Assembly: GCA_903927345.1 (NCBI GenBank)
Contig: CAIYMO010000022.1
Coordinates: 1-61,079 of the forward strand
Direction of reading: 5' to 3'
Source of the DNA: an uncultured Armatimonadota bacterium
GTDB lineage: Bacteria; Armatimonadota; Fimbriimonadia; Fimbriimonadales; Fimbriimonadaceae
Length of the DNA stretch: 61,079 nt
A program made the translations under genes and the position numbers. Under the pieces are notes generated by a model. That model did no database searches and was not told the origin of the DNA. It was given only the letters and a program-made list of their open reading frames with translations. Each line of letters opens with the position of its first letter. Position 1 is the first letter of the stretch. Below, piece by piece: positions 1-61,079 of this stretch.

Positions 1-366
1 AGCAGCGACCTTCATGAACTCGGCTGGCTGAACCTGAATCGGACCAATCTTTAGCCAGCGAGTCGCTTCGTTCGTGGTCGTTCCCATCTTCTCGACGAGG
101 AATAAGAGTCCGAACGCAATCGCGATTCCCCAGGGAGCAAACTTCTTCCACTTCTCTGGCGAGACATTTCGTAGGCAGAAGAAAGCTCCCACTGAAGCCC
201 CCAACGCCATAATTTGCTGAATGAATGGTCTCGGCAAAACACCAGCACCAATGCGCATGCTTTGGGCGTATCCGGCGTCCAGGATGTAGAACAGCCCGAT
301 GACGCTTATGGTCATCGCCAACCAGAATAGGGTTGTATCTCCGCGCTTTGCTGTCCTTGCTCTCAT
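1..366 (-). CDS. ftsW: FtsW lipid II polymerase, N-terminal part (cut by window edge)
   Basis: SEDS-family peptidoglycan glycosyltransferase of the divisome, an integral membrane protein that polymerises lipid II at the septum. The visible 122 codons read MRARTAKRGDTTLFW, then hydrophobic segments, then the family signature ATRWLKIGPIQVQPAEFMK, the conserved RW..G....QP.E..K stretch of FtsW/RodA. The ATG overlaps the murD stop as ATGA, so the start is firm and translation is probably coupled. RodA and SpoVE are relatives, but the place after murD in a dcw cluster points to FtsW. The C-terminal two thirds lie outside the window. Confidence 0.93.
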   Translation of the reverse strand, partial: MRARTAKRGDTTLFWLAMTISVIGLFYILDAGYAQSMRIGAGVLPRPFIQQIMALGASVGAFFCLRNVSPEKWKKFAPWGIAIAFGLLFLVEKMGTTTNEATRWLKIGPIQVQPAEFMKVAA

Positions 367-1694
367 TGCGTCAAATCCCTGACGTACTGGCAAAAAACGT
401 CGCCTCGGTGGCGGAAATCACGGAACTGGTCCATGCTCGCACAACCCGGTGCAAGCATCACGAACTCACCATCCTTGGCTTCCTTCGATGCGGCGTCAAA
501 CGCCTCCTTCATTGTAACGTAAACCTGCCAATTTTGCGAGAGTTCATTCTTGATTTGAACTGCGTCCCGGCCAAATAAATACAGCCGGTGCGACTTGCCC
601 TCTAAATGCTCTTTGAGAGGTGCAAACGGCAGATCTTTGTTGACACCCCCGACGAGGACGTGGCTGGTCTTGCCGCCGAGGCTCTCGATGGACGCAACGA
701 CGGCGGCGGGGTTCGTGCACATCGAGTTATTGATAAAGGTGACTCCCCTCAGGCTTTCGACAAACTGCATGCGGTGGGCGAGTCCGGGAAACACTCGAAG
801 CGCTTCGAACGCTCGTTGAGGCAACACGGATTCCACTCCAGCCGCTTCCCTTTCCTTTCGGTACTCACGAATCGCGTCCGAATCAAGGTTAATGCTGCTC
901 ATCCACTCGAGTGCGGCCACGGTCAGGGCAGCAGCAGCTTCGGCATTTCGGATGTTGTGCGAGCCGATTGCTCGGAATCCGGCGGTGTTATCCCAGCACT
1001 GACCAGGAATCTCCGGGACAAGTTGACCATCGATTCGGGCGTCGACTTTAACCTTTGCGTTAACGAAGATCCGCTCCTTAGTCGCGGCGTAATCAGCGTA
1101 AGAATCGTATCGATCAAGGTGATCCGGCGTGATGGTTGTGATCGCCGCAGCGATCGGCGCGAAGTCTCGCACCCATTCGAGTTGAAAGGACGAGATTTCG
1201 GCGACGAGGACTTGGTCGGGTTTCGATTGATCCGCAGCGTCGGTCAGCGGCATCTCGGGCAGGCCCGAACCAAAAATGTTTCCGCAGAGGATGGCGTCGA
1301 TCCCCGCTGCGCGGAGGGCAACGACAGTCATCGCCGTCGTCGTGCTCTTTCCGTTTGTGCCGGTTATGGCGACGATTGGAGCTTTCGAGATCCGGAAGGC
1401 GAACTCAACTTCGCCGATCACTTTTTCTTTCTGCGATTGAAGGCATGGATGGCGATGGTCAATTGCGGGATTGACGACGATGGTTTGCTCTGGAGCGTTC
1501 AGGGGTAGCGGCACTCCCAACACCAACCTTGCTCCTAGGGCTTCTGCCTCCGACGCAAGTTCGGGCTTACCGAGCCTCTCGCGTAGGTTCTCATCATAGA
1601 TGGTGACGGTTGCCCCGCGCGCGATGGCGGCTCGAGCCACAGCGAGACCGCTCCTCCCGAGCCCAAACACCGCAATTGACTGCCCGTCCAACAT
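363..1694 (-). CDS. murD: UDP-N-acetylmuramoylalanine--D-glutamate ligase
   Basis: Cytoplasmic Mur ligase adding D-glutamate to UDP-MurNAc-L-Ala. The protein (443 aa) opens with an N-terminal nucleotide-fold signature (SIAVFGLGRSG). The ATP-binding P-loop follows (ITGTNGKSTTT, about residue 110), with NPAIDHRHP just before it and a C-terminal domain containing LAPGCASMDQF. I place the start at the ATG at 1694, whose A is the last base of the mraY TGA (TGATG); the longer open frame upstream only runs over mraY. The stop overlaps the ftsW ATG. Fifth Mur-pathway gene of the dcw operon. Confidence 0.95.
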   Translation of the reverse strand: MLDGQSIAVFGLGRSGLAVARAAIARGATVTIYDENLRERLGKPELASEAEALGARLVLGVPLPLNAPEQTIVVNPAIDHRHPCLQSQKEKVIGEVEFAFRISKAPIVAITGTNGKSTTTAMTVVALRAAGIDAILCGNIFGSGLPEMPLTDAADQSKPDQVLVAEISSFQLEWVRDFAPIAAAITTITPDHLDRYDSYADYAATKERIFVNAKVKVDARIDGQLVPEIPGQCWDNTAGFRAIGSHNIRNAEAAAALTVAALEWMSSINLDSDAIREYRKEREAAGVESVLPQRAFEALRVFPGLAHRMQFVESLRGVTFINNSMCTNPAAVVASIESLGGKTSHVLVGGVNKDLPFAPLKEHLEGKSHRLYLFGRDAVQIKNELSQNWQVYVTMKEAFDAASKEAKDGEFVMLAPGCASMDQFRDFRHRGDVFCQYVRDLTQ

Positions 1695-2746
1695 CAGTTC
1701 AACTTGGTCATGAGGGCGACGGTGATCGCCAGTATCGAGCACAGGAGCTGGAAGATCGCGAACGTGAACACAATCCGAGTCTCCGGCCAATGCGCCCATC
1801 GGGGACTAGTTTTGACGCGCTCTTTGTAGCTCTCCGACTCCTCAGTCTCGCCCGTCTTCAGCTTGATCTCTTCGAAGGCGTGGTGAATCGGAGTGAACGG
1901 AAAAAGCTTCTTCTTGAACACCTTCACCGAGAAGACCTGAAGTGGCACCGGAACGAGCTCGCAGATCATCGGGATCGACCAGATCAACACCGGAAGAATC
2001 AGCCACTGAACGACGGCCTCCGGCGAGGGTCCTCCCATCTTGTCAGAGCCAACTGAACTATGAAGTACCCAAAAGCCACCCAGAGCGGCACCGATGGGCA
2101 ATGAACCAACATCACCCATGAAGACCTTTGCCTTGGGGGCATTCCAGTACAGGAAGACTGTTAGCGACCCCAGAAGCGGCCACACGATCCAAACCGGAAA
2201 CTCGACACGACCACCCATAGCTCCGAGGCACGCAAGCCCAACTAACTGCCCAAGTAGGATTGTTCCTGCCAATCCATCAAGGCCATCAGCGAAGTTGTAA
2301 GCGTTGGCGAAAAAGAGGATTAGGAATATGCCGATTCCAATTACAAGTGGCGACTGACCAACCCAGACGAGAGGAGCACCCGCTGCAACGACTTGCATCA
2401 GAATTTTCTGCTTCCAACCCAGGCCACGCTTTCCTGGCATCAGCCTGGGGACTAAGTAGTCATCAATGAATCCGATCAAAGCAAATAGGATCACGAGCAG
2501 GATCATCGGACCGCCACTTGTGCCGGTGAACCCAGCTATCCAACTTGCCAAGAGCCCAACCAAAATAATGACTCCGCCCATCGTCGGGGTCCCCTGCTTC
2601 GTAGCATGTCCCTCCAAGTGCGAGGAAACAGTTTGGCGAGACTTGGCTTTGATCAGCAGATTCAGGATCGGTTTGCTCAGAACTGCGCTGACGATGAAGG
2701 AGACCCAAAACGCTTTGAAGTCCTCTATGTGGAGGGAGAAGTTCAT
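1694..2746 (-). CDS. mraY: Phospho-N-acetylmuramoyl-pentapeptide transferase
   Basis: Polytopic membrane enzyme that transfers phospho-MurNAc-pentapeptide from UDP to undecaprenyl phosphate, making lipid I. Family motifs are present: GTPTMGG near residue 55, the aspartate-rich loop FIDDYLVPR, the catalytic-loop signature NAYNFADGLDGLAGT, and PIHHAFE near the C-terminal part. About ten hydrophobic segments are visible. At 350 aa it has normal length. It follows murF by 21 nt and shares a base with the murD start. Confidence 0.96.
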   Translation of the reverse strand: MNFSLHIEDFKAFWVSFIVSAVLSKPILNLLIKAKSRQTVSSHLEGHATKQGTPTMGGVIILVGLLASWIAGFTGTSGGPMILLVILFALIGFIDDYLVPRLMPGKRGLGWKQKILMQVVAAGAPLVWVGQSPLVIGIGIFLILFFANAYNFADGLDGLAGTILLGQLVGLACLGAMGGRVEFPVWIVWPLLGSLTVFLYWNAPKAKVFMGDVGSLPIGAALGGFWVLHSSVGSDKMGGPSPEAVVQWLILPVLIWSIPMICELVPVPLQVFSVKVFKKKLFPFTPIHHAFEEIKLKTGETEESESYKERVKTSPRWAHWPETRIVFTFAIFQLLCSILAITVALMTKLN

Positions 2747-2767
2747 TGGGAACCCACCAGCCCAGAA

Positions 2768-4105
2768 TTACTCGAACACTCGTTCAAGCTCAAGCGCACG
2801 GCTGCCTTTAACCAAAATTGTGTCTCCCTCGCCAAATCCACTCAGTACCTCACGAATCGCATCAAGCGATTCAACCTTTACAAGACGATCTGCAACCCCG
2901 CCACGTCGCAGGAATTCATCTTGGATCAGCTGAGTTTCGTCACCAAAGACCACAATCTTATCGATCTTAGACTTGGAAAGACGGCGTCCGATCGAGCGGT
3001 GCGACTCCTCGCTCTCGTCGCCAAGCTCTCGCATCGTGCCCAAAACCGCAACCCGGCGTCCCGCGCACGGAACCTCCTCAAGGGTCTGAAGTGCCCCAAG
3101 AACCGCAGGGGGATTGGAGTTGTAGTTGTCCATCACGAGCGTCGCGCCTTGGAAGGTTTTGATTTCCATTCTAAGCGGCGGCAAGACAGCGGTCTGTAAA
3201 CCCTCGGTGGCAGAACTCAGCGAAACACCGACTTCGGTGGCGGCGAGAATTGCTGCCGCTGCGTTATTGGCAAGGTGTCGCCCAACGGTCGGCATGATCG
3301 CTTCCCACTTAACACCATCAAGAACTCCGCCAATGCGTGCCGAGTTCCAGCTGAGAGCTTCGTACTCCGTCACCTGACAATCCGCGTTACCGCCTTGACC
3401 AAAGAGTCGAATTCGTCGATCTCCAGCAATCGCAATCAGGTTCCCCAAGTATTCGTCTTCTGAATACAGGATCGCTGTCCCGTCTTCAGGGAGTGCTTCG
3501 ATCAACTCGCCCTTGGCTTGGGCAATCCCCTCGCGCGAGCCGACAAGCTCCAGGTGGGCGTAGCCAATATTGGTGATCACCGCTACGTTCGGTAAGTTAA
3601 ATGAAGCCAGGTGAGCAATCTGCCCAAAGCCCCGCATTCCCATCTCGGTGATAGCTACCTTGGTTGCCTCGGTTCGCTCGGGCCAAAGCAGTGGTCCAGT
3701 AAACTCGCTGTTCCGGTTCCCCTGAGTTTTGAGAACCTCACCAAGAGATGCACAAGCGGCGGCGCAGAATTCCTTGGTCGTCGTCTTCCCAGCACTTCCG
3801 GTGATCCCGATGACCGGCCCGCCAAACTCAAGACGGAACGATCTAGCCATGTCCGCAAGGGCTTGAACGACGTTTGGCACCAGGATATGTGGACCATCTA
3901 CGCTCTGTTCAACGAGACACGCCGATGCTCCTCGAGAAAACGCGTCAGGAGCAAAGTTATGACCATCGACCTTTTCGCCCTTTATGGCGATAAACAGATC
4001 GCCAGGCTTTACCTCTCGGTTGTCAGTGACAAATCCGGTAACAACGGCGTCTCCAGACGCGACCCCACCAAAGCGGCGAGCAAGATCACTTTGCGAGTAG
4101 TTCAC
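2768..4105 (-). CDS. murF: UDP-N-acetylmuramoyl-tripeptide--D-alanyl-D-alanine ligase
   Basis: Cytoplasmic Mur ligase completing the pentapeptide precursor by adding D-Ala-D-Ala. The N-terminal uridine-nucleotide domain has DNREVKPGDLFIAIKG. The ATP P-loop is GITGSAGKTTTKEF (about residue 105), and the C-terminal domain has VMDNYNSNPPAV and VAVLGTMRELGDES. The start is GTG, 20 nt inside the end of murE, so translation is probably coupled. 445 aa, usual length. Confidence 0.95.
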   Translation of the reverse strand: MNYSQSDLARRFGGVASGDAVVTGFVTDNREVKPGDLFIAIKGEKVDGHNFAPDAFSRGASACLVEQSVDGPHILVPNVVQALADMARSFRLEFGGPVIGITGSAGKTTTKEFCAAACASLGEVLKTQGNRNSEFTGPLLWPERTEATKVAITEMGMRGFGQIAHLASFNLPNVAVITNIGYAHLELVGSREGIAQAKGELIEALPEDGTAILYSEDEYLGNLIAIAGDRRIRLFGQGGNADCQVTEYEALSWNSARIGGVLDGVKWEAIMPTVGRHLANNAAAAILAATEVGVSLSSATEGLQTAVLPPLRMEIKTFQGATLVMDNYNSNPPAVLGALQTLEEVPCAGRRVAVLGTMRELGDESEESHRSIGRRLSKSKIDKIVVFGDETQLIQDEFLRRGGVADRLVKVESLDAIREVLSGFGEGDTILVKGSRALELERVFE

Positions 4106-5558
4106 TCAGGGCCTCCCGAGCAAGTTCGCGGTCGTCCATGTGAATCTTTTCGTGCCCAATGATCTGATAATCCTCATGCCCTTTTCCGGCGATCGCAACA
4201 GTGTCGCCGCGCTTCGCACTTTGAATTGCGAACTTGATCGCCGACGGACGATCCGCAATTCGATGATAAGTAAACCCGTATGGCAAGCCCGAACAAACCT
4301 GATCTAGGATGGATTCAGGGTCTTCAGTTCTTGGATTGTCGCTGGTCACTATCACGACATCAGAATTCTGGGATGCAGCCTCCGCCATGAGCGGGCGCTT
4401 CGTGTTATCCCGATCACCACCACAACCAAATACGGTGATGAGTCGTCCGCTGGTCACTTCGCGGCAGGCTTCCAACAGCTTACAGATGGCGTCTGGCGTG
4501 TGAGCGTAGTCGACGATTACGCCGATTCCATGCGGATTCTTGATTCCTTCAAACCGTCCTGGCACCGGAGTAACGCTAGGAAGATGAGTCACAACGTCTT
4601 CGAGCGAGTGCCCGAGCGACAGAACCGCAGAGATTGCCGACAGCAGATTTTCGACATTGTATGAACCCCCGAGTTGGGATTCGATCTCGACGGTCTGCCC
4701 GGCGAGACGCAGCTCCATTTCAATGCCATCGACCCCCACCCGACTGGGAACCCCAACGAGGTCTCGCTCCAATCCAAAATGAGTCCGGAAGCCCAGCTTG
4801 GGAGCCGGTAGCTTGCGCGCCCATTCCGATCCGGTCTGATCATCGAGGTTCAGGCATCGGGTGAGTTGCTTTGTCGAAGGCAAGTCGTTAAACAACCGAA
4901 GTTTCGCCGCCTCGTAAGACTCCATCGTGCCGTGGAAATCGAGGTGATCTTGAGTCAGGTTGGTGAAGACCGCGACATCAAACTCGATGCCTTCGACTCG
5001 CTTCTGGGCGAGGGCATGCGATGAAACTTCCATCACAATCGCTTCGCACCCGGCTAACTGAGCGTCCATGACCAGATTGTATGTATCAACCACGAATGGG
5101 GTTGTGTTTGGGAGGTCTCGCAGCTCACTCCCAACCTTAAAGCCCAACGTTCCGATATACGCACACGGAGTTCCAAAAGCCTCAAGTAGTTGTTGAATGA
5201 TCCATGCGGTCGTCGTCTTTCCGTTCGTGCCGGTGACGCCAATCATCTGGAGTTCGCGGGTTGGGTGGCTGTAAAGCGTGTCGCAGAGGCGCCATAAACT
5301 CCCTTCGTAATCGTGCAGCCACACCGCGTTTTCGGCCAACCCGAGTCCTTCCTCGGAGAACACCACGATGCCACTTGCTCCCTTCTCGAGAACGGCGGGG
5401 GCAAATTGATAGGTGTCAGTCCGCGCAGATGGCAACGCGACAAACAAGTCACCGGGGCGAACCTTTCGAGAGTCGGTACATAGCCGAGCGACCTCCGCAT
5501 CCCCTTTAAGCTGGAAGCCCTGAACTCCCGCAAACGATAGCAACTCTGACAACAGCAT
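4086..5558 (-). CDS. murE: UDP-MurNAc-L-Ala-D-Glu--meso-diaminopimelate ligase
   Basis: Cytoplasmic Mur ligase adding the third stem-peptide residue. The domain order is typical: an N-terminal domain with DSRKVRPGDLFVALP, the P-loop VTGTNGKTTTAWI (about residue 112), and a C-terminal domain with VDYAHTPDAI. The motif TSDNPRTEDP holds the DNPR tetrapeptide that marks enzymes selecting meso-DAP instead of lysine. This agrees with dapF and dapA elsewhere in the window. It starts 3 nt after the ftsI stop and overlaps murF by 20 nt. 490 aa. Confidence 0.96.
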   Translation of the reverse strand: MLLSELLSFAGVQGFQLKGDAEVARLCTDSRKVRPGDLFVALPSARTDTYQFAPAVLEKGASGIVVFSEEGLGLAENAVWLHDYEGSLWRLCDTLYSHPTRELQMIGVTGTNGKTTTAWIIQQLLEAFGTPCAYIGTLGFKVGSELRDLPNTTPFVVDTYNLVMDAQLAGCEAIVMEVSSHALAQKRVEGIEFDVAVFTNLTQDHLDFHGTMESYEAAKLRLFNDLPSTKQLTRCLNLDDQTGSEWARKLPAPKLGFRTHFGLERDLVGVPSRVGVDGIEMELRLAGQTVEIESQLGGSYNVENLLSAISAVLSLGHSLEDVVTHLPSVTPVPGRFEGIKNPHGIGVIVDYAHTPDAICKLLEACREVTSGRLITVFGCGGDRDNTKRPLMAEAASQNSDVVIVTSDNPRTEDPESILDQVCSGLPYGFTYHRIADRPSAIKFAIQSAKRGDTVAIAGKGHEDYQIIGHEKIHMDDRELAREALSELLAK

Positions 5559-5561
5559 TTG

Positions 5562-7259
5562 CTACTCCGTCTTTGGGAGTTGGAGCCGCTGAATCACAGA
5601 CTTAACGACATCAACGAACACGGGACCAGCGACGTCCGCACCATAGATTCGTCCGCCCTTCGGGTCGTCGATCATGACAAGGATCACGGCTTGCGGATCT
5701 CGCGCGGGGATCATCCCGACGAAGTTTGCAACATAACCTTCACTCTTGCCGTTACGATACTTCTGAGCAGTCCCCGTCTTGCCACCCATTCGATATCCAG
5801 GAATCAGAAGTGATTTTCCGGTTCCCACCTTTGACATCACCTTCTCCATGCACTCAAGCGTGTAGGCGCAAGATTCAGGTGAGAGGATTTGGAAACCTTC
5901 GCGAACCGGCTGTTCGATTCCGTTTACGCTTTTAACCAACCGAAGTGGAACGCGTTTACCAGCATTACCAATGGCTCCAAACGCTCCAGCAAGGGCGACT
6001 GGCGTAACTCCCATCGATTGCCCGAAGCCGAGGTTTGCGAGCTGCAAGCCGGGATTGCCTTTGTCCATCGTAGCTCGACTTCGGATTTCGCCTTGGAGTC
6101 CAAGTCCAGTTTGGTTTTGCAAACCCAGGTCCTTCAGGAAATCAAAGAACGGATCAACCCCAATGCTCCGTGACCAAGTGGACGCCGCAACGTTGCAACT
6201 CAGTGCAATTGCAAGCGTTGGGTCGACTGGACCGTGGGCTCGATTCCCGTGGTGCTCGTCACAGCGAATTCGTGAGCTCGAGCCAATCATCAGCTGACCG
6301 GTGCAATTCGTGACATTCCCCTCGGGGACTGTTCCATCACTGATTGCCTTGGTCAAGGTTAGAATTTTAAAGGTTGAGCCAGGCTCAAGCAAGTTCGTGC
6401 AGGCTGGGTTCTTTCCGTCGATCGGAGTCAAACCTGGCTCTTCGGGGTCAACAACTGGCCAGGACGCCATCGCAAGAATATCACCCGTTTTGGGATCAGT
6501 CACGACGACTGCGCCGCTCTTTGCCTTATTCCGTTCGACTGATCGCCGAACCGCAATTGCTGCCGCAGCTTGAATTTCGCTGTCAATGGTCGTCACGACC
6601 TTTGCCCCATCTTTCCGAAGAACTTCCGGAGACTCAGAACGCATCGGGAGAAACTCTCCGTTCTTATCCTGAAGTCCCGTCTGTTTTCCATCCGTACCGG
6701 CAAGAACAGAATTCAGAGATGACTCAAGCCCAAATCTTTGGATGATTTCTCCGTCTTTACCGCTCGCATGCTGGCGACCAACGAGGCCGCTTGCAAGAAC
6801 ACCAAAGGGATAACCTCTGGCTGAGAGTTCGGTCAAGGTGATGCCAGCTGCGTCAAAGTCCTTTTTGACCTGGGCAACCTTGGACATCTGATATTCCGTC
6901 AGGCTGACCGCCCAATCACGCCCACCCTTTCTCTGATCGGAAAATTCGTGAGCCGGGATTCCCGAGGCTTCGGCGAGTGCAACCGCGAACCCGGGAGTGT
7001 GGGGGACCTTACTCAGATCAATTTGAAGACGCCAGCGCTTGGCATCCTGAGCCAAAGGCTTTCCATCAGCAGTCTGAATCGCGCCGCGCTTAGCCCGGCT
7101 GATCTGAGTCACTTCATACTTGCGAACATCATTCGCCAGGTCGATTGTCTTCTGCTTTTCGAAAACCTGGAGCTTGACCTGCGACAAAGCGGTGCCACCG
7201 AACAGGATTAGCATCCCGACGGGGGCAATGTTCAGTTTTTTCTTAGCGGCTCGCGACAT
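5562..7259 (-). CDS. ftsI: Septal penicillin-binding protein (FtsI/PBP2-type transpeptidase)
   Basis: Class B PBP that cross-links septal peptidoglycan in the periplasm. One N-terminal membrane anchor (LNIAPVGMLILFGG) is followed by a PBP dimerisation region and a transpeptidase domain. All three catalytic motifs are present: EPGSTFK (SxxK, near residue 300), SCN (SxN) and KTGT. No PASTA repeats are seen. I prefer the ATG at 7259 (MSRAAKKK) over an in-frame TTG at 7277; either overlaps the upstream ftsL-like gene. About 565 aa. Confidence 0.94.
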   Translation of the reverse strand: MSRAAKKKLNIAPVGMLILFGGTALSQVKLQVFEKQKTIDLANDVRKYEVTQISRAKRGAIQTADGKPLAQDAKRWRLQIDLSKVPHTPGFAVALAEASGIPAHEFSDQRKGGRDWAVSLTEYQMSKVAQVKKDFDAAGITLTELSARGYPFGVLASGLVGRQHASGKDGEIIQRFGLESSLNSVLAGTDGKQTGLQDKNGEFLPMRSESPEVLRKDGAKVVTTIDSEIQAAAAIAVRRSVERNKAKSGAVVVTDPKTGDILAMASWPVVDPEEPGLTPIDGKNPACTNLLEPGSTFKILTLTKAISDGTVPEGNVTNCTGQLMIGSSSRIRCDEHHGNRAHGPVDPTLAIALSCNVAASTWSRSIGVDPFFDFLKDLGLQNQTGLGLQGEIRSRATMDKGNPGLQLANLGFGQSMGVTPVALAGAFGAIGNAGKRVPLRLVKSVNGIEQPVREGFQILSPESCAYTLECMEKVMSKVGTGKSLLIPGYRMGGKTGTAQKYRNGKSEGYVANFVGMIPARDPQAVILVMIDDPKGGRIYGADVAGPVFVDVVKSVIQRLQLPKTE

Positions 7260-7611
7260 AGGTCTGCTTCTGCTCAAGTTGCGACCAGCCTCGTGACCGT
7301 GCCCAGTCCATGACGCTCTTCATAGATCCATCAACGGCGCTTGCGGTTCGGTGCTCAAGTTCGCTCTCTCTTGCCTCAGTTAAGACGGGCGAGAGGGACT
7401 TAATGGATGCGCGTTGTGCTTCCATGAGCACGTTGCCAGAAATGGCCGAAACAACATAGGTTGCAAAGAAGACCAATCCAAAGACCCAGGTTCCTTGGAC
7501 GACCAGATTGATAACGGCACTCTGCTGTCGCGCGGACAGCTTAGCGGTTGACTTCGTTTTTGCGCGGCGGCTGACTTCCTGTCGACCCCTTGCGATTGTT
7601 GTTGCACTCAT
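7243..7611 (-). CDS. FtsL-like small divisome protein
   Basis: A 122-residue protein with a basic N-terminus (RAKTKSTAKLSARQQ), one transmembrane segment at about residues 36-58, and a mostly helical, polar C-terminal part expected outside the membrane. Sequence similarity to FtsL is not obvious by eye. However, the size, topology and place between rsmH and ftsI are those of FtsL, the bitopic partner of FtsB/DivIC and FtsI. The ATG overlaps the rsmH stop (ATGA). The functional name is therefore inferred from context. Confidence 0.75.
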   Translation of the reverse strand: MSATTIARGRQEVSRRAKTKSTAKLSARQQSAVINLVVQGTWVFGLVFFATYVVSAISGNVLMEAQRASIKSLSPVLTEARESELEHRTASAVDGSMKSVMDWARSRGWSQLEQKQTYVASR

Positions 7612-8510
7612 AATTTCACTTCCTTGCGAATCACTCGAAGCTTCGCGGAGCGACTTCGAGCATTACGACCAATTTCCGCCTCGGATGGACCCCGGGGCTT
7701 TTTGTCCACTAGGACAAATCCTTCTTCTGCGAGCTCCTGAAAAGCTCGTTTCACAATTCGATCCTCACCGCTGTGGTAGCTCAGAATTGCGAGATTTCCT
7801 TTATCCGCCAGCATTGAAGCGGCATCCAAAATTGCTTCTCTCAGACCATCGAACTCCGCATTTGTCAGAATTCGCACAGCCTGAAAGGTGCGCGTAGCCG
7901 GGTGAATCCGCTTCTCACGGGCATTCACTGGAATTGCAGCAAGAACACATTCAATCAAATCGTTAGTCGTGCGCAGCGGCTGCTCTTTTCGACGCAGGAC
8001 GATCTTCTGCGCAATCCGATGCGCCCACTTTTCATCACCGAAGTCTTCCAAGGCATCTTGAATCGCCTGCGGAGACATTCGGTTCAGAAGCGCCGCTGCT
8101 GGCTCACCTGTCGAGCGATCCATACGCATGTCGAGCGGGCCATCTTCCTTAAACGTGATTCCCCGATTGGGGTCCTCAATCTGAGCCGAGTTCAGCCCCA
8201 GATCAAGAAGGATTCCGTTCGGACGGAGACCATACTCAACCAAAACTTCCTTCATGTCGCGGAAATCCGAGTGGACAAGGTGAACAGTCACGCCTTCGGG
8301 CTTACCGACTCGTTGCTTAGCAATAGCAAGCATCGACTCGTCCCAATCCAAACCTACCAATACTCCACCCGGGCGGATTGCATCGATAAATCGCATCGAG
8401 TGACCAGCAAGACCCAAAGTCCCGTCAACTACGACATCACCAGGCTTGAGCACAAGCGCCGCAAGAATTTCATCAACCATGACTGGGTCATGGACATATG
8501 CGGTGGTCAC
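7608..8510 (-). CDS. rsmH: 16S rRNA (cytosine-1402 N4) methyltransferase
   Basis: SAM-dependent methyltransferase (formerly MraW) acting on C1402 in the ribosomal P site. The N-terminus (HDPVMVDEILAAL) and the SAM-binding motif VVVDGTLGLAGHS are characteristic. The signature GILLDLGLNSAQIEDPNRG, a large internal helical insertion and a C-terminal LAILSYHSGEDRIVK follow. The GTG start overlaps the mraZ TGA (GTGA). 300 aa, standard length and standard place as second gene of dcw. Confidence 0.96.
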   Translation of the reverse strand: MTTAYVHDPVMVDEILAALVLKPGDVVVDGTLGLAGHSMRFIDAIRPGGVLVGLDWDESMLAIAKQRVGKPEGVTVHLVHSDFRDMKEVLVEYGLRPNGILLDLGLNSAQIEDPNRGITFKEDGPLDMRMDRSTGEPAAALLNRMSPQAIQDALEDFGDEKWAHRIAQKIVLRRKEQPLRTTNDLIECVLAAIPVNAREKRIHPATRTFQAVRILTNAEFDGLREAILDAASMLADKGNLAILSYHSGEDRIVKRAFQELAEEGFVLVDKKPRGPSEAEIGRNARSRSAKLRVIRKEVKL

Positions 8511-9025
8511 TTCGACACTCCGCTTCGCAATTCACGGATCGTGCGCTCCTCGTCGTAAGCATCTTTGCGGAGCGAGTCGAGCTCCTTTGCTTCCTGGGCA
8601 CGAAACGTCGAAGGCGACTTTTGCCAAGCCTCGTAGTCCGATGGCGACATGATCAGAAACTCTTCTCCGTTCGCGATCATCACGCACTTGTTGGAAATCC
8701 CAATCCAAGCGCGAAAATCGGCAGGAATGAGCAGGCGACCAGCCGTATCCACCTTGGCTTCACGCGCGTTCGACAAGTAAGCCATTCGGTATTTGGATGC
8801 CGAGCGGTTGCCTCGCGAAAACGTCTCGCGAATGATCTGCTCTTCTTCTTCAAAGACCTCTTTCGCATAGACGCGAATGAACTTCTGAATGTCTTGAACG
8901 AGCTTAACTTCGCCAACAAAGGCTTCCTTCAGCTCTTTCGTGAGGAGAACTCGTCCCTTTGCATCAACACTGCAGGGTTCGTTGAGATTGATCGATGAGC
9001 GAGCGGGCGCAGGTTTCTTGCTCAT
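8507..9025 (-). CDS. mraZ: Transcriptional regulator MraZ
   Basis: First gene of the dcw operon: a DNA-binding protein with two SpoVT/AbrB-like repeats that represses its own operon in the species studied. Both repeats are visible: VDAKGRVLLTKELKEAF (about residues 21-37) and VDTAGRLLIPADFRAW (about 91-106). At 172 aa it is longer than common MraZ (about 145-150 aa), with a C-terminal helical tail rich in E, R and K. A strong Shine-Dalgarno (AAGGAG) precedes the ATG. Its predicted binding repeats lie in the promoter at 9179-9206. Confidence 0.93.
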   Translation of the reverse strand: MSKKPAPARSSINLNEPCSVDAKGRVLLTKELKEAFVGEVKLVQDIQKFIRVYAKEVFEEEEQIIRETFSRGNRSASKYRMAYLSNAREAKVDTAGRLLIPADFRAWIGISNKCVMIANGEEFLIMSPSDYEAWQKSPSTFRAQEAKELDSLRKDAYDEERTIRELRSGVSK

Positions 9026-9160
9026 CAGATCTCCTTCTACATCGAGTTTCTTTTGGGGAAGTTGAAGGGTCGCATCGCATCCTGCTCCGCGGCCCTAATT
9101 CTTCAGATTGGCACCCCAGCCTTTCCTGCCCCTTCGCCGATCCTTGGCTTTGGTGTAGAT

Positions 9161-9189
9161 AGTATAGACACTAGCCATCCACTTTGCAA
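9161..9189 (-). promoter_or_regulatory. dcw operon promoter
   Basis: On the minus strand there is a TTGCAA -35 (9184-9189), a 17-bp spacer and a TATACT -10 (9161-9166), giving an expected start near 9154 and a leader of about 130 nt before mraZ. Both hexamers and the spacing are close to the sigma-70 consensus. Confidence 0.7.
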
Positions 9190-9206
9190 CCACTTTTAAC
9201 CACTAT
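9179..9206 (-). promoter_or_regulatory. MraZ operator: three AGTGG repeats
   Basis: Read on the minus strand, three direct repeats, ATAGTGG, AAAGTGG and AAAGTGG, occupy 9200-9206, 9190-9196 and 9179-9185. They are spaced 10 and 11 bp, one helical turn. They straddle the -35 element of the dcw promoter. MraZ is known to bind short tandem GTG-containing repeats of about 10-bp period upstream of its own gene, so these are very likely its operator. Confidence 0.75.
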
Positions 9207-9255
9207 TTTTCAAAAGTTTTTGTTGAGTTATGCAATAAGCCGAAATAGGGGTAAG

Positions 9256-9288
9256 TGTCTACTCTATAAATCTGAATTTATGTAGACA
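9256..9288. repeat. Interrupted palindrome upstream of the dcw promoter
   Basis: TGTCTAC (9256-9262), a 3-nt insert, ATAAAT, a CTGA loop, ATTTAT and GTAGACA (9282-9288) form a 13-bp AT-rich stem with a 3-nt bulge. The core AGTGTCTA also occurs in inverted orientation at 9164-9172, inside the dcw promoter. It has no T-run and looks more like a protein-binding site than a terminator. No regulator can be named. Confidence 0.4.
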
Positions 9289-9340
9289 TATATGCACTAC
9301 TTATGATTTTGAACTTGAAGATGGGCCTCTCGGCTAACGC

Positions 9341-9378
9341 AAGAATGGCGCAATCAGCTACCTGATTGCGCCATTCTT
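9341..9378 (-). terminator. Perfect 17-bp hairpin
   Basis: AAGAATGGCGCAATCAG (9341-9357) and its exact complement (9362-9378) flank the tetraloop CTAC. The hairpin lies 46 nt past the stop of the small gene at 9425-9535 (minus) and upstream of the dcw promoter, so it probably insulates the two. There is no clear U-run on either side, so the mechanism is uncertain. Confidence 0.55.
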
Positions 9379-9424
9379 CAAGCCTAAAATCGACAAGAGT
9401 GGGAGACTTTCCCAAAAAGCCGAC

Positions 9425-9535
9425 TCATATTAAGTGTTTTCGTTCACGGATGGTTTGGTCAACCAAAATCCCGACTGCCCATACGCCTGCCGAGATGATG
9501 GCCAGGGTTGCGAGGAGGTTTACAATCGTAGGCAT
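9425..9535 (-). CDS. Possible 36-residue single-span membrane protein
   Basis: The frame starts at ATG 9535 (MPTIVNLLATLAIISAGVWA) and ends in a short charged tail (DQTIRERKHLI) and TGA. It encodes one hydrophobic helix (about residues 4-26) with a positive cytoplasmic-type end. A GGAG lies 6 nt before the ATG, and a perfect hairpin follows the stop. I do not recognise a family. SD, hydrophobic pattern and downstream hairpin argue for a gene; the short length keeps it tentative. The overlapping plus-strand frame has no comparable support. Confidence 0.5.
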   Translation of the reverse strand: MPTIVNLLATLAIISAGVWAVGILVDQTIRERKHLI

Positions 9536-9615
9536 ATCAAGCTCCACACCTATCTTTCCCCGTTCACGCCGATGACAACCTGGTAGGTTCTCCAGAAATC
9601 CGCCACAATATTGGT

Positions 9616-11559
9616 ATGAAGTCTATGTTGCTGGATTGCCTCGCTGAACGCGTACTCGTTTACGATGGCGCGATGGGGACCCAGTTGCAGGCCGCTGGCC
9701 TTTCACCCGAGGACTTCACGCTCGATTCTGACCGAGAGTGGAACGCAATAATCGCCAATACCGCAGCGCGGCTCGGTGGGGTTTCTTTGGACGGATGTAA
9801 TGAGCTCCTCTGTCTCACTCGCCCCGATATCGTGGGTGGTGTGCATGCCTCTTACCTGGAGGCCGGTGCTGATCTGATCGAAACGAACGCGTTCGGAACG
9901 ATTAGCTATGTTCTCGGGGAATACGACATTCCTGAACTGGTCTTTGATCTCGCCTTTGCATCGGCTCAAATCGCAAGACAGCAAGCCGATAAGTTCTCCA
10001 CGTCGGCAAAGCCGCGATTTGTTGTCGGTGGAATTGGACCAGGCACTCGTCTTGTCTCGCTAGGACAAGCGGCGTTTACCGACGTCGAGTCCAGCTTCTT
10101 CGACGGCTTCCGAGGAATGATCGAAGGTGGCGCAGATGCATTGCTGGTAGAAACCACTCAGGACCTCCTCATGGTGAAGGCGTCAATCGTTGCCGCCGAG
10201 AGAGCACTCGCCTCTTGCGAGAAGCGACTACCGATCTTTGTCCAAGTCACCATGGAGCAGACAGGAACGATGTTGCTCGGCTCAGAAATTGGTGCGGCGC
10301 TCAACATGATCGAAGCCTTCCCTTCTGTTGTTGCGTTCGGACTGAACTGCGCAACTGGTCCGGTCGAAATGGCTCAGCACGTGAGGTTCCTCGGCCAAAA
10401 CTCAACCCGTCCAATCGCCGTTCAGCCAAACGCTGGCCTGCCGATTATGGAGAAGGGGCATGCTGTCTATAAACTCTCGCCCGAAGAGCTCGGTCAGCAC
10501 CACCTCGAGTTCGTCGAAAAATACGGTGTTGCCCTTTGTGGCGGATGCTGTGGAACCACCCCCGCGCACATCAAGGCAGTCGCTGACGCGGTTGGCGGGC
10601 ACAAGCACACGTCAGATGCCCATTGGATCAAGGTTCGGCAGCAATTCCCGGGCTTTGACTTCTCGGTTGCAAACCCAGAACTCCCAACACCGAACTCGCT
10701 CGTCGGCATTTCTTCGCTTTACCAATTCCAGCCCTACGAACAGGACACCAGCTTCCTCATCGTTGGTGAAAAGACCAACGCGAACGGCTCCAAGGCATTC
10801 CGAGAGATGCTTGCTGCCGAGAACTGGGAAGGCTTGACCGAACTTGCTCGCGAGCTCGAAGGCGAAGGCTCGCACGTCCTAGATGTCTGCACCGCGTACG
10901 TAGGTCGAAACGAAGAGAAGGACATGCGAACCCTCCTCAGCTACTATAACCGCCACATCCAGGTCCCACTGATGATCGACTCAACTGAAGTCAACGTCAT
11001 CGAAGCCGCCCTTCAAACTGTTGCCGGTAAGCCGATTGTCAACTCGATCAACTTTGAAGACGGCGAGGATCGAACACGAAAAGTCTTGGGACTCTGCCGC
11101 AAGTACGGCGCGGCGGTCGTTGGTCTCACGATCGACGAAAAGGGCATGGCGAAATCCGCAGATGAGAAATTTGCCATCGCGGAACGACTCATCGCTCGAA
11201 CGCGCGAGTTTGGTCTCCCAGACCACGACCTGTTTATTGACTGCCTTACGTTCACTCTTGGCTCTGGCGATGAGGAATTCCGCGCATCCGCGATCGCAAC
11301 CATCGACGCCATCGCCATGCTCAAACAGCACTATCCCCGGGTGAATACGGTGCTGGGCGTCAGCAACGTCAGCTTTGGCCTAAAGCCCGCGCTCCGGCAG
11401 GTGCTGAACAGTACCTTCCTTCACTTCGCTCGCGAAGCAGGACTGACTTCGGCCATTGTTCACGCAAGCAAAATCTTGCCCGAAAACAAAATCGAGGCAG
11501 ACGTCTGGAAGCTCGCAAGCGACTTGGTTTACGACCGCCGGGTGTTTGCTGAAGCCTAA
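9616..11559 (+). CDS. metH: Methionine synthase, homocysteine- and folate-binding modules only
   Basis: Resembles the first half of cobalamin-dependent MetH. The homocysteine module has LVYDGAMGTQLQ, a Cys near residue 245 (LNCATG) and CGGCCGTTP with Cys 311/312, the expected zinc ligands. The pterin module has GEKTNANGSKAF, PLMIDSTE, NSINFEDGE and VVGLTIDEKG. The protein stops at residue 647, within ASDLVYDRRVFAEA, where MetH normally enters the cobalamin cap domain. The cobalamin and reactivation modules are therefore absent here; presumably a separate gene supplies them. CACAAT ends 6 nt before the ATG. Confidence 0.88.
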   Translation: MKSMLLDCLAERVLVYDGAMGTQLQAAGLSPEDFTLDSDREWNAIIANTAARLGGVSLDGCNELLCLTRPDIVGGVHASYLEAGADLIETNAFGTISYVLGEYDIPELVFDLAFASAQIARQQADKFSTSAKPRFVVGGIGPGTRLVSLGQAAFTDVESSFFDGFRGMIEGGADALLVETTQDLLMVKASIVAAERALASCEKRLPIFVQVTMEQTGTMLLGSEIGAALNMIEAFPSVVAFGLNCATGPVEMAQHVRFLGQNSTRPIAVQPNAGLPIMEKGHAVYKLSPEELGQHHLEFVEKYGVALCGGCCGTTPAHIKAVADAVGGHKHTSDAHWIKVRQQFPGFDFSVANPELPTPNSLVGISSLYQFQPYEQDTSFLIVGEKTNANGSKAFREMLAAENWEGLTELARELEGEGSHVLDVCTAYVGRNEEKDMRTLLSYYNRHIQVPLMIDSTEVNVIEAALQTVAGKPIVNSINFEDGEDRTRKVLGLCRKYGAAVVGLTIDEKGMAKSADEKFAIAERLIARTREFGLPDHDLFIDCLTFTLGSGDEEFRASAIATIDAIAMLKQHYPRVNTVLGVSNVSFGLKPALRQVLNSTFLHFAREAGLTSAIVHASKILPENKIEADVWKLASDLVYDRRVFAEA

Positions 11560-12656
11560 CCCCTCGCCCGAAGCGGAATATGTTCCCAGAGCACTGATTG
11601 TGAATCGTTGAAATCGAACTTAAGCCATCGAATTTCTTCTAAGCCCATCTGCTGAATTAGGTAACCATCCGCCCCAAAATATCCATGTCTCACTTCTTCA
11701 GGGCCAGACTGGCTTGCCCTAGCAGAAAAATAGAAGCTGCTTTGGGGTCTAGGCTTTATGTCGAGTACTAGGTGCCTGATGCCGCTACCTGGATATTCAG
11801 GGGCCTTCTTCCTTGAAACGAGATATTCTCCGACCTTGACCGATCCAGTCACAGGCACTTCAAACCATGCCGAGGACTTGCCGTTGGGTCGGTTGAAGGT
11901 GAAGTGCACGGGCATATCAACTACAGAGGACTTCACCTTGGCAAGAAAGAGTGTGTGGTTGTCTGTGAACGTGGTTTCTGTTGATTCATTCTCTAATCCG
12001 AGAGAATTCGGGGAAGATCCCCAGCTCAAGTTCAACACTTTTGAAAACGCCACGAGCCGGTTAAATTCTTTTGCCTTGTAGAAGGCTGCTTGTTGCCCCG
12101 AATACCACTTTGAAACATCGGCGGTGAGCGTAGCATCCGGCTTTCCGGCGACGTCCCAACATTCAATCGTGCCGTCAAGGCGGCAAGCACCCTCAACTTT
12201 TGCCCAAGCACTACCTTGCGAGGTTCCGTTGGCTAGGTCTATCACAGTCGCGCCTTGGACGGAGGGTTTGCCGTAAGCCTCTTCCCACGTCGAAGTCGGC
12301 TCGGGCCTAGTCTCCACGACGAGGGCACCCTCTGGTCTCGTGCCCATTTCGGAGGCTGCAATTGGAACACGCGCCTCGCCAGCAATCTCGGACTGAGCTG
12401 ACGAACCTACCCCGACCGGCAGCCGCTGACTGGTTATGGGATTGAGATTGCGGATAGAAATTCTATAGTGAAATTTTCCGTCCTTAGGCGAAGGTTGCCC
12501 AGGATGCTCTATCGAAGCACTAAAACCGGGATCACCCTCGATATCAAACACGACGTTTTGTGGGGGTAATTGAGATTGCGCAATTTCCTTCTTGTTACAA
12601 CCCAAAATCAGAACAGGGGTAATTAAAGTCCATACCAACACTTTCCTAGGTTTCAT
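11556..12656 (-). CDS. Predicted lipoprotein of unknown function
   Basis: A 366-aa protein with a type II signal peptide: basic start MKPRK, hydrophobic core and lipobox LILGC (Cys about residue 20). The mature part is polar and beta-rich, with no motif I recognise. It ends 4 nt inside metH, the two stop codons sharing CTAA. TAAACT ends 6 nt before its ATG, so it probably has its own leaderless transcript. Confidence 0.75.
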   Translation of the reverse strand: MKPRKVLVWTLITPVLILGCNKKEIAQSQLPPQNVVFDIEGDPGFSASIEHPGQPSPKDGKFHYRISIRNLNPITSQRLPVGVGSSAQSEIAGEARVPIAASEMGTRPEGALVVETRPEPTSTWEEAYGKPSVQGATVIDLANGTSQGSAWAKVEGACRLDGTIECWDVAGKPDATLTADVSKWYSGQQAAFYKAKEFNRLVAFSKVLNLSWGSSPNSLGLENESTETTFTDNHTLFLAKVKSSVVDMPVHFTFNRPNGKSSAWFEVPVTGSVKVGEYLVSRKKAPEYPGSGIRHLVLDIKPRPQSSFYFSARASQSGPEEVRHGYFGADGYLIQQMGLEEIRWLKFDFNDSQSVLWEHIPLRARG

Positions 12657-12662
12657 AACGAT

Positions 12663-12668
12663 AGTTTA
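12663..12668 (-). promoter_or_regulatory. -10 box TAAACT, leaderless lipoprotein gene
   Basis: TAAACT, 6 nt, then the ATG at 12656 (minus strand). Transcription would begin at or next to the start codon. No convincing -35 is seen. Confidence 0.55.
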
Positions 12669-12761
12669 CGCTCCCTCGCCAAAGAAGTGGTTATGATCCG
12701 CTTGACTGACCGCCAAAGTTTAGATGCGACTTGGCAGCCCGGTAAACTCGTAGATACATTT

Positions 12762-13496
12762 ATGAAGGTGTTAGTCCCCATCAAGCGCGTTGTGGACCCG
12801 TACGCAAAGGTGCGTCCCCTTGCCGATGGCAGTGGAGTCGATACGACGGGTGCCAAGTTCGAGATCAATCCCTTTGACGAGATAGCGGTCGAAGAGGCCG
12901 TGCGCCAAAAGGAAAAGGGCGCCGTTACCGAAATCGTTGTCGTCTCGATTGGAACCTCGGCTTCAGAAGAGCAGCTTCGCAAAGCCCTCGCAATCGGGGC
13001 CGACCGGGCGATTTTAGTCGAAACTGACGCCGTTCTTGACTCACCAGGAGTTGCCGCGCTTTTGAAGGAAGTTATCGACGCAGAACGACCTCAGGTCGTC
13101 CTGATGGGCAAGCAAGCCACCGACGACGATAACAACCAGGCAGGACAGATGCTCGCAGCCAAGCTCGGCTGGGGCCAAGCGACATTCGCGGCGAAGGTTG
13201 AACTCGGCGCCAATGTGACCGTCACCCGGGAAACCGACACCGGCGAACAAACCCTTTCGCTCGCCTATCCTTGTTTGATCACCACAGATTTGCGACTTAA
13301 CGAGCCACGTTACGTTGCTCTCCCCGGGATCATCAAGGCTCGAAGCAAGCCCCTTGAAAAGCGTGCCCCTTCGACGGTGCCTGCTGCAAAAACGCGAACT
13401 GTCAACGTTGAACTTCCTGCCGCAAGACCTGCCGGACGAAAAGTAGGATCGGTTGAAGAACTTGCCGCAGCAATCAAAGAGCGAGGTGCCCTCTAA
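12762..13496 (+). CDS. etfB: Electron transfer flavoprotein beta subunit
   Basis: EtfB pairs with EtfA to carry electrons from acyl-CoA and other dehydrogenases to the respiratory quinone pool; it binds AMP. The family N-terminus MKVLVPIKRVVDPYAKV, the loop INPFDEIAVEEAVR, and the region GKQATDDDNNQAGQMLA match EtfB. I start at the ATG at 12762, since the upstream extension has no EtfB character. No good Shine-Dalgarno is seen. About 244 aa; the etfA ATG follows the stop directly. Confidence 0.93.
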   Translation: MKVLVPIKRVVDPYAKVRPLADGSGVDTTGAKFEINPFDEIAVEEAVRQKEKGAVTEIVVVSIGTSASEEQLRKALAIGADRAILVETDAVLDSPGVAALLKEVIDAERPQVVLMGKQATDDDNNQAGQMLAAKLGWGQATFAAKVELGANVTVTRETDTGEQTLSLAYPCLITTDLRLNEPRYVALPGIIKARSKPLEKRAPSTVPAAKTRTVNVELPAARPAGRKVGSVEELAAAIKERGAL

Positions 13497-14318
13497 ATGA
13501 AACTCCTTCTCATCGCTTTCTCCTCCAGCGACGCAGCCCAAAGCGGTGGCTTCATCCAAGCACTTGGGGTCGAAGCCGACGTCATCCAAGTCACTTCCCA
13601 ACCTGCAGACGCCTTTGCAAGCTCTCTTGCCGAGAAGGCAAAAGGGTACTCCCACATTGCGGCGGTCTCTTCGATGCAGAGCAAGGACGCCCTGGCGTAT
13701 CTCGCTGGTGTTCTCGACTTCGCAATGGTGACCGACGTGATTGGAATCAACAGCGCAAACAGCTTCCGACGACCGATTTTCGCAGGTTCAATGATCGCTA
13801 CGGTGGAAACCGATGGACAGACCGTGCTCACTTTCCGACCAAGCGGATTTGCAAAAGTCGACGGTCCAAGCGCAACTCCGTTCGACTCCATCAGCCCAAG
13901 CAAGGCAACAGTAACTAGCGAATCAAGCCGGGGCACTGGTCGACCTGATCTTGGCTCAGCCAAGATCGTGGTTTCAGGCGGACGTCCGCTCAAAACGGCC
14001 GAGCAGTTCGAGGCAGTGATCGGCGGATTTGCTGATTCGTTGGGTGCCGCTGTCGGAGCCACCCGGGCTGCCGTGGATAGCGGGATTGCTGCAAACGAGC
14101 TCCAAGTAGGTCAGACCGGAAAGGTCGTTGCACCCGACCTGTACATCGCTGCCGGCATCAGCGGTTCCACCCAACACATGGCGGGAATCAAAGACTCGAA
14201 GCTGATCGTCGCGATCAATACCGACGCCAATGCTCCAATCTTTGAGGCTGCCGACCTTGGTCTCGTTGGGGATCTTTACTCTGTTCTTCCGGAACTTCAA
14301 AACCTGCTCAAGCAGTAA
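13497..14318 (+). CDS. etfA: Electron transfer flavoprotein alpha subunit
   Basis: FAD-carrying partner of EtfB. The C-terminal FAD domain is clear: AVDSGI, NELQVGQTGKVVAPDLYIA, GISGSTQHMAGI and VAINTDANAPIFEAADLGLVGD. The N-terminal domain is shorter than in many EtfA proteins, giving 273 aa instead of about 310-320. The gene begins the base after the etfB stop, so the two subunits are co-translated. Confidence 0.93.
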   Translation: MKLLLIAFSSSDAAQSGGFIQALGVEADVIQVTSQPADAFASSLAEKAKGYSHIAAVSSMQSKDALAYLAGVLDFAMVTDVIGINSANSFRRPIFAGSMIATVETDGQTVLTFRPSGFAKVDGPSATPFDSISPSKATVTSESSRGTGRPDLGSAKIVVSGGRPLKTAEQFEAVIGGFADSLGAAVGATRAAVDSGIAANELQVGQTGKVVAPDLYIAAGISGSTQHMAGIKDSKLIVAINTDANAPIFEAADLGLVGDLYSVLPELQNLLKQ

Positions 14319-14334
14319 CCGTCAATCAATAAGC

Positions 14335-15279
14335 ATGAAATCTATTCTTCTCGCCGCCTTCGCTCTCGCTGCCGCTTTCGTTCAGGCGCAAGGCGACACG
14401 ATGATCGAAATCAACGGCGAGAAGGTCAGCCGAAACGACTATGTGCGGCGCATGGAGTATCTGCCCGGCATTGGTAAAGCAACTCGAGATGGCAATTTTG
14501 TTGAAGTCTTCCCCGGCTTAGCAACAATCGACTACCTTATCAACGAGCGGCTTACTTTGCAAGTTGCGAAGGAGCGCGGAGTAGAGCCCAGCAACGCGGA
14601 AATTGATACTGAGCTCGCAATGATCCAACGGCGTGAGCCAGGTTTGCTCGACCGCTATCTCGCAACCGGAAGAACGAAGGAGGAGTACCGTGCAGTTATC
14701 CGCTACAACCTCGCCCAGTTCAAGCTCCAAACCGAAGGGATTCTTGTCACCGACACCGAAATCAAGAATCTTTATGATTTGGCGAAGGACGTCCGATTTA
14801 CCCGCCCTCCAATGGTTCGCCTGCGCGTCATCGCGGTTAACTCGGAAGCTGAAACGAAGGAAGTCGATGCCGAACTCAAAGCGGGCAAGACGTTCGCTGC
14901 AACGGCTGCACTGCTGAGCAAAGACGTCACCAGTCGCTCCGGCGGCATGTACGGAGATATTCCCCTCGATCAGCTCAGCGCCAACGTCAAAGATGCAGTG
15001 TCGAAGCTTAAGAAGGGTGACACCACGGCTTGGCTCAAGAGTAGCGACACCCTCCTTGTCAAATTCTTTGTTGAAGAGGTCATCCCAAGAACTACGCGCC
15101 CATTGGATGCGGATCTCAAGGAAGACCTTCGGCGCGAACTCATGGTTCGGAAAGGCGCATCCAAGAACGATGTAACCAAACTCGTTCGCGAGGCGCGGGG
15201 CAAGGCGAACATCAAAATCGCCTCGCCAGAATTCGAGAAGGCGTACAAGGACTCCATTCTCGACAAGAAGCCTGGCTAG
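14335..15279 (+). CDS. Secreted SurA/parvulin-like peptidyl-prolyl isomerase
   Basis: A 314-aa exported protein with signal peptide MKSILLAAFALAAAFVQAQ. A SurA-type N-terminal chaperone region follows (IEINGEKVSRNDYVRRMEYL, about residues 24-140), then a degenerate parvulin domain (about 160-255) with SKDVTSRSGGMYGDIPLDQL and a conserved DT...LVKF strand. Such proteins assist folding of envelope proteins. The start is placed at the signal peptide, 16 nt after etfA, though no functional link with ETF is evident. Confidence 0.8.
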   Translation: MKSILLAAFALAAAFVQAQGDTMIEINGEKVSRNDYVRRMEYLPGIGKATRDGNFVEVFPGLATIDYLINERLTLQVAKERGVEPSNAEIDTELAMIQRREPGLLDRYLATGRTKEEYRAVIRYNLAQFKLQTEGILVTDTEIKNLYDLAKDVRFTRPPMVRLRVIAVNSEAETKEVDAELKAGKTFAATAALLSKDVTSRSGGMYGDIPLDQLSANVKDAVSKLKKGDTTAWLKSSDTLLVKFFVEEVIPRTTRPLDADLKEDLRRELMVRKGASKNDVTKLVREARGKANIKIASPEFEKAYKDSILDKKPG

Positions 15280-15310
15280 TGCACTCGAGAACCGCTAAAC
15301 TATCGGTTGA

Positions 15311-16213
15311 ATGATCGTCCTAGATTGGCCCAGTTCTCATCCGATAGCCCCCGGCGCATACGGCGTTGGAATCGCGGATCTTCTTCCCTACCCAGGGTCG
15401 GAGCACATCGCTAAAGAGAGCACGATCTACATTCCGGCGGATCAGCCGTTCATCAAGCTGAGCGTCATCATGGACCTGCTTTTGGGACCGCACGGGTGCC
15501 CTTGGGACAGAGAGCAGACTCACGCTTCTCTCAAGAAATACCTTCTTGAGGAAGCGTACGAGACCATCGAGGCGATCGACCAGAATGACCCCGAAGCGCT
15601 CTCTGAGGAGTTGGGGGATCTCATTCTCCAGCCGGTCTTTCACATGCGTCTCGCCGAGCGGACCGGCAGTTTTGAGTTCAATGAGCCTCTTAAGCGGATC
15701 ACGGACAAACTCATTCGACGTCACCCGCACGTCTTCGGAGAGACTCTTGTCGCAGACTCTGACGAGGTGTTGAAGAACTGGGACAAGATCAAACAAACCG
15801 AAAAGGAACGCTCGATCCTTGCCGGTGTCCCACAGGCGCTCCCGGCTCTCGCTCGGGCACACGAGGTGAGTAAACGCGCCGCTCGCTCAGGCTTCGAATG
15901 GCCAGATTTTGAGGGCGTTCTTGACAAGGTTCATGAGGAAGTTGCTGAACTTCGCGAGGCAGTAGCGGGTGGCGACAAGGCTCATATCCGTGACGAGATC
16001 GGCGACCTGCTGTTCACGATCGTCAACATCGCCCGCTGGCAAAAGATCGACGCCGAAGATGCATTACGCCTCATGCTCAATCGATTCCAAGGCCGATTTG
16101 AGTCGATGGAAGCCAGCGCCGAAAAGCCACTCCAAGAACTCACACCGGCCGAGTGGGACCAGCTCTGGAACCAGGCTAAAGAATCCCAGAAAGAAGCCGA
16201 CTTAAACCCTTGA
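15311..16213 (+). CDS. mazG: Nucleoside triphosphate pyrophosphohydrolase MazG
   Basis: All-alpha NTP pyrophosphatase that clears aberrant nucleotides. It has two MazG domains: the first with GCPWDREQTHASL, EEAYE and SEELGDLI (about residues 63-165), the second with HEEVAEL and DEIGDLLFTIVNIARW (about 200-270). A non-typical N-terminal extension of about 50 residues (IPADQPFIKLS at its end) precedes the first domain. It could be a remnant of a larger fusion, but I cannot assign it. TAAACT ends 9 nt before the ATG. Confidence 0.92.
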   Translation: MIVLDWPSSHPIAPGAYGVGIADLLPYPGSEHIAKESTIYIPADQPFIKLSVIMDLLLGPHGCPWDREQTHASLKKYLLEEAYETIEAIDQNDPEALSEELGDLILQPVFHMRLAERTGSFEFNEPLKRITDKLIRRHPHVFGETLVADSDEVLKNWDKIKQTEKERSILAGVPQALPALARAHEVSKRAARSGFEWPDFEGVLDKVHEEVAELREAVAGGDKAHIRDEIGDLLFTIVNIARWQKIDAEDALRLMLNRFQGRFESMEASAEKPLQELTPAEWDQLWNQAKESQKEADLNP

Positions 16214-16242
16214 GGACCGTATTTTTACGGGGTCATTAGGTT

Positions 16243-17706
16243 TTGAGTATTCGCATCAACCACAATAGCAACGCCCTTGGAGTCCAAGGACAGATTGACC
16301 GAGTGAGTCAGAAACTGACGGATTCGACCAGCCGCCTAAGTTCCGGCCTTCGAATCACGCGGACCTCCGACGACCCCGGAGTCGCGATCACGGCGGACAA
16401 CTTGAGGACCAAGCTCAAAGCGCTCGAGAATGTCAACCAGAACGCGCAAGACGCCATCAATATGTCCAAGTCGGTCGATGCCGCTCTCGCCGAAGTCAGC
16501 CGGTTGTTGAACCAAGGACGCGCGATCGCAGTCCAGTCCGGAAACAGCGCCGCCCTGAGTACCAGCCAACTTCAAGCCCTCAATGACGAGATCACTGCGA
16601 TCATCGGCAGTGTGGACAGAGTAGCCACGAGTACCAAGTGGGGTTCGAAAAACATCCTCGACGGCTCCTCAAGCGCCGATGTCGCGATCACCAACGCCAC
16701 CGCGACGACAGGTATCAACTTCCAGGGCCGTCTCTCCAATGTTCCCCTCGCGGCTGGTCTTATCACCTTAACCCAAAGCGTCGTCGCTGTGAGCGAGCGT
16801 ATTGATAACAACGTTACATTCGCCTCCTCCACCGCGCCAGTCGCGAGCGGAGCGATTCAGATAAACGGTGTTTCATTCAGCATCGACGCCGGTTCGGATA
16901 CTCTTCAAACCGTGCTTGATCGCATCAACGCCTCCACCTCCCAAACCGGAGTTCAGGCGAGCCTCGCTGGTCCGGTCGGAGCCCAGTTCGTACGCCTCGA
17001 ATCAATCCAGGCCGGATCGAGGTTCCCGGTCAACCTCCTCGACCCATCGGGCATCCTCAACACCAACCCATCTCCTGCCAAGACACTTGTCGGAACCGAC
17101 GCGATCGCCACAGCGCTGATTCCCACCGAGAACGGAGTTCAGCCGATCGAATTCAAGGGCGGACGCTTGCCAGGACAAACCGGGATGTTTCTCACCGATA
17201 CTGAAGGTAACTCGATTTCGCTTGGAATTGGCAATGGTTCGGCTTCCCTTCTGGGTGGCACCGCGATCGCCCAAACCACTCTCGGGAACCAAACCCGCTT
17301 CCAAGTGGGAACGGACTCGGGCGAGATGCTCGGAATGATTCTGGGAGACACCAGATCCTCGAAGTTGGCAGCAAATGTCATCGTCGGTAAAACGCTCGCC
17401 TCTGTGGACCTATCCTCAAGTGGTGGACCACAAGATGCGATGCAACTCTTTGATGCCGCACTGGGTGAAGTAAACGCACTTCGCGGACGAATTGGCTCCT
17501 TCCAAACCCATACACTGGAATCCCGAAGTCGAACCCTCTCTGTGATGAACGAGACCCTCAGCGCGGCACAAAGTGACTTGATCGACACAGACGTAGCCGC
17601 CGAGATGACCGAGTTCACCAAGAATCAGCTTATTCAGCAGACTGGAATCGCCATCCTCAGTCAAGCAAACCAGATGCCCCAACAGATTTTGAAGTTGCTC
17701 GAGTAG
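16243..17706 (+). CDS. Flagellin (FliC/HagL family)
   Basis: Filament protein, 487 aa. The N-terminal D0/D1 helix region (SIRINHNSNALG, SSGLRITRTSDDPGVAI) and the C-terminal helix (EMTEFTKNQLIQQTGIAIL, ending QQILKLLE) are canonical flagellin. The central variable part (about 195-270) includes a hook-IN-like motif, GAIQINGVSFSIDAGSDTL. The start codon is TTG, with only a weak SD. No other flagellar gene is in the window; it follows mazG by 29 nt, which includes a small CCGTA/TACGG hairpin. Confidence 0.9.
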   Translation: MSIRINHNSNALGVQGQIDRVSQKLTDSTSRLSSGLRITRTSDDPGVAITADNLRTKLKALENVNQNAQDAINMSKSVDAALAEVSRLLNQGRAIAVQSGNSAALSTSQLQALNDEITAIIGSVDRVATSTKWGSKNILDGSSSADVAITNATATTGINFQGRLSNVPLAAGLITLTQSVVAVSERIDNNVTFASSTAPVASGAIQINGVSFSIDAGSDTLQTVLDRINASTSQTGVQASLAGPVGAQFVRLESIQAGSRFPVNLLDPSGILNTNPSPAKTLVGTDAIATALIPTENGVQPIEFKGGRLPGQTGMFLTDTEGNSISLGIGNGSASLLGGTAIAQTTLGNQTRFQVGTDSGEMLGMILGDTRSSKLAANVIVGKTLASVDLSSSGGPQDAMQLFDAALGEVNALRGRIGSFQTHTLESRSRTLSVMNETLSAAQSDLIDTDVAAEMTEFTKNQLIQQTGIAILSQANQMPQQILKLLE

Positions 17707-17740
17707 AAGACATCTATACTGAGTCCCTAGAGATGTCTTC
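17706..17740 (+). terminator. 10-bp inverted repeat after flagellin, over the next start codon
   Basis: GAAGACATCT (17706-17715) and AGATGTCTTC (17731-17740) are exact complements around a 15-nt loop. The repeat begins in the flagellin stop codon and its right arm contains the ATG (17733) of the next gene. It could end flagellin transcription, or hide that start codon in a read-through mRNA. There is no T-run. Confidence 0.45.
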
Positions 17741-18155
17741 GGTGCTCATTTGGATTCTGATCGGGACCATCGCTCCTCTGATCCGCCCTGCCAGCCATAA
17801 GACATTTATAGGCGGCAGTGTTGCCAAAACATTTGCGTCGCTCTTCCTTGCCTGGGTTACCTGGGTTTCGCTTGAGAAATGGACATACCGAAATCCGGTC
17901 GGCACACTCTCCCAGTTTCTTTCGGACGGAGATTTCTATACGGGTGCGATTTTCGCCTGGGTGGTGATTGTGGATTTAACTATCGCCATTTTCAGAATGG
18001 CCAGGTACTTCGTCCGCCCAACGGAGGACCGTCCTGTACGGATCTTCGCAAACTCTTTTGAGTGGGCAGTCGGAGCGGTGCCCCTTGCTCTGTGGCTCCT
18101 TTGTATCCCTTTCGGATGGGATTACTTTTCGAAGAATCCTCCCGGAGCGTTCTGA
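17733..18155 (+). CDS. Small membrane protein of unknown function
   Basis: A 140-aa hydrophobic protein with about four transmembrane helices (roughly residues 3-18, 30-46, 71-90 and 110-126). Its C-terminal tail is short and polar (YFSKNPPGAF). I recognise no family. It lies between flagellin and parB. A TATACT at 17715-17720 could serve as its -10, and its start lies in the right arm of an inverted repeat. Confidence 0.65.
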   Translation: MSSVLIWILIGTIAPLIRPASHKTFIGGSVAKTFASLFLAWVTWVSLEKWTYRNPVGTLSQFLSDGDFYTGAIFAWVVIVDLTIAIFRMARYFVRPTEDRPVRIFANSFEWAVGAVPLALWLLCIPFGWDYFSKNPPGAF

Positions 18156-18188
18156 AGTCGAAAACCGACCTCGCATACGCCATAATCT

Positions 18189-18194
18189 TAACCT
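18189..18194 (+). promoter_or_regulatory. -10 box TAACCT, leaderless parB
   Basis: TAACCT, 6 nt (AACACA), then the parB ATG at 18201. Confidence 0.55.
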
Positions 18195-18200
18195 AACACA

Positions 18201-19037
18201 ATGGCACGAGGAGTTGGAAAAGGGCTTAGTCAGATGGTTTCGGCGACCGAAGAGGCACGCGTTACGGACATCTTTGTCGGACAAATTGTCCCCAACCAGC
18301 GCCAGCCCCGCCGACATTTCGACGATGACGCCCTCGAAGAGCTCGCGGACTCAATTCGGGTTCATGGCGTGCTCCAGCCCATCCTTGTTCGCCCTATCGG
18401 GGCCGGCAAGTACGAGCTGATCGCCGGAGAGCGACGCTGGCGCGCTTCCCAACTTGCGGGTGTAAAGCAGGTCCCAGCCATTGTTAAGTCTGCCGCCGGC
18501 CAAGAATCGCTCGAGCTGGCCATTATCGAAAACGTTCAACGCGAGGATATCTCGGCGTTTGAATCAGCACTCGCTTACCGCGCGCTCTCCGACGAATTCG
18601 GTTTGAACCAGGAAGAGATTGCGATTCGAGTCGGAAAAACTCGGTCGTCGGTCAGCAACACGCTCCGTCTTCTTAAGCTTCCCGAGGAAGTGCTCCAGGG
18701 ACTCCAAGAGTCGGTCATCACCGAGGGTCACGCCCGAGCCCTGCTCGCCCTACCTACACCCGAAAAGCAGCTCGCAATTTACGAGATGATCTTGGTCAAG
18801 GGCCTCAGTGTCCGCGATGTCGAACGGATTTGCAAGCAGCCTTCCGAAGCTCCAAAGCCTCCTAAGAAGGCGGCTCGCGCGGACGTGTATACGAAGCAAA
18901 TTGAGTCAGCCCTCAGTGAGCGCACCGCCCTTCCAACCCGCCTCAGTCGAGAGGGTAAGAAAGGAAAACTGACCATCGAGTTCTTCTCCGATGACGACCT
19001 TCAGCGCATTCTTGATCTCTTGGGTATCGAGCTTTGA
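18201..19037 (+). CDS. parB: Chromosome partitioning protein ParB
   Basis: CTP-dependent DNA clamp that loads at parS and organises the origin region. Order seen: an N-terminal stretch (VGKGLSQMV), the ParB/Srx domain with IVPNQRQPRRHF and the CTP-binding GERRWRASQLAG, then a helix-turn-helix domain (LNQEEIAIRVGKTRSSVSNT, EGHARALLAL) and a C-terminal dimer region. 278 aa. ParA is not adjacent, which is unusual, and I found no perfect parS palindrome in the window. Confidence 0.94.
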   Translation: MARGVGKGLSQMVSATEEARVTDIFVGQIVPNQRQPRRHFDDDALEELADSIRVHGVLQPILVRPIGAGKYELIAGERRWRASQLAGVKQVPAIVKSAAGQESLELAIIENVQREDISAFESALAYRALSDEFGLNQEEIAIRVGKTRSSVSNTLRLLKLPEEVLQGLQESVITEGHARALLALPTPEKQLAIYEMILVKGLSVRDVERICKQPSEAPKPPKKAARADVYTKQIESALSERTALPTRLSREGKKGKLTIEFFSDDDLQRILDLLGIEL

Positions 19038-19639
19038 AGTGGCACATCGCCGCAATGGCTGACCACCACATTCCCGGAGTAGTCGCACTCCAAGAATCGT
19101 GTTTTCCACCTCCCTTCGATCCTGAACTGCTTTGGAAAGCGAACCATCTACGGAGACATATCGAACTGTTCCCCGCCGGTCAATTTGTTGCTCTGCTCGG
19201 TTCCGACGTGGTGGCAAGCTGTAGCAACACCCTGATCTCTGAAGACAATTGGCGGGCCCACAAATCTTGGGACGAAACCGTAGGCGGTTACTTCCTCGAG
19301 AACTTCGATCCGGCGGGCTCGACGGTGTACGGATTGGACATTTCCGTACACCCGGACCATCGCCGTCAGGGAATCGCGCGCGCACTTTACGAAGCTCGGT
19401 TCGATGTCGTCCGACGGCGAGCAATCCGCTACGGAACGGCTTGCCGATTACCCGACTTTATCAACTCCAACTTCCCAACTCCCGTCAGTTTCGCCAAGGC
19501 CGTCGAAGCGGGCGAAGTGGAAGACCGAACTCTGACCCCCCTCCTCAAAATGGGTTTAACTATGACCGACGTGCTTGAAAACTACATGGATGACATCGAA
19601 TCTGGACATGCCGCCGCATTGCTGGAGTGGCAGTCGTGA
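19034..19639 (+). CDS. GNAT-family N-acetyltransferase
   Basis: A 201-aa acetyltransferase. The acetyl-CoA-binding motif A is plain: LDISVHPDHRRQGIARALYEAR (shown here in part; about residues 98-119). The TTG start overlaps the parB TGA (TTGA), and the stop overlaps the next gene's GTG. In Bacillus YhcX and its relatives a similar GNAT domain is fused to a nitrilase domain; here the two halves are adjacent overlapping genes. The substrate is unknown. Confidence 0.82.
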   Translation: MKWHIAAMADHHIPGVVALQESCFPPPFDPELLWKANHLRRHIELFPAGQFVALLGSDVVASCSNTLISEDNWRAHKSWDETVGGYFLENFDPAGSTVYGLDISVHPDHRRQGIARALYEARFDVVRRRAIRYGTACRLPDFINSNFPTPVSFAKAVEAGEVEDRTLTPLLKMGLTMTDVLENYMDDIESGHAAALLEWQS

Positions 19640-20514
19640 CGATTCGCGCGGCGGTTGCTAACTGGAAGATTCAGCCACTCCGAAGTGATGCGGCGTTTTG
19701 GAGCCATGCCCAGAAGTTTTTGATTGAAGCCGACGACCGGAATGCACAGCTGGTTGTGCTTCCCGAGCTGTTCTCTCTCGAACTCCTGCAACTGGCGTCC
19801 AAGGTGAAGGCAGAAGACGCCCCGAAGTATTTGATCCAGTACGCCGATGCTATCGAGGACTGGCTTTCACGCATGTCCCAAAACTCGGGCATGGTTATCG
19901 TTGGAGGCTCCCACCTTCGCGAAATCGATGGCGAGATCTTGAACATCTGCGCGATCGCGTATCCAGATGGGACGCTCTACTTCCAACAGAAGAACAAGCT
20001 GACTGTTTACGAGCGGAGCGATTGGGGTGTTGTCGGGGGGCAAGGTATCCAGCCACTTCCTGGCAACTTGGGAGTAAGTGTCTGCTATGACTCAGAGTTC
20101 CCCGAGGGTCCAAGAAAGCTAGCAGAAGACGGAATGCTTATCCACGCTGTCCCCGCCTGGACGGAGACCCGAAGGGGCTTTCAGCGCGTCCGTTGGTCGT
20201 GCCTTGCGCGCGCAGTTGAGAACCAAGTGTTCGTGCTCCACGCCTCCCTTGTGGGAGACATCGGACGAGAGCCCGTACCAGAGAGCTATGGATCAAGTGC
20301 GATTATTGCCCCGAGCATGGCTCCGTTCCCGATGGAGGCAGTTCTCGCCGAGACACCTCTAAACGAAGACGCGCTCGTGGTTGAGAATCTCGATATTGAT
20401 GCCCTCTTCGCCAGCCGAAATGAAGGCGAGGTCACGAACTGGAAAGATCGTGACCCCGCGTGTTGGATTCTCGGAGAGCGCCCCAGGGGCCGCGCCCCTT
20501 GGCAGTCCGCTTAG
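19636..20514 (+). CDS. Carbon-nitrogen hydrolase (nitrilase superfamily)
   Basis: Amidase-type enzyme of about 292 aa. The Glu-Lys-Cys triad is visible: Glu in VVLPELF, Lys in QKNKLTVYE and Cys in GVSVCYDSEFPE. I prefer the GTG at 19636, which forms GTGA with the upstream stop and has GGAG 8 nt before it. A GTG at 19627 is also open. Overlap with the GNAT gene implies co-translation and a joint function like the YhcX-type fusion. It ends in a 4-nt convergent overlap with the HHH gene. Confidence 0.85.
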   Translation: MTIRAAVANWKIQPLRSDAAFWSHAQKFLIEADDRNAQLVVLPELFSLELLQLASKVKAEDAPKYLIQYADAIEDWLSRMSQNSGMVIVGGSHLREIDGEILNICAIAYPDGTLYFQQKNKLTVYERSDWGVVGGQGIQPLPGNLGVSVCYDSEFPEGPRKLAEDGMLIHAVPAWTETRRGFQRVRWSCLARAVENQVFVLHASLVGDIGREPVPESYGSSAIIAPSMAPFPMEAVLAETPLNEDALVVENLDIDALFASRNEGEVTNWKDRDPACWILGERPRGRAPWQSA

Positions 20515-20915
20515 TGCGTGACGACCTTTGGAAGGGACTTTGCTTCTTCGACCCACTTCTCGACTTCTGCTTCGGAAGGGACTCGGTTAGCAAGGTTCTT
20601 TTCGCCGTTGACTTCAGCCATCTTCGCTGCGAGATTTGCCGCATTGCGCTGAGCTAGTTCAGCGACTGTGTCGACTCCAGAAGCCTCGAGAAGCTCGGAG
20701 AACTGACCTGCGACGCCCTTGATGCGGAACAGGTCGGCGTGGTTGACCCAAGTCAGAATGTGGTCGCCAGAAATTCCAGTCTTCTCTTCGATCGCCTTTC
20801 GACCGGCTGCCGATGCGCCCTGCTCGAGGAGAGCTTCAACTGTCTTGATCCCTGCGGCTTCGAGCTTTTCGCTGAATGCCGGACCGATGCCTTCGATATC
20901 TTGAATGTTCGCCAT
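20511..20915 (-). CDS. Helix-hairpin-helix protein (DUF4332-like)
   Basis: A 134-aa protein made of two tandem HhH-type units: DIEGIGPAFSEKLEAAGIKT (about residues 5-24) and a second with RIKGVAGQFSELLEASGVDT (about 64-83). DUF4332 proteins share this pattern; their role is unclear, and DNA or nucleotide binding is inferred from the fold. A good SD (AAGGA) precedes the ATG. The leader holds a stable hairpin. Confidence 0.8.
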   Translation of the reverse strand: MANIQDIEGIGPAFSEKLEAAGIKTVEALLEQGASAAGRKAIEEKTGISGDHILTWVNHADLFRIKGVAGQFSELLEASGVDTVAELAQRNAANLAAKMAEVNGEKNLANRVPSEAEVEKWVEEAKSLPKVVTH

Positions 20916-20927
20916 GCGTTCCTTGAC

Positions 20928-20954
20928 TGTAGAGGCGCAAACCGCCTCACTACA
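20928..20954 (-). other. Hairpin in the 5' leader of the HHH gene
   Basis: GAGGCG/CGCCTC with loop of 5 nt, extended by TGTA/TACA across a 2-nt bulge, lies 12 nt before the ATG and directly next to the SD. It could stabilise the mRNA or modulate ribosome access. TAGAAT just upstream (minus strand) is a possible -10. Confidence 0.4.
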
Positions 20955-20996
20955 CCCATATTCTATCTTGAGCGCCTCAGCAAAAATGTGGGGTAC

Positions 20997-21455
20997 CTAG
21001 GACTTTGAGTAGCTGATGAGGGTGATCTTAACCTTCGAACCCTTGTCGGCGGGCTCCGTGATCGCAATAACACTTGCGTCGGCCTTCGTCATCCCCATAC
21101 TGGTTCCGACACCCTTTGCGTCCACTTTTCCATCCCCAAGTTCGGCCTTGTAAAAGTCGGTGACCTTCTTCGTATCGTCAGCCGTCGTGAAGAACACAAC
21201 AAATTTTGTTCCGCCGTCGCCGCGCTTGAACACTTCCGCAGTCAGCTCTTTTGCCCCAGCGTAAGCCTTGAGCTTGTGCTTCGCTTCGAGTTCAGTCAGG
21301 GAGGTCTTCTGATCTAGCTTTGTTTCTTCTGGCTTGTCGATGGTCGAACTCAATTCGGGCGGCTTGTTCGCTTCGGGAGCAGAAGCCGGAGCAGGGCTCT
21401 GCGAGCAACCAACGAGCACGAACACGGAGAGAAGAGGGAAAAACCTGGACAGCAC
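20997..21455 (-). CDS. Predicted lipoprotein of unknown function
   Basis: A 152-aa protein with signal peptide and lipobox LVGC (Cys about residue 17), then a low-complexity Pro/Ala/Ser/Lys linker (to about residue 55). The small alpha/beta domain includes KAYAGAKELTAEVFK and VFFTTADDTKKVTDFYKAEL, the pattern of periplasmic proteins that follow a residue-time course (DKKVTDFYK-like). No named family can be claimed. GTG start; CAAAAT lies 6 nt upstream. Confidence 0.75.
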   Translation of the reverse strand: MLSRFFPLLSVFVLVGCSQSPAPASAPEANKPPELSSTIDKPEETKLDQKTSLTELEAKHKLKAYAGAKELTAEVFKRGDGGTKFVVFFTTADDTKKVTDFYKAELGDGKVDAKGVGTSMGMTKADASVIAITEPADKGSKVKITLISYSKS

Positions 21456-21504
21456 CTTACAATTTTGTCACACCATTCAAACGATTGCTTGAGCACAGGC
21501 TTGG

Positions 21505-21510
21505 TAACCT
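21505..21510 (+). promoter_or_regulatory. -10 box TAACCT, leaderless SIS-domain gene
   Basis: TAACCT, 6 nt (TTAAGC), then the ATG at 21517. Confidence 0.55.
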
Positions 21511-21516
21511 TTAAGC

Positions 21517-22500
21517 ATGGCGAACGGATTGGCACAATTGGGCTCGTTGATGGAGCACGAAATTCGGGAACAGCCGGCTCTGCTGGCCCAGCGATCTCCG
21601 AGTTACTTCGACCAATTCAAGACCATCTTTGACGGCGCAGCGGCGTACGACATGGTTCTCCTTGCCGCACGGGGTTCATCGGATAATGCAGCTCTCTACG
21701 CGCGCTATCTGCTCGAGATTCATCTGGGGGTCCCGGTCTCTCTTGCCGCTCCCAGCGTCATCACCCGATACAATTCCAACCTCAAGTTCCCTAGTCGAAC
21801 CTTGGCAATCGGAATCAGTCAGAGCGGTGCCGCTCCGGACGTCGCCGAGTTCCTGTCGTACATGAACGAGCAAGGGCACACAACAGTAGGGATTACCAAC
21901 ACAGCTGAGTCGCGCTTAACGAAGACAGCCGCGCATTCGGTCTTGCTAGAAGTCGGAAAGGAGAACTCGGTTGCCGCAACCAAGACGTATACGGCAACAC
22001 TCACCGCGCTCTATCAGATGGTCCGAGCATTAGGCGACTCCACCAAGACCGGGTCACTGGGCGAACTGCAAACACCTACCACCGACTGGCTTGACAAATG
22101 TCACGACGACGCCCTCATGGCGAGCGGTCCGGTCAACCGGTGCAATCCTGTCTTCGCTCTCGCGAGGGGATATGGATTCTGTACAGCACTAGAAACGGCT
22201 CTCAAACTCATGGAGTGCGCTCTGGTTCCCTGTAAAGCGTATAGCGCTGCCGACTTCGAGCACGGTCCGAAGGCGCTTGCAGGACACGGATCAGCCGCCG
22301 TTAGCTACTTCGGAGCTATGCCTGGTCTGCGCGACCAAGGCTGCGAAATCATCGAAGTCGATACAGCAGACGTCGACGCACCTGCCGCTCCGGTCTGGGA
22401 CATCATTTTTGGCCAATGGCTTGCGCTTCATGTCGCACGCTCACGAGGTCTTAATCCGGATCAAGCTCGTCACCTCAACAAAGTGACCGAAACGCTCTAA
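21517..22500 (+). CDS. SIS-domain sugar-phosphate enzyme (NagB-II/GlmS-isomerase type)
   Basis: A 327-aa protein with two SIS domains, like the isomerase half of GlmS without the glutaminase half. Motifs: MEHEIREQP at the N-terminus, LLAARGSSDNAALYARYLLE, GISQSGAAPDV, VAATKTYTATL and the second-domain FEHGPKAL. Proteins of this type act as glucosamine-6-phosphate deaminases or related aldose-ketose isomerases. This suggests amino-sugar recycling, but the substrate cannot be read from the sequence. Confidence 0.85.
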   Translation: MANGLAQLGSLMEHEIREQPALLAQRSPSYFDQFKTIFDGAAAYDMVLLAARGSSDNAALYARYLLEIHLGVPVSLAAPSVITRYNSNLKFPSRTLAIGISQSGAAPDVAEFLSYMNEQGHTTVGITNTAESRLTKTAAHSVLLEVGKENSVAATKTYTATLTALYQMVRALGDSTKTGSLGELQTPTTDWLDKCHDDALMASGPVNRCNPVFALARGYGFCTALETALKLMECALVPCKAYSAADFEHGPKALAGHGSAAVSYFGAMPGLRDQGCEIIEVDTADVDAPAAPVWDIIFGQWLALHVARSRGLNPDQARHLNKVTETL

Positions 22501-22521
22501 GCGTCCTTCTGAACAAAGCAA

Positions 22522-22555
22522 AACGGGGCCTCCAGCAACAACTGGAGACCCCGTT
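22522..22555. terminator. Bidirectional terminator hairpin
   Basis: AACGGGG.CTCCAG (22522-22535) pairs with CTGGAG.CCCCGTT (22542-22555) across a 6-nt loop with one mismatch. It lies between the converging SIS gene and S9 peptidase gene and can serve both. Confidence 0.7.
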
Positions 22556-22567
22556 CGCCTGACCGAC

Positions 22568-24748
22568 TTAGTCGGAGAGCTTTTCCCACAGGTATCGAAC
22601 GATTGTCGAGTACACGTGGGGTCGAGAAGTGTCTTTGCTGATCGAGTGATCATCGCGAGGATAGGTCATCAGGTCGAAGTGCGATCCGGCGTCAATCAGC
22701 TTCTGTTGCAATCGGGCGGTGTCTTGGTACAGAACGTTGTCGTCCAGCATTCCGTGGACGAGCAGAAGGTTGTCCTTCACTCCGTTCTGAGCGTTGTAGA
22801 CCGGCGAAGTCTTCTCAAAGATCTTGTCCTTGTCGTCTTTCACCAGGCCGAGTCGCCGCCGGGTGTACCACTCGTTGTAACTCTTCCAGTCGGTCACTGA
22901 AGCGACCGCAACACCAGCGTGGAACTCACCTGGCTTAGTAAGTAGCGTCATACAAGTGAGATAGCCACCGTAGCTCCAGCCCCAAATCCCAACGCGATCT
23001 GGTTTGACATATCCGGTGGAAACCAAGAACTTCTTGGCATCGACTGCCTCATCGGCATCAATGATTCCCATCTTTTTGTAGTAGCCGCCGTTGAAGTCTC
23101 CATCGTAGCCCCAGCTTGATCGGAAATCAACGCAAAGCACAACGAACCCAAGGTTCATCGCCATGTAGTTCTCGGCCCATCCCGACCAAGCGGCTTTGCC
23201 ACTGTCGGCATAAATGCCACTCAGCACCGCAGGGTGCTTCTTGGTGAGATCAAGCCCCGGCTTAGTCATCATCAAGGCGTGAATCATTCGACCGTCCGAG
23301 GTCGGGAAACTCACTTCCTTGGTCTCCGCCCATTGGATCTTCTTGAATTCAGGGAGCTGGGAGAACGTGATTCGCTTTTGGACCGGCTCAACCGCGTAGA
23401 GTTCGTTGTTGATGCTCCGCGCAGAAGCCATGGTAGCAATCTTCTTTCCGTCTTCGCTGACAAGCGGAAGCTCGGCCCAGTTGAACGCCTTCTGGGTTGA
23501 GTATCCACCCGGAATGACAACATGTTCCTTGCGCTTTCCATCTGGCTCTTGAACCACGATTTCGGTCGTTAGAGGTGAGTGACCCGCCGCAACCAAAACC
23601 AGTCGGTCTGAGTTCTTCGGGCGCATCCAGTTTCCGAGATCGTGGAGTTCGAAGTACACCGACTCGATCCCCGTTCCATCTGGATTCATTTTGTACAGAG
23701 CTCGGTTCGTTAGCTTCCCTTCTCGGATATCAGTCCCGAAGAGAATCTTCTTTGAATCCCGAGTCCAGGCGATGTCTCTCCAGTCGTTGATCGTGTTCGC
23801 CGGTGCTTCTTCCTTGTAAATATCTTTCTTTTCAGCAGTCTCGGGATCGATGACCGAGATCGTATAGCGCATGAAGTCGTCGCTGATCCATGCAACGGCG
23901 AGCTTCGAGCCGTCTGGAGACCACGAGAAGCCCTTGATCCACATGTACCGTGGAAGATCCTTGACGAACTTGATGACGCCACCATCCGCTCCGACAACGC
24001 CAATCTGGTTGTCGATCGGCAGATCACCGTTCCACATTCGGCTGATCGGAACCACAGTAGCCCGGTCCTTCGAAAAGTCCATCATCTGATGGCTACCCAT
24101 CTTGCTGCCATCACCCCAGACGACACCGAGATGCTTGCCACTCGGGGAGAATTCAAACTGCTCGATACTCGTGCGAGGCTTGCTCAAAAACGTGAGCTGT
24201 TTGGTGAAGCCGGTCTTCCGGTCCATTCGGAAGACGTTGGTGCCATTCGAATACGCGAAGGACTTTCCGTCCTCCGTGTACTGTGGGCCACCCACACTGC
24301 TAGAACCATCAACCAGAGGTCGAAGACTGGAACCATCGGGCTCGCAAAGCCAGGTGCGCCCCTTGTAGGAGAACATGAGTTCTTTACCATCCGGTGCCCA
24401 CTGTGCGCCGCCGATTCCGCCATCGTACAGTGCCGACTCAGCCTTCTCTTGCTCCGTCCGAGAGTCATCTTGCCGAGGCAACTCAACGATTTTCGAGGCT
24501 TCAACGATTAGCTTTGGCTTACCGTTTGGGAAGTCAACGACGTAGAGATCCAGCTTTCGTGCTCCGGTCTGGTTCCAGCCGAAGACGATTTTCGAGCCAT
24601 CAGGCGACATCGCCGGCGCGGCCGGAGAGCGACCATTAATCAAAGGATACTGATACAGCCGTTGGATCGAGATATCCGACTGGGGAAGATCCTTTCCAAA
24701 CGAAAACCCGCAAACAGCAAGAGCAACCAACAATAGTGAATTACGCAT
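22568..24748 (-). CDS. S9-family prolyl oligopeptidase/DPP IV-like peptidase
   Basis: Exported serine peptidase, 726 aa. A signal peptide ([18 protein letters not shown]) is followed by a beta-propeller with repeated SPDGSK-type blades (about residues 40-450). A C-terminal alpha/beta hydrolase domain follows, with the nucleophile elbow GWSYGGY, the Asp in HGMLDDNV and the His in RDDHSIS. It probably trims peptides in the periplasm. An AGGAG Shine-Dalgarno lies inside the end of tkt, and the genes overlap by 8 nt. Confidence 0.92.
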
Positions 24749-26720
24749 TCAATAACTCCTGAGCGACCTTAACAACGTTGGGAACAGTGAATCCGAATTC
24801 CTCGAAAAGAGCCGGGGCAGGACCGCTGACGCCAAACGTATCAATCGCCACTTGCGCATCCGAATACTTCGCCCATCCGAACGAAGTTCCCGCCTCAACG
24901 CTAACCTTTTTGACTCCCTTGGGAAGTACGGACTGCTTGTAAGCCGCATCCTGCTTCTCGAAGAGGAAGTGGCTTGGCATACTCACGACTCGGGTTGGAA
25001 CTCCGGCCGCTTCCAGTTCCTTCTGGGCGCCCAAACAGAGCGCAACTTCGCTTCCCGTACCGATCAGAACGACCTTAGCGTCTGTGCTCGCCTCCGAAAG
25101 GACGTAGGCTCCGCGTTCAGCAGGGTGATTCAGCACATCGCTCGGCGAGACTGCAGGCAAGTTTTGCCGGGAAAGGATGAGCAAGGTCGGGGTGTGCTGA
25201 CTCTCAAGCGCAACCTTATAACCGACCGAGGTCTCGTTACCGTCCGCTGGTCGGAAGGTATTCAAATTCGGAATCACCCGCATCGCCGCGAGGTGCTCGA
25301 CAGGCTGGTGGGTTGGTCCATCCTCTCCGAGACCAATTGAGTCATGCGTGAAGACGAACAGGCTAGGGCACTCCATGAGCGCAGCAAGCCGAATGGATGG
25401 TCGGCAGTAGTCGGTGAACTGGACGAACGAGCTCGCAACCGCCTTCAGACCGTGAAGTTGAAGGCCGTTACAGGCTGCAGCCATCGCATGCTCGCGAACT
25501 CCGAAGTTAAAGTTTCGTCCCGTTCGATTGTTCTTCTGGAACGACGACTCACCATGGATGTGAGTGAATGTTGATTCAGCAAGGTCAGCCGATCCTCCCA
25601 TAAGGGAGGGAACGACCTTGCCCAATGCGGCCAGAACCGCTTCGCCATTCTTTCGCGTTGCAATCGACTCTGTGAACGATGGCAAAGCCTGCTCCCATCC
25701 AGCAGGAAGCTTGCCATCGATGATCAACTGAAGCTCTGCGGCTTCTGCAGGATACTCAGCCGCGTAGGCAGCAAATCGAGTTTCCCAATCAGCAACAAGA
25801 TCGGTTCCGCTCACAGTCGCATCCATCGCCTCCGCGACGTCTTCGGCAACATAAAACGTTGGTTCGAGCGGAATGCCAAGCGCTTCCTTCGTGAGCTTAA
25901 CTTCATCTGGTCCGAGCGGTGCGCCGTGAACCTTTGCGGAACCCGCCTTGTTGGGCGAGCCATAGCCGATCGTGGTTTTACACATCACCAACGAAGGTCG
26001 GTCGTACATTCGTTGTGCCTCGTCGATTCCTTCAATGACTGAGTCGACGCTGTGCCCATCGACTTCAACCACATGCCAGCCGAAAGCTTGGAATCGCTGT
26101 TCTACGTCTTCGGTGAACGCCACTGAAGTTGATCCGTCAATGGAAATTCCATTGTCGTCGTAGAGATAGATCATCTTGCCGAGAGCCAGGTGTCCAGCCA
26201 TCGAGCCCGCTTCCGAAGAGATCCCTTCCATCAGGTCGCCGTCGGAAACAATGGCGTAGGTGTAGTGATTGATGATCTCATGTCCGGGGCGGTTGTATTT
26301 TGCCGCGAGATAAGCCTCGGCGATCGCCATTCCAACACCGTGCGCAAAGCCTTGACCGAGCGGTCCGGTTGCCATTTCAACTCCGGCGGTCATCGTGTTC
26401 TCGGGGTGGCCGGGCGTCTTGCTGTGAGGTTGTCGGAACTGCTTTAAGTCCTCAATGCTCAGGTCGTACCCGGTGAGGTGCAAAAGCGAGTAAATCAGCA
26501 TCGATCCGTGACCGGCTGAGAGAATGAATCTGTCTCGGTCAAACCACTTCGGATGCTTCGGGCTGTGCTTCAGATAACGGTTCCAAAGCGTGAACGCCAT
26601 TGGCGCGGCACCCATGGGTAGACCCGGGTGTCCGGAGTTGGCTTTTTGGACGCCGTCAATGGAAAGCCCCCGGATGGTGTTGATACACTTTTCGGCGAGC
26701 ACAGGATCAGCAACTTTCAC
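24741..26720 (-). CDS. tkt: Transketolase
   Basis: Thiamine-diphosphate enzyme of the pentose phosphate pathway. The substrate/cofactor motifs are present: [31 protein letters not shown], the ThDP motif [14 protein letters not shown] through [21 protein letters not shown] and, near the C-terminus, [21 protein letters not shown] start at GTG 26720 (VKVADPVL), which gives about 659 aa, normal for the family. The longer frame would cross the divergent gene. TACCCT ends 7 nt before this GTG. Confidence 0.93.
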
Positions 26721-26727
26721 AGCGTAA

Positions 26728-26733
26728 AGGGTA
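26728..26733 (-). promoter_or_regulatory. -10 box TACCCT, leaderless tkt
   Basis: TACCCT, 7 nt (TTACGCT), then the GTG at 26720 on the minus strand. It lies back-to-back with the plus-strand box at 26747. Confidence 0.5.
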
Positions 26734-26746
26734 CCCAGACCTACTG

Positions 26747-26752
26747 TACAAT
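26747..26752 (+). promoter_or_regulatory. -10 box TACAAT, leaderless GH42-like gene
   Basis: TACAAT, 6 nt (CAAAGT), then the ATG at 26759. The 13 bp between this box and the opposing tkt box leave no room for separate -35 sites. Confidence 0.6.
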
Positions 26753-26758
26753 CAAAGT

Positions 26759-29131
26759 ATGTTCTCACTGGCATTAGCCTTTCAATTGGCAACCGCTCCG
26801 GCATGGACGGTTGGACCAAACCTGCAGTACCAGTGGGGCGGAACTGACTATCTTCCGGTTGGGCTCCAATGCTCCTTCGACACCGAGCTGCTCTCCAAAG
26901 CTAAAGAAGCGGGAATCTCCGACTTCAATGTCGAAGTTTCAGCAACAGGCTCCTGGCGAGCAGTGGCAGATGAACTGAGTTCCAAACGATTCTTTATCAC
27001 ATCGAACACCGCGATGCCGGCAGCGACGGGATTTACCGTTCAGCCGCAATCCTATCGTGTTAACGGTATTCGCAATCCACAATCAATCACGGTCTCCGTA
27101 CCCGGCGCAACAAAGGCGTTTGTTGTTGTCGCCCTCACGCGCGATGCTTCGGTGATTAGCCAGCGCAGCTACCCGGTTGTAAACGGAGTTCTTAAAGCCG
27201 ATCTCAAAGCGGCCCGCGATTCTGATCAAGTTGCACTGATCTATCCGCAGGGTGAAAGCATGGAGATGGAAGATCTGTGGGAAAAGCTCGATGATCGGCG
27301 CGACACAGTTCTTCGGCAAATTCGAGGTTTGGGAACCCAACCCGGTTTGCGAGGGATTATTAATCCGCTTGGGACCACCCCATATCTCGCCGCTCAAGAT
27401 GACGGATTCGTACCAACAAATCCGATGTTCCAGCGCGAATTCGCTGACTTCTTGGAGCAGAAATATCGAAACCTCGCCACGTTGGTCAAAGCATGGCAAC
27501 TCCGGGGGATCGATTCAGAATTCACCGGAACGATCACCGAAAAGGGGGAGATTGTCGACAATGGCAACTCCGACCGAAACGCCTTTATCTTGGCCGCGAA
27601 GCTGATTCCTCTTTGGAACGGAACCCGTGGAGTGAGCCTGATGCTCAACCCCGCCAAAGACTCCACCCTTCTGGTTGAACAGCGCAAGTCCACATACTGG
27701 CGCGACCTGGCGGAATGCATTTCGTCTACTCGAGCTCGCCGAGTGCATCGAATCATCCGAGCCTTGCGAAAGGAATCCTCCGCCCCAATTCTTCAGGAGT
27801 GGTCCGGGTGGTCCTGGTTCTTCGAGTCCCCCGAGTCCGAACTCTCAGGACTAACAGTTCGACTTCCCCGTCTGAATCCCTCTGGCATTTTGAATAGCGT
27901 TGCGGGAGCCCTCTCCTCGTCCCTGCGCACCCGCCGCCCGGCTCCCCTGTTTGTCACAGATATCGCAGCGTCTGCCGAGAACCTTCAAGCAAGCGTTCTC
28001 GACGAGCTAAGCGGCCTTGGCGTTCGCGGTGTCTTCTTGCGAGGCTCCACCACCGAACAGTTCAATTTGATCAAAGCCGCCAAGCCACTTGCGGCAGAAA
28101 ATCGCCCCATGGGATTCTTCTTCCCGCAGAACGCGCTCAATCCGGCGGCACCTCGTAAAATTGCCGGGAACTACTGGTCGCTCCCTTCCCCTTCCGACGG
28201 AAATCGGATTGATCTGGGTCCTGATATTCGCTGCTACACGATCAACAATGGTGCAGGAAACTCGTTTATCATGTGGAGCGAAAAGACGCCAGCTCGCTTG
28301 GAATATCGATTCCCGGAAGCTAAATCCGCTCTGATCCGCGGTGTCAATAACTCCGTTCCCGACCTCACCCCAACCAAGACGGGAATGTTCATGACTCTCG
28401 ACACTGTCCCGATCATCGTGTCGGGCACAACCGAGCCACCAGTCCCCGAGATGGAGCTTGTTAGAATGGATCGAGATGTCACCCAGCTTCTGGAGTGGGC
28501 AGAATCGGAGCACCGCGACATCACAACTGAGGTGTACGAATTCCGAAACTACCCTGAGCTCGCTAAAACCAGTCCTTACAAGGCACTCCAATCTGCGCAG
28601 AAGGTTTATCGCAGTCTGGCAACCGTTGGAGTTGGTTACAACTGGCTCGAGTGGGAAAAATCAACAGATAATGCGTTCAGCGAGGCAGTTGCCGACGCCG
28701 GTTGCAGCAACGGTTCGTATCTCCAAGTTCGCACCCCATTTGGCGAACAAACAGGCCGAATACACGCTTCCCTCAGCGTCACGCAACGCACGACGGGATC
28801 GCTTGATGTCTGGGTCGCCGCACGAATTCCTAATCCGTCTGACCGAGCACGGTTACAGTTCCGAATCGGTGGCCAGACAATGCGTCTCACCGGGGAGCCG
28901 GTGAACCTGTACGGTCCAGGATTCGGCTGGTACAACATTGGCACAACCCGACTACCCTCAACGAAGTCCGAGTTCCGCGTAGAGCTGACTGGCATTTCCT
29001 CGACCGACGTCGCCTTGGACGCCGTTCTCTTTACGCCACAGACCATTACGCCGAACGGAGTATTTCTCCCTCAGTTCGTCCTACCGAAAGCGGTTAAGAA
29101 GGATCCAAAAAAGGGTTCGGACGGTCTTTGA
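26759..29131 (+). CDS. Large secreted protein with GH42-like region
   Basis: A 790-aa exported protein with N-terminal signal [16 protein letters not shown] beta-rich part (to about 170) is followed by a region resembling the glycoside hydrolase 42 helix before the barrel ([20 protein letters not shown], about residues 222-241) and a putative barrel with an [14 protein letters not shown] stretch. The C-terminal jelly-roll-like domain (about 640-765) looks carbohydrate-binding. The catalytic Glu pair cannot be assigned with certainty. The function is inferred as polysaccharide binding or hydrolysis. It overlaps the VanX-like gene by 38 nt, tail to tail. Confidence 0.6.
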
Positions 29132-29825
29132 AGGAATCGATGTGAAGCAGCTCCGACTCGGCATAGCTTTCCGGGTCGAGCTTAGCTAATCCATAGCAGC
29201 ACTCGTCTAGGTCCATTCGAACCGCCCAGCCAGCATCGCCCCAGCTGTAGTGCCACCACTCATCTCGGCAGTTGCTAAACCCAGCGCCCAACATCGCCTC
29301 AACAAGGAGTGTTCGATTCTTCTGCGCTTCGTCTGTCAAACCAAGCGAATAGGTGGGCGCAGCGCCGAACCTTCCGTACGGCGAGTGCACGTCATACTCT
29401 TCGCCCTGGGCGTCAACAAGGAATACATCCACGGCAGCGCCAGTACAGTGCCCAGGAGGAGCCTTCTGGTTGGTGGGAGCTACCCAGCGGCAGACAGTTC
29501 TGCGGAGGGCAGTGTCGTCACGTTCTGGAAATGCGATCTTCGCACAATTCCAGATGAAGTCGTAAATCCGCTGCTGACGTTCAAAGGGTCGCCAAGCATC
29601 GATTACGCCCAGGCAGTAGCCATCGGGCAAAGCTTGCGAGGCTGAATGAAGCATTTCACACACCCTCTTTCGTAGGTAGGGGATCACCGTCGGGCGCAGG
29701 ACTTGGACTTTAGGACACGCGGTCGCAATGTCAACCAGAGGTTCTCCGTTTTCAACTTCTGCGATCAAGTTGAGTAGACGGATCGGTTCCGGGCGTCCCT
29801 TGGTCCGGTCCCACTTCACCCTCAC
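29094..29825 (-). CDS. ddpX: D-Ala-D-Ala dipeptidase (VanX/DdpX family)
   Basis: Zinc dipeptidase (peptidase M15D), 243 aa. The metal and catalytic motifs are intact: DAWRP, PPGHCTGAAVDVFLVD (His and Asp ligands) and EWWHYSWGD (Glu base and His ligand). Family members free D-alanine from D-Ala-D-Ala. No signal peptide is seen, so it should act in the cytoplasm on recycled wall dipeptide. No VanA/VanH partner is nearby, so glycopeptide resistance is not implied. GTGA overlap with the SLBB gene. Confidence 0.9.
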   Translation of the reverse strand: MRVKWDRTKGRPEPIRLLNLIAEVENGEPLVDIATACPKVQVLRPTVIPYLRKRVCEMLHSASQALPDGYCLGVIDAWRPFERQQRIYDFIWNCAKIAFPERDDTALRRTVCRWVAPTNQKAPPGHCTGAAVDVFLVDAQGEEYDVHSPYGRFGAAPTYSLGLTDEAQKNRTLLVEAMLGAGFSNCRDEWWHYSWGDAGWAVRMDLDECCYGLAKLDPESYAESELLHIDSFKDRPNPFLDPS

Positions 29826-30778
29826 TTTGCCGACACTTCCACAACATCTCCGGGTTCGAGCCCAAAGTCCTTCTGCTTGCCACTTTCGATGTCGGAATAC
29901 TTGAACTGCATTTTCTTTTTCGACCGGTTCGTTGTTGAATAAACCCGAATCGTCACGCGCTTGTCCAGCAGTCCTTTCGCTTCCTCTATGGCTCGAAACA
30001 AAGTAAGTTGGTCAGTCCATTCCAGGTTCTTCGGGTCACGCACAAGACCAGTGATGGTGACCAACGGCACTGAAGCCTTGAGATCGACTCGAATGGAATC
30101 TCCCGCTCGAACGATGACCCCGCCGTCCTTTGTCAGATCAAATGGCCCCAGAACAATGTCGCGAACGATAAAGACCCGGGACGGGTCTCCTTTGCTCGAA
30201 ACACCGCCTACGCCCGTCAAAGCGTCCTTGAGCGTCATTCCTGATTTCAGGTCCACAACTCCGGGTTGAGCCACTCCACCAACTACCGTGAGCGACCCAA
30301 GGGAGACCTTGACGGGAACTGAGATTCGGTCACCGGGGCGAACGGAATATTTTGCCGAAGCACCCCAACCTTTGACGTCGGTGATCTGTGCCTTACTGGG
30401 GTCAGCAAACTCCAAAAGAGAAACGGTCTGGGCGAGGTCAGTCACCTTGACTCCCGTTGCCCGCCGAAGAATTACCGGCTTGGAAACGGCTCCACCAACC
30501 GCAATTCCAGAATGCTTGTCTGCGGTTATCCGAACCACAAGGCTGTCCACATGGCCCAAGCGTTCGCGCATAACGTTAAGAAGCGCAGTTTCAATTTGGG
30601 CGACGTTGCGCGTGATGACATTCACAGCGCCAAGTCCTGGGACTTGAATTGAACCGGATTCGGTTACGCGAAAGCGACCGGAAAACTGGGAGTCGGAGCT
30701 GAAGGAGATCTCGATCAGATCTCGGGGTTGTGCCACCACTTGGCTTTGAGCGGAAGCAAAGCTCGCCATGAAAAACAT
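29822..30778 (-). CDS. SLBB-domain polysaccharide export-type protein
   Basis: About 318 aa. The N-terminal part resembles the Wza/poly-export domain (QPRDLIEISFSSDSQFSGRF, GSIQVPGLGAVNV). Three SLBB-like segments follow: GIAVGGAVSKPVILRRATG, LTVVGGVAQPGVVDLKSG and VTITGLVRDPKNLEWTD. Such proteins sit in the outer envelope and bind or pass polysaccharide. The ATG lies 8 nt after the tRNA-Phe CCA end, so the visible signal sequence (MFFMASFASA) is very short and lacks a basic start. The true export mode is unclear. Confidence 0.75.
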   Translation of the reverse strand: MFFMASFASAQSQVVAQPRDLIEISFSSDSQFSGRFRVTESGSIQVPGLGAVNVITRNVAQIETALLNVMRERLGHVDSLVVRITADKHSGIAVGGAVSKPVILRRATGVKVTDLAQTVSLLEFADPSKAQITDVKGWGASAKYSVRPGDRISVPVKVSLGSLTVVGGVAQPGVVDLKSGMTLKDALTGVGGVSSKGDPSRVFIVRDIVLGPFDLTKDGGVIVRAGDSIRVDLKASVPLVTITGLVRDPKNLEWTDQLTLFRAIEEAKGLLDKRVTIRVYSTTNRSKKKMQFKYSDIESGKQKDFGLEPGDVVEVSAK

Positions 30779-30786
30779 AGCGAGAA

Positions 30787-30862
30787 TGGTGCCGCAAGCC
30801 GGACTCGAACCGGCGACCCAAGCATTTTCAGTGCTTTGCTCTACCAACTGAGCTACCGCGGC
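30787..30862 (-). tRNA. tRNA-Phe (GAA)
   Basis: A 76-nt cloverleaf with acceptor GCCGCGG/TTGCGGC, D-arm GCTCAGTTGGTAGAGC, anticodon stem-loop AAGCA-CTGAAAA-TGCTT (anticodon GAA), T-loop GGTTCGAGTCC, A73 and an encoded CCA. It lies 13 nt after tRNA-Asp and 8 nt before the SLBB gene, in one transcript. Confidence 0.96.
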
Positions 30863-30875
30863 ACAAATTGTACGT

Positions 30876-30951
<76 letters not shown>

Positions 30952-30963
30952 GAACGAAAGGAA

Positions 30964-30992
30964 AGTATAACAGACGTCTCACGTTAAGTCAA
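30964..30992 (-). promoter_or_regulatory. tRNA operon promoter
   Basis: TTGACT (30987-30992), a 17-bp spacer and TATACT (30964-30969) on the minus strand, 12 bp before tRNA-Asp. It is the best -35/-10 pair in the window and should drive tRNA-Asp, tRNA-Phe, the SLBB gene and the VanX-like gene. Confidence 0.8.
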
Positions 30993-31055
30993 CCCTATTA
31001 CGATAATCGGTTGGATTATTCGTCTTCCCTTCCACTGAGAATAGTATGCCCGCAT

Positions 31056-31835
31056 TTAGGCCAGGGATTGGGCACCGTCAATAAAGAGCTCAGTCCCGGT
31101 GATATGTTTTGCAGCATCTGAAGCCAGGAACGCGATGGCCTCGGCAACATCCCGGGCTTCGCCGGGGACCTTTCCGCTCAAGGGGCTGTCGCCTTCAGGG
31201 TAATGCCTTGGCCGCCCAACTGGCCAGCCACCTCTCCATGCTGTCGACTCGAGAATGTTCGTCTTGATCGATCCGGGACACACAGTGTTCACTCGAATAC
31301 CCCGAGGACCGAGCTCGACGGCTAGGCTCCTACCCAATGCCATCACCGCAGCCTTCGAGGCGACATATGGCGAGGCGCCTGCCCATGAGAATTGGCGCGA
31401 GCCGTTGATAGACCCGACGAGTGTGATCGAACCCTGGCTGGCTTCCAAATGAGGAATTGCCGGAATGATGTAGTTATAGACCCCGATCAGGTTCACCTCA
31501 AACAGCCGACGGATCTCGTCTGGATGGATCATGTCCACTTTTCCCATCGGCCCATTCATTCCCGCGGAAAGAACCAGCGAATCCATTCGGCCGAATTTTT
31601 CTACGAATTCCGAGATCACTCGAGCCGAATCGTCGGTACTCGATACGTCAGAAGTCAGCTTCAGAATGCCGTCATCCGGAAATGCGTCTTGAAGACGTTC
31701 CGCCGACATGTCGACGACTCCAATCGTGGCACCACGATGAAGCAAAACTTGCGCGGTGGCAAGGCCGATTCCGCTCCCTGCCCCGGTGATCAGGGCGGCT
31801 CTTTCGGCGAAATCTGAGATGGTGGGAGCGTTCAT
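31056..31835 (-). CDS. Short-chain dehydrogenase/reductase
   Basis: Classical SDR of about 259 aa. The nucleotide-binding motif LITGAGSGIGLATAQ is at about residues 14-28, and an acidic VVDMS follows the second strand, favouring NAD(H). The active-site Ser lies in LVGSINGS and YxxxK in SPYVASK. The tail TGTELFIDGAQSLA is typical. I chose the ATG at 31835 over a TTG at 31859. The substrate cannot be inferred; it is divergent from nusA. Confidence 0.88.
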   Translation of the reverse strand: MNAPTISDFAERAALITGAGSGIGLATAQVLLHRGATIGVVDMSAERLQDAFPDDGILKLTSDVSSTDDSARVISEFVEKFGRMDSLVLSAGMNGPMGKVDMIHPDEIRRLFEVNLIGVYNYIIPAIPHLEASQGSITLVGSINGSRQFSWAGASPYVASKAAVMALGRSLAVELGPRGIRVNTVCPGSIKTNILESTAWRGGWPVGRPRHYPEGDSPLSGKVPGEARDVAEAIAFLASDAAKHITGTELFIDGAQSLA

Positions 31836-31851
31836 TGGAAGTTGTGCGTTG

Positions 31852-31860
31852 TGATACAAT
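31852..31860 (+). promoter_or_regulatory. Extended -10 promoter of the nusA operon
   Basis: TGATACAAT combines a TACAAT -10 (31855-31860) with an upstream TG. A weak TTCATT lies 18 bp upstream. The predicted start near 31867 gives a leader of about 83 nt containing the hairpin at 31885. Confidence 0.55.
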
Positions 31861-31884
31861 AGAGAGACAAAATTTTGGGCACCG

Positions 31885-31914
31885 AAAAAGGGGTGGCTCT
31901 ATGCCGCCTTTTTT
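31885..31914 (+). terminator. Intrinsic terminator/attenuator in the nusA leader
   Basis: AAAAAGG precedes a GGTGGC/GCCGCC stem (31892-31897 and 31903-31908, 5-nt loop TCTAT), followed by TTTTTT (31909-31914). This is a textbook intrinsic terminator placed between the promoter and the nusA ATG. It suggests premature termination as a control of nusA-ylxR-infB, possibly by NusA itself. Similar A-rich/hairpin/U-rich leaders are known upstream of rimP-nusA in other bacteria. Confidence 0.65.
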
Positions 31915-31949
31915 GTTAATCCAGGCTCAGCACAGGGGAACAGCAGATT

Positions 31950-33014
31950 ATGGACATCATGCAGCAGCTAAATCAAATCGCACAGGAGCGGGATATCCCC
32001 GTGGAAGACCTGGTTGTGGAACTCGAAGAAGCTCTAGGTGCTGCCTATAAGAAGTATGTCGGAGCTCGAGGTGAAGTGAATGTTAAGCTTGACACCTCGA
32101 AGGGCTGGACTGCTCAAGTAGAAAAGGAAGTCGTCGCAGTTGTCGAAGAACCAAGCTTCCAAATGAGCCTTACCGAAGCCAAAAAGCGAAATCCTGAAGC
32201 CGAAGTAGGCGACTTCATTCCCATGGAAGTTGATCCGAACCGATTCGGACGTATCGCAGCTCAGACCGCAAAGCAAGTTCTTTCCCAGAAGCTGCGCGAG
32301 GCAGAGACTCGACGCATCCACGACGTTTTCGCCGAGAAGATGGGCGACATCGTGAGCGGAACCGTCAGCCGACGCGACGATCAAAACGTTTACATCCAAG
32401 TTAACCGAGTTGAGGCTGAACTTCCTCGTCGAGAGCAAGTTCCAACCGAGCGCTACGCGCCAAACAGCCGAATGAAGGTTTATGTCTACAAGGTGGACGA
32501 TAGCCAGCGACGACTCAAGGTCATCGTTAGCCGAACTCACCCTAACCTTCTCCGCAAGCTATTTGAACTCGAAATCCCGGAGATTGCGAGTGGCATCGTC
32601 CAAATCAAGGCAATCAGCCGCGAACCAGGTCAGCGATCAAAGGTCGCCGTCTTCAGCGAAGATGAGCGAGTTGATCCGATCGGCGCTTGTATCGGACCAC
32701 GTGGAGCGCGAGTCCAGGCAATCGTGGACGAGCTAAACGACGAAAAAATCGACGTTGTGCCGTACAAGGAAGATCCAAAAGAATTCATCATCGAAGCTCT
32801 TTCGCCAGCCAAGGTCAACTCGATCAAGCTGACCGAAAAGCAAAATGATCGTGGCGACACCGAGAAGCACGCATACGTCGTGGTTCCGGAGATGCAGCTT
32901 TCCCTTGCCATTGGTAAGGGCGGTCAAAACGTTCGCCTTGCGGCCCGGCTTACCGGCTGGACCATCGACATCCGTAGCGAGGCTCAGGCCGCCGCTGAAC
33001 GGGGCAAAGGGTGA
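31950..33014 (+). CDS. nusA: Transcription termination/antitermination protein NusA
   Basis: RNA polymerase-binding factor controlling pausing, termination and antitermination. Domain order: an N-terminal domain (QLNQIAQERDIPVEDLVVELEEALGAAY, shown in part), S1 domain (about residues 133-200, VSGTVSRRDDQNVYIQV), KH1 with IGACIGPRGARVQAIVDEL and KH2 with LAIGKGGQNVRLAARLTGW. At 354 aa it has no C-terminal acidic repeats, like NusA of Gram-positives and unlike E. coli. rimP, which usually precedes it, is absent. Start at the first ATG (MDIMQQ). Confidence 0.95.
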   Translation: MDIMQQLNQIAQERDIPVEDLVVELEEALGAAYKKYVGARGEVNVKLDTSKGWTAQVEKEVVAVVEEPSFQMSLTEAKKRNPEAEVGDFIPMEVDPNRFGRIAAQTAKQVLSQKLREAETRRIHDVFAEKMGDIVSGTVSRRDDQNVYIQVNRVEAELPRREQVPTERYAPNSRMKVYVYKVDDSQRRLKVIVSRTHPNLLRKLFELEIPEIASGIVQIKAISREPGQRSKVAVFSEDERVDPIGACIGPRGARVQAIVDELNDEKIDVVPYKEDPKEFIIEALSPAKVNSIKLTEKQNDRGDTEKHAYVVVPEMQLSLAIGKGGQNVRLAARLTGWTIDIRSEAQAAAERGKG

Positions 33015-33028
33015 GGTGATGGCACAGA

Positions 33029-33298
33029 ATGTTAAGCCAAACGGTCACCAGAACCTGCGTTTCATGTCGAAGTAAACGCGATCAAGCCAGCCTCATTAGG
33101 TTAGGCGTAAGCACATCTGGTGATCTGCAATATTGGGGCGGAAGTGGGCGAAGTGCCTACCTCTGCCCCTCAACAATTTGCCTCGAAGGGGCATTGAAAC
33201 CCGGACGGCTTACGAAAGCCCTTCGTTCCGCCGTCTCTGCCACATCGCTGGCAACCATCAAACAAGAAATAGCATGCAAACTGGAGTTAAGCCAATGA
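33029..33298 (+). CDS. ylxR: YlxR/RulR-type RNA-binding protein (DUF448)
   Basis: Small basic protein of 89 aa in its standard place between nusA and infB. The family signature RTCVSCRSKRDQASLIRL is at about residues 8-25, and GRSAYLCPSTICLEGA with LTKALR follow. The family resembles nucleic-acid-binding and nucleoid-type regulators. GAGGTG lies 11 nt before the ATG. The stop overlaps the infB ATG as ATGA. Confidence 0.88.
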   Translation: MLSQTVTRTCVSCRSKRDQASLIRLGVSTSGDLQYWGGSGRSAYLCPSTICLEGALKPGRLTKALRSAVSATSLATIKQEIACKLELSQ

Positions 33299-35211
33299 TT
33301 CACACCATCGCCGACATCGCGACCGAGTTCGAAATCAGACCCGGTCAGGTCTACACCGTCCTCAACGACCTCGGACTAGACCACGATGGCACATCGTTCG
33401 AGGGAGACAACGACACCCTCGAAATGGTGAAGGAGTCTTGCCTTGAGAACATGGACTCAAAGGTTATCACTCTGAAGCCAAATTGCACCCCGCGCGACGT
33501 GGCAAACGCACTCGGCGTGCCTCAGGCAGAAATTCAGAAGAGCTTGATCAGCAAGTTCAAGATCATGAAGGCGATCGCTAATCCGCTCACCGAAGATGAA
33601 GCGGGGCGCATCGTCACCTCCTACGGATTCGAACTGGCGCTCGCAGAAGGTCCAAAGCCTAAGCCAAAGGTTGACCCTCGCGCCGCGATCAAGGTGGGCG
33701 GAGCGGTGAAGCGTCCTCCGGTCGTCACCATCATGGGCCACGTCGACCACGGCAAGACCAGCCTTCTCGACTACATCCGAAAAGCAAACGTCGCGGCCAA
33801 GGAAGCTGGTGGAATCACACAGCACATCGGTGCATATCAGGTCATGCTCGACGAAGGACTCATCACCTTCCTCGATACTCCGGGTCACGCCGCGTTCACC
33901 AACATGCGAGCTCGTGGAGCCCAGGTCACCGACATCGCGATCTTGGTCGTTGCTGCAGATGACGGAATCATGCCCCAAACCCAAGAGGCGATTCAGCACA
34001 TTCAAGCCGCAAACGTCCCGATGATTGTTGCTGTCAACAAATGCGACAAGCCAGGAGCTAACCCAGACCGAGTGCTTCAACAGCTCACCGAGTACAACGT
34101 CATTCCAGAAGCCTACGGTGGACAAACCATTACCGCCAACGTCTCCGCTCTCACCGGCGAAGGCGTCCCTGAGCTTCTTGAGCTCATCATTCTCCAAGCA
34201 GACATCATGGACCTAAAAGCTGACCCTCGTGGTGAGCTGAAGGGAACCGTTGTCGAAGCTAAGCTCGAAAAGGGACGTGGCCCAGTTGCTACCCTTCTCA
34301 TCGAGGAAGGAACTCTCAAGAGCGGCGACAACCTTGTCGTCGGCCAGACCTTTGGTCGAATCAAGGCGATGACCGACTTCCGAGGCGAAAAGATGAACGA
34401 GGCAGGACCATCCGCCCCGGTCGAAATTCTCGGACTCAGCGAGGTTCCTGCTGCAGGAGACAAGATCGAGTTCTTCGCAGACGAGCGAACTGCCCGCGTT
34501 GAGGCAGAAAGCCGGATCTCCAAGGCTCGAGCCAAAGAGTTCACCAACGGTGGACGAGGAATGACCCTTCGCGATCTGCGTAGCCGAATGCAAGATGACG
34601 GCATCAAGAACCTCAACCTCATCATCAAGGCCGACGTTCACGGTTCGGTTGAAGCGGTTAAGGGAATGCTTGAGAAGGTTAAGAACGACGAAGTTGAAAC
34701 CAAGATCATCCTCAGCGGTGTTGGTCAGATCACCAAGGCGGACATTGACCTTGCAGCCGCTTCCGACTCCATCGTCGTCGGCTTCAACGCTCGTGCCGAT
34801 GGCGAAGCGAAGAAAGAAGCTGAAAAGCGAAAGGTTGAAATTCGAACCTACTCGATCATCTATGAATTGATTGAGGACATCGAAGCTGCGGTCAAGGGAA
34901 TGCTCGCTCCGAAGTTCGAGGAGCAAGAGCTTGGCGAAGCCGAGATTCGAATGCGACTGCAATTCTCGAAGAAGGGCATCGTCGCTGGTTCCTACATCAC
35001 CGAAGGAAAGATCACTCGAAACGCAAAGGTTCGCATTTACCGTGGCAAGGAACTTGTTCACGAAGGCGAAGTTGCTACTCTCAAGCACTTCAAGGACGAT
35101 GTCCGCGAGATGACGATGGGCCAAGAGTGCGGCATCACGTTCAATAACTGGGAAGACTTCCAGGAAGGTGACCGAGTCGAAGCCTACGAAATGGTTCAGA
35201 TCAACGCGTAA
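33295..35211 (+). CDS. infB: Translation initiation factor IF-2
   Basis: GTPase that positions initiator tRNA on the ribosome. G-motifs: [12 protein letters not shown] (P-loop), DTPGHAAF and NKCDKP, then the domains II, III and IV (for example [20 protein letters not shown]). I start at ATG 33295, overlapping the ylxR stop; the longer open frame is only ylxR read in another phase. At 638 aa the region before the G domain is short (about 140 residues) and lacks the long charged linker of many IF-2 proteins. Confidence 0.96.
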
Positions 35212-35217
35212 GCGTTT

Positions 35218-35245
35218 AACTGCCTCTCCTTCGGGAGAGGCAGTT
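35218..35245 (+). terminator. infB terminator: 12-bp stem with TTCG loop
   Basis: AACTGCCTCTCC (35218-35229), the stable tetraloop TTCG and a perfect complement (35234-35245), followed only by TGG. It ends 3 bp before the TAACCT box of the next gene, so terminator and promoter are fused. The missing U-run makes efficiency uncertain. Confidence 0.65.
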
Positions 35246-35248
35246 TGG

Positions 35249-35254
35249 TAACCT
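35249..35254 (+). promoter_or_regulatory. -10 box TAACCT, leaderless ADP-ribosylglycohydrolase gene
   Basis: TAACCT, 6 nt (CCTGCC), then the ATG at 35261. The -35 region would lie inside the preceding terminator stem. Confidence 0.55.
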
Positions 35255-35260
35255 CCTGCC

Positions 35261-36646
35261 ATGTCCCTCGGTCGGCACTACGCGGCAGAGCATTTGCGAA
35301 CGCTTTTGCTTGATGAAGTTCAGCTCAAAGATGAGCAAGGGTTCCCTTCTCTGGGCGACTTCGCCGCTCGCATCAAAGCTGCCGACTTCACAGAATTACA
35401 TGTGATTGAAAGCGAACTCGAGGCTCTGTCCGAGCCTGAATCACTCAAAACGACTGAACCCCTGCACTGGGAAATCCCAACGCCTAAAGACTTCTGGCAG
35501 GATTGGAAGCCCTCTCCAGACGTCCTTGAGGACCGAATCCGGGGTGCCTGGTACGGGCGTATCGCAGGCTGCATTCTCGGAAAGCCCGTTGAGTGTCACG
35601 AGTTTTTCGCACGTCCTCAGTCGCTCCGGGCGTTTCTCGAGGCGACCGACCAATGGCCCCTGACCGACTTCATCAAACTCTGCGATCCCGAGATGGAGCG
35701 GTATGCAGGGCATAGATGTCATTTTAAGCCGTCAACGAAGGGCAACGTTCAATATGCGCAGAGCGATGACGATCTGCGCTACACCCTCGCCGGACTCCGA
35801 ATTCAAGCAAGCAGGATTGACAAGTCCAAACCCGGGATCGTGAGCTACTCTGTCCCCACTAGCCAAGATATCTTCAAATACTGGACGGCCCACTGGCTAC
35901 CAAACCACACCTTTACAGCCGAGCAGGCGACAATCTCAAACTCATACGCGTTTGGCCGCCCCCATGGATGGCTCTACGACGACGCGTCGGAAGAACAGAT
36001 GCTCGCGATGCGTCAATGGAGAAACCCCTACCGAGAATGGATCGGCGCCGCCATACGCGCCGATGGTTGGGCGTTCTCGCACGCCGGTAACCCTTATCAA
36101 GCAGCAATCGTCGCTCAACAAGATGCGCGCCTCACCCACGAGCGCAACGGTGAGTACAGCGAGATCTTCTTTGCCTCCTGGATCGCCGGGGCCTTCCGCT
36201 TTACCCTCGAGGAGTCATTCGAGATCGCGTTGAGCCTGATTCCCTCCGAGTGCCGCCTTGCGGTACTCGCCCGCGAACTTCATACGTTCTGCGCCACCCA
36301 ACCATCGTTCGATGAGTTCCTCGACCTCGTCGCCGCAAGGACGGGCCACTATAACGGTGTTCACGCCATCAACAACGCGGCCGTCTGTATCGGATCAATC
36401 TTTCTGAGTAAGGGCGACTTCGAAAAGGGGATCACAATGGCCGTGATGTGCGGACTTGATACAGATTGCAACGGGGCAACTGTCGGCAGCGTTCTTGGCG
36501 CTCACATTGGCGCTGCCGCAATGCCGACGGAGAAGTGGGTCAAGCCATTTAACGACACCATTGATTTTGAGTACGTGGGCGAGGAGCGCCAATCGATCGA
36601 CGCGCTTGCCGATTGGACGACTCAGCTATGGCTGGACCTCAATTGA
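35261..36646 (+). CDS. ADP-ribosylglycohydrolase-family protein
   Basis: A 461-aa member of the DraG/ARH family, all-alpha di-magnesium hydrolases that remove ADP-ribose from proteins or small molecules. The metal-site motifs are QSDDDLRYT (about residues 166-174) and CGLDTDCNGATVGSVLGA (about 405-422). GAWYGRIAGCILGKPVE is the usual first helix of the fold. An N-terminal extension of about 90 residues precedes it. No ADP-ribosyltransferase is seen nearby, so the substrate is open. Confidence 0.85.
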   Translation: MSLGRHYAAEHLRTLLLDEVQLKDEQGFPSLGDFAARIKAADFTELHVIESELEALSEPESLKTTEPLHWEIPTPKDFWQDWKPSPDVLEDRIRGAWYGRIAGCILGKPVECHEFFARPQSLRAFLEATDQWPLTDFIKLCDPEMERYAGHRCHFKPSTKGNVQYAQSDDDLRYTLAGLRIQASRIDKSKPGIVSYSVPTSQDIFKYWTAHWLPNHTFTAEQATISNSYAFGRPHGWLYDDASEEQMLAMRQWRNPYREWIGAAIRADGWAFSHAGNPYQAAIVAQQDARLTHERNGEYSEIFFASWIAGAFRFTLEESFEIALSLIPSECRLAVLARELHTFCATQPSFDEFLDLVAARTGHYNGVHAINNAAVCIGSIFLSKGDFEKGITMAVMCGLDTDCNGATVGSVLGAHIGAAAMPTEKWVKPFNDTIDFEYVGEERQSIDALADWTTQLWLDLN

Positions 36647-36649
36647 AAG

Positions 36650-36655
36650 TAAACT
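36650..36655 (+). promoter_or_regulatory. -10 box TAAACT ahead of miaA
   Basis: TAAACT, 6 nt (GAACCA), then ATC at 36662. It has the same geometry as the other leaderless genes here and supports 36662 as the miaA start. Confidence 0.5.
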
Positions 36656-36661
36656 GAACCA

Positions 36662-37537
36662 ATCAGCCCGTTCCTACTTACAATCCTTGGTCCAACCGCG
36701 TCTGGAAAATCTTCATTTGCCGAATCCCTCGCCGCAGAACACAACGCGGTCATCATCAACGGAGATGCGTTCCAGATGTACAGAGGAATGGACATCGGCA
36801 CCGCAAAGCCGAGGGACAAAAGCCGCTACGAGCTCCTCGACCTGAAGAACCCCGATGAAGAATTCGGTGTTGGCGAATACGTTCTTCTTGCCGCTGAACG
36901 TCTTCATCATCACTTCAACAACAACCAAAACGTGATACTGTGCGGAGGCACAGGGTTGTATGTCAGAGCTCTCATCGAAGAGTATCAAGACCTCTCCCCT
37001 GCCCCTTCCCCCGAGTTGCGCCGCGAATTAAGCGACCGGCCGCATGAGGAGTTAGTCGAGCAGCTTTGGAATCAGTTCCCCGAGGTCGCCGAGAAAACAG
37101 ACTTAAAGAACCGCATCCGGGTAACACGAGCCTTGGAGCGATGCCTCGCGCCCAAGGAGAGCATCCAGTTCTCTGTGCCAGCCTTCAACAAGAAGAAGAT
37201 CGCATTGATTCCGGATGTCGAAAATACCGAACAAAATATCCAGCATCGAACCTCGGAAATGTTGCAAAATGGCTGGGTAAACGAAGTTAAGAATCTTCTT
37301 AACGACGGCTACCGACCAGGAAACCCCGGATTTCGTGCGATTGGTTACAACACGATTGTTGACTTGCTGTACGGCGATATTGAAGAGGAAGAACTGGTTG
37401 CGACCATCGAAGCGGAGACGAGGAACTATGCCAAGCGACAACGCACGTGGCTTCGTTCTGAGCCCAGCCTAGAGGTTTTCAGCCATCTTTCGGCAGCGCG
37501 TGACGCAACTCAAGCGTGGTTCGAGAGTATGCATTAA
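36662..37537 (+). CDS. miaA: tRNA dimethylallyltransferase with a probable ATC start
   Basis: Adds dimethylallyl to A37 of tRNAs reading UNN codons. The frame holds the whole enzyme: P-loop LTILGPTASGKSSFAE, INGDAFQMYRGMDIGTAKP, CGGTGLYVRALI and C-terminal RNYAKRQRTWLRSEP. The first ATG (36776) would remove the P-loop. Upstream of it the frame is open only from 36653 and has no ATG, GTG or TTG. ATC at 36662 gives the normal N-terminus (SPFLLTILGP) and about 291 aa, and sits 6 nt after TAAACT. A base error for ATG is the alternative. Confidence 0.88.
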   Translation: MSPFLLTILGPTASGKSSFAESLAAEHNAVIINGDAFQMYRGMDIGTAKPRDKSRYELLDLKNPDEEFGVGEYVLLAAERLHHHFNNNQNVILCGGTGLYVRALIEEYQDLSPAPSPELRRELSDRPHEELVEQLWNQFPEVAEKTDLKNRIRVTRALERCLAPKESIQFSVPAFNKKKIALIPDVENTEQNIQHRTSEMLQNGWVNEVKNLLNDGYRPGNPGFRAIGYNTIVDLLYGDIEEEELVATIEAETRNYAKRQRTWLRSEPSLEVFSHLSAARDATQAWFESMH

Positions 37538-37549
37538 AGGATAATTCAA

Positions 37550-37819
37550 ATGGGTAAGGCAATCAACCTTCAAGATATGTTTCTGAACCAAGTCCGCAAG
37601 GAAGGGGTCAGTGTTACGGTCTATCTCACAAACAGCGTCCAGCTTCGAGGAAACGTCCGAGGCTTCGATGCATTCACGATTCTGCTTGACTCTCCAGGCA
37701 AACCGACTCAGTTGGTGTACAAGCACGCAGTGGCGTCCATCGTTCCTGCAAAGACGGTTGGAACATACCGGGCACCTGGTGAGCATGACGATCACCACAA
37801 CCATTCCGACGGCGAGTGA
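37550..37819 (+). CDS. hfq: RNA chaperone Hfq
   Basis: Ring-forming Sm-like protein that pairs small RNAs with mRNAs. Sm1 motif: [31 protein letters not shown] (in part; about residues 6-36); Sm2: [12 protein letters not shown] in place of the usual YKHAIST. The core is followed by a short His/Asp tail ([12 protein letters not shown]). 89 aa. The miaA-hfq order is widely conserved. SD AAAGGA precedes the ATG; the stop overlaps the dapF GTG. Confidence 0.94.
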
Positions 37820-38622
37820 GCATCCCCTTCACTAAAATGCAAGGCATCGGCAACGACTTCGTCGTTATTGATACCTTGCGTGACTCAGTCTCACTCTCCG
37901 GGCTCCCTGCCCTCGCTCGGTCCGCCTGCAATCGCAAAACCGGCATCGGAGCAGATGGGCTGATCTTCGTTCTCAAGAAGGACGAGAAGCTCGAGATGGC
38001 GATGCTTAATCCTGACGGATCGCTGAGCGAAATGTGCGGCAACGGACTTAGGTGCTTCGCCCGCCTCGTTGTCGACCGAGGCTATGCCACCGGAACCTTC
38101 CCTGTTCTAACTGGAGCCGGAATGCTTTTGGTCACGGTCACTCCGGAAAGCCCCGAGACAGCAAATGCTTCAATTCAGGCAGTGATTGACATGGGCGAAG
38201 CAACCTTCCCCCTTGGCAGTTCGCTGATCGATTTAAACGATGGCTTCGAGGCGATTCATGTGAGCATGGGAAATCCCCACATCGTGATCATCACCCCTAA
38301 CGTTGATGCCATCCCCCTGGAAGAACTCGGACCCCAACTCGAGCATCATCCGCTCTTCCCAAACCGCACGAACGTTCACTTCGTCGAAGTGATTGGGCGA
38401 TCCGAAATCAAGCAGCGCACTTGGGAACGAGGAGCGGGAATCACGCTGGCGTGCGGGACTGGAGCTTGCGCGTGCGCCGTTGCAACCTCGGTCCTTAACT
38501 TAACAGACCGCTCCGTCCTCAACCACCTCCCTGGTGGAGATTTGCACCTTGAGTACAAAGAAAACGGGCACGTCATCATGACGGGCCCGGCTGAATACGT
38601 ATTTGAGGGTGAACTCTCTTAA
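37816..38622 (+). CDS. dapF: Diaminopimelate epimerase
   Basis: Converts LL-DAP to meso-DAP for lysine and peptidoglycan. The two catalytic cysteines are visible in [12 protein letters not shown] (about residue 75) and in [14 protein letters not shown] (about residue 217). The N-terminus [13 protein letters not shown] is diagnostic. The GTG start overlaps the hfq stop (GTGA), and the stop overlaps the converging PilZ gene by 4 nt. 268 aa. It supplies the substrate of the DAP-type MurE of this window. Confidence 0.95.
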
Positions 38623-39224
38623 GCAGCCTTCATCGCTCGCTCGAGATAAGCAAGGAATCGGTCGCGTGAGTCGCCGTAGAAGTCGATGAATTCAAGACCG
38701 TTTCCGCCTCGATTTGGATTGTCGTGCGCAACCATTGCCAACGCGGACATCTCTTCGCCGTCCACCTTGATGTGGAACTCAACGATTGAGCCCATCGTTA
38801 CGACAGGCTGAACATCAACCCACGCACCACCCATGCTTAGATCTCGGGTCACTCCCTGGCTGAGTGAAATTACTTGTGATCCCTTCATGTCGCAAACTGA
38901 GCGGATGCTGACCGAAGTCTCGATTGGATATCGTGGATAAACGCGACGATCCACTTCGGCGACGTGCGTTCGTTCAATGCTCAGCACGAAACCAGCTTTA
39001 TAGGGCTCCACACTGACCGCATCAGCTTCTCCCTTCATCACAGTCTCTTCGCGGTGCCAAACAAGCACGACGCTCTGCGGATACTTGATATCCTGAGTCC
39101 GCAGATCCTTTGTAAAGATCTTCAAGGGCTCTGCTGAGATGCACAATCCATTTACCGCCATCGGGCGGCCATCGATCATAAAGGCCACGATAACAGGTGA
39201 ATCGGGCGGCAAGTGCTTGGTCAT
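38619..39224 (-). CDS. PilZ-domain protein
   Basis: About 201 aa. The C-terminal PilZ domain has both c-di-GMP motifs: RRVYPRYPIETSVSIR (RxxxR, about residues 92-107) and TRDLSMGGAWVDV ([D/N]xSxxG). The N-terminal half is a beta-rich domain like the YcgR-N/PilZN type. It is likely a cytoplasmic c-di-GMP receptor linked to motility or envelope polysaccharide. Start at ATG 39224; an in-frame GTG at 39239 is possible. Confidence 0.87.
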   Translation of the reverse strand: MTKHLPPDSPVIVAFMIDGRPMAVNGLCISAEPLKIFTKDLRTQDIKYPQSVVLVWHREETVMKGEADAVSVEPYKAGFVLSIERTHVAEVDRRVYPRYPIETSVSIRSVCDMKGSQVISLSQGVTRDLSMGGAWVDVQPVVTMGSIVEFHIKVDGEEMSALAMVAHDNPNRGGNGLEFIDFYGDSRDRFLAYLERAMKAA

Positions 39225-39299
39225 TCCAGGGTTCGGCACGTTTTTGTTATCGGCAAACCCAGAGACAACCTAGAGAGCTTTTCCAAAAAAAAACTTTCT

Positions 39300-39779
39300 C
39301 TAGTCGCGCCCGTGAATTGCGCGATCAATCTCGCGCTTCGTATCTCGCTTTGCGATTGTCTCTCTCTTGTCGTAGTTCGCCTTACCGCGAACCATGGCAA
39401 TCTTCACCTTCGCCTTGCCGTGCTTAAAGTAAATCTCCAGCGGCACGATCGAAAATCCCTTCTCCATACTCTTTCGCTCGATCTGGATGATTTCCTTTCG
39501 GTGAAGTAAAAGCTTTCGGTCACGCCGACGCTCATGCGAGAAGTAGGTCGCCTTGTCATACGGCTCAATATCGACGTTCATCAACCACATCTCGTCGTTG
39601 ACTACCCGGCAGTACCCATCAGTCAGATTCCCCTTCCCGGAGAAGAGGCTCTTGACCTCACTTCCGACCAATACCATCCCAGCCTCGAATTCATCGAGGA
39701 CGTGATAGTCGTATCGAGCCTTCCGGTTTTGGATCGTTTTTGGTCCGGTCGCCTCTTTTTTGGTCTTGGCTTTTGCCAC
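39300..39779 (-). CDS. smpB: SsrA-binding protein SmpB
   Basis: tmRNA partner in trans-translation. Motifs: NRKARYDYHVLDEFEAGMVL (about residues 18-37), GSEVKSLFSGKGNLTDGY, and a basic C-terminal tail KANYDKRETIAKRDTKREID that enters the mRNA channel. 159 aa. GTG start with TAAACT ending 6 nt before it. The intergenic 39240-39299 that follows holds a CTAGAGA/TCTCTAG repeat around a 9-nt T-run. No ssrA gene is seen in the window. Confidence 0.95.
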   Translation of the reverse strand: MAKAKTKKEATGPKTIQNRKARYDYHVLDEFEAGMVLVGSEVKSLFSGKGNLTDGYCRVVNDEMWLMNVDIEPYDKATYFSHERRRDRKLLLHRKEIIQIERKSMEKGFSIVPLEIYFKHGKAKVKIAMVRGKANYDKRETIAKRDTKREIDRAIHGRD

Positions 39780-39785
39780 GAATCC

Positions 39786-39791
39786 AGTTTA
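39786..39791 (-). promoter_or_regulatory. -10 box TAAACT, leaderless smpB
   Basis: TAAACT, 6 nt (GGATTC), then the GTG at 39779 on the minus strand. Confidence 0.55.
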
Positions 39792-39852
39792 CTGTGCCAG
39801 GTATGCACTTTCTGGGAGCAATTGGCACCCCTTTTGGGTAATTTCTATGGAT

Positions 39853-40620
39853 ATGTCGCGCTATGCGTATGCAATTCTTCTGAGTCTGTTCGTCTCCGGG
39901 TGCAATAAGTCGGGAACAGATACGTCTTCGACCCCTTCTGGTGGTGATGCTCAACCCGCAGCTGCGGTAAAAGAGCTCAAGATTCAAGACCTAGAGCCCG
40001 GTAGCGGTCCTGCTGCTGCAGACGGTGATTTGGTCTTCGTTCTCTACCGAGGAACTCTCATGAACGGCACCGAGTTCGATGCCAACATGACATCCAAGTT
40101 TGAACCGATTGCGACCAAGGATCCATTTAGCCTAGTCATCGGAACTGGAAGCGTCATCAAAGGCTGGGACGAAGGTCTCGTTGGCACCAAGGAAGGAATG
40201 GTCCGAAGCCTCACCATCCCTTACGCTAAGGCGTACGGCGACGCTGGCTCTGGCGAAAAGATTCCACCAAAGGCTGACCTGAAGTTTGATGTCAAAGTCC
40301 TCAAAATCGTGAAGAAGGGCGAAGTGCCTGAGATCACCGCCAAAACGACAGCCCCTGGCACCGGAAACGCGATTACCGAGAACAGCAAAGTCGTCATCAA
40401 GTACACCGGCACCTTCCTCAACGGAAAAGTCTTCGACAAGCGAGACAAGATCGCCTTGACTCCGGTCAAGAACCTGGTTCCCGGTTTCAGCGACGCCTTG
40501 ATGGGCCTCAAGACCGGCGGCAAGCGCACGATCACCTTCCCTCCTGGATCAGTACAGTTCGTGGGAATCCAAGCTAACCAGTTCATGGTCGTTGAAGTCG
40601 AAGTTCTCGAAGTCAAATAA
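39853..40620 (+). CDS. Tandem FKBP-type peptidyl-prolyl isomerase lipoprotein
   Basis: About 255 aa. Signal peptide with lipobox LFVSGC, a short Ser/Thr/Pro linker, then two FKBP domains. The first (about residues 45-155) has LYRGTLMNGTEFDAN and VIKGWDEGLVGTKEGMVRSL. The second (about 165-255) has IKYTGTFLNGKVFDK and LVPGFSDALMGLKTGGKRTI. It should fold proteins in the periplasm. ATG 39853 is preferred (TAATTT 8 nt upstream); ATG 39847 is in frame. Confidence 0.87.
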   Translation: MSRYAYAILLSLFVSGCNKSGTDTSSTPSGGDAQPAAAVKELKIQDLEPGSGPAAADGDLVFVLYRGTLMNGTEFDANMTSKFEPIATKDPFSLVIGTGSVIKGWDEGLVGTKEGMVRSLTIPYAKAYGDAGSGEKIPPKADLKFDVKVLKIVKKGEVPEITAKTTAPGTGNAITENSKVVIKYTGTFLNGKVFDKRDKIALTPVKNLVPGFSDALMGLKTGGKRTITFPPGSVQFVGIQANQFMVVEVEVLEVK

Positions 40621-40635
40621 CCCTGAACCGCTCCC

Positions 40636-41367
40636 TTAGTGGAAGTAACTGGCTCCGTTGATGTCAATCACGGAGCCAGTTAAGTATTCGGACCCCGGCG
40701 AAAGCAGAAAACTCGCAACCTGTGCACAGTCAGCAGGTGACGCCATCCGACCTGCGGGAATCGTTTCCAGAATCTGAGGAAGCCGATCCTCCATTCCGTC
40801 TCGCGACATCGAGGTATCCACCCATCCCGGCGCGATTCCGAAGAAACGAATGTTGGATGCCGCGTACTCGACGCCGAGCGACCGAGTCATATTGATGAGC
40901 GCTGCCTTAGATGCCGCATACATAGATGCCCCAGCCTCCCCTCTAAAACCGACCCGGCTCGCGACATTCAGAATCTTGCCGCCATCATTCAATTCAAACT
41001 CTGCAACCGCGAGGTGCATGAGCTCGCACGGAGCCTCAAAGTTAATCCGAAACATTTGTCGCTGATGCTCAGCAAAGCGCTCGCTAGCATAAAACGGCAC
41101 TTGCTCGTAGACTCCGGCATTGTTCACAAGAATATTGATCGGACCCAGTGCAGTCGCACCGGTCCACAGCCGCTCGGTCTCTTTCGGCGAACTTAAATCG
41201 GCTTGGACAATCCCTAGACATGCAGAACCAAGTTCCTGTTGGAGTGCCTCAGCTTCAGCCTTAGATTTGGTGTAATGAAGAACGACCTGGCATCCATCCT
41301 TCACCAATCTTCGCGCAATCTCTGCTCCAATTCCTCTTGAACTTCCCGTGACTAGTGCATTTTTCAT
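40636..41367 (-). CDS. FabG-like short-chain dehydrogenase/reductase
   Basis: A 243-aa classical SDR: nucleotide motif LVTGSSRGIGAEIARR (about residues 5-20), NNAG, catalytic Ser in LNVASRVG and MYAASKAAL (YxxxK), then GIAPGWVDTSMS and TGSVIDINGASYF. It resembles 3-oxoacyl-ACP reductase, but its isolated place leaves the substrate open. TAGACT ends 7 nt before the ATG. Confidence 0.88.
   Translation of the reverse strand: MKNALVTGSSRGIGAEIARRLVKDGCQVVLHYTKSKAEAEALQQELGSACLGIVQADLSSPKETERLWTGATALGPINILVNNAGVYEQVPFYASERFAEHQRQMFRINFEAPCELMHLAVAEFELNDGGKILNVASRVGFRGEAGASMYAASKAALINMTRSLGVEYAASNIRFFGIAPGWVDTSMSRDGMEDRLPQILETIPAGRMASPADCAQVASFLLSPGSEYLTGSVIDINGASYFH
40646..40682. terminator. Perfect 13-bp hairpin in the convergent FKBP/SDR junction
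   Basis: TAACTGGCTCCGT (40646-40658) and its exact complement (40670-40682) enclose an 11-nt loop. It lies 26 nt past the FKBP stop and within the last codons of the converging SDR gene. It probably terminates FKBP transcription while coding the SDR tail. No T-run follows. Confidence 0.5.
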
Positions 41368-41374
41368 TAAAAGA

Positions 41375-41380
41375 AGTCTA
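41375..41380 (-). promoter_or_regulatory. -10 box TAGACT, leaderless SDR gene
   Basis: TAGACT, 7 nt, then the ATG at 41367 on the minus strand. Confidence 0.5.
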
Positions 41381-41411
41381 ACCCGAAAACCTTTCGAACC
41401 GATCCAACGTT

Positions 41412-42722
41412 ATGTCTATCATGATAAAGACAGCTTTGATTTGTGCTGGACTCGGCGCTGCCGGAGTGTTGGCGCTGCAAGCTGAGCCGAAACCCGCTCA
41501 GATAAAAGTGCAGACTCCCGACAAAGTCACTTACGCGGAGCATGTTGCACCCATCCTAAACAAGCACTGCGTCAGCTGTCACCGTCCTGGCGATGTGGCT
41601 CCTTTCTCGCTAGTCGGCTTTGATGCTGCGAAGAAGCAACACTCGATGGTTGCTAGCTCAACGGAGGCTAAGCGAATGCCACCTTGGAAGGCCGTCGAGG
41701 GTTACGGTGAGTTCAAGGGCGAGAACCGACTGAGCCCAACCGAAATTGCGATTTTGAAAAAATGGTCGCTCCAAAATGCCGCCCGGGGGGATGCAAAGAA
41801 GGAACCACCAACACCTGAATTTCCGAAGTCGGAATGGTCGCACGGCAAGCCTGACCGGGTCATTGAGCTTCCAAAGCCTTTTGAACTCGAGGCGGAAGGA
41901 CCCGATGTCTATCGCAACTTCGTCTTCGATCTCGGGAACACCGAGGATGTTTACGTCAAGGCCATGGACGTCCGCCCGGGCAACAAGCAGGTTGTTCACC
42001 ACGTTATCGCGTACCTAGACGAGTCAGGCCGGTCCGTCGAGCTCGAAAAGAATAGCCCTGACGATCAGCCAGGTTACAGCACGAGTGGAGGCGGAGTTGG
42101 AATCGTTCCCTCTGGCGCCCTCGGAGGCTGGGCCCCAGGAGTCATGGTTCAAGAGACAGAACCCGGGGTTGCCTTCCGCATCAAGCCCGGCACCAAGGTC
42201 GTTGTCCAAGTCCACTATCACAAATCCGGAAAGCCTGAAAAGGATCAGACCAAGCTGGCCCTCTACTACGCGAAGGAAAAGATTGAGCGTACGAGGGAAA
42301 TCTTCTGGGCAGCAAACCCGATGTTCAGAATCCCTGCAGGCGCAAAAGCCCACCCAGTGAGCTGGACAATCCCGATCCCTGCCGATGTGACCGTTTATAC
42401 AGTCATGCCCCACATGCACCTTCTCGGTAAGTCGATGAAGGCCCACATTGTCACACCCCAAGGAAGCAAGGTTCCCTTGGTCTGGGTTGACAGCTGGGAC
42501 TTCAACTGGCAGCTGGTCTACACGCTCAAATCGCCGCTTGAAGTCAAACGCGGCTCGAAGCTAGTTATCGATGCGGTTTACGACAACTCGAAGGACAACT
42601 TCAACAATCCCAATAACCCACCCAGAGCCGTCACTTGGGGTGAGCAAACCACAGACGAGATGGCGTTGTTGGTTCTCGGTTACTCAGCCGACAGTGGCGG
42701 AAAGATGCGACGACGAGGCTAA
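41412..42722 (+). CDS. Cytochrome c fused to copper type II monooxygenase-like domain
   Basis: A 436-aa exported protein. After a signal segment comes a c-type heme site, CVSCH (about residues 53-57), in a short cytochrome domain. The rest resembles the C-terminal half of copper type II ascorbate-dependent monooxygenases: HHVIAYL, VQVHYH, MPHMHLLGKSM and a late Met (DEMALL), a plausible His/Met copper site. Related two-domain proteins occur in Acidobacteria and Planctomycetes with unknown substrate. It ends in a 4-nt overlap with the DD-carboxypeptidase gene. Confidence 0.78.
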   Translation: MSIMIKTALICAGLGAAGVLALQAEPKPAQIKVQTPDKVTYAEHVAPILNKHCVSCHRPGDVAPFSLVGFDAAKKQHSMVASSTEAKRMPPWKAVEGYGEFKGENRLSPTEIAILKKWSLQNAARGDAKKEPPTPEFPKSEWSHGKPDRVIELPKPFELEAEGPDVYRNFVFDLGNTEDVYVKAMDVRPGNKQVVHHVIAYLDESGRSVELEKNSPDDQPGYSTSGGGVGIVPSGALGGWAPGVMVQETEPGVAFRIKPGTKVVVQVHYHKSGKPEKDQTKLALYYAKEKIERTREIFWAANPMFRIPAGAKAHPVSWTIPIPADVTVYTVMPHMHLLGKSMKAHIVTPQGSKVPLVWVDSWDFNWQLVYTLKSPLEVKRGSKLVIDAVYDNSKDNFNNPNNPPRAVTWGEQTTDEMALLVLGYSADSGGKMRRRG

Positions 42723-43888
42723 AAGAGACTTTTGCTTCGTCGTCGGAACGTTCCGCGACGCCATCCCACAAAAGTAATTCCCGCCGCGCTTAATCCCAAA
42801 GCGGGAAGGTTCAGAACGCCCTTCTTCCCTACCAACGGCACCGGTTCATCCGACGCCGCATACAGAGGCAGTTTCTGAACGTAACCATCTTTGTCCTTAA
42901 CGACAAAGGAACCGACACGGTCGCCCTTCTTGAACGGGCGTAATTCCTTCTTGGCTTCGATCGAGGTTTCAACCAGATCTCCGCTTCGGTGGACGCAAGC
43001 GTAAGCAGGTTCCCGCAATTCAACCGAGCACGTCAGACCCGTTGGCTTCACCATCTCGGGACTCAGAATTCCACTCGGCTGCTGAACCTTGAGCTCGTAC
43101 TCCGAAAATGCCCAGTCCATCATTTTTTTGTGGTCATCCTTCCACTTCGGACCGAACAAAATCGAGTCGATCACTCTCATCCCATCCCGTGTTGCACTTC
43201 CAACGTAGGTGTGCCCCGCAGGAACCGTGTATCCCGTCTTAATTCCGTCGGCACTGGGATCCAACCAGAGGAATTTATTCTTGCTCTCCATCCGGCGATC
43301 CGCAGTGTTCTTGCTCCGCTCAATCACCTTGACCTTTGTTCTCGCGATCTCGCGGAAGTCCTCTCGCTTCATGGCCTCCCTGGCGATCAGGCAAAGATCA
43401 AGTGGGCTGGTTGCGTGCGCGCGATCATGAAGACCATTCGGAGTCACGAAGTTTGTGTTCTTGCATCCGATCTGCTTCGCCCGAGCATTCATGAGTTGAG
43501 CAAATGCTGCGACCGATCCAGAGATGTGCTTCGCTACCGAGTAACAACCATCGTTGGCCGAACGCAACATCAGGGCGTACGCCAGGCTCCTAGCCCGAAC
43601 CCGTTCCCCTGGCTGCAAATGCATGCTCGCCTCGCCAACTTTGAGAATTTCCGGTGGAGCCACGATCACCTCGTCCGGTTTGCATTTCTCCAAAAGCAGG
43701 AGGGTCGTCAATATCTTTGTCGTACTCGCCGGATACCGAGGAACCGAAACATCGCGCCCCCAAAGGAGCTTGCCTGTTTTTTCCTCAATAATTGCCCCAC
43801 CATAGCAGGTCGTCGAACGAAGTGGATGGTTCGACTCAAATGCACCGGGGCGGCTCAATGCAATGGCGATCACACCAGCAACAAACAC
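42719..43888 (-). CDS. D-alanyl-D-alanine carboxypeptidase (PBP5/DacA family)
   Basis: Serine peptidase S11 that removes terminal D-Ala from stem peptides. Motifs: PASTTKILT (SxxK, about residue 57), RSANDG (SxN) and GIKTGYT (KTG). A hydrophobic N-terminus (MFVAGVIAIAL) is followed by the catalytic domain and a PBP5-type C-terminal beta domain. The end is hydrophobic (LGLSAAGITFVGW) then basic (RRGTFRRRSK), a likely membrane anchor. The GTG start shares its G with the scpB TAG. 389 aa. Confidence 0.9.
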   Translation of the reverse strand: MFVAGVIAIALSRPGAFESNHPLRSTTCYGGAIIEEKTGKLLWGRDVSVPRYPASTTKILTTLLLLEKCKPDEVIVAPPEILKVGEASMHLQPGERVRARSLAYALMLRSANDGCYSVAKHISGSVAAFAQLMNARAKQIGCKNTNFVTPNGLHDRAHATSPLDLCLIAREAMKREDFREIARTKVKVIERSKNTADRRMESKNKFLWLDPSADGIKTGYTVPAGHTYVGSATRDGMRVIDSILFGPKWKDDHKKMMDWAFSEYELKVQQPSGILSPEMVKPTGLTCSVELREPAYACVHRSGDLVETSIEAKKELRPFKKGDRVGSFVVKDKDGYVQKLPLYAASDEPVPLVGKKGVLNLPALGLSAAGITFVGWRRGTFRRRSKSLF

Positions 43889-44439
43889 TATTCGGATTCC
43901 TCCATCAGCAGTGGAGTTTGGTCGTGGGCTGTCGGCGGAAGCCCACCCAGTTCAAGTTTGGGAAGGCTATCTTTATCCGGCAAGTTGAATTGGTGCAGGA
44001 ACTGGGCGGTGGTTCCCCAAAGCACTGGACGTCCGGGCCTGTCTAAACGCCCGACTTCGCAGATCAAATTTCGTTCTGCGAGAATCCGAACGCCGTAATC
44101 ACTTTGCACGCCCCGGACGACCTCAATATCTGCCACCGTCACTGGCTGGCGGTAGGCGATCACCGCAAGGACCTCCATTACCGATCGGCTCATTTTCGAA
44201 CGTTGAGGCTGCAGGTAGTTAGCGACCAACTCGGCGTACTCTGGCTTCGTTGCAAACTGGTAGCCACCCGCAAGCTTCACGAGCTTGAACGCGCCGGAAT
44301 CCGCGTGTCGCTCGGCAAGGAGTTCCAGCCCTTGCTCAACCGTCCCTTCGGGAACGCCAAGGACCCGCACCAAGTCGGCAATTCTAACCGGCGCCTCGGT
44401 CACAAATATGAGGGCTTCTAGTTGGTCAACGAGATTCAT
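43888..44439 (-). CDS. scpB: Segregation and condensation protein B
   Basis: Winged-helix subunit of the SMC-ScpAB condensin. Motifs: LEALIFVTEAPVRIADL (about residues 8-24), and EVLAVIAYRQPVTVADIEVVRGV followed by LLWGTTAQFL-like PVLWGTTAQFLHQF. 183 aa. ATG overlaps the scpA stop (ATGA), so expression is coupled. Confidence 0.93.
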   Translation of the reverse strand: MNLVDQLEALIFVTEAPVRIADLVRVLGVPEGTVEQGLELLAERHADSGAFKLVKLAGGYQFATKPEYAELVANYLQPQRSKMSRSVMEVLAVIAYRQPVTVADIEVVRGVQSDYGVRILAERNLICEVGRLDRPGRPVLWGTTAQFLHQFNLPDKDSLPKLELGGLPPTAHDQTPLLMEESE

Positions 44440-45182
44440 TTCTTGGCGAAAAGCACCTCTTCGCCTTCTAGTTTTACCTGCGCCGAGCCCAGTCGAATCA
44501 GCTCCAAAAGCGCTAAGAACCAGTAGACCGCGTCAGTCCGCGTATACTCGCCCACAAACATCTCCTCGATCCGCTGATAAGAGGGCTTCAGAGCAAGGAG
44601 CACGAACTTCATTTGCTCCTGGATCGACTTTCTTGGCTTCGCGAGTAGCTCCACAGGTTCCGGATTTGCCCGGCGTAACAATCGTTCAAACGCCTTCGCC
44701 AAATCACCAGCGGTGACATCGCCTACGTCGTACGGAATTTCGTAAAGGTCTAGTTGAGGAGTAGCCGTCCGGAAGAACAACTTGGTCCTCTCGTCGTGGT
44801 TTTCCATCAGCCGTTGAATAACGTCTGCGTACTCGTAAGTCGTCGGATCAGGGAGCGCGGTTGCCTCGTCCATCTCGGGCTCGTCCTCTTCAACCACGGG
44901 CAGTAACTGCCACGCTTTGCGCTCCAATAGATATGCCAGAACGGTCAGAGCTGCCGCCGCCTCGTCCAAATTCGCCGCCGGACTCTCCATCAGGTAGCAA
45001 AGGTACGCCTCACAAATCGGCTCCATCGGCACCTCAAGTAGATCGACTTTGTGCTCCCGCACGCAGCGGAACAAGGTCGCAAGAGTGCCTTCAAAAGCGG
45101 GAGTCTGAACTAGGATGGGCGGCGGAGCCACCACGCCGAGCGTGTTCAAATTAGGATTTCCGGCAAGGGCGCGGTTTGCCAC
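44436..45182 (-). CDS. scpA: Segregation and condensation protein A
   Basis: Kleisin of the SMC complex, 248 aa. The N-terminal motif FEGTLATLFRCVREHKVDLLEVPM matches the ScpA signature FEGPLDLLL...DI..IPI, with AALTVLAYLLERKAWQLLP after it. An acidic linker and a C-terminal winged helix (VYWFLALLELIRLGSAQV-like) complete it. GTG start without clear SD, 67 nt after tRNA-Cys. This tRNA may share its transcript. Confidence 0.9.
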   Translation of the reverse strand: MANRALAGNPNLNTLGVVAPPPILVQTPAFEGTLATLFRCVREHKVDLLEVPMEPICEAYLCYLMESPAANLDEAAAALTVLAYLLERKAWQLLPVVEEDEPEMDEATALPDPTTYEYADVIQRLMENHDERTKLFFRTATPQLDLYEIPYDVGDVTAGDLAKAFERLLRRANPEPVELLAKPRKSIQEQMKFVLLALKPSYQRIEEMFVGEYTRTDAVYWFLALLELIRLGSAQVKLEGEEVLFAKK

Positions 45183-45220
45183 ATGTTAAGAGACGGATCT
45201 CACTTGTCGAGTGGCGCGGG

Positions 45221-45229
45221 TGTGGATAA
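45221..45229. other. Single perfect DnaA-box sequence
   Basis: TGTGGATAA (complement TTATCCACA) lies between tRNA-Cys and scpA. It equals the E. coli consensus, but one box without a cluster or AT-rich region does not make an origin. Confidence 0.3.
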
Positions 45230-45249
45230 CTTCCGTGGGAGTCAGAAGT

Positions 45250-45326
45250 TGGAGGTGCCGAGCGGATTCGAACCGCTGAATATCGGTTTTGCAGACCGAC
45301 CCCTTAGGCCACTTGGGCACGGCACC
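45250..45326 (-). tRNA. tRNA-Cys (GCA)
   Basis: A 77-nt cloverleaf with acceptor GGTGCCG/CGGCACC, anticodon stem-loop TCGGT-CTGCAAA-ACCGA (anticodon GCA), T-arm AGCGG-TTCGAAT-CCGCT, U73 as needed for Cys, and an encoded CCA. CATAAT at 45341-45346 is a possible -10. Confidence 0.96.
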
Positions 45327-45408
45327 TCGCGGGAATAACTATTATGGCATAGGGAGCGAGAGGAGTGCGACCCACCGCAAGGATTCATTCAAATCGAAGG
45401 TGATCGGG

Positions 45409-45915
45409 TCAAAATTTGGTCGAATAAGAAAGCTGAGCGCCCTCGCCTCCAAACCGAAGCAGGAAAGGAGACTTTGACCTCAGCTCCGCTTTTGCCACCC
45501 ACCACCCAACAACCGCACCTGCCAGCACATCTGGAATTCGGTGAACCTCTGTCTGCACTCTTGACCATCCGATCAACGTCGCGCCTCCGTACCACCAGCT
45601 CGCGTTCTTTGGATCGGCCTCAGCAGCCATGGTCGCCACCGCAAACGCCGCTGAAGTGTGGCCACTGGGAAACGAATCGTTCGTGCCTCCCCCGATACGA
45701 GGCACTCGAAAGACGTCTTTCAGGCCACGGTTCAGTAAGAACGTCGATGCGAGCGCATCAGCACTGCGTAGCGAAAAGTCGCGGTCATGAGAAGCGAGTG
45801 TCCCTGCCGCGAGAAATCCGTAAAACCCTTCGTTCGATAGAAAGGCTGCGAAACCGTCATCCGCAGAAGAAATAGCACTTACCGTGAACAATGCACATAC
45901 CCAAACCGACTTCAT
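45409..45915 (-). CDS. PAP2-family phosphatase
   Basis: A 168-aa exported type 2 phosphatidic acid phosphatase-like protein. A signal peptide (MKSVWVCALFTVSAISSA) precedes the three motifs: LKDVFRVPR, SFPSGHTSAAF and SRVQTEVHRIPDVLAGA with the catalytic His and Asp. Lipid phosphate or undecaprenyl pyrophosphate may be the substrate. TAACCT ends 6 nt before the ATG; it is divergent from aroC. Confidence 0.88.
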   Translation of the reverse strand: MKSVWVCALFTVSAISSADDGFAAFLSNEGFYGFLAAGTLASHDRDFSLRSADALASTFLLNRGLKDVFRVPRIGGGTNDSFPSGHTSAAFAVATMAAEADPKNASWWYGGATLIGWSRVQTEVHRIPDVLAGAVVGWWVAKAELRSKSPFLLRFGGEGAQLSYSTKF

Positions 45916-45921
45916 GATTCT

Positions 45922-45927
45922 AGGTTA
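45922..45927 (-). promoter_or_regulatory. -10 box TAACCT, leaderless PAP2 gene
   Basis: TAACCT, 6 nt (AGAATC), then the ATG at 45915 on the minus strand. Only 14 bp separate it from the opposing aroC box. Confidence 0.55.
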
Positions 45928-45941
45928 GCACTCACCTAAGC

Positions 45942-45947
45942 TAAACT
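45942..45947 (+). promoter_or_regulatory. -10 box TAAACT, leaderless aroC
   Basis: TAAACT, 7 nt (GAATCCG), then the ATG at 45955. Confidence 0.55.
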
Positions 45948-45954
45948 GAATCCG

Positions 45955-47052
45955 ATGGCAAGCTCGTTCGGCACCCTATTCCGCATCACTACCTGGGGAG
46001 AGTCTCATGGCGGTGGTGTGGGAGTTGTTGTGGATGGTTGCCCTCCCCGAATCCCCATCAGCATCGAAGCGATTCAGGCCGAACTCGACCGTCGCCGGCC
46101 CGGCCAAAGCAAAATCACAACGCAGCGCAAAGAGTCCGACACCGTCCGGATTCTCAGCGGAGTCAACGAGGAAGGGTTCAGTCTCGGCACGCCCATTTCC
46201 CTTCTCGTTATGAACGAGGATCAGCGGAGTAACGACTACAACGAGATGAAGGACAAGTACCGTCCCTCTCACGCCGACTTTGCTTACGATCAAAAATACG
46301 GCATCCGGGCCTGGCAGGGCGGCGGACGCTCTTCAGCGCGTGAAACCATTGGACGAGTTGCCGCCGGAGCGATTGCAAAAATGCTCCTCGCCACACTCGG
46401 AGTCGAGGTCATCAGCTACGTCGAGCGAGTCCAGAATATCGCCACGTCGATCGATCCGCTCAGCGTCACGCTCGAAGACGTTGAATCGAACATCGTCCGC
46501 TGCCCCGATCTTGCTAAGGCAACCGAGATGATCGAACTCATCGAGAAGATTCGCAAAGAAGGAAATTCAATCGGAGGATCAATTTTCACCGTCGCCCAAG
46601 GCGTTCCAGCCGGGTGGGGTGAACCAGTTTTCGACAAACTCGAAGCCGACTTAGGAAAGGCAATTCTCTCCCTTCCTGCCTGTAAAGGCGTTGAGTTTGG
46701 CGGAGGCTTTGGGATGACCCACCTGACCGGACTTGAAGCGAACGACCACTACTACTCGGTTGCCAACGATACCGAGATCCCAAATGTTGCGACCCGCACC
46801 AATCACTCCGGAGGAATCCAGGGCGGCATCAGCAATGGAATGCCAATTTTGATCCGTGCGGCGTTCAAGCCGACCGCGACCGTGTTGCGCGAACAACCAA
46901 CGGTCGACAACCAACATCAAGACACTACACTGACCGGCCGAGGACGCCATGACCCGTGTGTTTTGCCCCGTGCGGTCCCCATGGTCGATGCAATGGTCGC
47001 CCTAGTTTTGGCGGACCACGCAATAAGACAGCGTGCTTTAACAAACATCTAA
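45955..47052 (+). CDS. aroC: Chorismate synthase
   Basis: FMNH2-dependent last step of the shikimate pathway. Signatures: [19 protein letters not shown] (about residues 8-26), [32 protein letters not shown] (about 122-139) and [18 protein letters not shown] near the end. 365 aa, usual length. No other aromatic gene adjoins it; trpA is about 10 kb downstream. Confidence 0.96.
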
Positions 47053-47114
47053 CAATCTTTTGGTTTCATAATGATGTGGCAGTTCTCGAACGACGACTTG
47101 ACCTTAGACGCACC

Positions 47115-47894
47115 ATGAGCGCCACAACGCCCCCAATCGCCCTGCCCAAGATCGTCGCTGAGGACGTTAACTTCCACTACGGAACGTTTCACGCCCTGAA
47201 GGACATCAACGTCACGATCCCCGAAAAGAAGGTCACCGCCTTCATCGGACCTTCAGGTTGCGGTAAATCGACATTCCTTCGATGCCTCAACCGGATGAAC
47301 GACCTCATCGACGGCACCAAGCTCGATGGCAAAGTCACGATCGATGGATTTGACATCTACGAAAAGTCTGTCGACCCCGTCGCGCTGCGAAAGCAGGTCG
47401 GAATGGTCTTCCAAAAGCCCAACCCATTCCCAATGTCGATTTTCGACAACATCACCTATGGCCCCAAGTTGTACGGAAAGAAGGGCAAGGCCGAACTGGA
47501 AGAAATCGTCGAACGATGCCTCAAGCAAGCAGCCCTTTGGGATGACGTGAAGGACAAGCTAAAGAAATCCGCATTGGAACTCTCCGGCGGTCAGCAGCAA
47601 CGGCTCTGCATCGCTCGAACCCTTGCCGTTGATCCCAAGATCATCCTCATGGACGAGCCTTGCTCGGCTCTGGACCCCATCGCAACCTCACGCATTGAGG
47701 ACCTCATTTTCGAACTCAAAGAGAAGTACACCATCGTGATGGTTACTCACAACATGCAGCAGGCTCAGCGCGCCAGCGACTTCACGGCCTTCTTCATGCT
47801 GGGTCGCCTGGTCGAGGTCAACACTACCCAAAACATCTTCTTGTACCCTCAAAAGAAAGAGACAGAAGACTACATCTCCGGTCGCTTTGGTTGA
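47115..47894 (+). CDS. pstB: Phosphate ABC transporter ATP-binding protein
   Basis: Inner-face ATPase of the high-affinity phosphate importer. Walker [10 protein letters not shown] (about residues 41-49), the PstB-type sequence RCLNRMNDL, the Q-loop [12 protein letters not shown], signature LSGGQQQR, Walker [13 protein letters not shown] and the H-loop VTHNM are all intact. 259 aa. I begin at ATG 47115; the longer frame has no ABC character. pstS, pstC, pstA and phoU are not adjacent. Confidence 0.94.
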
Positions 47895-47924
47895 TCTCTG
47901 ATCGCTCCTGAAAGTGGTTCCCTG

Positions 47925-47930
47925 TACAAT
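47925..47930 (+). promoter_or_regulatory. -10 box TACAAT, leaderless beta-propeller gene
   Basis: TACAAT, 6 nt (GGACTC), then the GTG at 47937. Confidence 0.55.
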
Positions 47931-47936
47931 GGACTC

Positions 47937-50435
47937 GTGAAGAGGCTCGGTTGTATCGTAGCGACGGTGACAGCGTTCCTTCTTGCGACTCCCGTGGTTG
48001 CAGACGATCTTGCAACCCCGGACCTCGTTGACCCATCGACGGTGGCATCCCCCAACGGGAAGTTTCGAGCGCACATTGACCCTGACACTTCCGACGGTCG
48101 CGCCGGAGGCGCTTACAAGTTCTACCAAGGCAAGACACTTCTGTGGAAGAAGCACCTTCCGATGGCACTTTCGCTTTCCGAGGTAACGGACAATGGCGAA
48201 CTCTGCGGCACCGCAATCGTTTCCGATTCCAAACAGGGTCCGCCCTCGTTCCACATCGTCATTCTTGATCGATACGGGAAATACCGACTTCATCGCGTTC
48301 AAAAGCAAACGAGCCCACGCTACACCCATCGCTTTGGCCCCGATCCTAGCTTCATCGCGACCAGCTCAGAAGCTGATATGTTCTTGGTTGATGTCGGCAC
48401 TGAGAGATCTGTGTTCACCAGCTACCAGCTGTCCACTGGCAAGCTCATGGACTCACCTCTTACTAAGGAAGCGACTTTTTCAGGCAAACCAAGAGGGATT
48501 CGCTTCGTTCCTGGAACGTCACTCTTACTCACGCAATCCGTTTCCGAGGAGGATTTCTACGACACACCCGAGTTCGCACTGTACACCCCCCAAGGAAAGA
48601 AAACTTGGTCCAACAAGTTCAAGCTGGACTACGACGTCAAAGACGAGGATTCACCGGAATCGTTCGAAGCTTCGGTGCTGCGCAACGGAACAGCAATTCT
48701 GAGCGTCGCCGATCATGGATTCCGTCTTAGAGAGCTAAAAAGTGGACTAAATCGCCGTTTCAATCTCGTGGCTCGGAACGGAAGTTACGTCGTCATCCCC
48801 GGTGACTCAGTCAAACCGATTAAGGTCAAACTCCCCGACGCCTCCACAGTGGAGGCTTCGCAACTCCCAACGCTCAATCTCGCCTCGCCGAAGCGTGATG
48901 GACTCTCTCCCATTGGACTAATCGGCCAATTCTGCGCGATCGGCTCAGATCGATTTGCGCACGTCAACCCGCGGAACAACGCCCTGCTAATCTTTGATCT
49001 CACTGGTCGAATCACCAAAGCAATCCCCCTCAAGCAGACCCATCAAAGTGGCTGGAAACAGATCGTCCACGCGGGGAAAGATGCCGTTGTCCTTTGTACA
49101 GACTCGGGGCCAAACGGGCGTGATACCGAGTATTGGAAGGTCGACCTAAGCTCCGGAGTTACCTCTAGACTCTGCACTTTAGAAAAGTTCTACCAAAACT
49201 GCATGGCATCAAGAGGCGACGGAACATTTGTGATCTGCGGGAGCCGATTTTTCAACTCCACTGCCGCTGACCTAATCTCTGTGCGTGACCTGAAGGGTAA
49301 CGAGCTTCTCAAAATTGGTGATGAGGCTGGGTACGGTGGTAAGCCTGAGGAACTTCTCAATCCTGAGGGGATCGCTGTGCTAAGAGATGGGACCATCGCC
49401 GTCCTGGATAACGTCGCCGACACCGTCCAATTCTTCAGCCCCAAGGGACAATATCTCCGCACTTGGGACCTAAAGAAACTCTGGGGGGTGGAACCTTCCT
49501 ACCCCACCGATATCCGCGAGGGTCCCAACCAAGAAATTCTTGTGAATGACTTTGGAGACTACAGCGCCTTGTGGGTGATGGATAAAAGCGGAAAAGTAAT
49601 CTCGAAGCCGAAACCAAAACCGGTCTCCCCAGATTTCGAGGTAGATGGCATCGTTTGGACCTCGGCTGGTCTGTTCGTCAGCGATTCAAGACAGGTTTAT
49701 CGGATTGGGATGGACGGCGCGGTTCTCGGTAGAATCGGAGAGCCAGAGGATCCACAGGCGCTGCGTGAAGTCGCCGCCTGTTGCATCTTAGCCGACGGGA
49801 CAATCTTGGCAACCGATCGCCGAACGGGCACGGTCCATGTGTTTTCCGGCACGGGCAAATGGCTTGGACGCCGCCTCGCCAGATCTCGTTCGCACTTCAA
49901 CTACTTCTATCTTTGGCCACACAGTGCCTTCGAGTGCATCGTCGATTCGGACGAAAATAGTGCGACGATCCTGAATCGGCGTCTCCAAGCCCGTACGATC
50001 CCTTACAGGCGTAGGCGCTATCGGGACGGTGGAAGACGCCCAGATCGAACTTGGTTCAGGGGGGATGAGGTCCGTTTGTTCAGCCTCAGCGGAGATTACG
50101 TCATCTCGGACGAGACACGCAGGGACTCGTTTGCGTCAACCTGTGTGTCTGGATACTCCCGCACGGGTCGGGCGAAGTACATTTTCTACCTTAATATCCC
50201 AGAAGACGTTTCCTTAGTCTCCGTCGCCTACGACGGACGGAACGTTTGGATGTGTCTAAACAAGGTCGCTTACTGTTTCAACTCTAAAGGGAGGGCGCTT
50301 TGCAAGGTGCCGCTTAAGCGCCCAGGTGGGTTGGCTCTCGTGAAGGGCCAACTTTACGTAGACGCGGGCGATAAGCAAATCGACCGATACGTTCTTCCCG
50401 CTCGATTCGCAGCCCCGAGCCAGCAATCGCGCTAA
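47937..50435 (+). CDS. Large exported beta-propeller protein
   Basis: An 832-aa protein with signal peptide (MKRLGCIVATVTAFLLATPVVA). Two beta-rich halves follow. The second (about 460-700) has NHL/SMP-30-like blades such as LLNPEGIAVLRDGTIAVLDN, VQFFSPKGQYLRTW and ILADGTILATDRRTGTVHVF. A basic insert (YRRRRYRDGGRRP, about residue 693) is odd for a propeller. Some six-bladed NHL proteins bind sugars or RNA, but no ligand can be inferred. The GTG start fits the leaderless pattern. Confidence 0.72.
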   Translation: MKRLGCIVATVTAFLLATPVVADDLATPDLVDPSTVASPNGKFRAHIDPDTSDGRAGGAYKFYQGKTLLWKKHLPMALSLSEVTDNGELCGTAIVSDSKQGPPSFHIVILDRYGKYRLHRVQKQTSPRYTHRFGPDPSFIATSSEADMFLVDVGTERSVFTSYQLSTGKLMDSPLTKEATFSGKPRGIRFVPGTSLLLTQSVSEEDFYDTPEFALYTPQGKKTWSNKFKLDYDVKDEDSPESFEASVLRNGTAILSVADHGFRLRELKSGLNRRFNLVARNGSYVVIPGDSVKPIKVKLPDASTVEASQLPTLNLASPKRDGLSPIGLIGQFCAIGSDRFAHVNPRNNALLIFDLTGRITKAIPLKQTHQSGWKQIVHAGKDAVVLCTDSGPNGRDTEYWKVDLSSGVTSRLCTLEKFYQNCMASRGDGTFVICGSRFFNSTAADLISVRDLKGNELLKIGDEAGYGGKPEELLNPEGIAVLRDGTIAVLDNVADTVQFFSPKGQYLRTWDLKKLWGVEPSYPTDIREGPNQEILVNDFGDYSALWVMDKSGKVISKPKPKPVSPDFEVDGIVWTSAGLFVSDSRQVYRIGMDGAVLGRIGEPEDPQALREVAACCILADGTILATDRRTGTVHVFSGTGKWLGRRLARSRSHFNYFYLWPHSAFECIVDSDENSATILNRRLQARTIPYRRRRYRDGGRRPDRTWFRGDEVRLFSLSGDYVISDETRRDSFASTCVSGYSRTGRAKYIFYLNIPEDVSLVSVAYDGRNVWMCLNKVAYCFNSKGRALCKVPLKRPGGLALVKGQLYVDAGDKQIDRYVLPARFAAPSQQSR

Positions 50436-50439
50436 CAAG

Positions 50440-50445
50440 TACACT
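50440..50445 (+). promoter_or_regulatory. -10 box TACACT, leaderless rluB
   Basis: TACACT, 7 nt (AGTGGCA), then the ATG at 50453. It favours this ATG over the GTG at 50447. Confidence 0.5.
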
Positions 50446-50452
50446 AGTGGCA

Positions 50453-51202
50453 ATGTCCAAACGCGAAGCGCCTGAACTTGAACGACTGCATGTGCGCATC
50501 GCCCATTCCGGACTCTGCTCCCGCAGAGCCGCCGAGAAGCTGATTCAAGAAGCACGGGTTGAAGTCAACGACGAAGTCATTGTTGAACTGGGTCACAAAG
50601 TGGGTCCAGAAGACGTGGTCAAAGTCGACGGAATCACGATCAAAGAAGCCAAGCTTTACACTCTGCTCTTCCACAAGCCAGCCGGGGTCGTCACCACCCT
50701 CTTCGATCCTCAGAACCGCCCCACGATCAAAGGCTATTTGCCCAACTACGGAGTCCAGCTCAAACCAGTCGGTCGCCTCGACAAAGACACCGACGGCCTC
50801 CTTATTGTCACTAACGATGGCGAACTCGCCCTGCGAGTCACTCACCCGCGCTACGGACTAGAAAAGGAGTATCAGGTGATCGTCAAAGGGTATCCGCAGG
50901 AAAAGGACATTGACAAGCTGCGCAAGGGAATTTTTATTGAGGGCGGCAAGACCCAGCCTGCACACGTTGAATTTGGTTTTGTGGACGATCGCAAAGAGAC
51001 CACCTCATTCCGCATGACGATCAAAGAGGGGCGCAAGCGCCAGGTTCGCCTGATGTGCGAGGCAATCGGCCACCCGGTTGTCAAACTCACCCGAATTCGA
51101 ATCGGCCCATTCCTGCTCAAGGGACTTTCGCCAGGGGAATGCCGACTGATGGGTAAACAAGATCTCGACAAATTGCGTAAGCTAGTCGGACTTGATGTTT
51201 AA
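50453..51202 (+). CDS. rluB: Pseudouridine synthase, RluB/RsuA family
   Basis: rRNA pseudouridine synthase of 249 aa. N-terminal S4 RNA-binding domain (LHVRIAHSGLCSRRAAEKLI, about residues 12-31, ending VKVDG). The catalytic domain has VGRLDKDTDGLLIVTNDG with the catalytic Asp, EKEYQVIVKG and EGRKRQVRLMCEAIGHPV. RluB (23S), RluE and RsuA are hard to separate by eye; the S4 domain excludes RluE-type short forms. Confidence 0.9.
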   Translation: MSKREAPELERLHVRIAHSGLCSRRAAEKLIQEARVEVNDEVIVELGHKVGPEDVVKVDGITIKEAKLYTLLFHKPAGVVTTLFDPQNRPTIKGYLPNYGVQLKPVGRLDKDTDGLLIVTNDGELALRVTHPRYGLEKEYQVIVKGYPQEKDIDKLRKGIFIEGGKTQPAHVEFGFVDDRKETTSFRMTIKEGRKRQVRLMCEAIGHPVVKLTRIRIGPFLLKGLSPGECRLMGKQDLDKLRKLVGLDV

Positions 51203-52463
51203 GGAGCTCACCAAGCACCAACGATTTGTCCTCATCATCGCCTGGCTCGGCTGGGTGTTTGATGTTATGGAGGCATCCTTCTTCGGCCTGACCAAACAGG
51301 CGATGATGAAGGAGATGCTTGGCGAGGCGCAATACAAGCTCGTCGGCACGATGTGGGAGGGAAAAATCCACAGCGGAATGATCCTTGGCTGGGCACTTGG
51401 CGGACTCGTGTTTGGCATCATCGCCGACCGCTGGGGACGGGGTCGAACCCTGCTACTTACGGTATTCATCTACTGCCTCTTCACCGGTCTCACGTCACTG
51501 TGCCAAACGCCAGATCAAGTTTATTGGGCTCGATTCCTAACCGGACTCGGCATTGGGGGCGAATGGGCCGCAGGTGCCGCGCTGATCGCCGAGACGATGC
51601 CGAACGGCTTCCGAGCCCGCGCCGCCGCATTTCTGCAAACGGCTGCAGCGTTCGGGTCGATCGTGGGCGTGTTTGTGTCCATCGGTGCTGGTCACGCGAA
51701 TTGGCGGTGGGTGTATATCGCGGGAATCCTGCCCGCAATTCTCTGCTTCGTGGCGCGGTACCGGCTTGAGCACAAAGAACCGTCCCTAGAGTCTCCACAG
51801 TCTCCACTCCAAATCGAGGAGGTTAAGACGACAACCGGCTTCTTTACACCCCTCCTTCAGCTCATAAGCACTCGGCCATACAATCTCCGCCTCCTTGCTG
51901 CGGTCCTCATCGGAGTCGTCGGAATCGCGGGTGGTGGAATCCTGCCCTTCTGGCTTCCAAACCTCGTCAAAGACGCCCTCCCAGGAGCCAACGACGCCAC
52001 CGTCGCCTACTACAAGAACTTGACGATGATCGTGCTTCACCTAGGCACGCTCGCCGGAGTGCTGATCTTCCCGCCACTCACCGACCGCTACGGTCGTCGC
52101 CCCCTCTTCGCCGGGTTCTTTATCGCCAGCGGTTTGATGCTTTATCTCACCGCCACAAAAGCGGTATCAATCACCCTCCTCTTCATCCTTCCCCCGCTCA
52201 CCAGTTTCTTCGCACTCGGAGTAACCGCCGGCTTCGGCCTCTACTTCCCCGAGCTTTTCAGCACCCAATTCAGGGCAACAGGCAGCGGAATCGCCTACAA
52301 CACCGCGCGCATTCTCATCGCACCCTTGCAAGCATGGATTGGACTTAACGCCAAGACCCAGGGAGTCGGACCAACGATTGGCCTAGTTGCTATGATTTAT
52401 CTGATTGGCTTGATCGGATTGAGCTTTGCACCAGAGACAAGGGGTAAGAGACTAGAGATTTAA
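51195..52463 (+). CDS. MFS transporter, sugar/metabolite-proton type
   Basis: A 422-aa 12-helix transporter. Signatures: GWVFDVMEASFFGL in helix 1, ADRWGRGRTLL (loop 2-3), RFLTGLGIGGEWAAGAALIAE (helix 4-5) and PLTDRYGRRPLF (loop 8-9). These are typical of the SHS/AAHS and sugar porter branches. The substrate is unknown. The first ATG overlaps the end of rluB; a TTG lies directly before it. Confidence 0.9.
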   Translation: MFKELTKHQRFVLIIAWLGWVFDVMEASFFGLTKQAMMKEMLGEAQYKLVGTMWEGKIHSGMILGWALGGLVFGIIADRWGRGRTLLLTVFIYCLFTGLTSLCQTPDQVYWARFLTGLGIGGEWAAGAALIAETMPNGFRARAAAFLQTAAAFGSIVGVFVSIGAGHANWRWVYIAGILPAILCFVARYRLEHKEPSLESPQSPLQIEEVKTTTGFFTPLLQLISTRPYNLRLLAAVLIGVVGIAGGGILPFWLPNLVKDALPGANDATVAYYKNLTMIVLHLGTLAGVLIFPPLTDRYGRRPLFAGFFIASGLMLYLTATKAVSITLLFILPPLTSFFALGVTAGFGLYFPELFSTQFRATGSGIAYNTARILIAPLQAWIGLNAKTQGVGPTIGLVAMIYLIGLIGLSFAPETRGKRLEI

Positions 52464-52807
52464 CCTGCGTAACCGATTCGACGGCTAATTTGCTCTTGAG
52501 CTTCACTGACTACCCTGTCGAGTTCATGCTGTTTGAAGTCTTTGTCGAGCTCCCAGCACGCTGAATAATCCCCCCAGCTAAGTCTAAAGGTGTATGGAAC
52601 ATCTTTATCCCGATAATCGCTGATTACGGTCAAGCAGATTTTTTGCGTGCTTCGACAATAAACTAACTCCTGAACTATCGAGCCCCAGTCGTTCTTGCAA
52701 ACGTGAAACCCTCTGGCCAACAACCACGGAGTGAGTTCTGATCGAGCTGCTCGTTCAAGTGTTACCTGCCGGGATACGTACCATTTCCATAACCATGCGA
52801 GGCTCAT
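52460..52807 (-). CDS. Conserved-looking small protein of unknown function
   Basis: A 115-aa soluble protein (starts MSLAWLWKWYV). It has a regular composition, an aromatic-rich core (SWGDYSACWELD) and no motif I recognise. AACAAT ends 6 nt before its ATG, and its stop overlaps the MFS gene by exactly 4 nt. Both features match proven genes in this window, which supports it as real. Confidence 0.6.
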   Translation of the reverse strand: MSLAWLWKWYVSRQVTLERAARSELTPWLLARGFHVCKNDWGSIVQELVYCRSTQKICLTVISDYRDKDVPYTFRLSWGDYSACWELDKDFKQHELDRVVSEAQEQISRRIGYAG

Positions 52808-52940
52808 CTAGCAATTGTTTTCGGCAACGATAAGTGGAAATGGATAGAACAATGCAATAAATCTGCGCGGAACCGCACGCGAAACACTGCCAAAAACCAG
52901 CCACAATCAAGCACCCCCAGCCGTCCTTATCTAAGCCCGA

Positions 52941-55900
52941 ATGCCCCCTAACTTCGTCCACCTCCATAACCACACCGAGTATTCGTTGCTCGATGGTGCC
53001 AACCGGATTCCCGACCTGATCCAGCGTGCCGCAGACCTTGGCATGCCTGGAATGGCAATCTCCGACCACGGCGTCATGTTTGGCGTCATGGAGTTTTACA
53101 TGGAGGCAAAGAAGAAAGGGATCAAGCCGATCCTGGGTGTCGAGGCATACGTCGCCCCCCGCGGCATGGAGAAAAAAGACGGCCGCGCCGACCGAGAAAA
53201 CTTCCATCTCTTGCTACTCGCAAAGGACTTGGAGGGCTACCGAAACCTGTGCAAGCTCTCGTCAATTGCTGCCCTGAAGGGATTCTATGGCAAACCCCGA
53301 GTAGATCACGATGTGCTCCGCGCCCACAGTAAAGGCGTAATCGCAACCTCAGCTTGTTTGGGTTCCGAAGTATGTCAGGCTCTCATGAAGGGCGAATACG
53401 ACCAGGCTCAGTACATCGCTGGCATGTACGCGGAGATGTTTGGCCAAGAAAACTTCTTCATTGAATTGCAGGACCACGGCCTTAAAGAACAACGCGAAAT
53501 CTTCGAGCCCCTCTGCAAAATCGCCCGTGAGCTGAAGCTCCAAACGATTGCCACCAACGACGCGCACTACCTCTGCAAAGGCGATTCGCAGGCTCACGAC
53601 GTTCTGCTCTGTGTCCAAACGGGCGAGCTCGTCGCGAACACGAACCGGATGAAGTTTGAAACCAACGAGTTCTTCATCAAAACGCAAGAGGAGATGGCTT
53701 CCCTCTTCCCAGAGCATCCCGAAGCTCTCGAAAACACCCTCCGGGTCATGGAAATGTGCAACGTCGAACTCGACAAGAGTCGCGCACCGATGCCCCAGCC
53801 AAACATTCCCGAAGGGATGGACAGCACCGCTTATCTCCGCCAACTCTGCGAAGAGGGCCTCCTTCGCAGAGCACGAAATCCAGAATCGAAGCTGGAACGA
53901 CTGAACTTCGAACTCGGAATTATTGAGCAAACCGGTTTTGCCGACTACATGCTCCTCGTCCGCGAGTTTGCCCAAGAATCGCGGGATCGAGGAATCTTCT
54001 TCGGCGTCAGAGGTTCTGCAGCTGGTTCGCTCGTAGGCTACACACTCGGAATCACCGACGTCGATGCCGTCGACTACGACCTCACCTTCGAACGATTCCT
54101 GAACCCAGAACGCATCTCCATGCCGGATATCGACATGGATTTCGAGGACGCTCGGCGAGACGAGATCATCAAATGGGTTACCGAGCGTTTCGGAGAGGAC
54201 CACGTTGCCCAAATCGTGACCTTCGGAACCATGGGTGCAAAGGCTGCAATCAAGGACTGTGGTCGCGTCCTCGGCTATACTCCCCAAGAAACCGATAAGA
54301 TCACCAAGCTCATTCCCGGCGTTCCGGGGATGACCCTTGATAAGGCCTTTAAAGAGGTCACCGAGTTCCGCGAGACAATCAACGGAGATCCCCGGATCAA
54401 GAGTCTCTTCGACACCGCCAAGTCGGTGGAAGGAATGGCAAGAAACAGCGGAGTCCACGCCGCCGGTATCGTCATTTCACGAGACCCCCTAGTCGACTAC
54501 GTCCCTCTTTACAAAGGCAACGACGGTCAAGCCGTCACCGCCTACGAAATGGGAATCCTTGAGAAGATCGGCCTTCTCAAAATGGACTTCCTTGGACTTT
54601 CGAACCTCACCGTTTTGGCGAAGTGCGTTGGTAACATCCGGCGTACCCACGGAATCGAAATCGATCCGCGCAATGCTGACGAAGCGGATCAAAAAACTTG
54701 GGACATGCTTGCTCGCGGTGAAACCACCGGTGTGTTCCAACTTGAGGGTGGCGGAATGACCAGATGGGTCACCCAGCTTAAACCCGCCTCCGTCCGAGAG
54801 CTCGCGGCAATGGTAGCTCTTTACCGGCCGGGCCCAATGGGAGAAATCCCTAAGTTCATCGATTATAAGTTCGGTCGCGCAAAGCCGTCCTACCTCGATG
54901 AGCGAATGGAGCCGATCCTACGAGAAACCTACGGGATCATCGTCTACCAAGACCAAGTTCTAAAGCTCGTTCAAGCCCTCGCCGGATTCAGCCTCGGTAA
55001 AGCGGACATCCTCCGCCGAGCGATGGGAAAGAAGGACCTCAAAGAAATGCAGCGGATGCAGGTCGAGTTCCTCGAAGGAACCCGAAAGAACGATATCCGC
55101 GACGAAGCGGCTAACAAAGTCTGGGAACTTCTACTTCCCTTCGCGGGCTACGCGTTTAACAAAGCGCACGCTGTCTGTTATGCGATCCTGAGTCACCAAA
55201 CTGCATTCCTAAAGGCAAACTATCCCGTCGAATACATGGCGGCTCTCCTGGCGGTCTACCGCACCAAGGAAGATCGCGTCACCGCTTTCATCGAAGAATG
55301 TCGGCGCATGAAGATCACTGTCCTTCCCCCGGACGTGAACGCCTCCGAAGCCGACTTCAGCATCGAAAAGGTCAAGAACAGATCGGTAATTCGATTTGGA
55401 CTCGGGGCCATTAAAGGTGTGGGAGACGGCATCGTCGAGGCAATTATCAAGGATCGAGAAGCCAACGGCCCTTACACCCACCTTTTCGAATTCTGCGAGC
55501 GCGTTCGTCCACACGGCATGAACAAAACGGCGCTGGATGCGCTGATCAAATCGGGCTCTCTCGACAGCATCGAAGCCAACCGCGCCAAGCTCAACGAGCA
55601 CGCTGACGGTGCGATGGTCTTCGCGGACAACCTTGCCAAATCCCGCGCCGCGGGCCAAGACTCCTTGTTCCTTGGGGAAGCCGAAGACGTCACTGCCACG
55701 AACTACCCGATTCTCCCCGAGACCGAACCTTACGGGCGATCCGAAAAGCTGGCGTTCGAAAAGGAAGTCCTCGGCATCTACGTCTCCGACCACCCCTTGC
55801 GCGGACTGGAGCGCGTCCTCCAGAAGGCCGCCACCAACACCTGCGCAAGTATTGAAGAAGCTGAGGAAGGCTCCAAAGTTAAGCTCGCCGGAGTTATCGC

Positions 55901-56408
55901 GAGCGCCAGGACAATCCTCACCAAGAGCGGCAACAAGATGCTCTCCATGACTCTTGAAGATTTCACCGGGGTAGCCCGCTGCATCGTCTTTGCCGGCACC
56001 TTGGAGAAGTTCAGCTCCACCTTAATCAAGGATCAAGTTGTGACCATCACCGGAGAGGTTGTGGTTAACGAACGGCAGGGCGAAAAGACAAGCGAAATCC
56101 GGCTCTTCGAAGCCAAGCCACTCGAAGGATCTCTGGACATCGATCTCCAAAACCTTGCCGACCAGACTGGCCTCTACGTCAAGATCTCCCGATCCACCAA
56201 GAGCGACTTGAACAACTTCCGGCGTCTGATCCAGGATCACCCCGGAGACCACGAAGTCTTCATCCAGATGCTCCCCGAAAGCGATTACCTTCCCATCCCG
56301 CTGGGCATGATGGTCAAGCCGAGCGATGTGTTGTGCGGCGAAATCCGCCGCATCTTCGGAAAAGAATCCGTTGATGTTCGGAGCCACGCGGAACCGGGCG
56401 CTTTCTAG
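52941..56408 (+). CDS. dnaE: DNA polymerase III alpha subunit
   Basis: Replicative polymerase, 1155 aa. PHP domain with HNHTEYSLLDGANR, ISDHGVMFG and TNDAHYL. The palm has RGSAAGSLVGYTLGITDVD and the catalytic aspartates in PDIDMDFEDARRDE; the third lies in KMDFLGLSN. Further on come GIIVYQDQV and FNKAHAVCYAI. A likely clamp-binding motif, QDSLF, is at 906-910, followed by an OB domain (VKLAGVIASARTI). TTATCT ends 8 nt before the ATG. Confidence 0.96.
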   Translation: MPPNFVHLHNHTEYSLLDGANRIPDLIQRAADLGMPGMAISDHGVMFGVMEFYMEAKKKGIKPILGVEAYVAPRGMEKKDGRADRENFHLLLLAKDLEGYRNLCKLSSIAALKGFYGKPRVDHDVLRAHSKGVIATSACLGSEVCQALMKGEYDQAQYIAGMYAEMFGQENFFIELQDHGLKEQREIFEPLCKIARELKLQTIATNDAHYLCKGDSQAHDVLLCVQTGELVANTNRMKFETNEFFIKTQEEMASLFPEHPEALENTLRVMEMCNVELDKSRAPMPQPNIPEGMDSTAYLRQLCEEGLLRRARNPESKLERLNFELGIIEQTGFADYMLLVREFAQESRDRGIFFGVRGSAAGSLVGYTLGITDVDAVDYDLTFERFLNPERISMPDIDMDFEDARRDEIIKWVTERFGEDHVAQIVTFGTMGAKAAIKDCGRVLGYTPQETDKITKLIPGVPGMTLDKAFKEVTEFRETINGDPRIKSLFDTAKSVEGMARNSGVHAAGIVISRDPLVDYVPLYKGNDGQAVTAYEMGILEKIGLLKMDFLGLSNLTVLAKCVGNIRRTHGIEIDPRNADEADQKTWDMLARGETTGVFQLEGGGMTRWVTQLKPASVRELAAMVALYRPGPMGEIPKFIDYKFGRAKPSYLDERMEPILRETYGIIVYQDQVLKLVQALAGFSLGKADILRRAMGKKDLKEMQRMQVEFLEGTRKNDIRDEAANKVWELLLPFAGYAFNKAHAVCYAILSHQTAFLKANYPVEYMAALLAVYRTKEDRVTAFIEECRRMKITVLPPDVNASEADFSIEKVKNRSVIRFGLGAIKGVGDGIVEAIIKDREANGPYTHLFEFCERVRPHGMNKTALDALIKSGSLDSIEANRAKLNEHADGAMVFADNLAKSRAAGQDSLFLGEAEDVTATNYPILPETEPYGRSEKLAFEKEVLGIYVSDHPLRGLERVLQKAATNTCASIEEAEEGSKVKLAGVIASARTILTKSGNKMLSMTLEDFTGVARCIVFAGTLEKFSSTLIKDQVVTITGEVVVNERQGEKTSEIRLFEAKPLEGSLDIDLQNLADQTGLYVKISRSTKSDLNNFRRLIQDHPGDHEVFIQMLPESDYLPIPLGMMVKPSDVLCGEIRRIFGKESVDVRSHAEPGAF

Positions 56409-56435
56409 GGGCGTTAAACCCATACTGGGTAAATT

Positions 56436-57161
56436 ATGAGCGTGAAATTGCTTCGTCTCGTCTCCGCGGCTTCTCTGTTCGCGATCGCCACTGCTGGGTT
56501 CGCTAAGGATGAGTTTGATCTTAAAGTCGCCAACGTCGAGATCATGCGCGACCGCGTGATCCAGGATGAGCTGGGGATCACGGAGGGTCAGCGCAAAACC
56601 CTCAACGGTTTTGCCGACAAGTTTAATGCCGCAAACAACGCAAAGATTGCTGAATACCAAAAGGCAAAGAAACAGCCAGATATGGCGTTCCAAAAATACA
56701 CATTCGACCAATATGTGAAGATGAGAACTGCAGTCCTGGGCTCTCTCTCGGACGGTCAGCTACGCCGGCTGCGCGAAATCACCATCCAAGCCGCCGGACC
56801 ACGGGCAATCATGGACAAGAACGTGGCAACCAAGATCGGGCTGACTGATAAGGACTACACCTTCATCCGCTCGACGATCGTTGCCTCGGACCAGAAAATC
56901 GCCAAGATCAAGGGCGAAGTCGGCGAGATCATCCGCAAGAAGTACGAAAAAGCAGCCAAGCCTAAGACCAAAGCAGAAGCAGAAGCATTGAACAAGAAGG
57001 TTCAGGGCGACATCGCCACACAGATGAAGAAGCGTGAGCCAGAGGTGAGCAAGATCGTAAAGTCCTCCGACGAGAAAGTCAAAACCGTCGTCAAGCAGAC
57101 GCATCTCGACAAGCTCAAGGCACTCTGCGGCAAGCCGTTCCAACCCAAGGCGAAGAAATGA
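56436..57161 (+). CDS. Exported helical protein of unknown function
   Basis: A 241-aa protein with signal peptide MSVKLLRLVSAASLFAIATAGFA. The mature part is almost entirely helical, Lys/Glu/Ala rich and likely coiled. It has two repeated segments of the type VIQDELGITEGQRKTLNGF (about residues 42-60) and KIGLTDKDYTFIR (about 131-143). This LTxxQ-like pattern recalls Spy/CpxP chaperones, though not closely. Its stop overlaps the trpA ATG (ATGA), a curious pairing of an envelope protein with a tryptophan gene. Confidence 0.7.
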   Translation: MSVKLLRLVSAASLFAIATAGFAKDEFDLKVANVEIMRDRVIQDELGITEGQRKTLNGFADKFNAANNAKIAEYQKAKKQPDMAFQKYTFDQYVKMRTAVLGSLSDGQLRRLREITIQAAGPRAIMDKNVATKIGLTDKDYTFIRSTIVASDQKIAKIKGEVGEIIRKKYEKAAKPKTKAEAEALNKKVQGDIATQMKKREPEVSKIVKSSDEKVKTVVKQTHLDKLKALCGKPFQPKAKK

Positions 57162-57949
57162 CGCTGAGCGAGAAGTTCTCAGAGCTCTCTGGTAAGGGCG
57201 AAAAAGCGCTTGTCTGCTTCTTTACGGCAGGCGACCAGCCCCTCGCGGACCTGCCTCGCATCGTGGCTCTTCTCGAAAAGTCGGGTGCTGACGCAATCGA
57301 AATCGGCATTCCCTTCTCCGATCCTTTCGGAGAGGGTCCCACTATTCAAGATTCCTCCCAGCGCGCACTTGAGAACGGCGCGTCGGTGAACAAAATATTG
57401 GATGCAATCAGTAAGTGTCAGTCATCTATTCCGCTGATCACAATGGGCTACTACAATCCCGTGCTTCGCACGGGACTTGATGCATATGCTCAACGGTCCA
57501 AGGCGGTTGGTTGCACAGGCACCATCATCAGCGACCTTATTCCCGATGAAGCTGACGATTGGGATGCGGCATCTGGAAATGCAGGACTTGAGACCATTTA
57601 TCTCTGCGCACCGACTTCAACCGACGCCCGAATTGACCAAGTCGCAAAGCGTTCGACCGGTTTTGTTTATGCAGTCTCGCGCACCGGAGTCACCGGAGCA
57701 GAGAGCGCGGTTCCGCCCGAGGTCAAGGACCTCGTCGCAAAGGTACGGGCGCTGACCGCGAAGCCCGTGTGCGTCGGTTTCGGAATCTCCAAGCCCGAAC
57801 ACGTGCAGATGGTTTGTTCCGTCGCCGATGGCGCTGTCGTCGGGTCCGCCCTCGTGAAATGTCTCCATGAAAACTGGGGCACTCCCGGTGGTGAAGAAAA
57901 GGTTGTCGATCTGATCAAGACCTTGAAGGCCGCTACCGCGACGGCTTAG
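57158..57949 (+). CDS. trpA: Tryptophan synthase alpha chain
   Basis: Cleaves indole-3-glycerol phosphate to indole. The catalytic Glu and Asp are in EIGIPFSDP (about residues 46-54); PTIQDSSQRAL, MGYYNPVL, PDEADDW, VSRTGVTGAE and GFGISKPEHV follow in the usual order. The normally well-kept ADGP after SDP reads GEGP here. 263 aa. trpB is not adjacent, so the partner chain is elsewhere. Confidence 0.95.
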   Translation: MTLSEKFSELSGKGEKALVCFFTAGDQPLADLPRIVALLEKSGADAIEIGIPFSDPFGEGPTIQDSSQRALENGASVNKILDAISKCQSSIPLITMGYYNPVLRTGLDAYAQRSKAVGCTGTIISDLIPDEADDWDAASGNAGLETIYLCAPTSTDARIDQVAKRSTGFVYAVSRTGVTGAESAVPPEVKDLVAKVRALTAKPVCVGFGISKPEHVQMVCSVADGAVVGSALVKCLHENWGTPGGEEKVVDLIKTLKAATATA

Positions 57950-57964
57950 CCGCCCTCGGCAAGA

Positions 57965-57970
57965 TAAACT
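57965..57970 (+). promoter_or_regulatory. -10 box TAAACT, leaderless cmk
   Basis: TAAACT, 6 nt (TAATCC), then the ATG at 57977. Confidence 0.55.
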
Positions 57971-57976
57971 TAATCC

Positions 57977-58642
57977 ATGAAGCCCGTAATCGCGATCGAT
58001 GGTCCCGCAGGCGCCGGAAAAAGCACGGTCAGCAAACTGATCGCCAAGGAACTTGGACTGAGCTACCTGGACACCGGTGCGATGTACCGCTGCCTGGCGT
58101 TCAAGTCACTCGCAGCAGGCTACAGCGTTGAGGACGGCGAAGCGGCGGCAGCCCTCATGGAGGACCTGCATATCTCATTCGGAGTGGGCGAACCGCAGCC
58201 GGTCTACATCAATGGAGAAGACGTCACAGCGTTGATCAGGACACCAGAGATTGGCGAAGCCGCAAGCGCGCTCAGCCAGTTCACCCCTGTTCGGCAGAAA
58301 CTTGTCGCGTTACAGCAAGAACTTGTCGGAGAAGGCGGCGTAATCTTGGAAGGCCGAGACGTCACCACTGTCGTTGCCCCCAACGCAACACTGAAGGTGT
58401 ATCTCACCGCCAGCCTGGAAGAGCGCGCCAAACGACGTCAACTTGAGTTCATCGGCAAAGGAATGGAGGCCGGTTTCCAAGATGTCCGTAATCAAATCGA
58501 GCAACGCGATCATCGGGACATCAACCGCGACGATTCCCCGCTCAAAGTGGCCGACGATGCGGTCGTTGTGGAATCTGCCGATCGGACTCCTGAAGAAGTC
58601 GCCGCTAAGATCATCGGTCATCTGAAGGCAAAGTTGCAGTAA
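57977..58642 (+). CDS. cmk: Cytidylate kinase
   Basis: Phosphorylates CMP and dCMP. P-loop IDGPAGAGKSTVSKLIAKEL (about residues 6-25), LDTGAMYRCLA, EGRDVTTVVAPNA and the LID/arginine region EERAKRRQLEF then RDHRDINRDDSPL. 221 aa. It lies in a leaderless arrangement 27 nt after trpA. Confidence 0.95.
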   Translation: MKPVIAIDGPAGAGKSTVSKLIAKELGLSYLDTGAMYRCLAFKSLAAGYSVEDGEAAAALMEDLHISFGVGEPQPVYINGEDVTALIRTPEIGEAASALSQFTPVRQKLVALQQELVGEGGVILEGRDVTTVVAPNATLKVYLTASLEERAKRRQLEFIGKGMEAGFQDVRNQIEQRDHRDINRDDSPLKVADDAVVVESADRTPEEVAAKIIGHLKAKLQ

Positions 58643-58691
58643 ACTCCCCACGTTCCCGACCAATGCCGGCACGGGACACCTGTGTAACAAA

Positions 58692-59579
58692 ATGGGAGCA
58701 TTTTCGGGACCCCGAGACTGGGGAAGACTTTTGACGGCAATGGTGACTCCGTTCGACGCGAACGGCGGAGTGAATTTCAAGGAAGCCCGGCGACTCGCCG
58801 CTTACCTCGTTGACGTACAGAAAAACGACGGATTGATCGTTAACGGTACGACCGGAGAATCGCCCACCCTGTCCGAAGCAGAAAAATTCCAACTTCTCGA
58901 GGAAGTGCTGGACGAAGTTGGCGGTCGAGCTGCCGTTGTTTTCGGGGCGGGATCTAACGACACGGCCGATTCCGTTTACTGCACCCAGGAGGCCACCAAG
59001 CGCGGCGCCCATGGCATCATGATCGTCAACCCCTACTACAACAAGCCCGGGCAGCGAGGTCTCGTCGCCCACTTCAAGGCTTGCGCGGAGGCGACCACCT
59101 TGCCTGTGTTGGTCTACAACATCATCCCTCGCTCAGCGATCAACCTTGAAACTCCATTCCTGATGGAGTTAGCAAAAATTCCAAACATCGTTGGCGTTAA
59201 AGAGGCCAGCGGAATGATTCCTCAGATCAGCGATGTCTGCGCTGCAGCCCCAGAAGGCTTCCGAGTCTACAGCGGTGACGATGGTCTCACTCTTCCGATC
59301 CTTGCCCTTGGCGGACACGGAGTGGTCAGCGTTGCAGGTCACGTTGTTGGTGCTCAGATCAAGCAAATGATCGAGCTCTTTCCAACCGATCCGGCTGCAG
59401 CAGCAAAAATTCACCACGAAATCGTGCCGGTCATCAAGGCTTGCTTCTGCGCGCCAAACCCGGTTCCGGTCAAATGGATGCTATCCCAACGTGGATTCGA
59501 CTGCGCCACCGTGCGACTTCCACTTGTCCCGCTCGATGATTCTGAACTTTCCGTCATCAAAGCGGTCTTCAAGGGGTAA
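58692..59579 (+). CDS. dapA: 4-hydroxy-tetrahydrodipicolinate synthase
   Basis: Entry enzyme of the DAP/lysine branch, condensing pyruvate with aspartate semialdehyde. Motifs: TAMVTPFDANGGVNF, NGTTGESPTLSEAE (about residues 52-65), the Tyr and Arg in VYNIIPRSA, and the Schiff-base Lys in VGVKEASG (about residue 167). The region is usually YNVPGRT, so the YNIIPRSA variant is notable, though Tyr and Arg are kept. 295 aa. With dapF it feeds MurE. Confidence 0.93.
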   Translation: MGAFSGPRDWGRLLTAMVTPFDANGGVNFKEARRLAAYLVDVQKNDGLIVNGTTGESPTLSEAEKFQLLEEVLDEVGGRAAVVFGAGSNDTADSVYCTQEATKRGAHGIMIVNPYYNKPGQRGLVAHFKACAEATTLPVLVYNIIPRSAINLETPFLMELAKIPNIVGVKEASGMIPQISDVCAAAPEGFRVYSGDDGLTLPILALGGHGVVSVAGHVVGAQIKQMIELFPTDPAAAAKIHHEIVPVIKACFCAPNPVPVKWMLSQRGFDCATVRLPLVPLDDSELSVIKAVFKG

Positions 59580-59591
59580 AACCCGGCAACC

Positions 59592-60407
59592 ATGCGTCGC
59601 TTTGCTTTTGCGTTGTGTTTCTGTCTGACCGCCGGAGCCGGTCAGGCATTCCCCGGCTTCTATGACAAGCTGGTCGAGAAATACGCATTCGCGCCAGACT
59701 CTGCGGCCGCAAAAGCGAAGTGCCAAGTCTGCCACGATGGAAAGCCACCTCGCCTCAACATCTTTGGTAAACAAGTCAAAGGTGCTCTCGCTCCCGACAT
59801 GGTGCTCTCGCCAGAAGTGCTCGCAAAAATTGGGGCAGAAGACGCGAATGGCGACGGGAAAACCAACGACGAAGACCTAGCGGCAGGAGCGCTCCCCGGA
59901 GGAGCGGGATCCACAAAATCAAATGCCCCCGGTGCAAGATCCGAGCGGGAGGACGATGATGACGACGACGATGAAGAAGGCGAAGAACACACCGCGCCTT
60001 CGAGCACCAGCACTGAACTCATCCCGAAGCACTCGATGCACCCCGCGATGGCCCACTTCCCTCTCGCACTCTGGGCAGTTGCCGCGTTTTTCGAACTATT
60101 CGGTCGGTACCGGAAGCAGAAGTCGTATCACGATATTGCGATCGCAAACCTCGGAATTGGGCTGATCGCGTCAATCGTTACCATCGGGACCGGCATCGCC
60201 GCGATGCTTCGCCTAGGATACTGGCCGCTCACCGCGAACCCGATGATCATCCACCTTGCATTGGCATCCGGAAGCACACTTCTCGCCCTTGGAGCCTGGT
60301 CACAGCGTAAGAAAGATGGGTTAGGATTCCTCATACTCCTCTGCCTAAGCGCGGGCTCGGTCTTGCTCGCCGGGCATTTTGGCGGCGACATGGTTTTTGC
60401 CCAATAA
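59592..60407 (+). CDS. Exported heme protein with acidic linker and DUF2231 membrane domain
   Basis: A 271-aa protein in three parts. After a signal peptide comes a small domain with one CQVCH heme motif (about residues 43-47). It contains DANGDGKTNDED, an EF-hand/dockerin-like calcium loop. A strongly acidic Asp/Glu run (about 116-126) links it to a four-helix DUF2231 membrane domain with HPAMAHFPLALWAV. It probably handles electrons at the membrane. It follows dapA by 12 nt, so may be co-transcribed. Confidence 0.75.
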   Translation: MRRFAFALCFCLTAGAGQAFPGFYDKLVEKYAFAPDSAAAKAKCQVCHDGKPPRLNIFGKQVKGALAPDMVLSPEVLAKIGAEDANGDGKTNDEDLAAGALPGGAGSTKSNAPGARSEREDDDDDDDEEGEEHTAPSSTSTELIPKHSMHPAMAHFPLALWAVAAFFELFGRYRKQKSYHDIAIANLGIGLIASIVTIGTGIAAMLRLGYWPLTANPMIIHLALASGSTLLALGAWSQRKKDGLGFLILLCLSAGSVLLAGHFGGDMVFAQ

Positions 60408-60456
60408 TTTGGAACAAGACTGCCGGGTTTTGAGTTAATATTTACTAGCAGGCTGT

Positions 60457-60618
60457 TGAGCCAGCGCCGAGTTCCGCCCTCAAAAGCGGGAACGGGGGAC
60501 CCATAACTTGGGGTGAGTTCTCGAGAAATCGAGGAAGGGACGCTCTTGGCCCTAACCCGTCAGCTAACCCCGTAGGCGAACGAGAGATGTAAAGCGTAAG
60601 CAATCATCCCCCGGCTCA
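60457..60618 (+). ncRNA. c-di-AMP riboswitch (ydaO-yuaA class)
   Basis: The conserved blocks of this class are in order: closing stem TGAGCC/GGCTCA (60457-60462 and 60613-60618), GGGGGACCCA (60494-60503), GGGGTGAG (60510-60517), CTCTT (60543-60547), and the hallmark CCCGTCAGCTAACC (60556-60569), GTAGGCG and GAGAG. Side stem GTTCC.GC/GCGGGAAC is also present. The stretch 60619-60787 between the aptamer and the next ATG is the likely expression platform; I see no clear intrinsic terminator in it. TAATAT at 60436-60441 is a possible -10. Confidence 0.9.
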
Positions 60619-60787
60619 CGGTTTGGGACGCCATCGTGCGCCCCTTGCACCTCCTGGTCGGGGCTCTGGGCTGAAAAGCCTGGGGCCTCGGTTGCTTATC
60701 CTGGGGCATTTCAGTCTTCCGCCGAATCCTTTAGATTCAAGTGCGCCCCTTCGCGTTTACGAATGGGTTAAAATCGCGGGAACGACT

Positions 60788-61079
60788 ATGAACTCCGTCT
60801 TAATTCTTGCGAGCATTCTTTGGACGCGCCCGACGACGAGCACGCCCGCTCTGACAAACCCGGCGGCGATAAGCACCCCTCAACCGGCGAACAAAGTTAA
60901 TCCGGTTGTCACCCAAGTCAACGCCAAGAAGGCTCTGTATCACTCCGTTTATGATCAGTGGAAGTCCATCCGCGGAACCACGATCTCAAACGACGGAAAC
61001 TGGATCGCCTACGCCATCGCTGCCCAGGAGGGCGACATGGTCTTGGAAGTTCAAAATACGACGACTGGCGCCAAGTTCA
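60788..61079 (+). CDS. S9-family (prolyl oligopeptidase-like) peptidase, N-terminal part
   Basis: An exported protein cut by the window end. A hydrophobic start (MNSVLILASILW), a Pro/Thr/Ala linker, and then VYDQWKSIRGTTISNDGNWI with AYAIAAQEGDMVL follow. This is the opening blade of the beta-propeller of S9 peptidases such as acylaminoacyl peptidase or DPP relatives. The catalytic domain lies outside. It is the first gene after the c-di-AMP riboswitch and so its probable target. Confidence 0.75.
   Translation, partial: MNSVLILASILWTRPTTSTPALTNPAAISTPQPANKVNPVVTQVNAKKALYHSVYDQWKSIRGTTISNDGNWIAYAIAAQEGDMVLEVQNTTTGAKF

Follow-up and report, generated by a model that had tools for sequence, protein, structure and literature searches.

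The question raised by this locus is where translation of miaA begins, given a reading frame that offers no canonical start codon ahead of the P-loop. In the window, the whole 61,079-nucleotide stretch of DNA analyzed here, the frame is closed on its 5' side by a TAA (36650-36652) that is also the first half of a TAAACT box. Translation from 36653 reads TEP-ISPFLLTILGPTASGKSS..., open to the stop that ends at 37537. The first in-frame canonical start is the ATG at 36776, 38 codons past the ATC at 36662, with no ATG, GTG or TTG earlier, and the P-loop codons lie upstream of this ATG (Table 1). Both the open frame and the position of the P-loop had been pointed out in a first-pass annotation made from the DNA letters, and both were borne out.

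Table 1. Features around the start of miaA in the window
Feature	Positions	Strand	Remark
ADP-ribosylglycohydrolase gene (PF03747)	35261..36646	+	same frame as miaA; stop TGA at 36644-36646
TAAACT, -10-type box	36650..36655	+	consensus of local leaderless promoters; identical in three species
Spacer GAACCA, 6 nt	36656..36661	+	
ATC, putative miaA start codon and putative transcript start	36662..36664	+	
miaA CDS from the ATC (291 aa and stop)	36662..37537	+	TIGR00174
P-loop GPTASGKS codons	36689..36712	+	
First in-frame ATG of miaA	36776..36778	+	too late for the start; P-loop left out
hfq, downstream neighbor of miaA	37550..37819	+	

When read from the ATC, the protein scored 177.7 bits against the TIGR00174 equivalog model, above the cut-off of 148.65 for MiaA, and its GPTASGKS corresponds to the N-terminal GPTxSGKS/T P-loop of the family. 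When read from the ATG at 36776, it scored 135.9 bits, below the cut-off, entered the profile only at position 35, and lacked the P-loop. The first-pass annotation had stated that the ATC gives a normal MiaA N-terminus, and in alignments with solved MiaA structures the match begins at query residue 2-5. Since the genome contains a single IPPT-family gene, miaA is single-copy and the window gene is the cell's MiaA. A start at the ATG was ruled out: the N-terminal sequence upstream of it is conserved and coding, and the shorter protein falls under the MiaA cut-off.

Conservation and history of the ATC codon

The window genome (G000) belongs to the Fimbriimonas group, and we compared its miaA with those of the two nearest relatives, G018 and the same-genus G015 (JARXAE010000006.1, Fimbriimonas sp. 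isolate D15.bin.35). Each of these shares 81% protein identity and 74-75% DNA identity with the window's miaA, and DNA identity among the three genes is 73-81%. Both relatives carry TAAACT-N6-ATC and lack canonical starts ahead of the P-loop, and the spacer between box and ATC differs in each species (GAACCA in G000, GTTTCC in G018, and GAGTTC in G015). In G018, an in-frame TTG appears only at codon 18, within the P-loop helix region. The ATC at 36662 is the only near-cognate codon common to the three species before the stretch leading to the P-loop.

Over the 37 codons from the ATC to the first ATG, the three pairwise comparisons gave 4/3/23, 5/4/18, and 5/3/22 differences at first, second, and third codon positions, and over the first seven codons after the ATC they gave 0/1/5, 0/0/3, and 0/1/3. 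These third-position-heavy differences indicate that the codons behind the ATC diverge like coding sequence; the whole gene is under purifying selection. Among 396 G000/G018 ortholog pairs, miaA alone had a strong coding-type pattern (1/2/13 over 21 codons) 5' of the earliest canonical start; a case with 0/0/5 over 9 codons ranked second, and two others were weaker. Because the pairs were drawn from 1.22 Mb of the 3.1 Mb of G000 and from 0.76 Mb of G018, a few further genes with non-canonical starts could exist, and infC, found separately, is one of them. In miaA, essential coding sequence is preceded by no ATG, GTG, or TTG, and this arrangement is conserved in the relatives. Taken together, the conservation of the ATC in three species, the coding-type divergence behind it, and the absence of canonical starts from every frame in G015 support the ATC as the start codon, and we consider it nearly certain that translation of miaA starts at AUC.

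In the MiaA tree, G000, G015, and G018 are monophyletic (100/99) and lie near G009, G001, and G002, all of which have ATG starts. The nearest of these ATG relatives, G009, has TAATCT-N6-ATG, a leaderless-type start one codon longer. Of 42 further relatives, 41 have a canonical start ahead of the P-loop. Since the relatives outside the clade are canonical and the nearest one has a leaderless-type ATG, the ATG was probably lost on the stem of the clade. The one exception among the 42, G041 from the same family, provides a second case of a miaA without ATG, GTG, or TTG before the residue adjoining the P-loop, an observation from a single genome.

The order miaA-hfq-dapF is kept in most relatives compared, and the upstream neighbor changes. 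Among the genomes compared, the ADP-ribosylglycohydrolase gene, itself preceded by TAACCT-N6-ATG, adjoins miaA only in the three-species clade; in the window and G015 it is flanked by infB and miaA, and in G018, where the stretch read did not include infB, it adjoins miaA. Other genes occupy this place in G009, G001, G002, and G008. The distance from the end of the ADP-ribosylglycohydrolase gene to the AUC is 9 nt in G015 and G018 and 15 nt in G000, in the same frame in all three species. Its stop is the TAA of the TAAACT box in G015 and G018, and in G000 the gene ends in TGA AAG TAA, two stops close together. The loss of the ATG and the arrival of the new neighbor map to the same branch, which leaves room for re-initiation as a rival explanation.

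Leaderless-type promoters and non-canonical starts in the genome

In the sampled part of G000, a TANNNT-type box stands 6 or 7 nt before 127 of the 1030 called gene starts, 87 of them ATG and 40 GTG, with no enrichment of TTG or ATH. Members of this class lack a -35 signal and tend to have G just before the box. Such -35-less leaderless-type promoters, with the consensus GG-TAAACT, precede about 12% of the called genes in this genome sample, and no description of them for Armatimonadota was found in the open-access literature searched. TAAACT occurs at about 1.1e-4 per strand-base, and no hexamer is commoner in the 6-9 nt interval ahead of ATG/GTG gene starts (46 cases), which makes its place before the miaA ATC more than a coincidence. 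The first-pass annotation had placed the ATC 6 nt behind TAAACT by a local leaderless rule. In the three whole genomes, TAAACT-N6-RTG was found 76/66/66 times versus 26/32/20 for the reversed control, an approximately threefold enrichment.

The miaA box has the consensus TAAACT, the G before it, and the modal spacing in all three species, and no Shine-Dalgarno sequence was found in the 20 nt upstream of the ATC in G000, G015, or G018. It is thus a TANNNT box 6 nt before the start without a Shine-Dalgarno sequence, as in leaderless genes, but with ATC in place of the ATG or GTG at which such genes start. The box, the spacing, and the absent Shine-Dalgarno sequence support a leaderless position for the miaA start and fit the local rule.

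We then asked how AUC fares behind such boxes in general. TAAACT-N6-ATH was not enriched in the three whole genomes (17/22/18 versus 35/31/31 for the controls), and the codons at +6 after eight common boxes that open at least 70 codons (n=274) included ATG 40, GTG 29, TTG 4, CTG 6, ATC 9, and ATT 2. With no enrichment of ATH behind the box, AUC was ruled out as a general leaderless start, and miaA is an exception in its own genome. Of the 17 TAAACT-N6-ATH sites in the whole of G000, only the one at miaA leads into a long coding frame that lacks canonical starts in the next five codons; of two other long frames, one carries GTG directly after the ATH, and the second has ATG five codons on and lies, in our reading, antisense to a coding strand. 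A second TAAACT-N6-ATC site common to the three genomes (TAAACTTGGTGAATC) was considered as a sibling of miaA and rejected, as its printed DNA likewise reads as antisense to a coding strand. The strong dependence of leaderless translation on AUG that the first-pass annotation assumed does not hold in this genome, where the leaderless class has about one GTG for every two ATG starts. The rule that miaA contradicts is therefore "RUG only" and not "AUG only".

infC was read in 17 of the 20 genus genomes, G001, G005, and G009 being left out. In 15 of the 17, an ATH stands two codons after the frame-closing stop. The codons behind it read (GCN or CCA)-GGN-TTY, and canonical starts are absent ahead of the conserved INGR/INQR/VNER motif. 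The codon is ATA in most, ATT in G011, and ATC in G000, G015, and G018. The bases before it are GAGGT(G/A)A in 13 genomes, AAGGTGA in G006, and GAGGAGTGA in G007, and infC of G013 and G014 has a different upstream sequence. The clade with the ATC in miaA therefore has an infC with an AUC start and a Shine-Dalgarno sequence (GAGGTGA); that AUC appears at both genes in the same clade may be a coincidence. A special initiator tRNA reading AUC was also considered and rejected: the initiator found has the anticodon CAU, the sole tRNA-Ile(GAU) seen has the ends of an ordinary elongator, and no initiator-like tRNA with GAU was present among 30/44 tRNA loci, with about 40% of the genome read.

Two interrupted reading frames were noticed elsewhere in the window genome. 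On the minus strand of contig C45, at about 8815-9300, a short secreted redox-like ORF (MKKLALILALVVTVASA*EACKPLPTFSLKA) has one in-frame TAG at the end of its signal peptide and may be a pseudogene, an error, or something else. On contig C42, at about 105431, a glycosidase-like ORF has a single in-frame TAA (AIDP*LRVGGPGTAG) and may be a pseudogene or an error.

Probable leaderless initiation at AUC, rival explanations, and known systems

We hypothesize that miaA is translated by leaderless initiation at AUC behind a -10-only promoter, which is the best explanation and, judged from the sequence features above, a probable one. The TAAACT promoter would fire 6 nt downstream, the transcript would start at the A of the AUC, and the mRNA would thus begin with the start codon itself. 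The initiator would presumably be fMet-tRNA (anticodon CAU), pairing with AUC through a third-base mismatch and giving the N-terminal peptide (M)SPFLLTILGPTASGK. With this mismatch, weak initiation and sensitivity to IF3 would be expected. Since IF3 inhibits both leaderless translation and re-initiation without a Shine-Dalgarno sequence (PMC2268962), miaA is likely to be IF3-sensitive by either mechanism, as would be predicted from its start codon. A low or IF3-tuned output of MiaA may be the point of the AUC start. We offer more tentatively, as a possibility that we do not favor, the fuller proposal of a natural leaderless AUC start in miaA that is kept by selection, with its output set by an IF3 that itself starts at AUC and with i6A modification of tRNA thereby coupled to initiation fidelity. 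The ingredients are known and the combination is new; in the literature searched, which was open access only, we found neither a miaA described with a non-canonical start nor a leaderless AUC start occurring in nature.

The AUC could instead be used on a dicistronic mRNA, by ribosomes that re-initiate 9-15 nt beyond the end of the ADP-ribosylglycohydrolase gene without a Shine-Dalgarno sequence, with TAAACT idle or serving as an additional promoter. The close upstream stop in the same frame in all three species, a neighbor that adjoins miaA only in the clade that lost the ATG, and the inactivity of leaderless AUC in the organisms where it was tested (PMC4633059, PMC4965119) all speak for this explanation, and two of the three species, G015 and G018, need the TAA of the box to end the upstream gene. 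However, the ACT of the box, which lies beyond the needed TAA, is conserved in three species although the spacer varies, and the miaA box and its spacing match the leaderless class exactly. Re-initiation without a Shine-Dalgarno sequence is moreover inefficient in E. coli and is inhibited by IF3 too (PMC2268962), and we regard this route as the main rival but an unlikely one.

The other explanations fare worse. A different near-cognate codon could serve as the start, either the second ATC seven codons on or a CTT/CTC, or ribosomes that started further upstream in a different frame could shift into this one; we consider this group very improbable. All three species do have the ATC at codon 8, and many relatives have a Met just before GPTASGK, but the codons ahead of codon 8 differ at third positions and the solved structures align from upstream of it. 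A start at codon 8 would also remove the strand that, in the MiaA family, comes before the P-loop. Counted from the ATC, the two remaining frames of G015 become open at -20 and -4, and neither offers a canonical start ahead of the site. This excludes a frameshifted upstream start in G015, and on this ground the frameshift was ruled out. Readthrough of the upstream stop into a fused ADP-ribosylglycohydrolase-MiaA protein is scarcely credible: the two genes share a frame in all three species and only a single stop separates them in G015 and G018, but two nearby stops (TGA AAG TAA) do so in G000. We give equally little credence to an error of sequencing or assembly, or to a mutation in the strain that disrupted miaA. 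Although these are draft genomes, the same TAAACT-N6-ATC recurs in three separate genomes at 73-81% DNA identity, with different spacers, in a gene under purifying selection throughout. The first-pass annotation had named an ATG at this place in relatives as the sign of such an error or mutation; the two nearest species have the ATC there and no ATG, which does not refute the AUC start.

If leaderless initiation at AUC is correct, ribosomes in this lineage are able to initiate at an AUC that forms the 5' end of the mRNA, and a conserved natural case in a single-copy housekeeping gene would break the AUG/GUG rule for leaderless mRNAs drawn from E. coli and mycobacteria. Otherwise, miaA would reveal re-initiation on AUC without a Shine-Dalgarno sequence. 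In E. coli, AUC has been used as a knock-out of the 5'-terminal AUG (PMC4965119), and in M. smegmatis, when the leaderless codon was fully randomized, only ATG and GTG worked, accounting for all but 547 of 343,242 reads (PMC4633059). The mycobacterial leaderless RTG rule, by which ATG and GTG but not TTG serve at the 5' end, resembles what we see in this genome, and miaA would be an exception to it (PMC4633059). Leaderless genes of Deinococcus-Thermus are like miaA in having TANNNT 6-7 nt before the start and no Shine-Dalgarno sequence; GTG is among the corrected starts of that work, and ATC is absent from its main text (PMC12340547).

Outside infC, very few genes are known to have a conserved non-canonical start, and such genes are systematically mis-annotated; miaA would be one more. 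Non-canonical infC starts and the autoregulation of IF3 are known, with AUU in E. coli and AUC in Streptomyces (PMC5472188). Like these, miaA is a translation-linked gene with a conserved AUC/AUH start (PMC5472188), but infC has a strong Shine-Dalgarno sequence (GAGGTGA here), whereas miaA has none and stands behind a -10 box. Another likeness is Streptomyces sigR, a lone non-infC gene with a conserved non-canonical start, GTC, that is repressed by IF3 and was mis-annotated by start finders (PMC5472188). In sigR, the non-canonical start sets a low, IF3-tuned output, which for miaA we only infer; sigR differs in its GTC codon, its AGGAGGTG site, its leadered mRNA, and its experimental proof (PMC5472188), whereas the miaA start is read from sequence.
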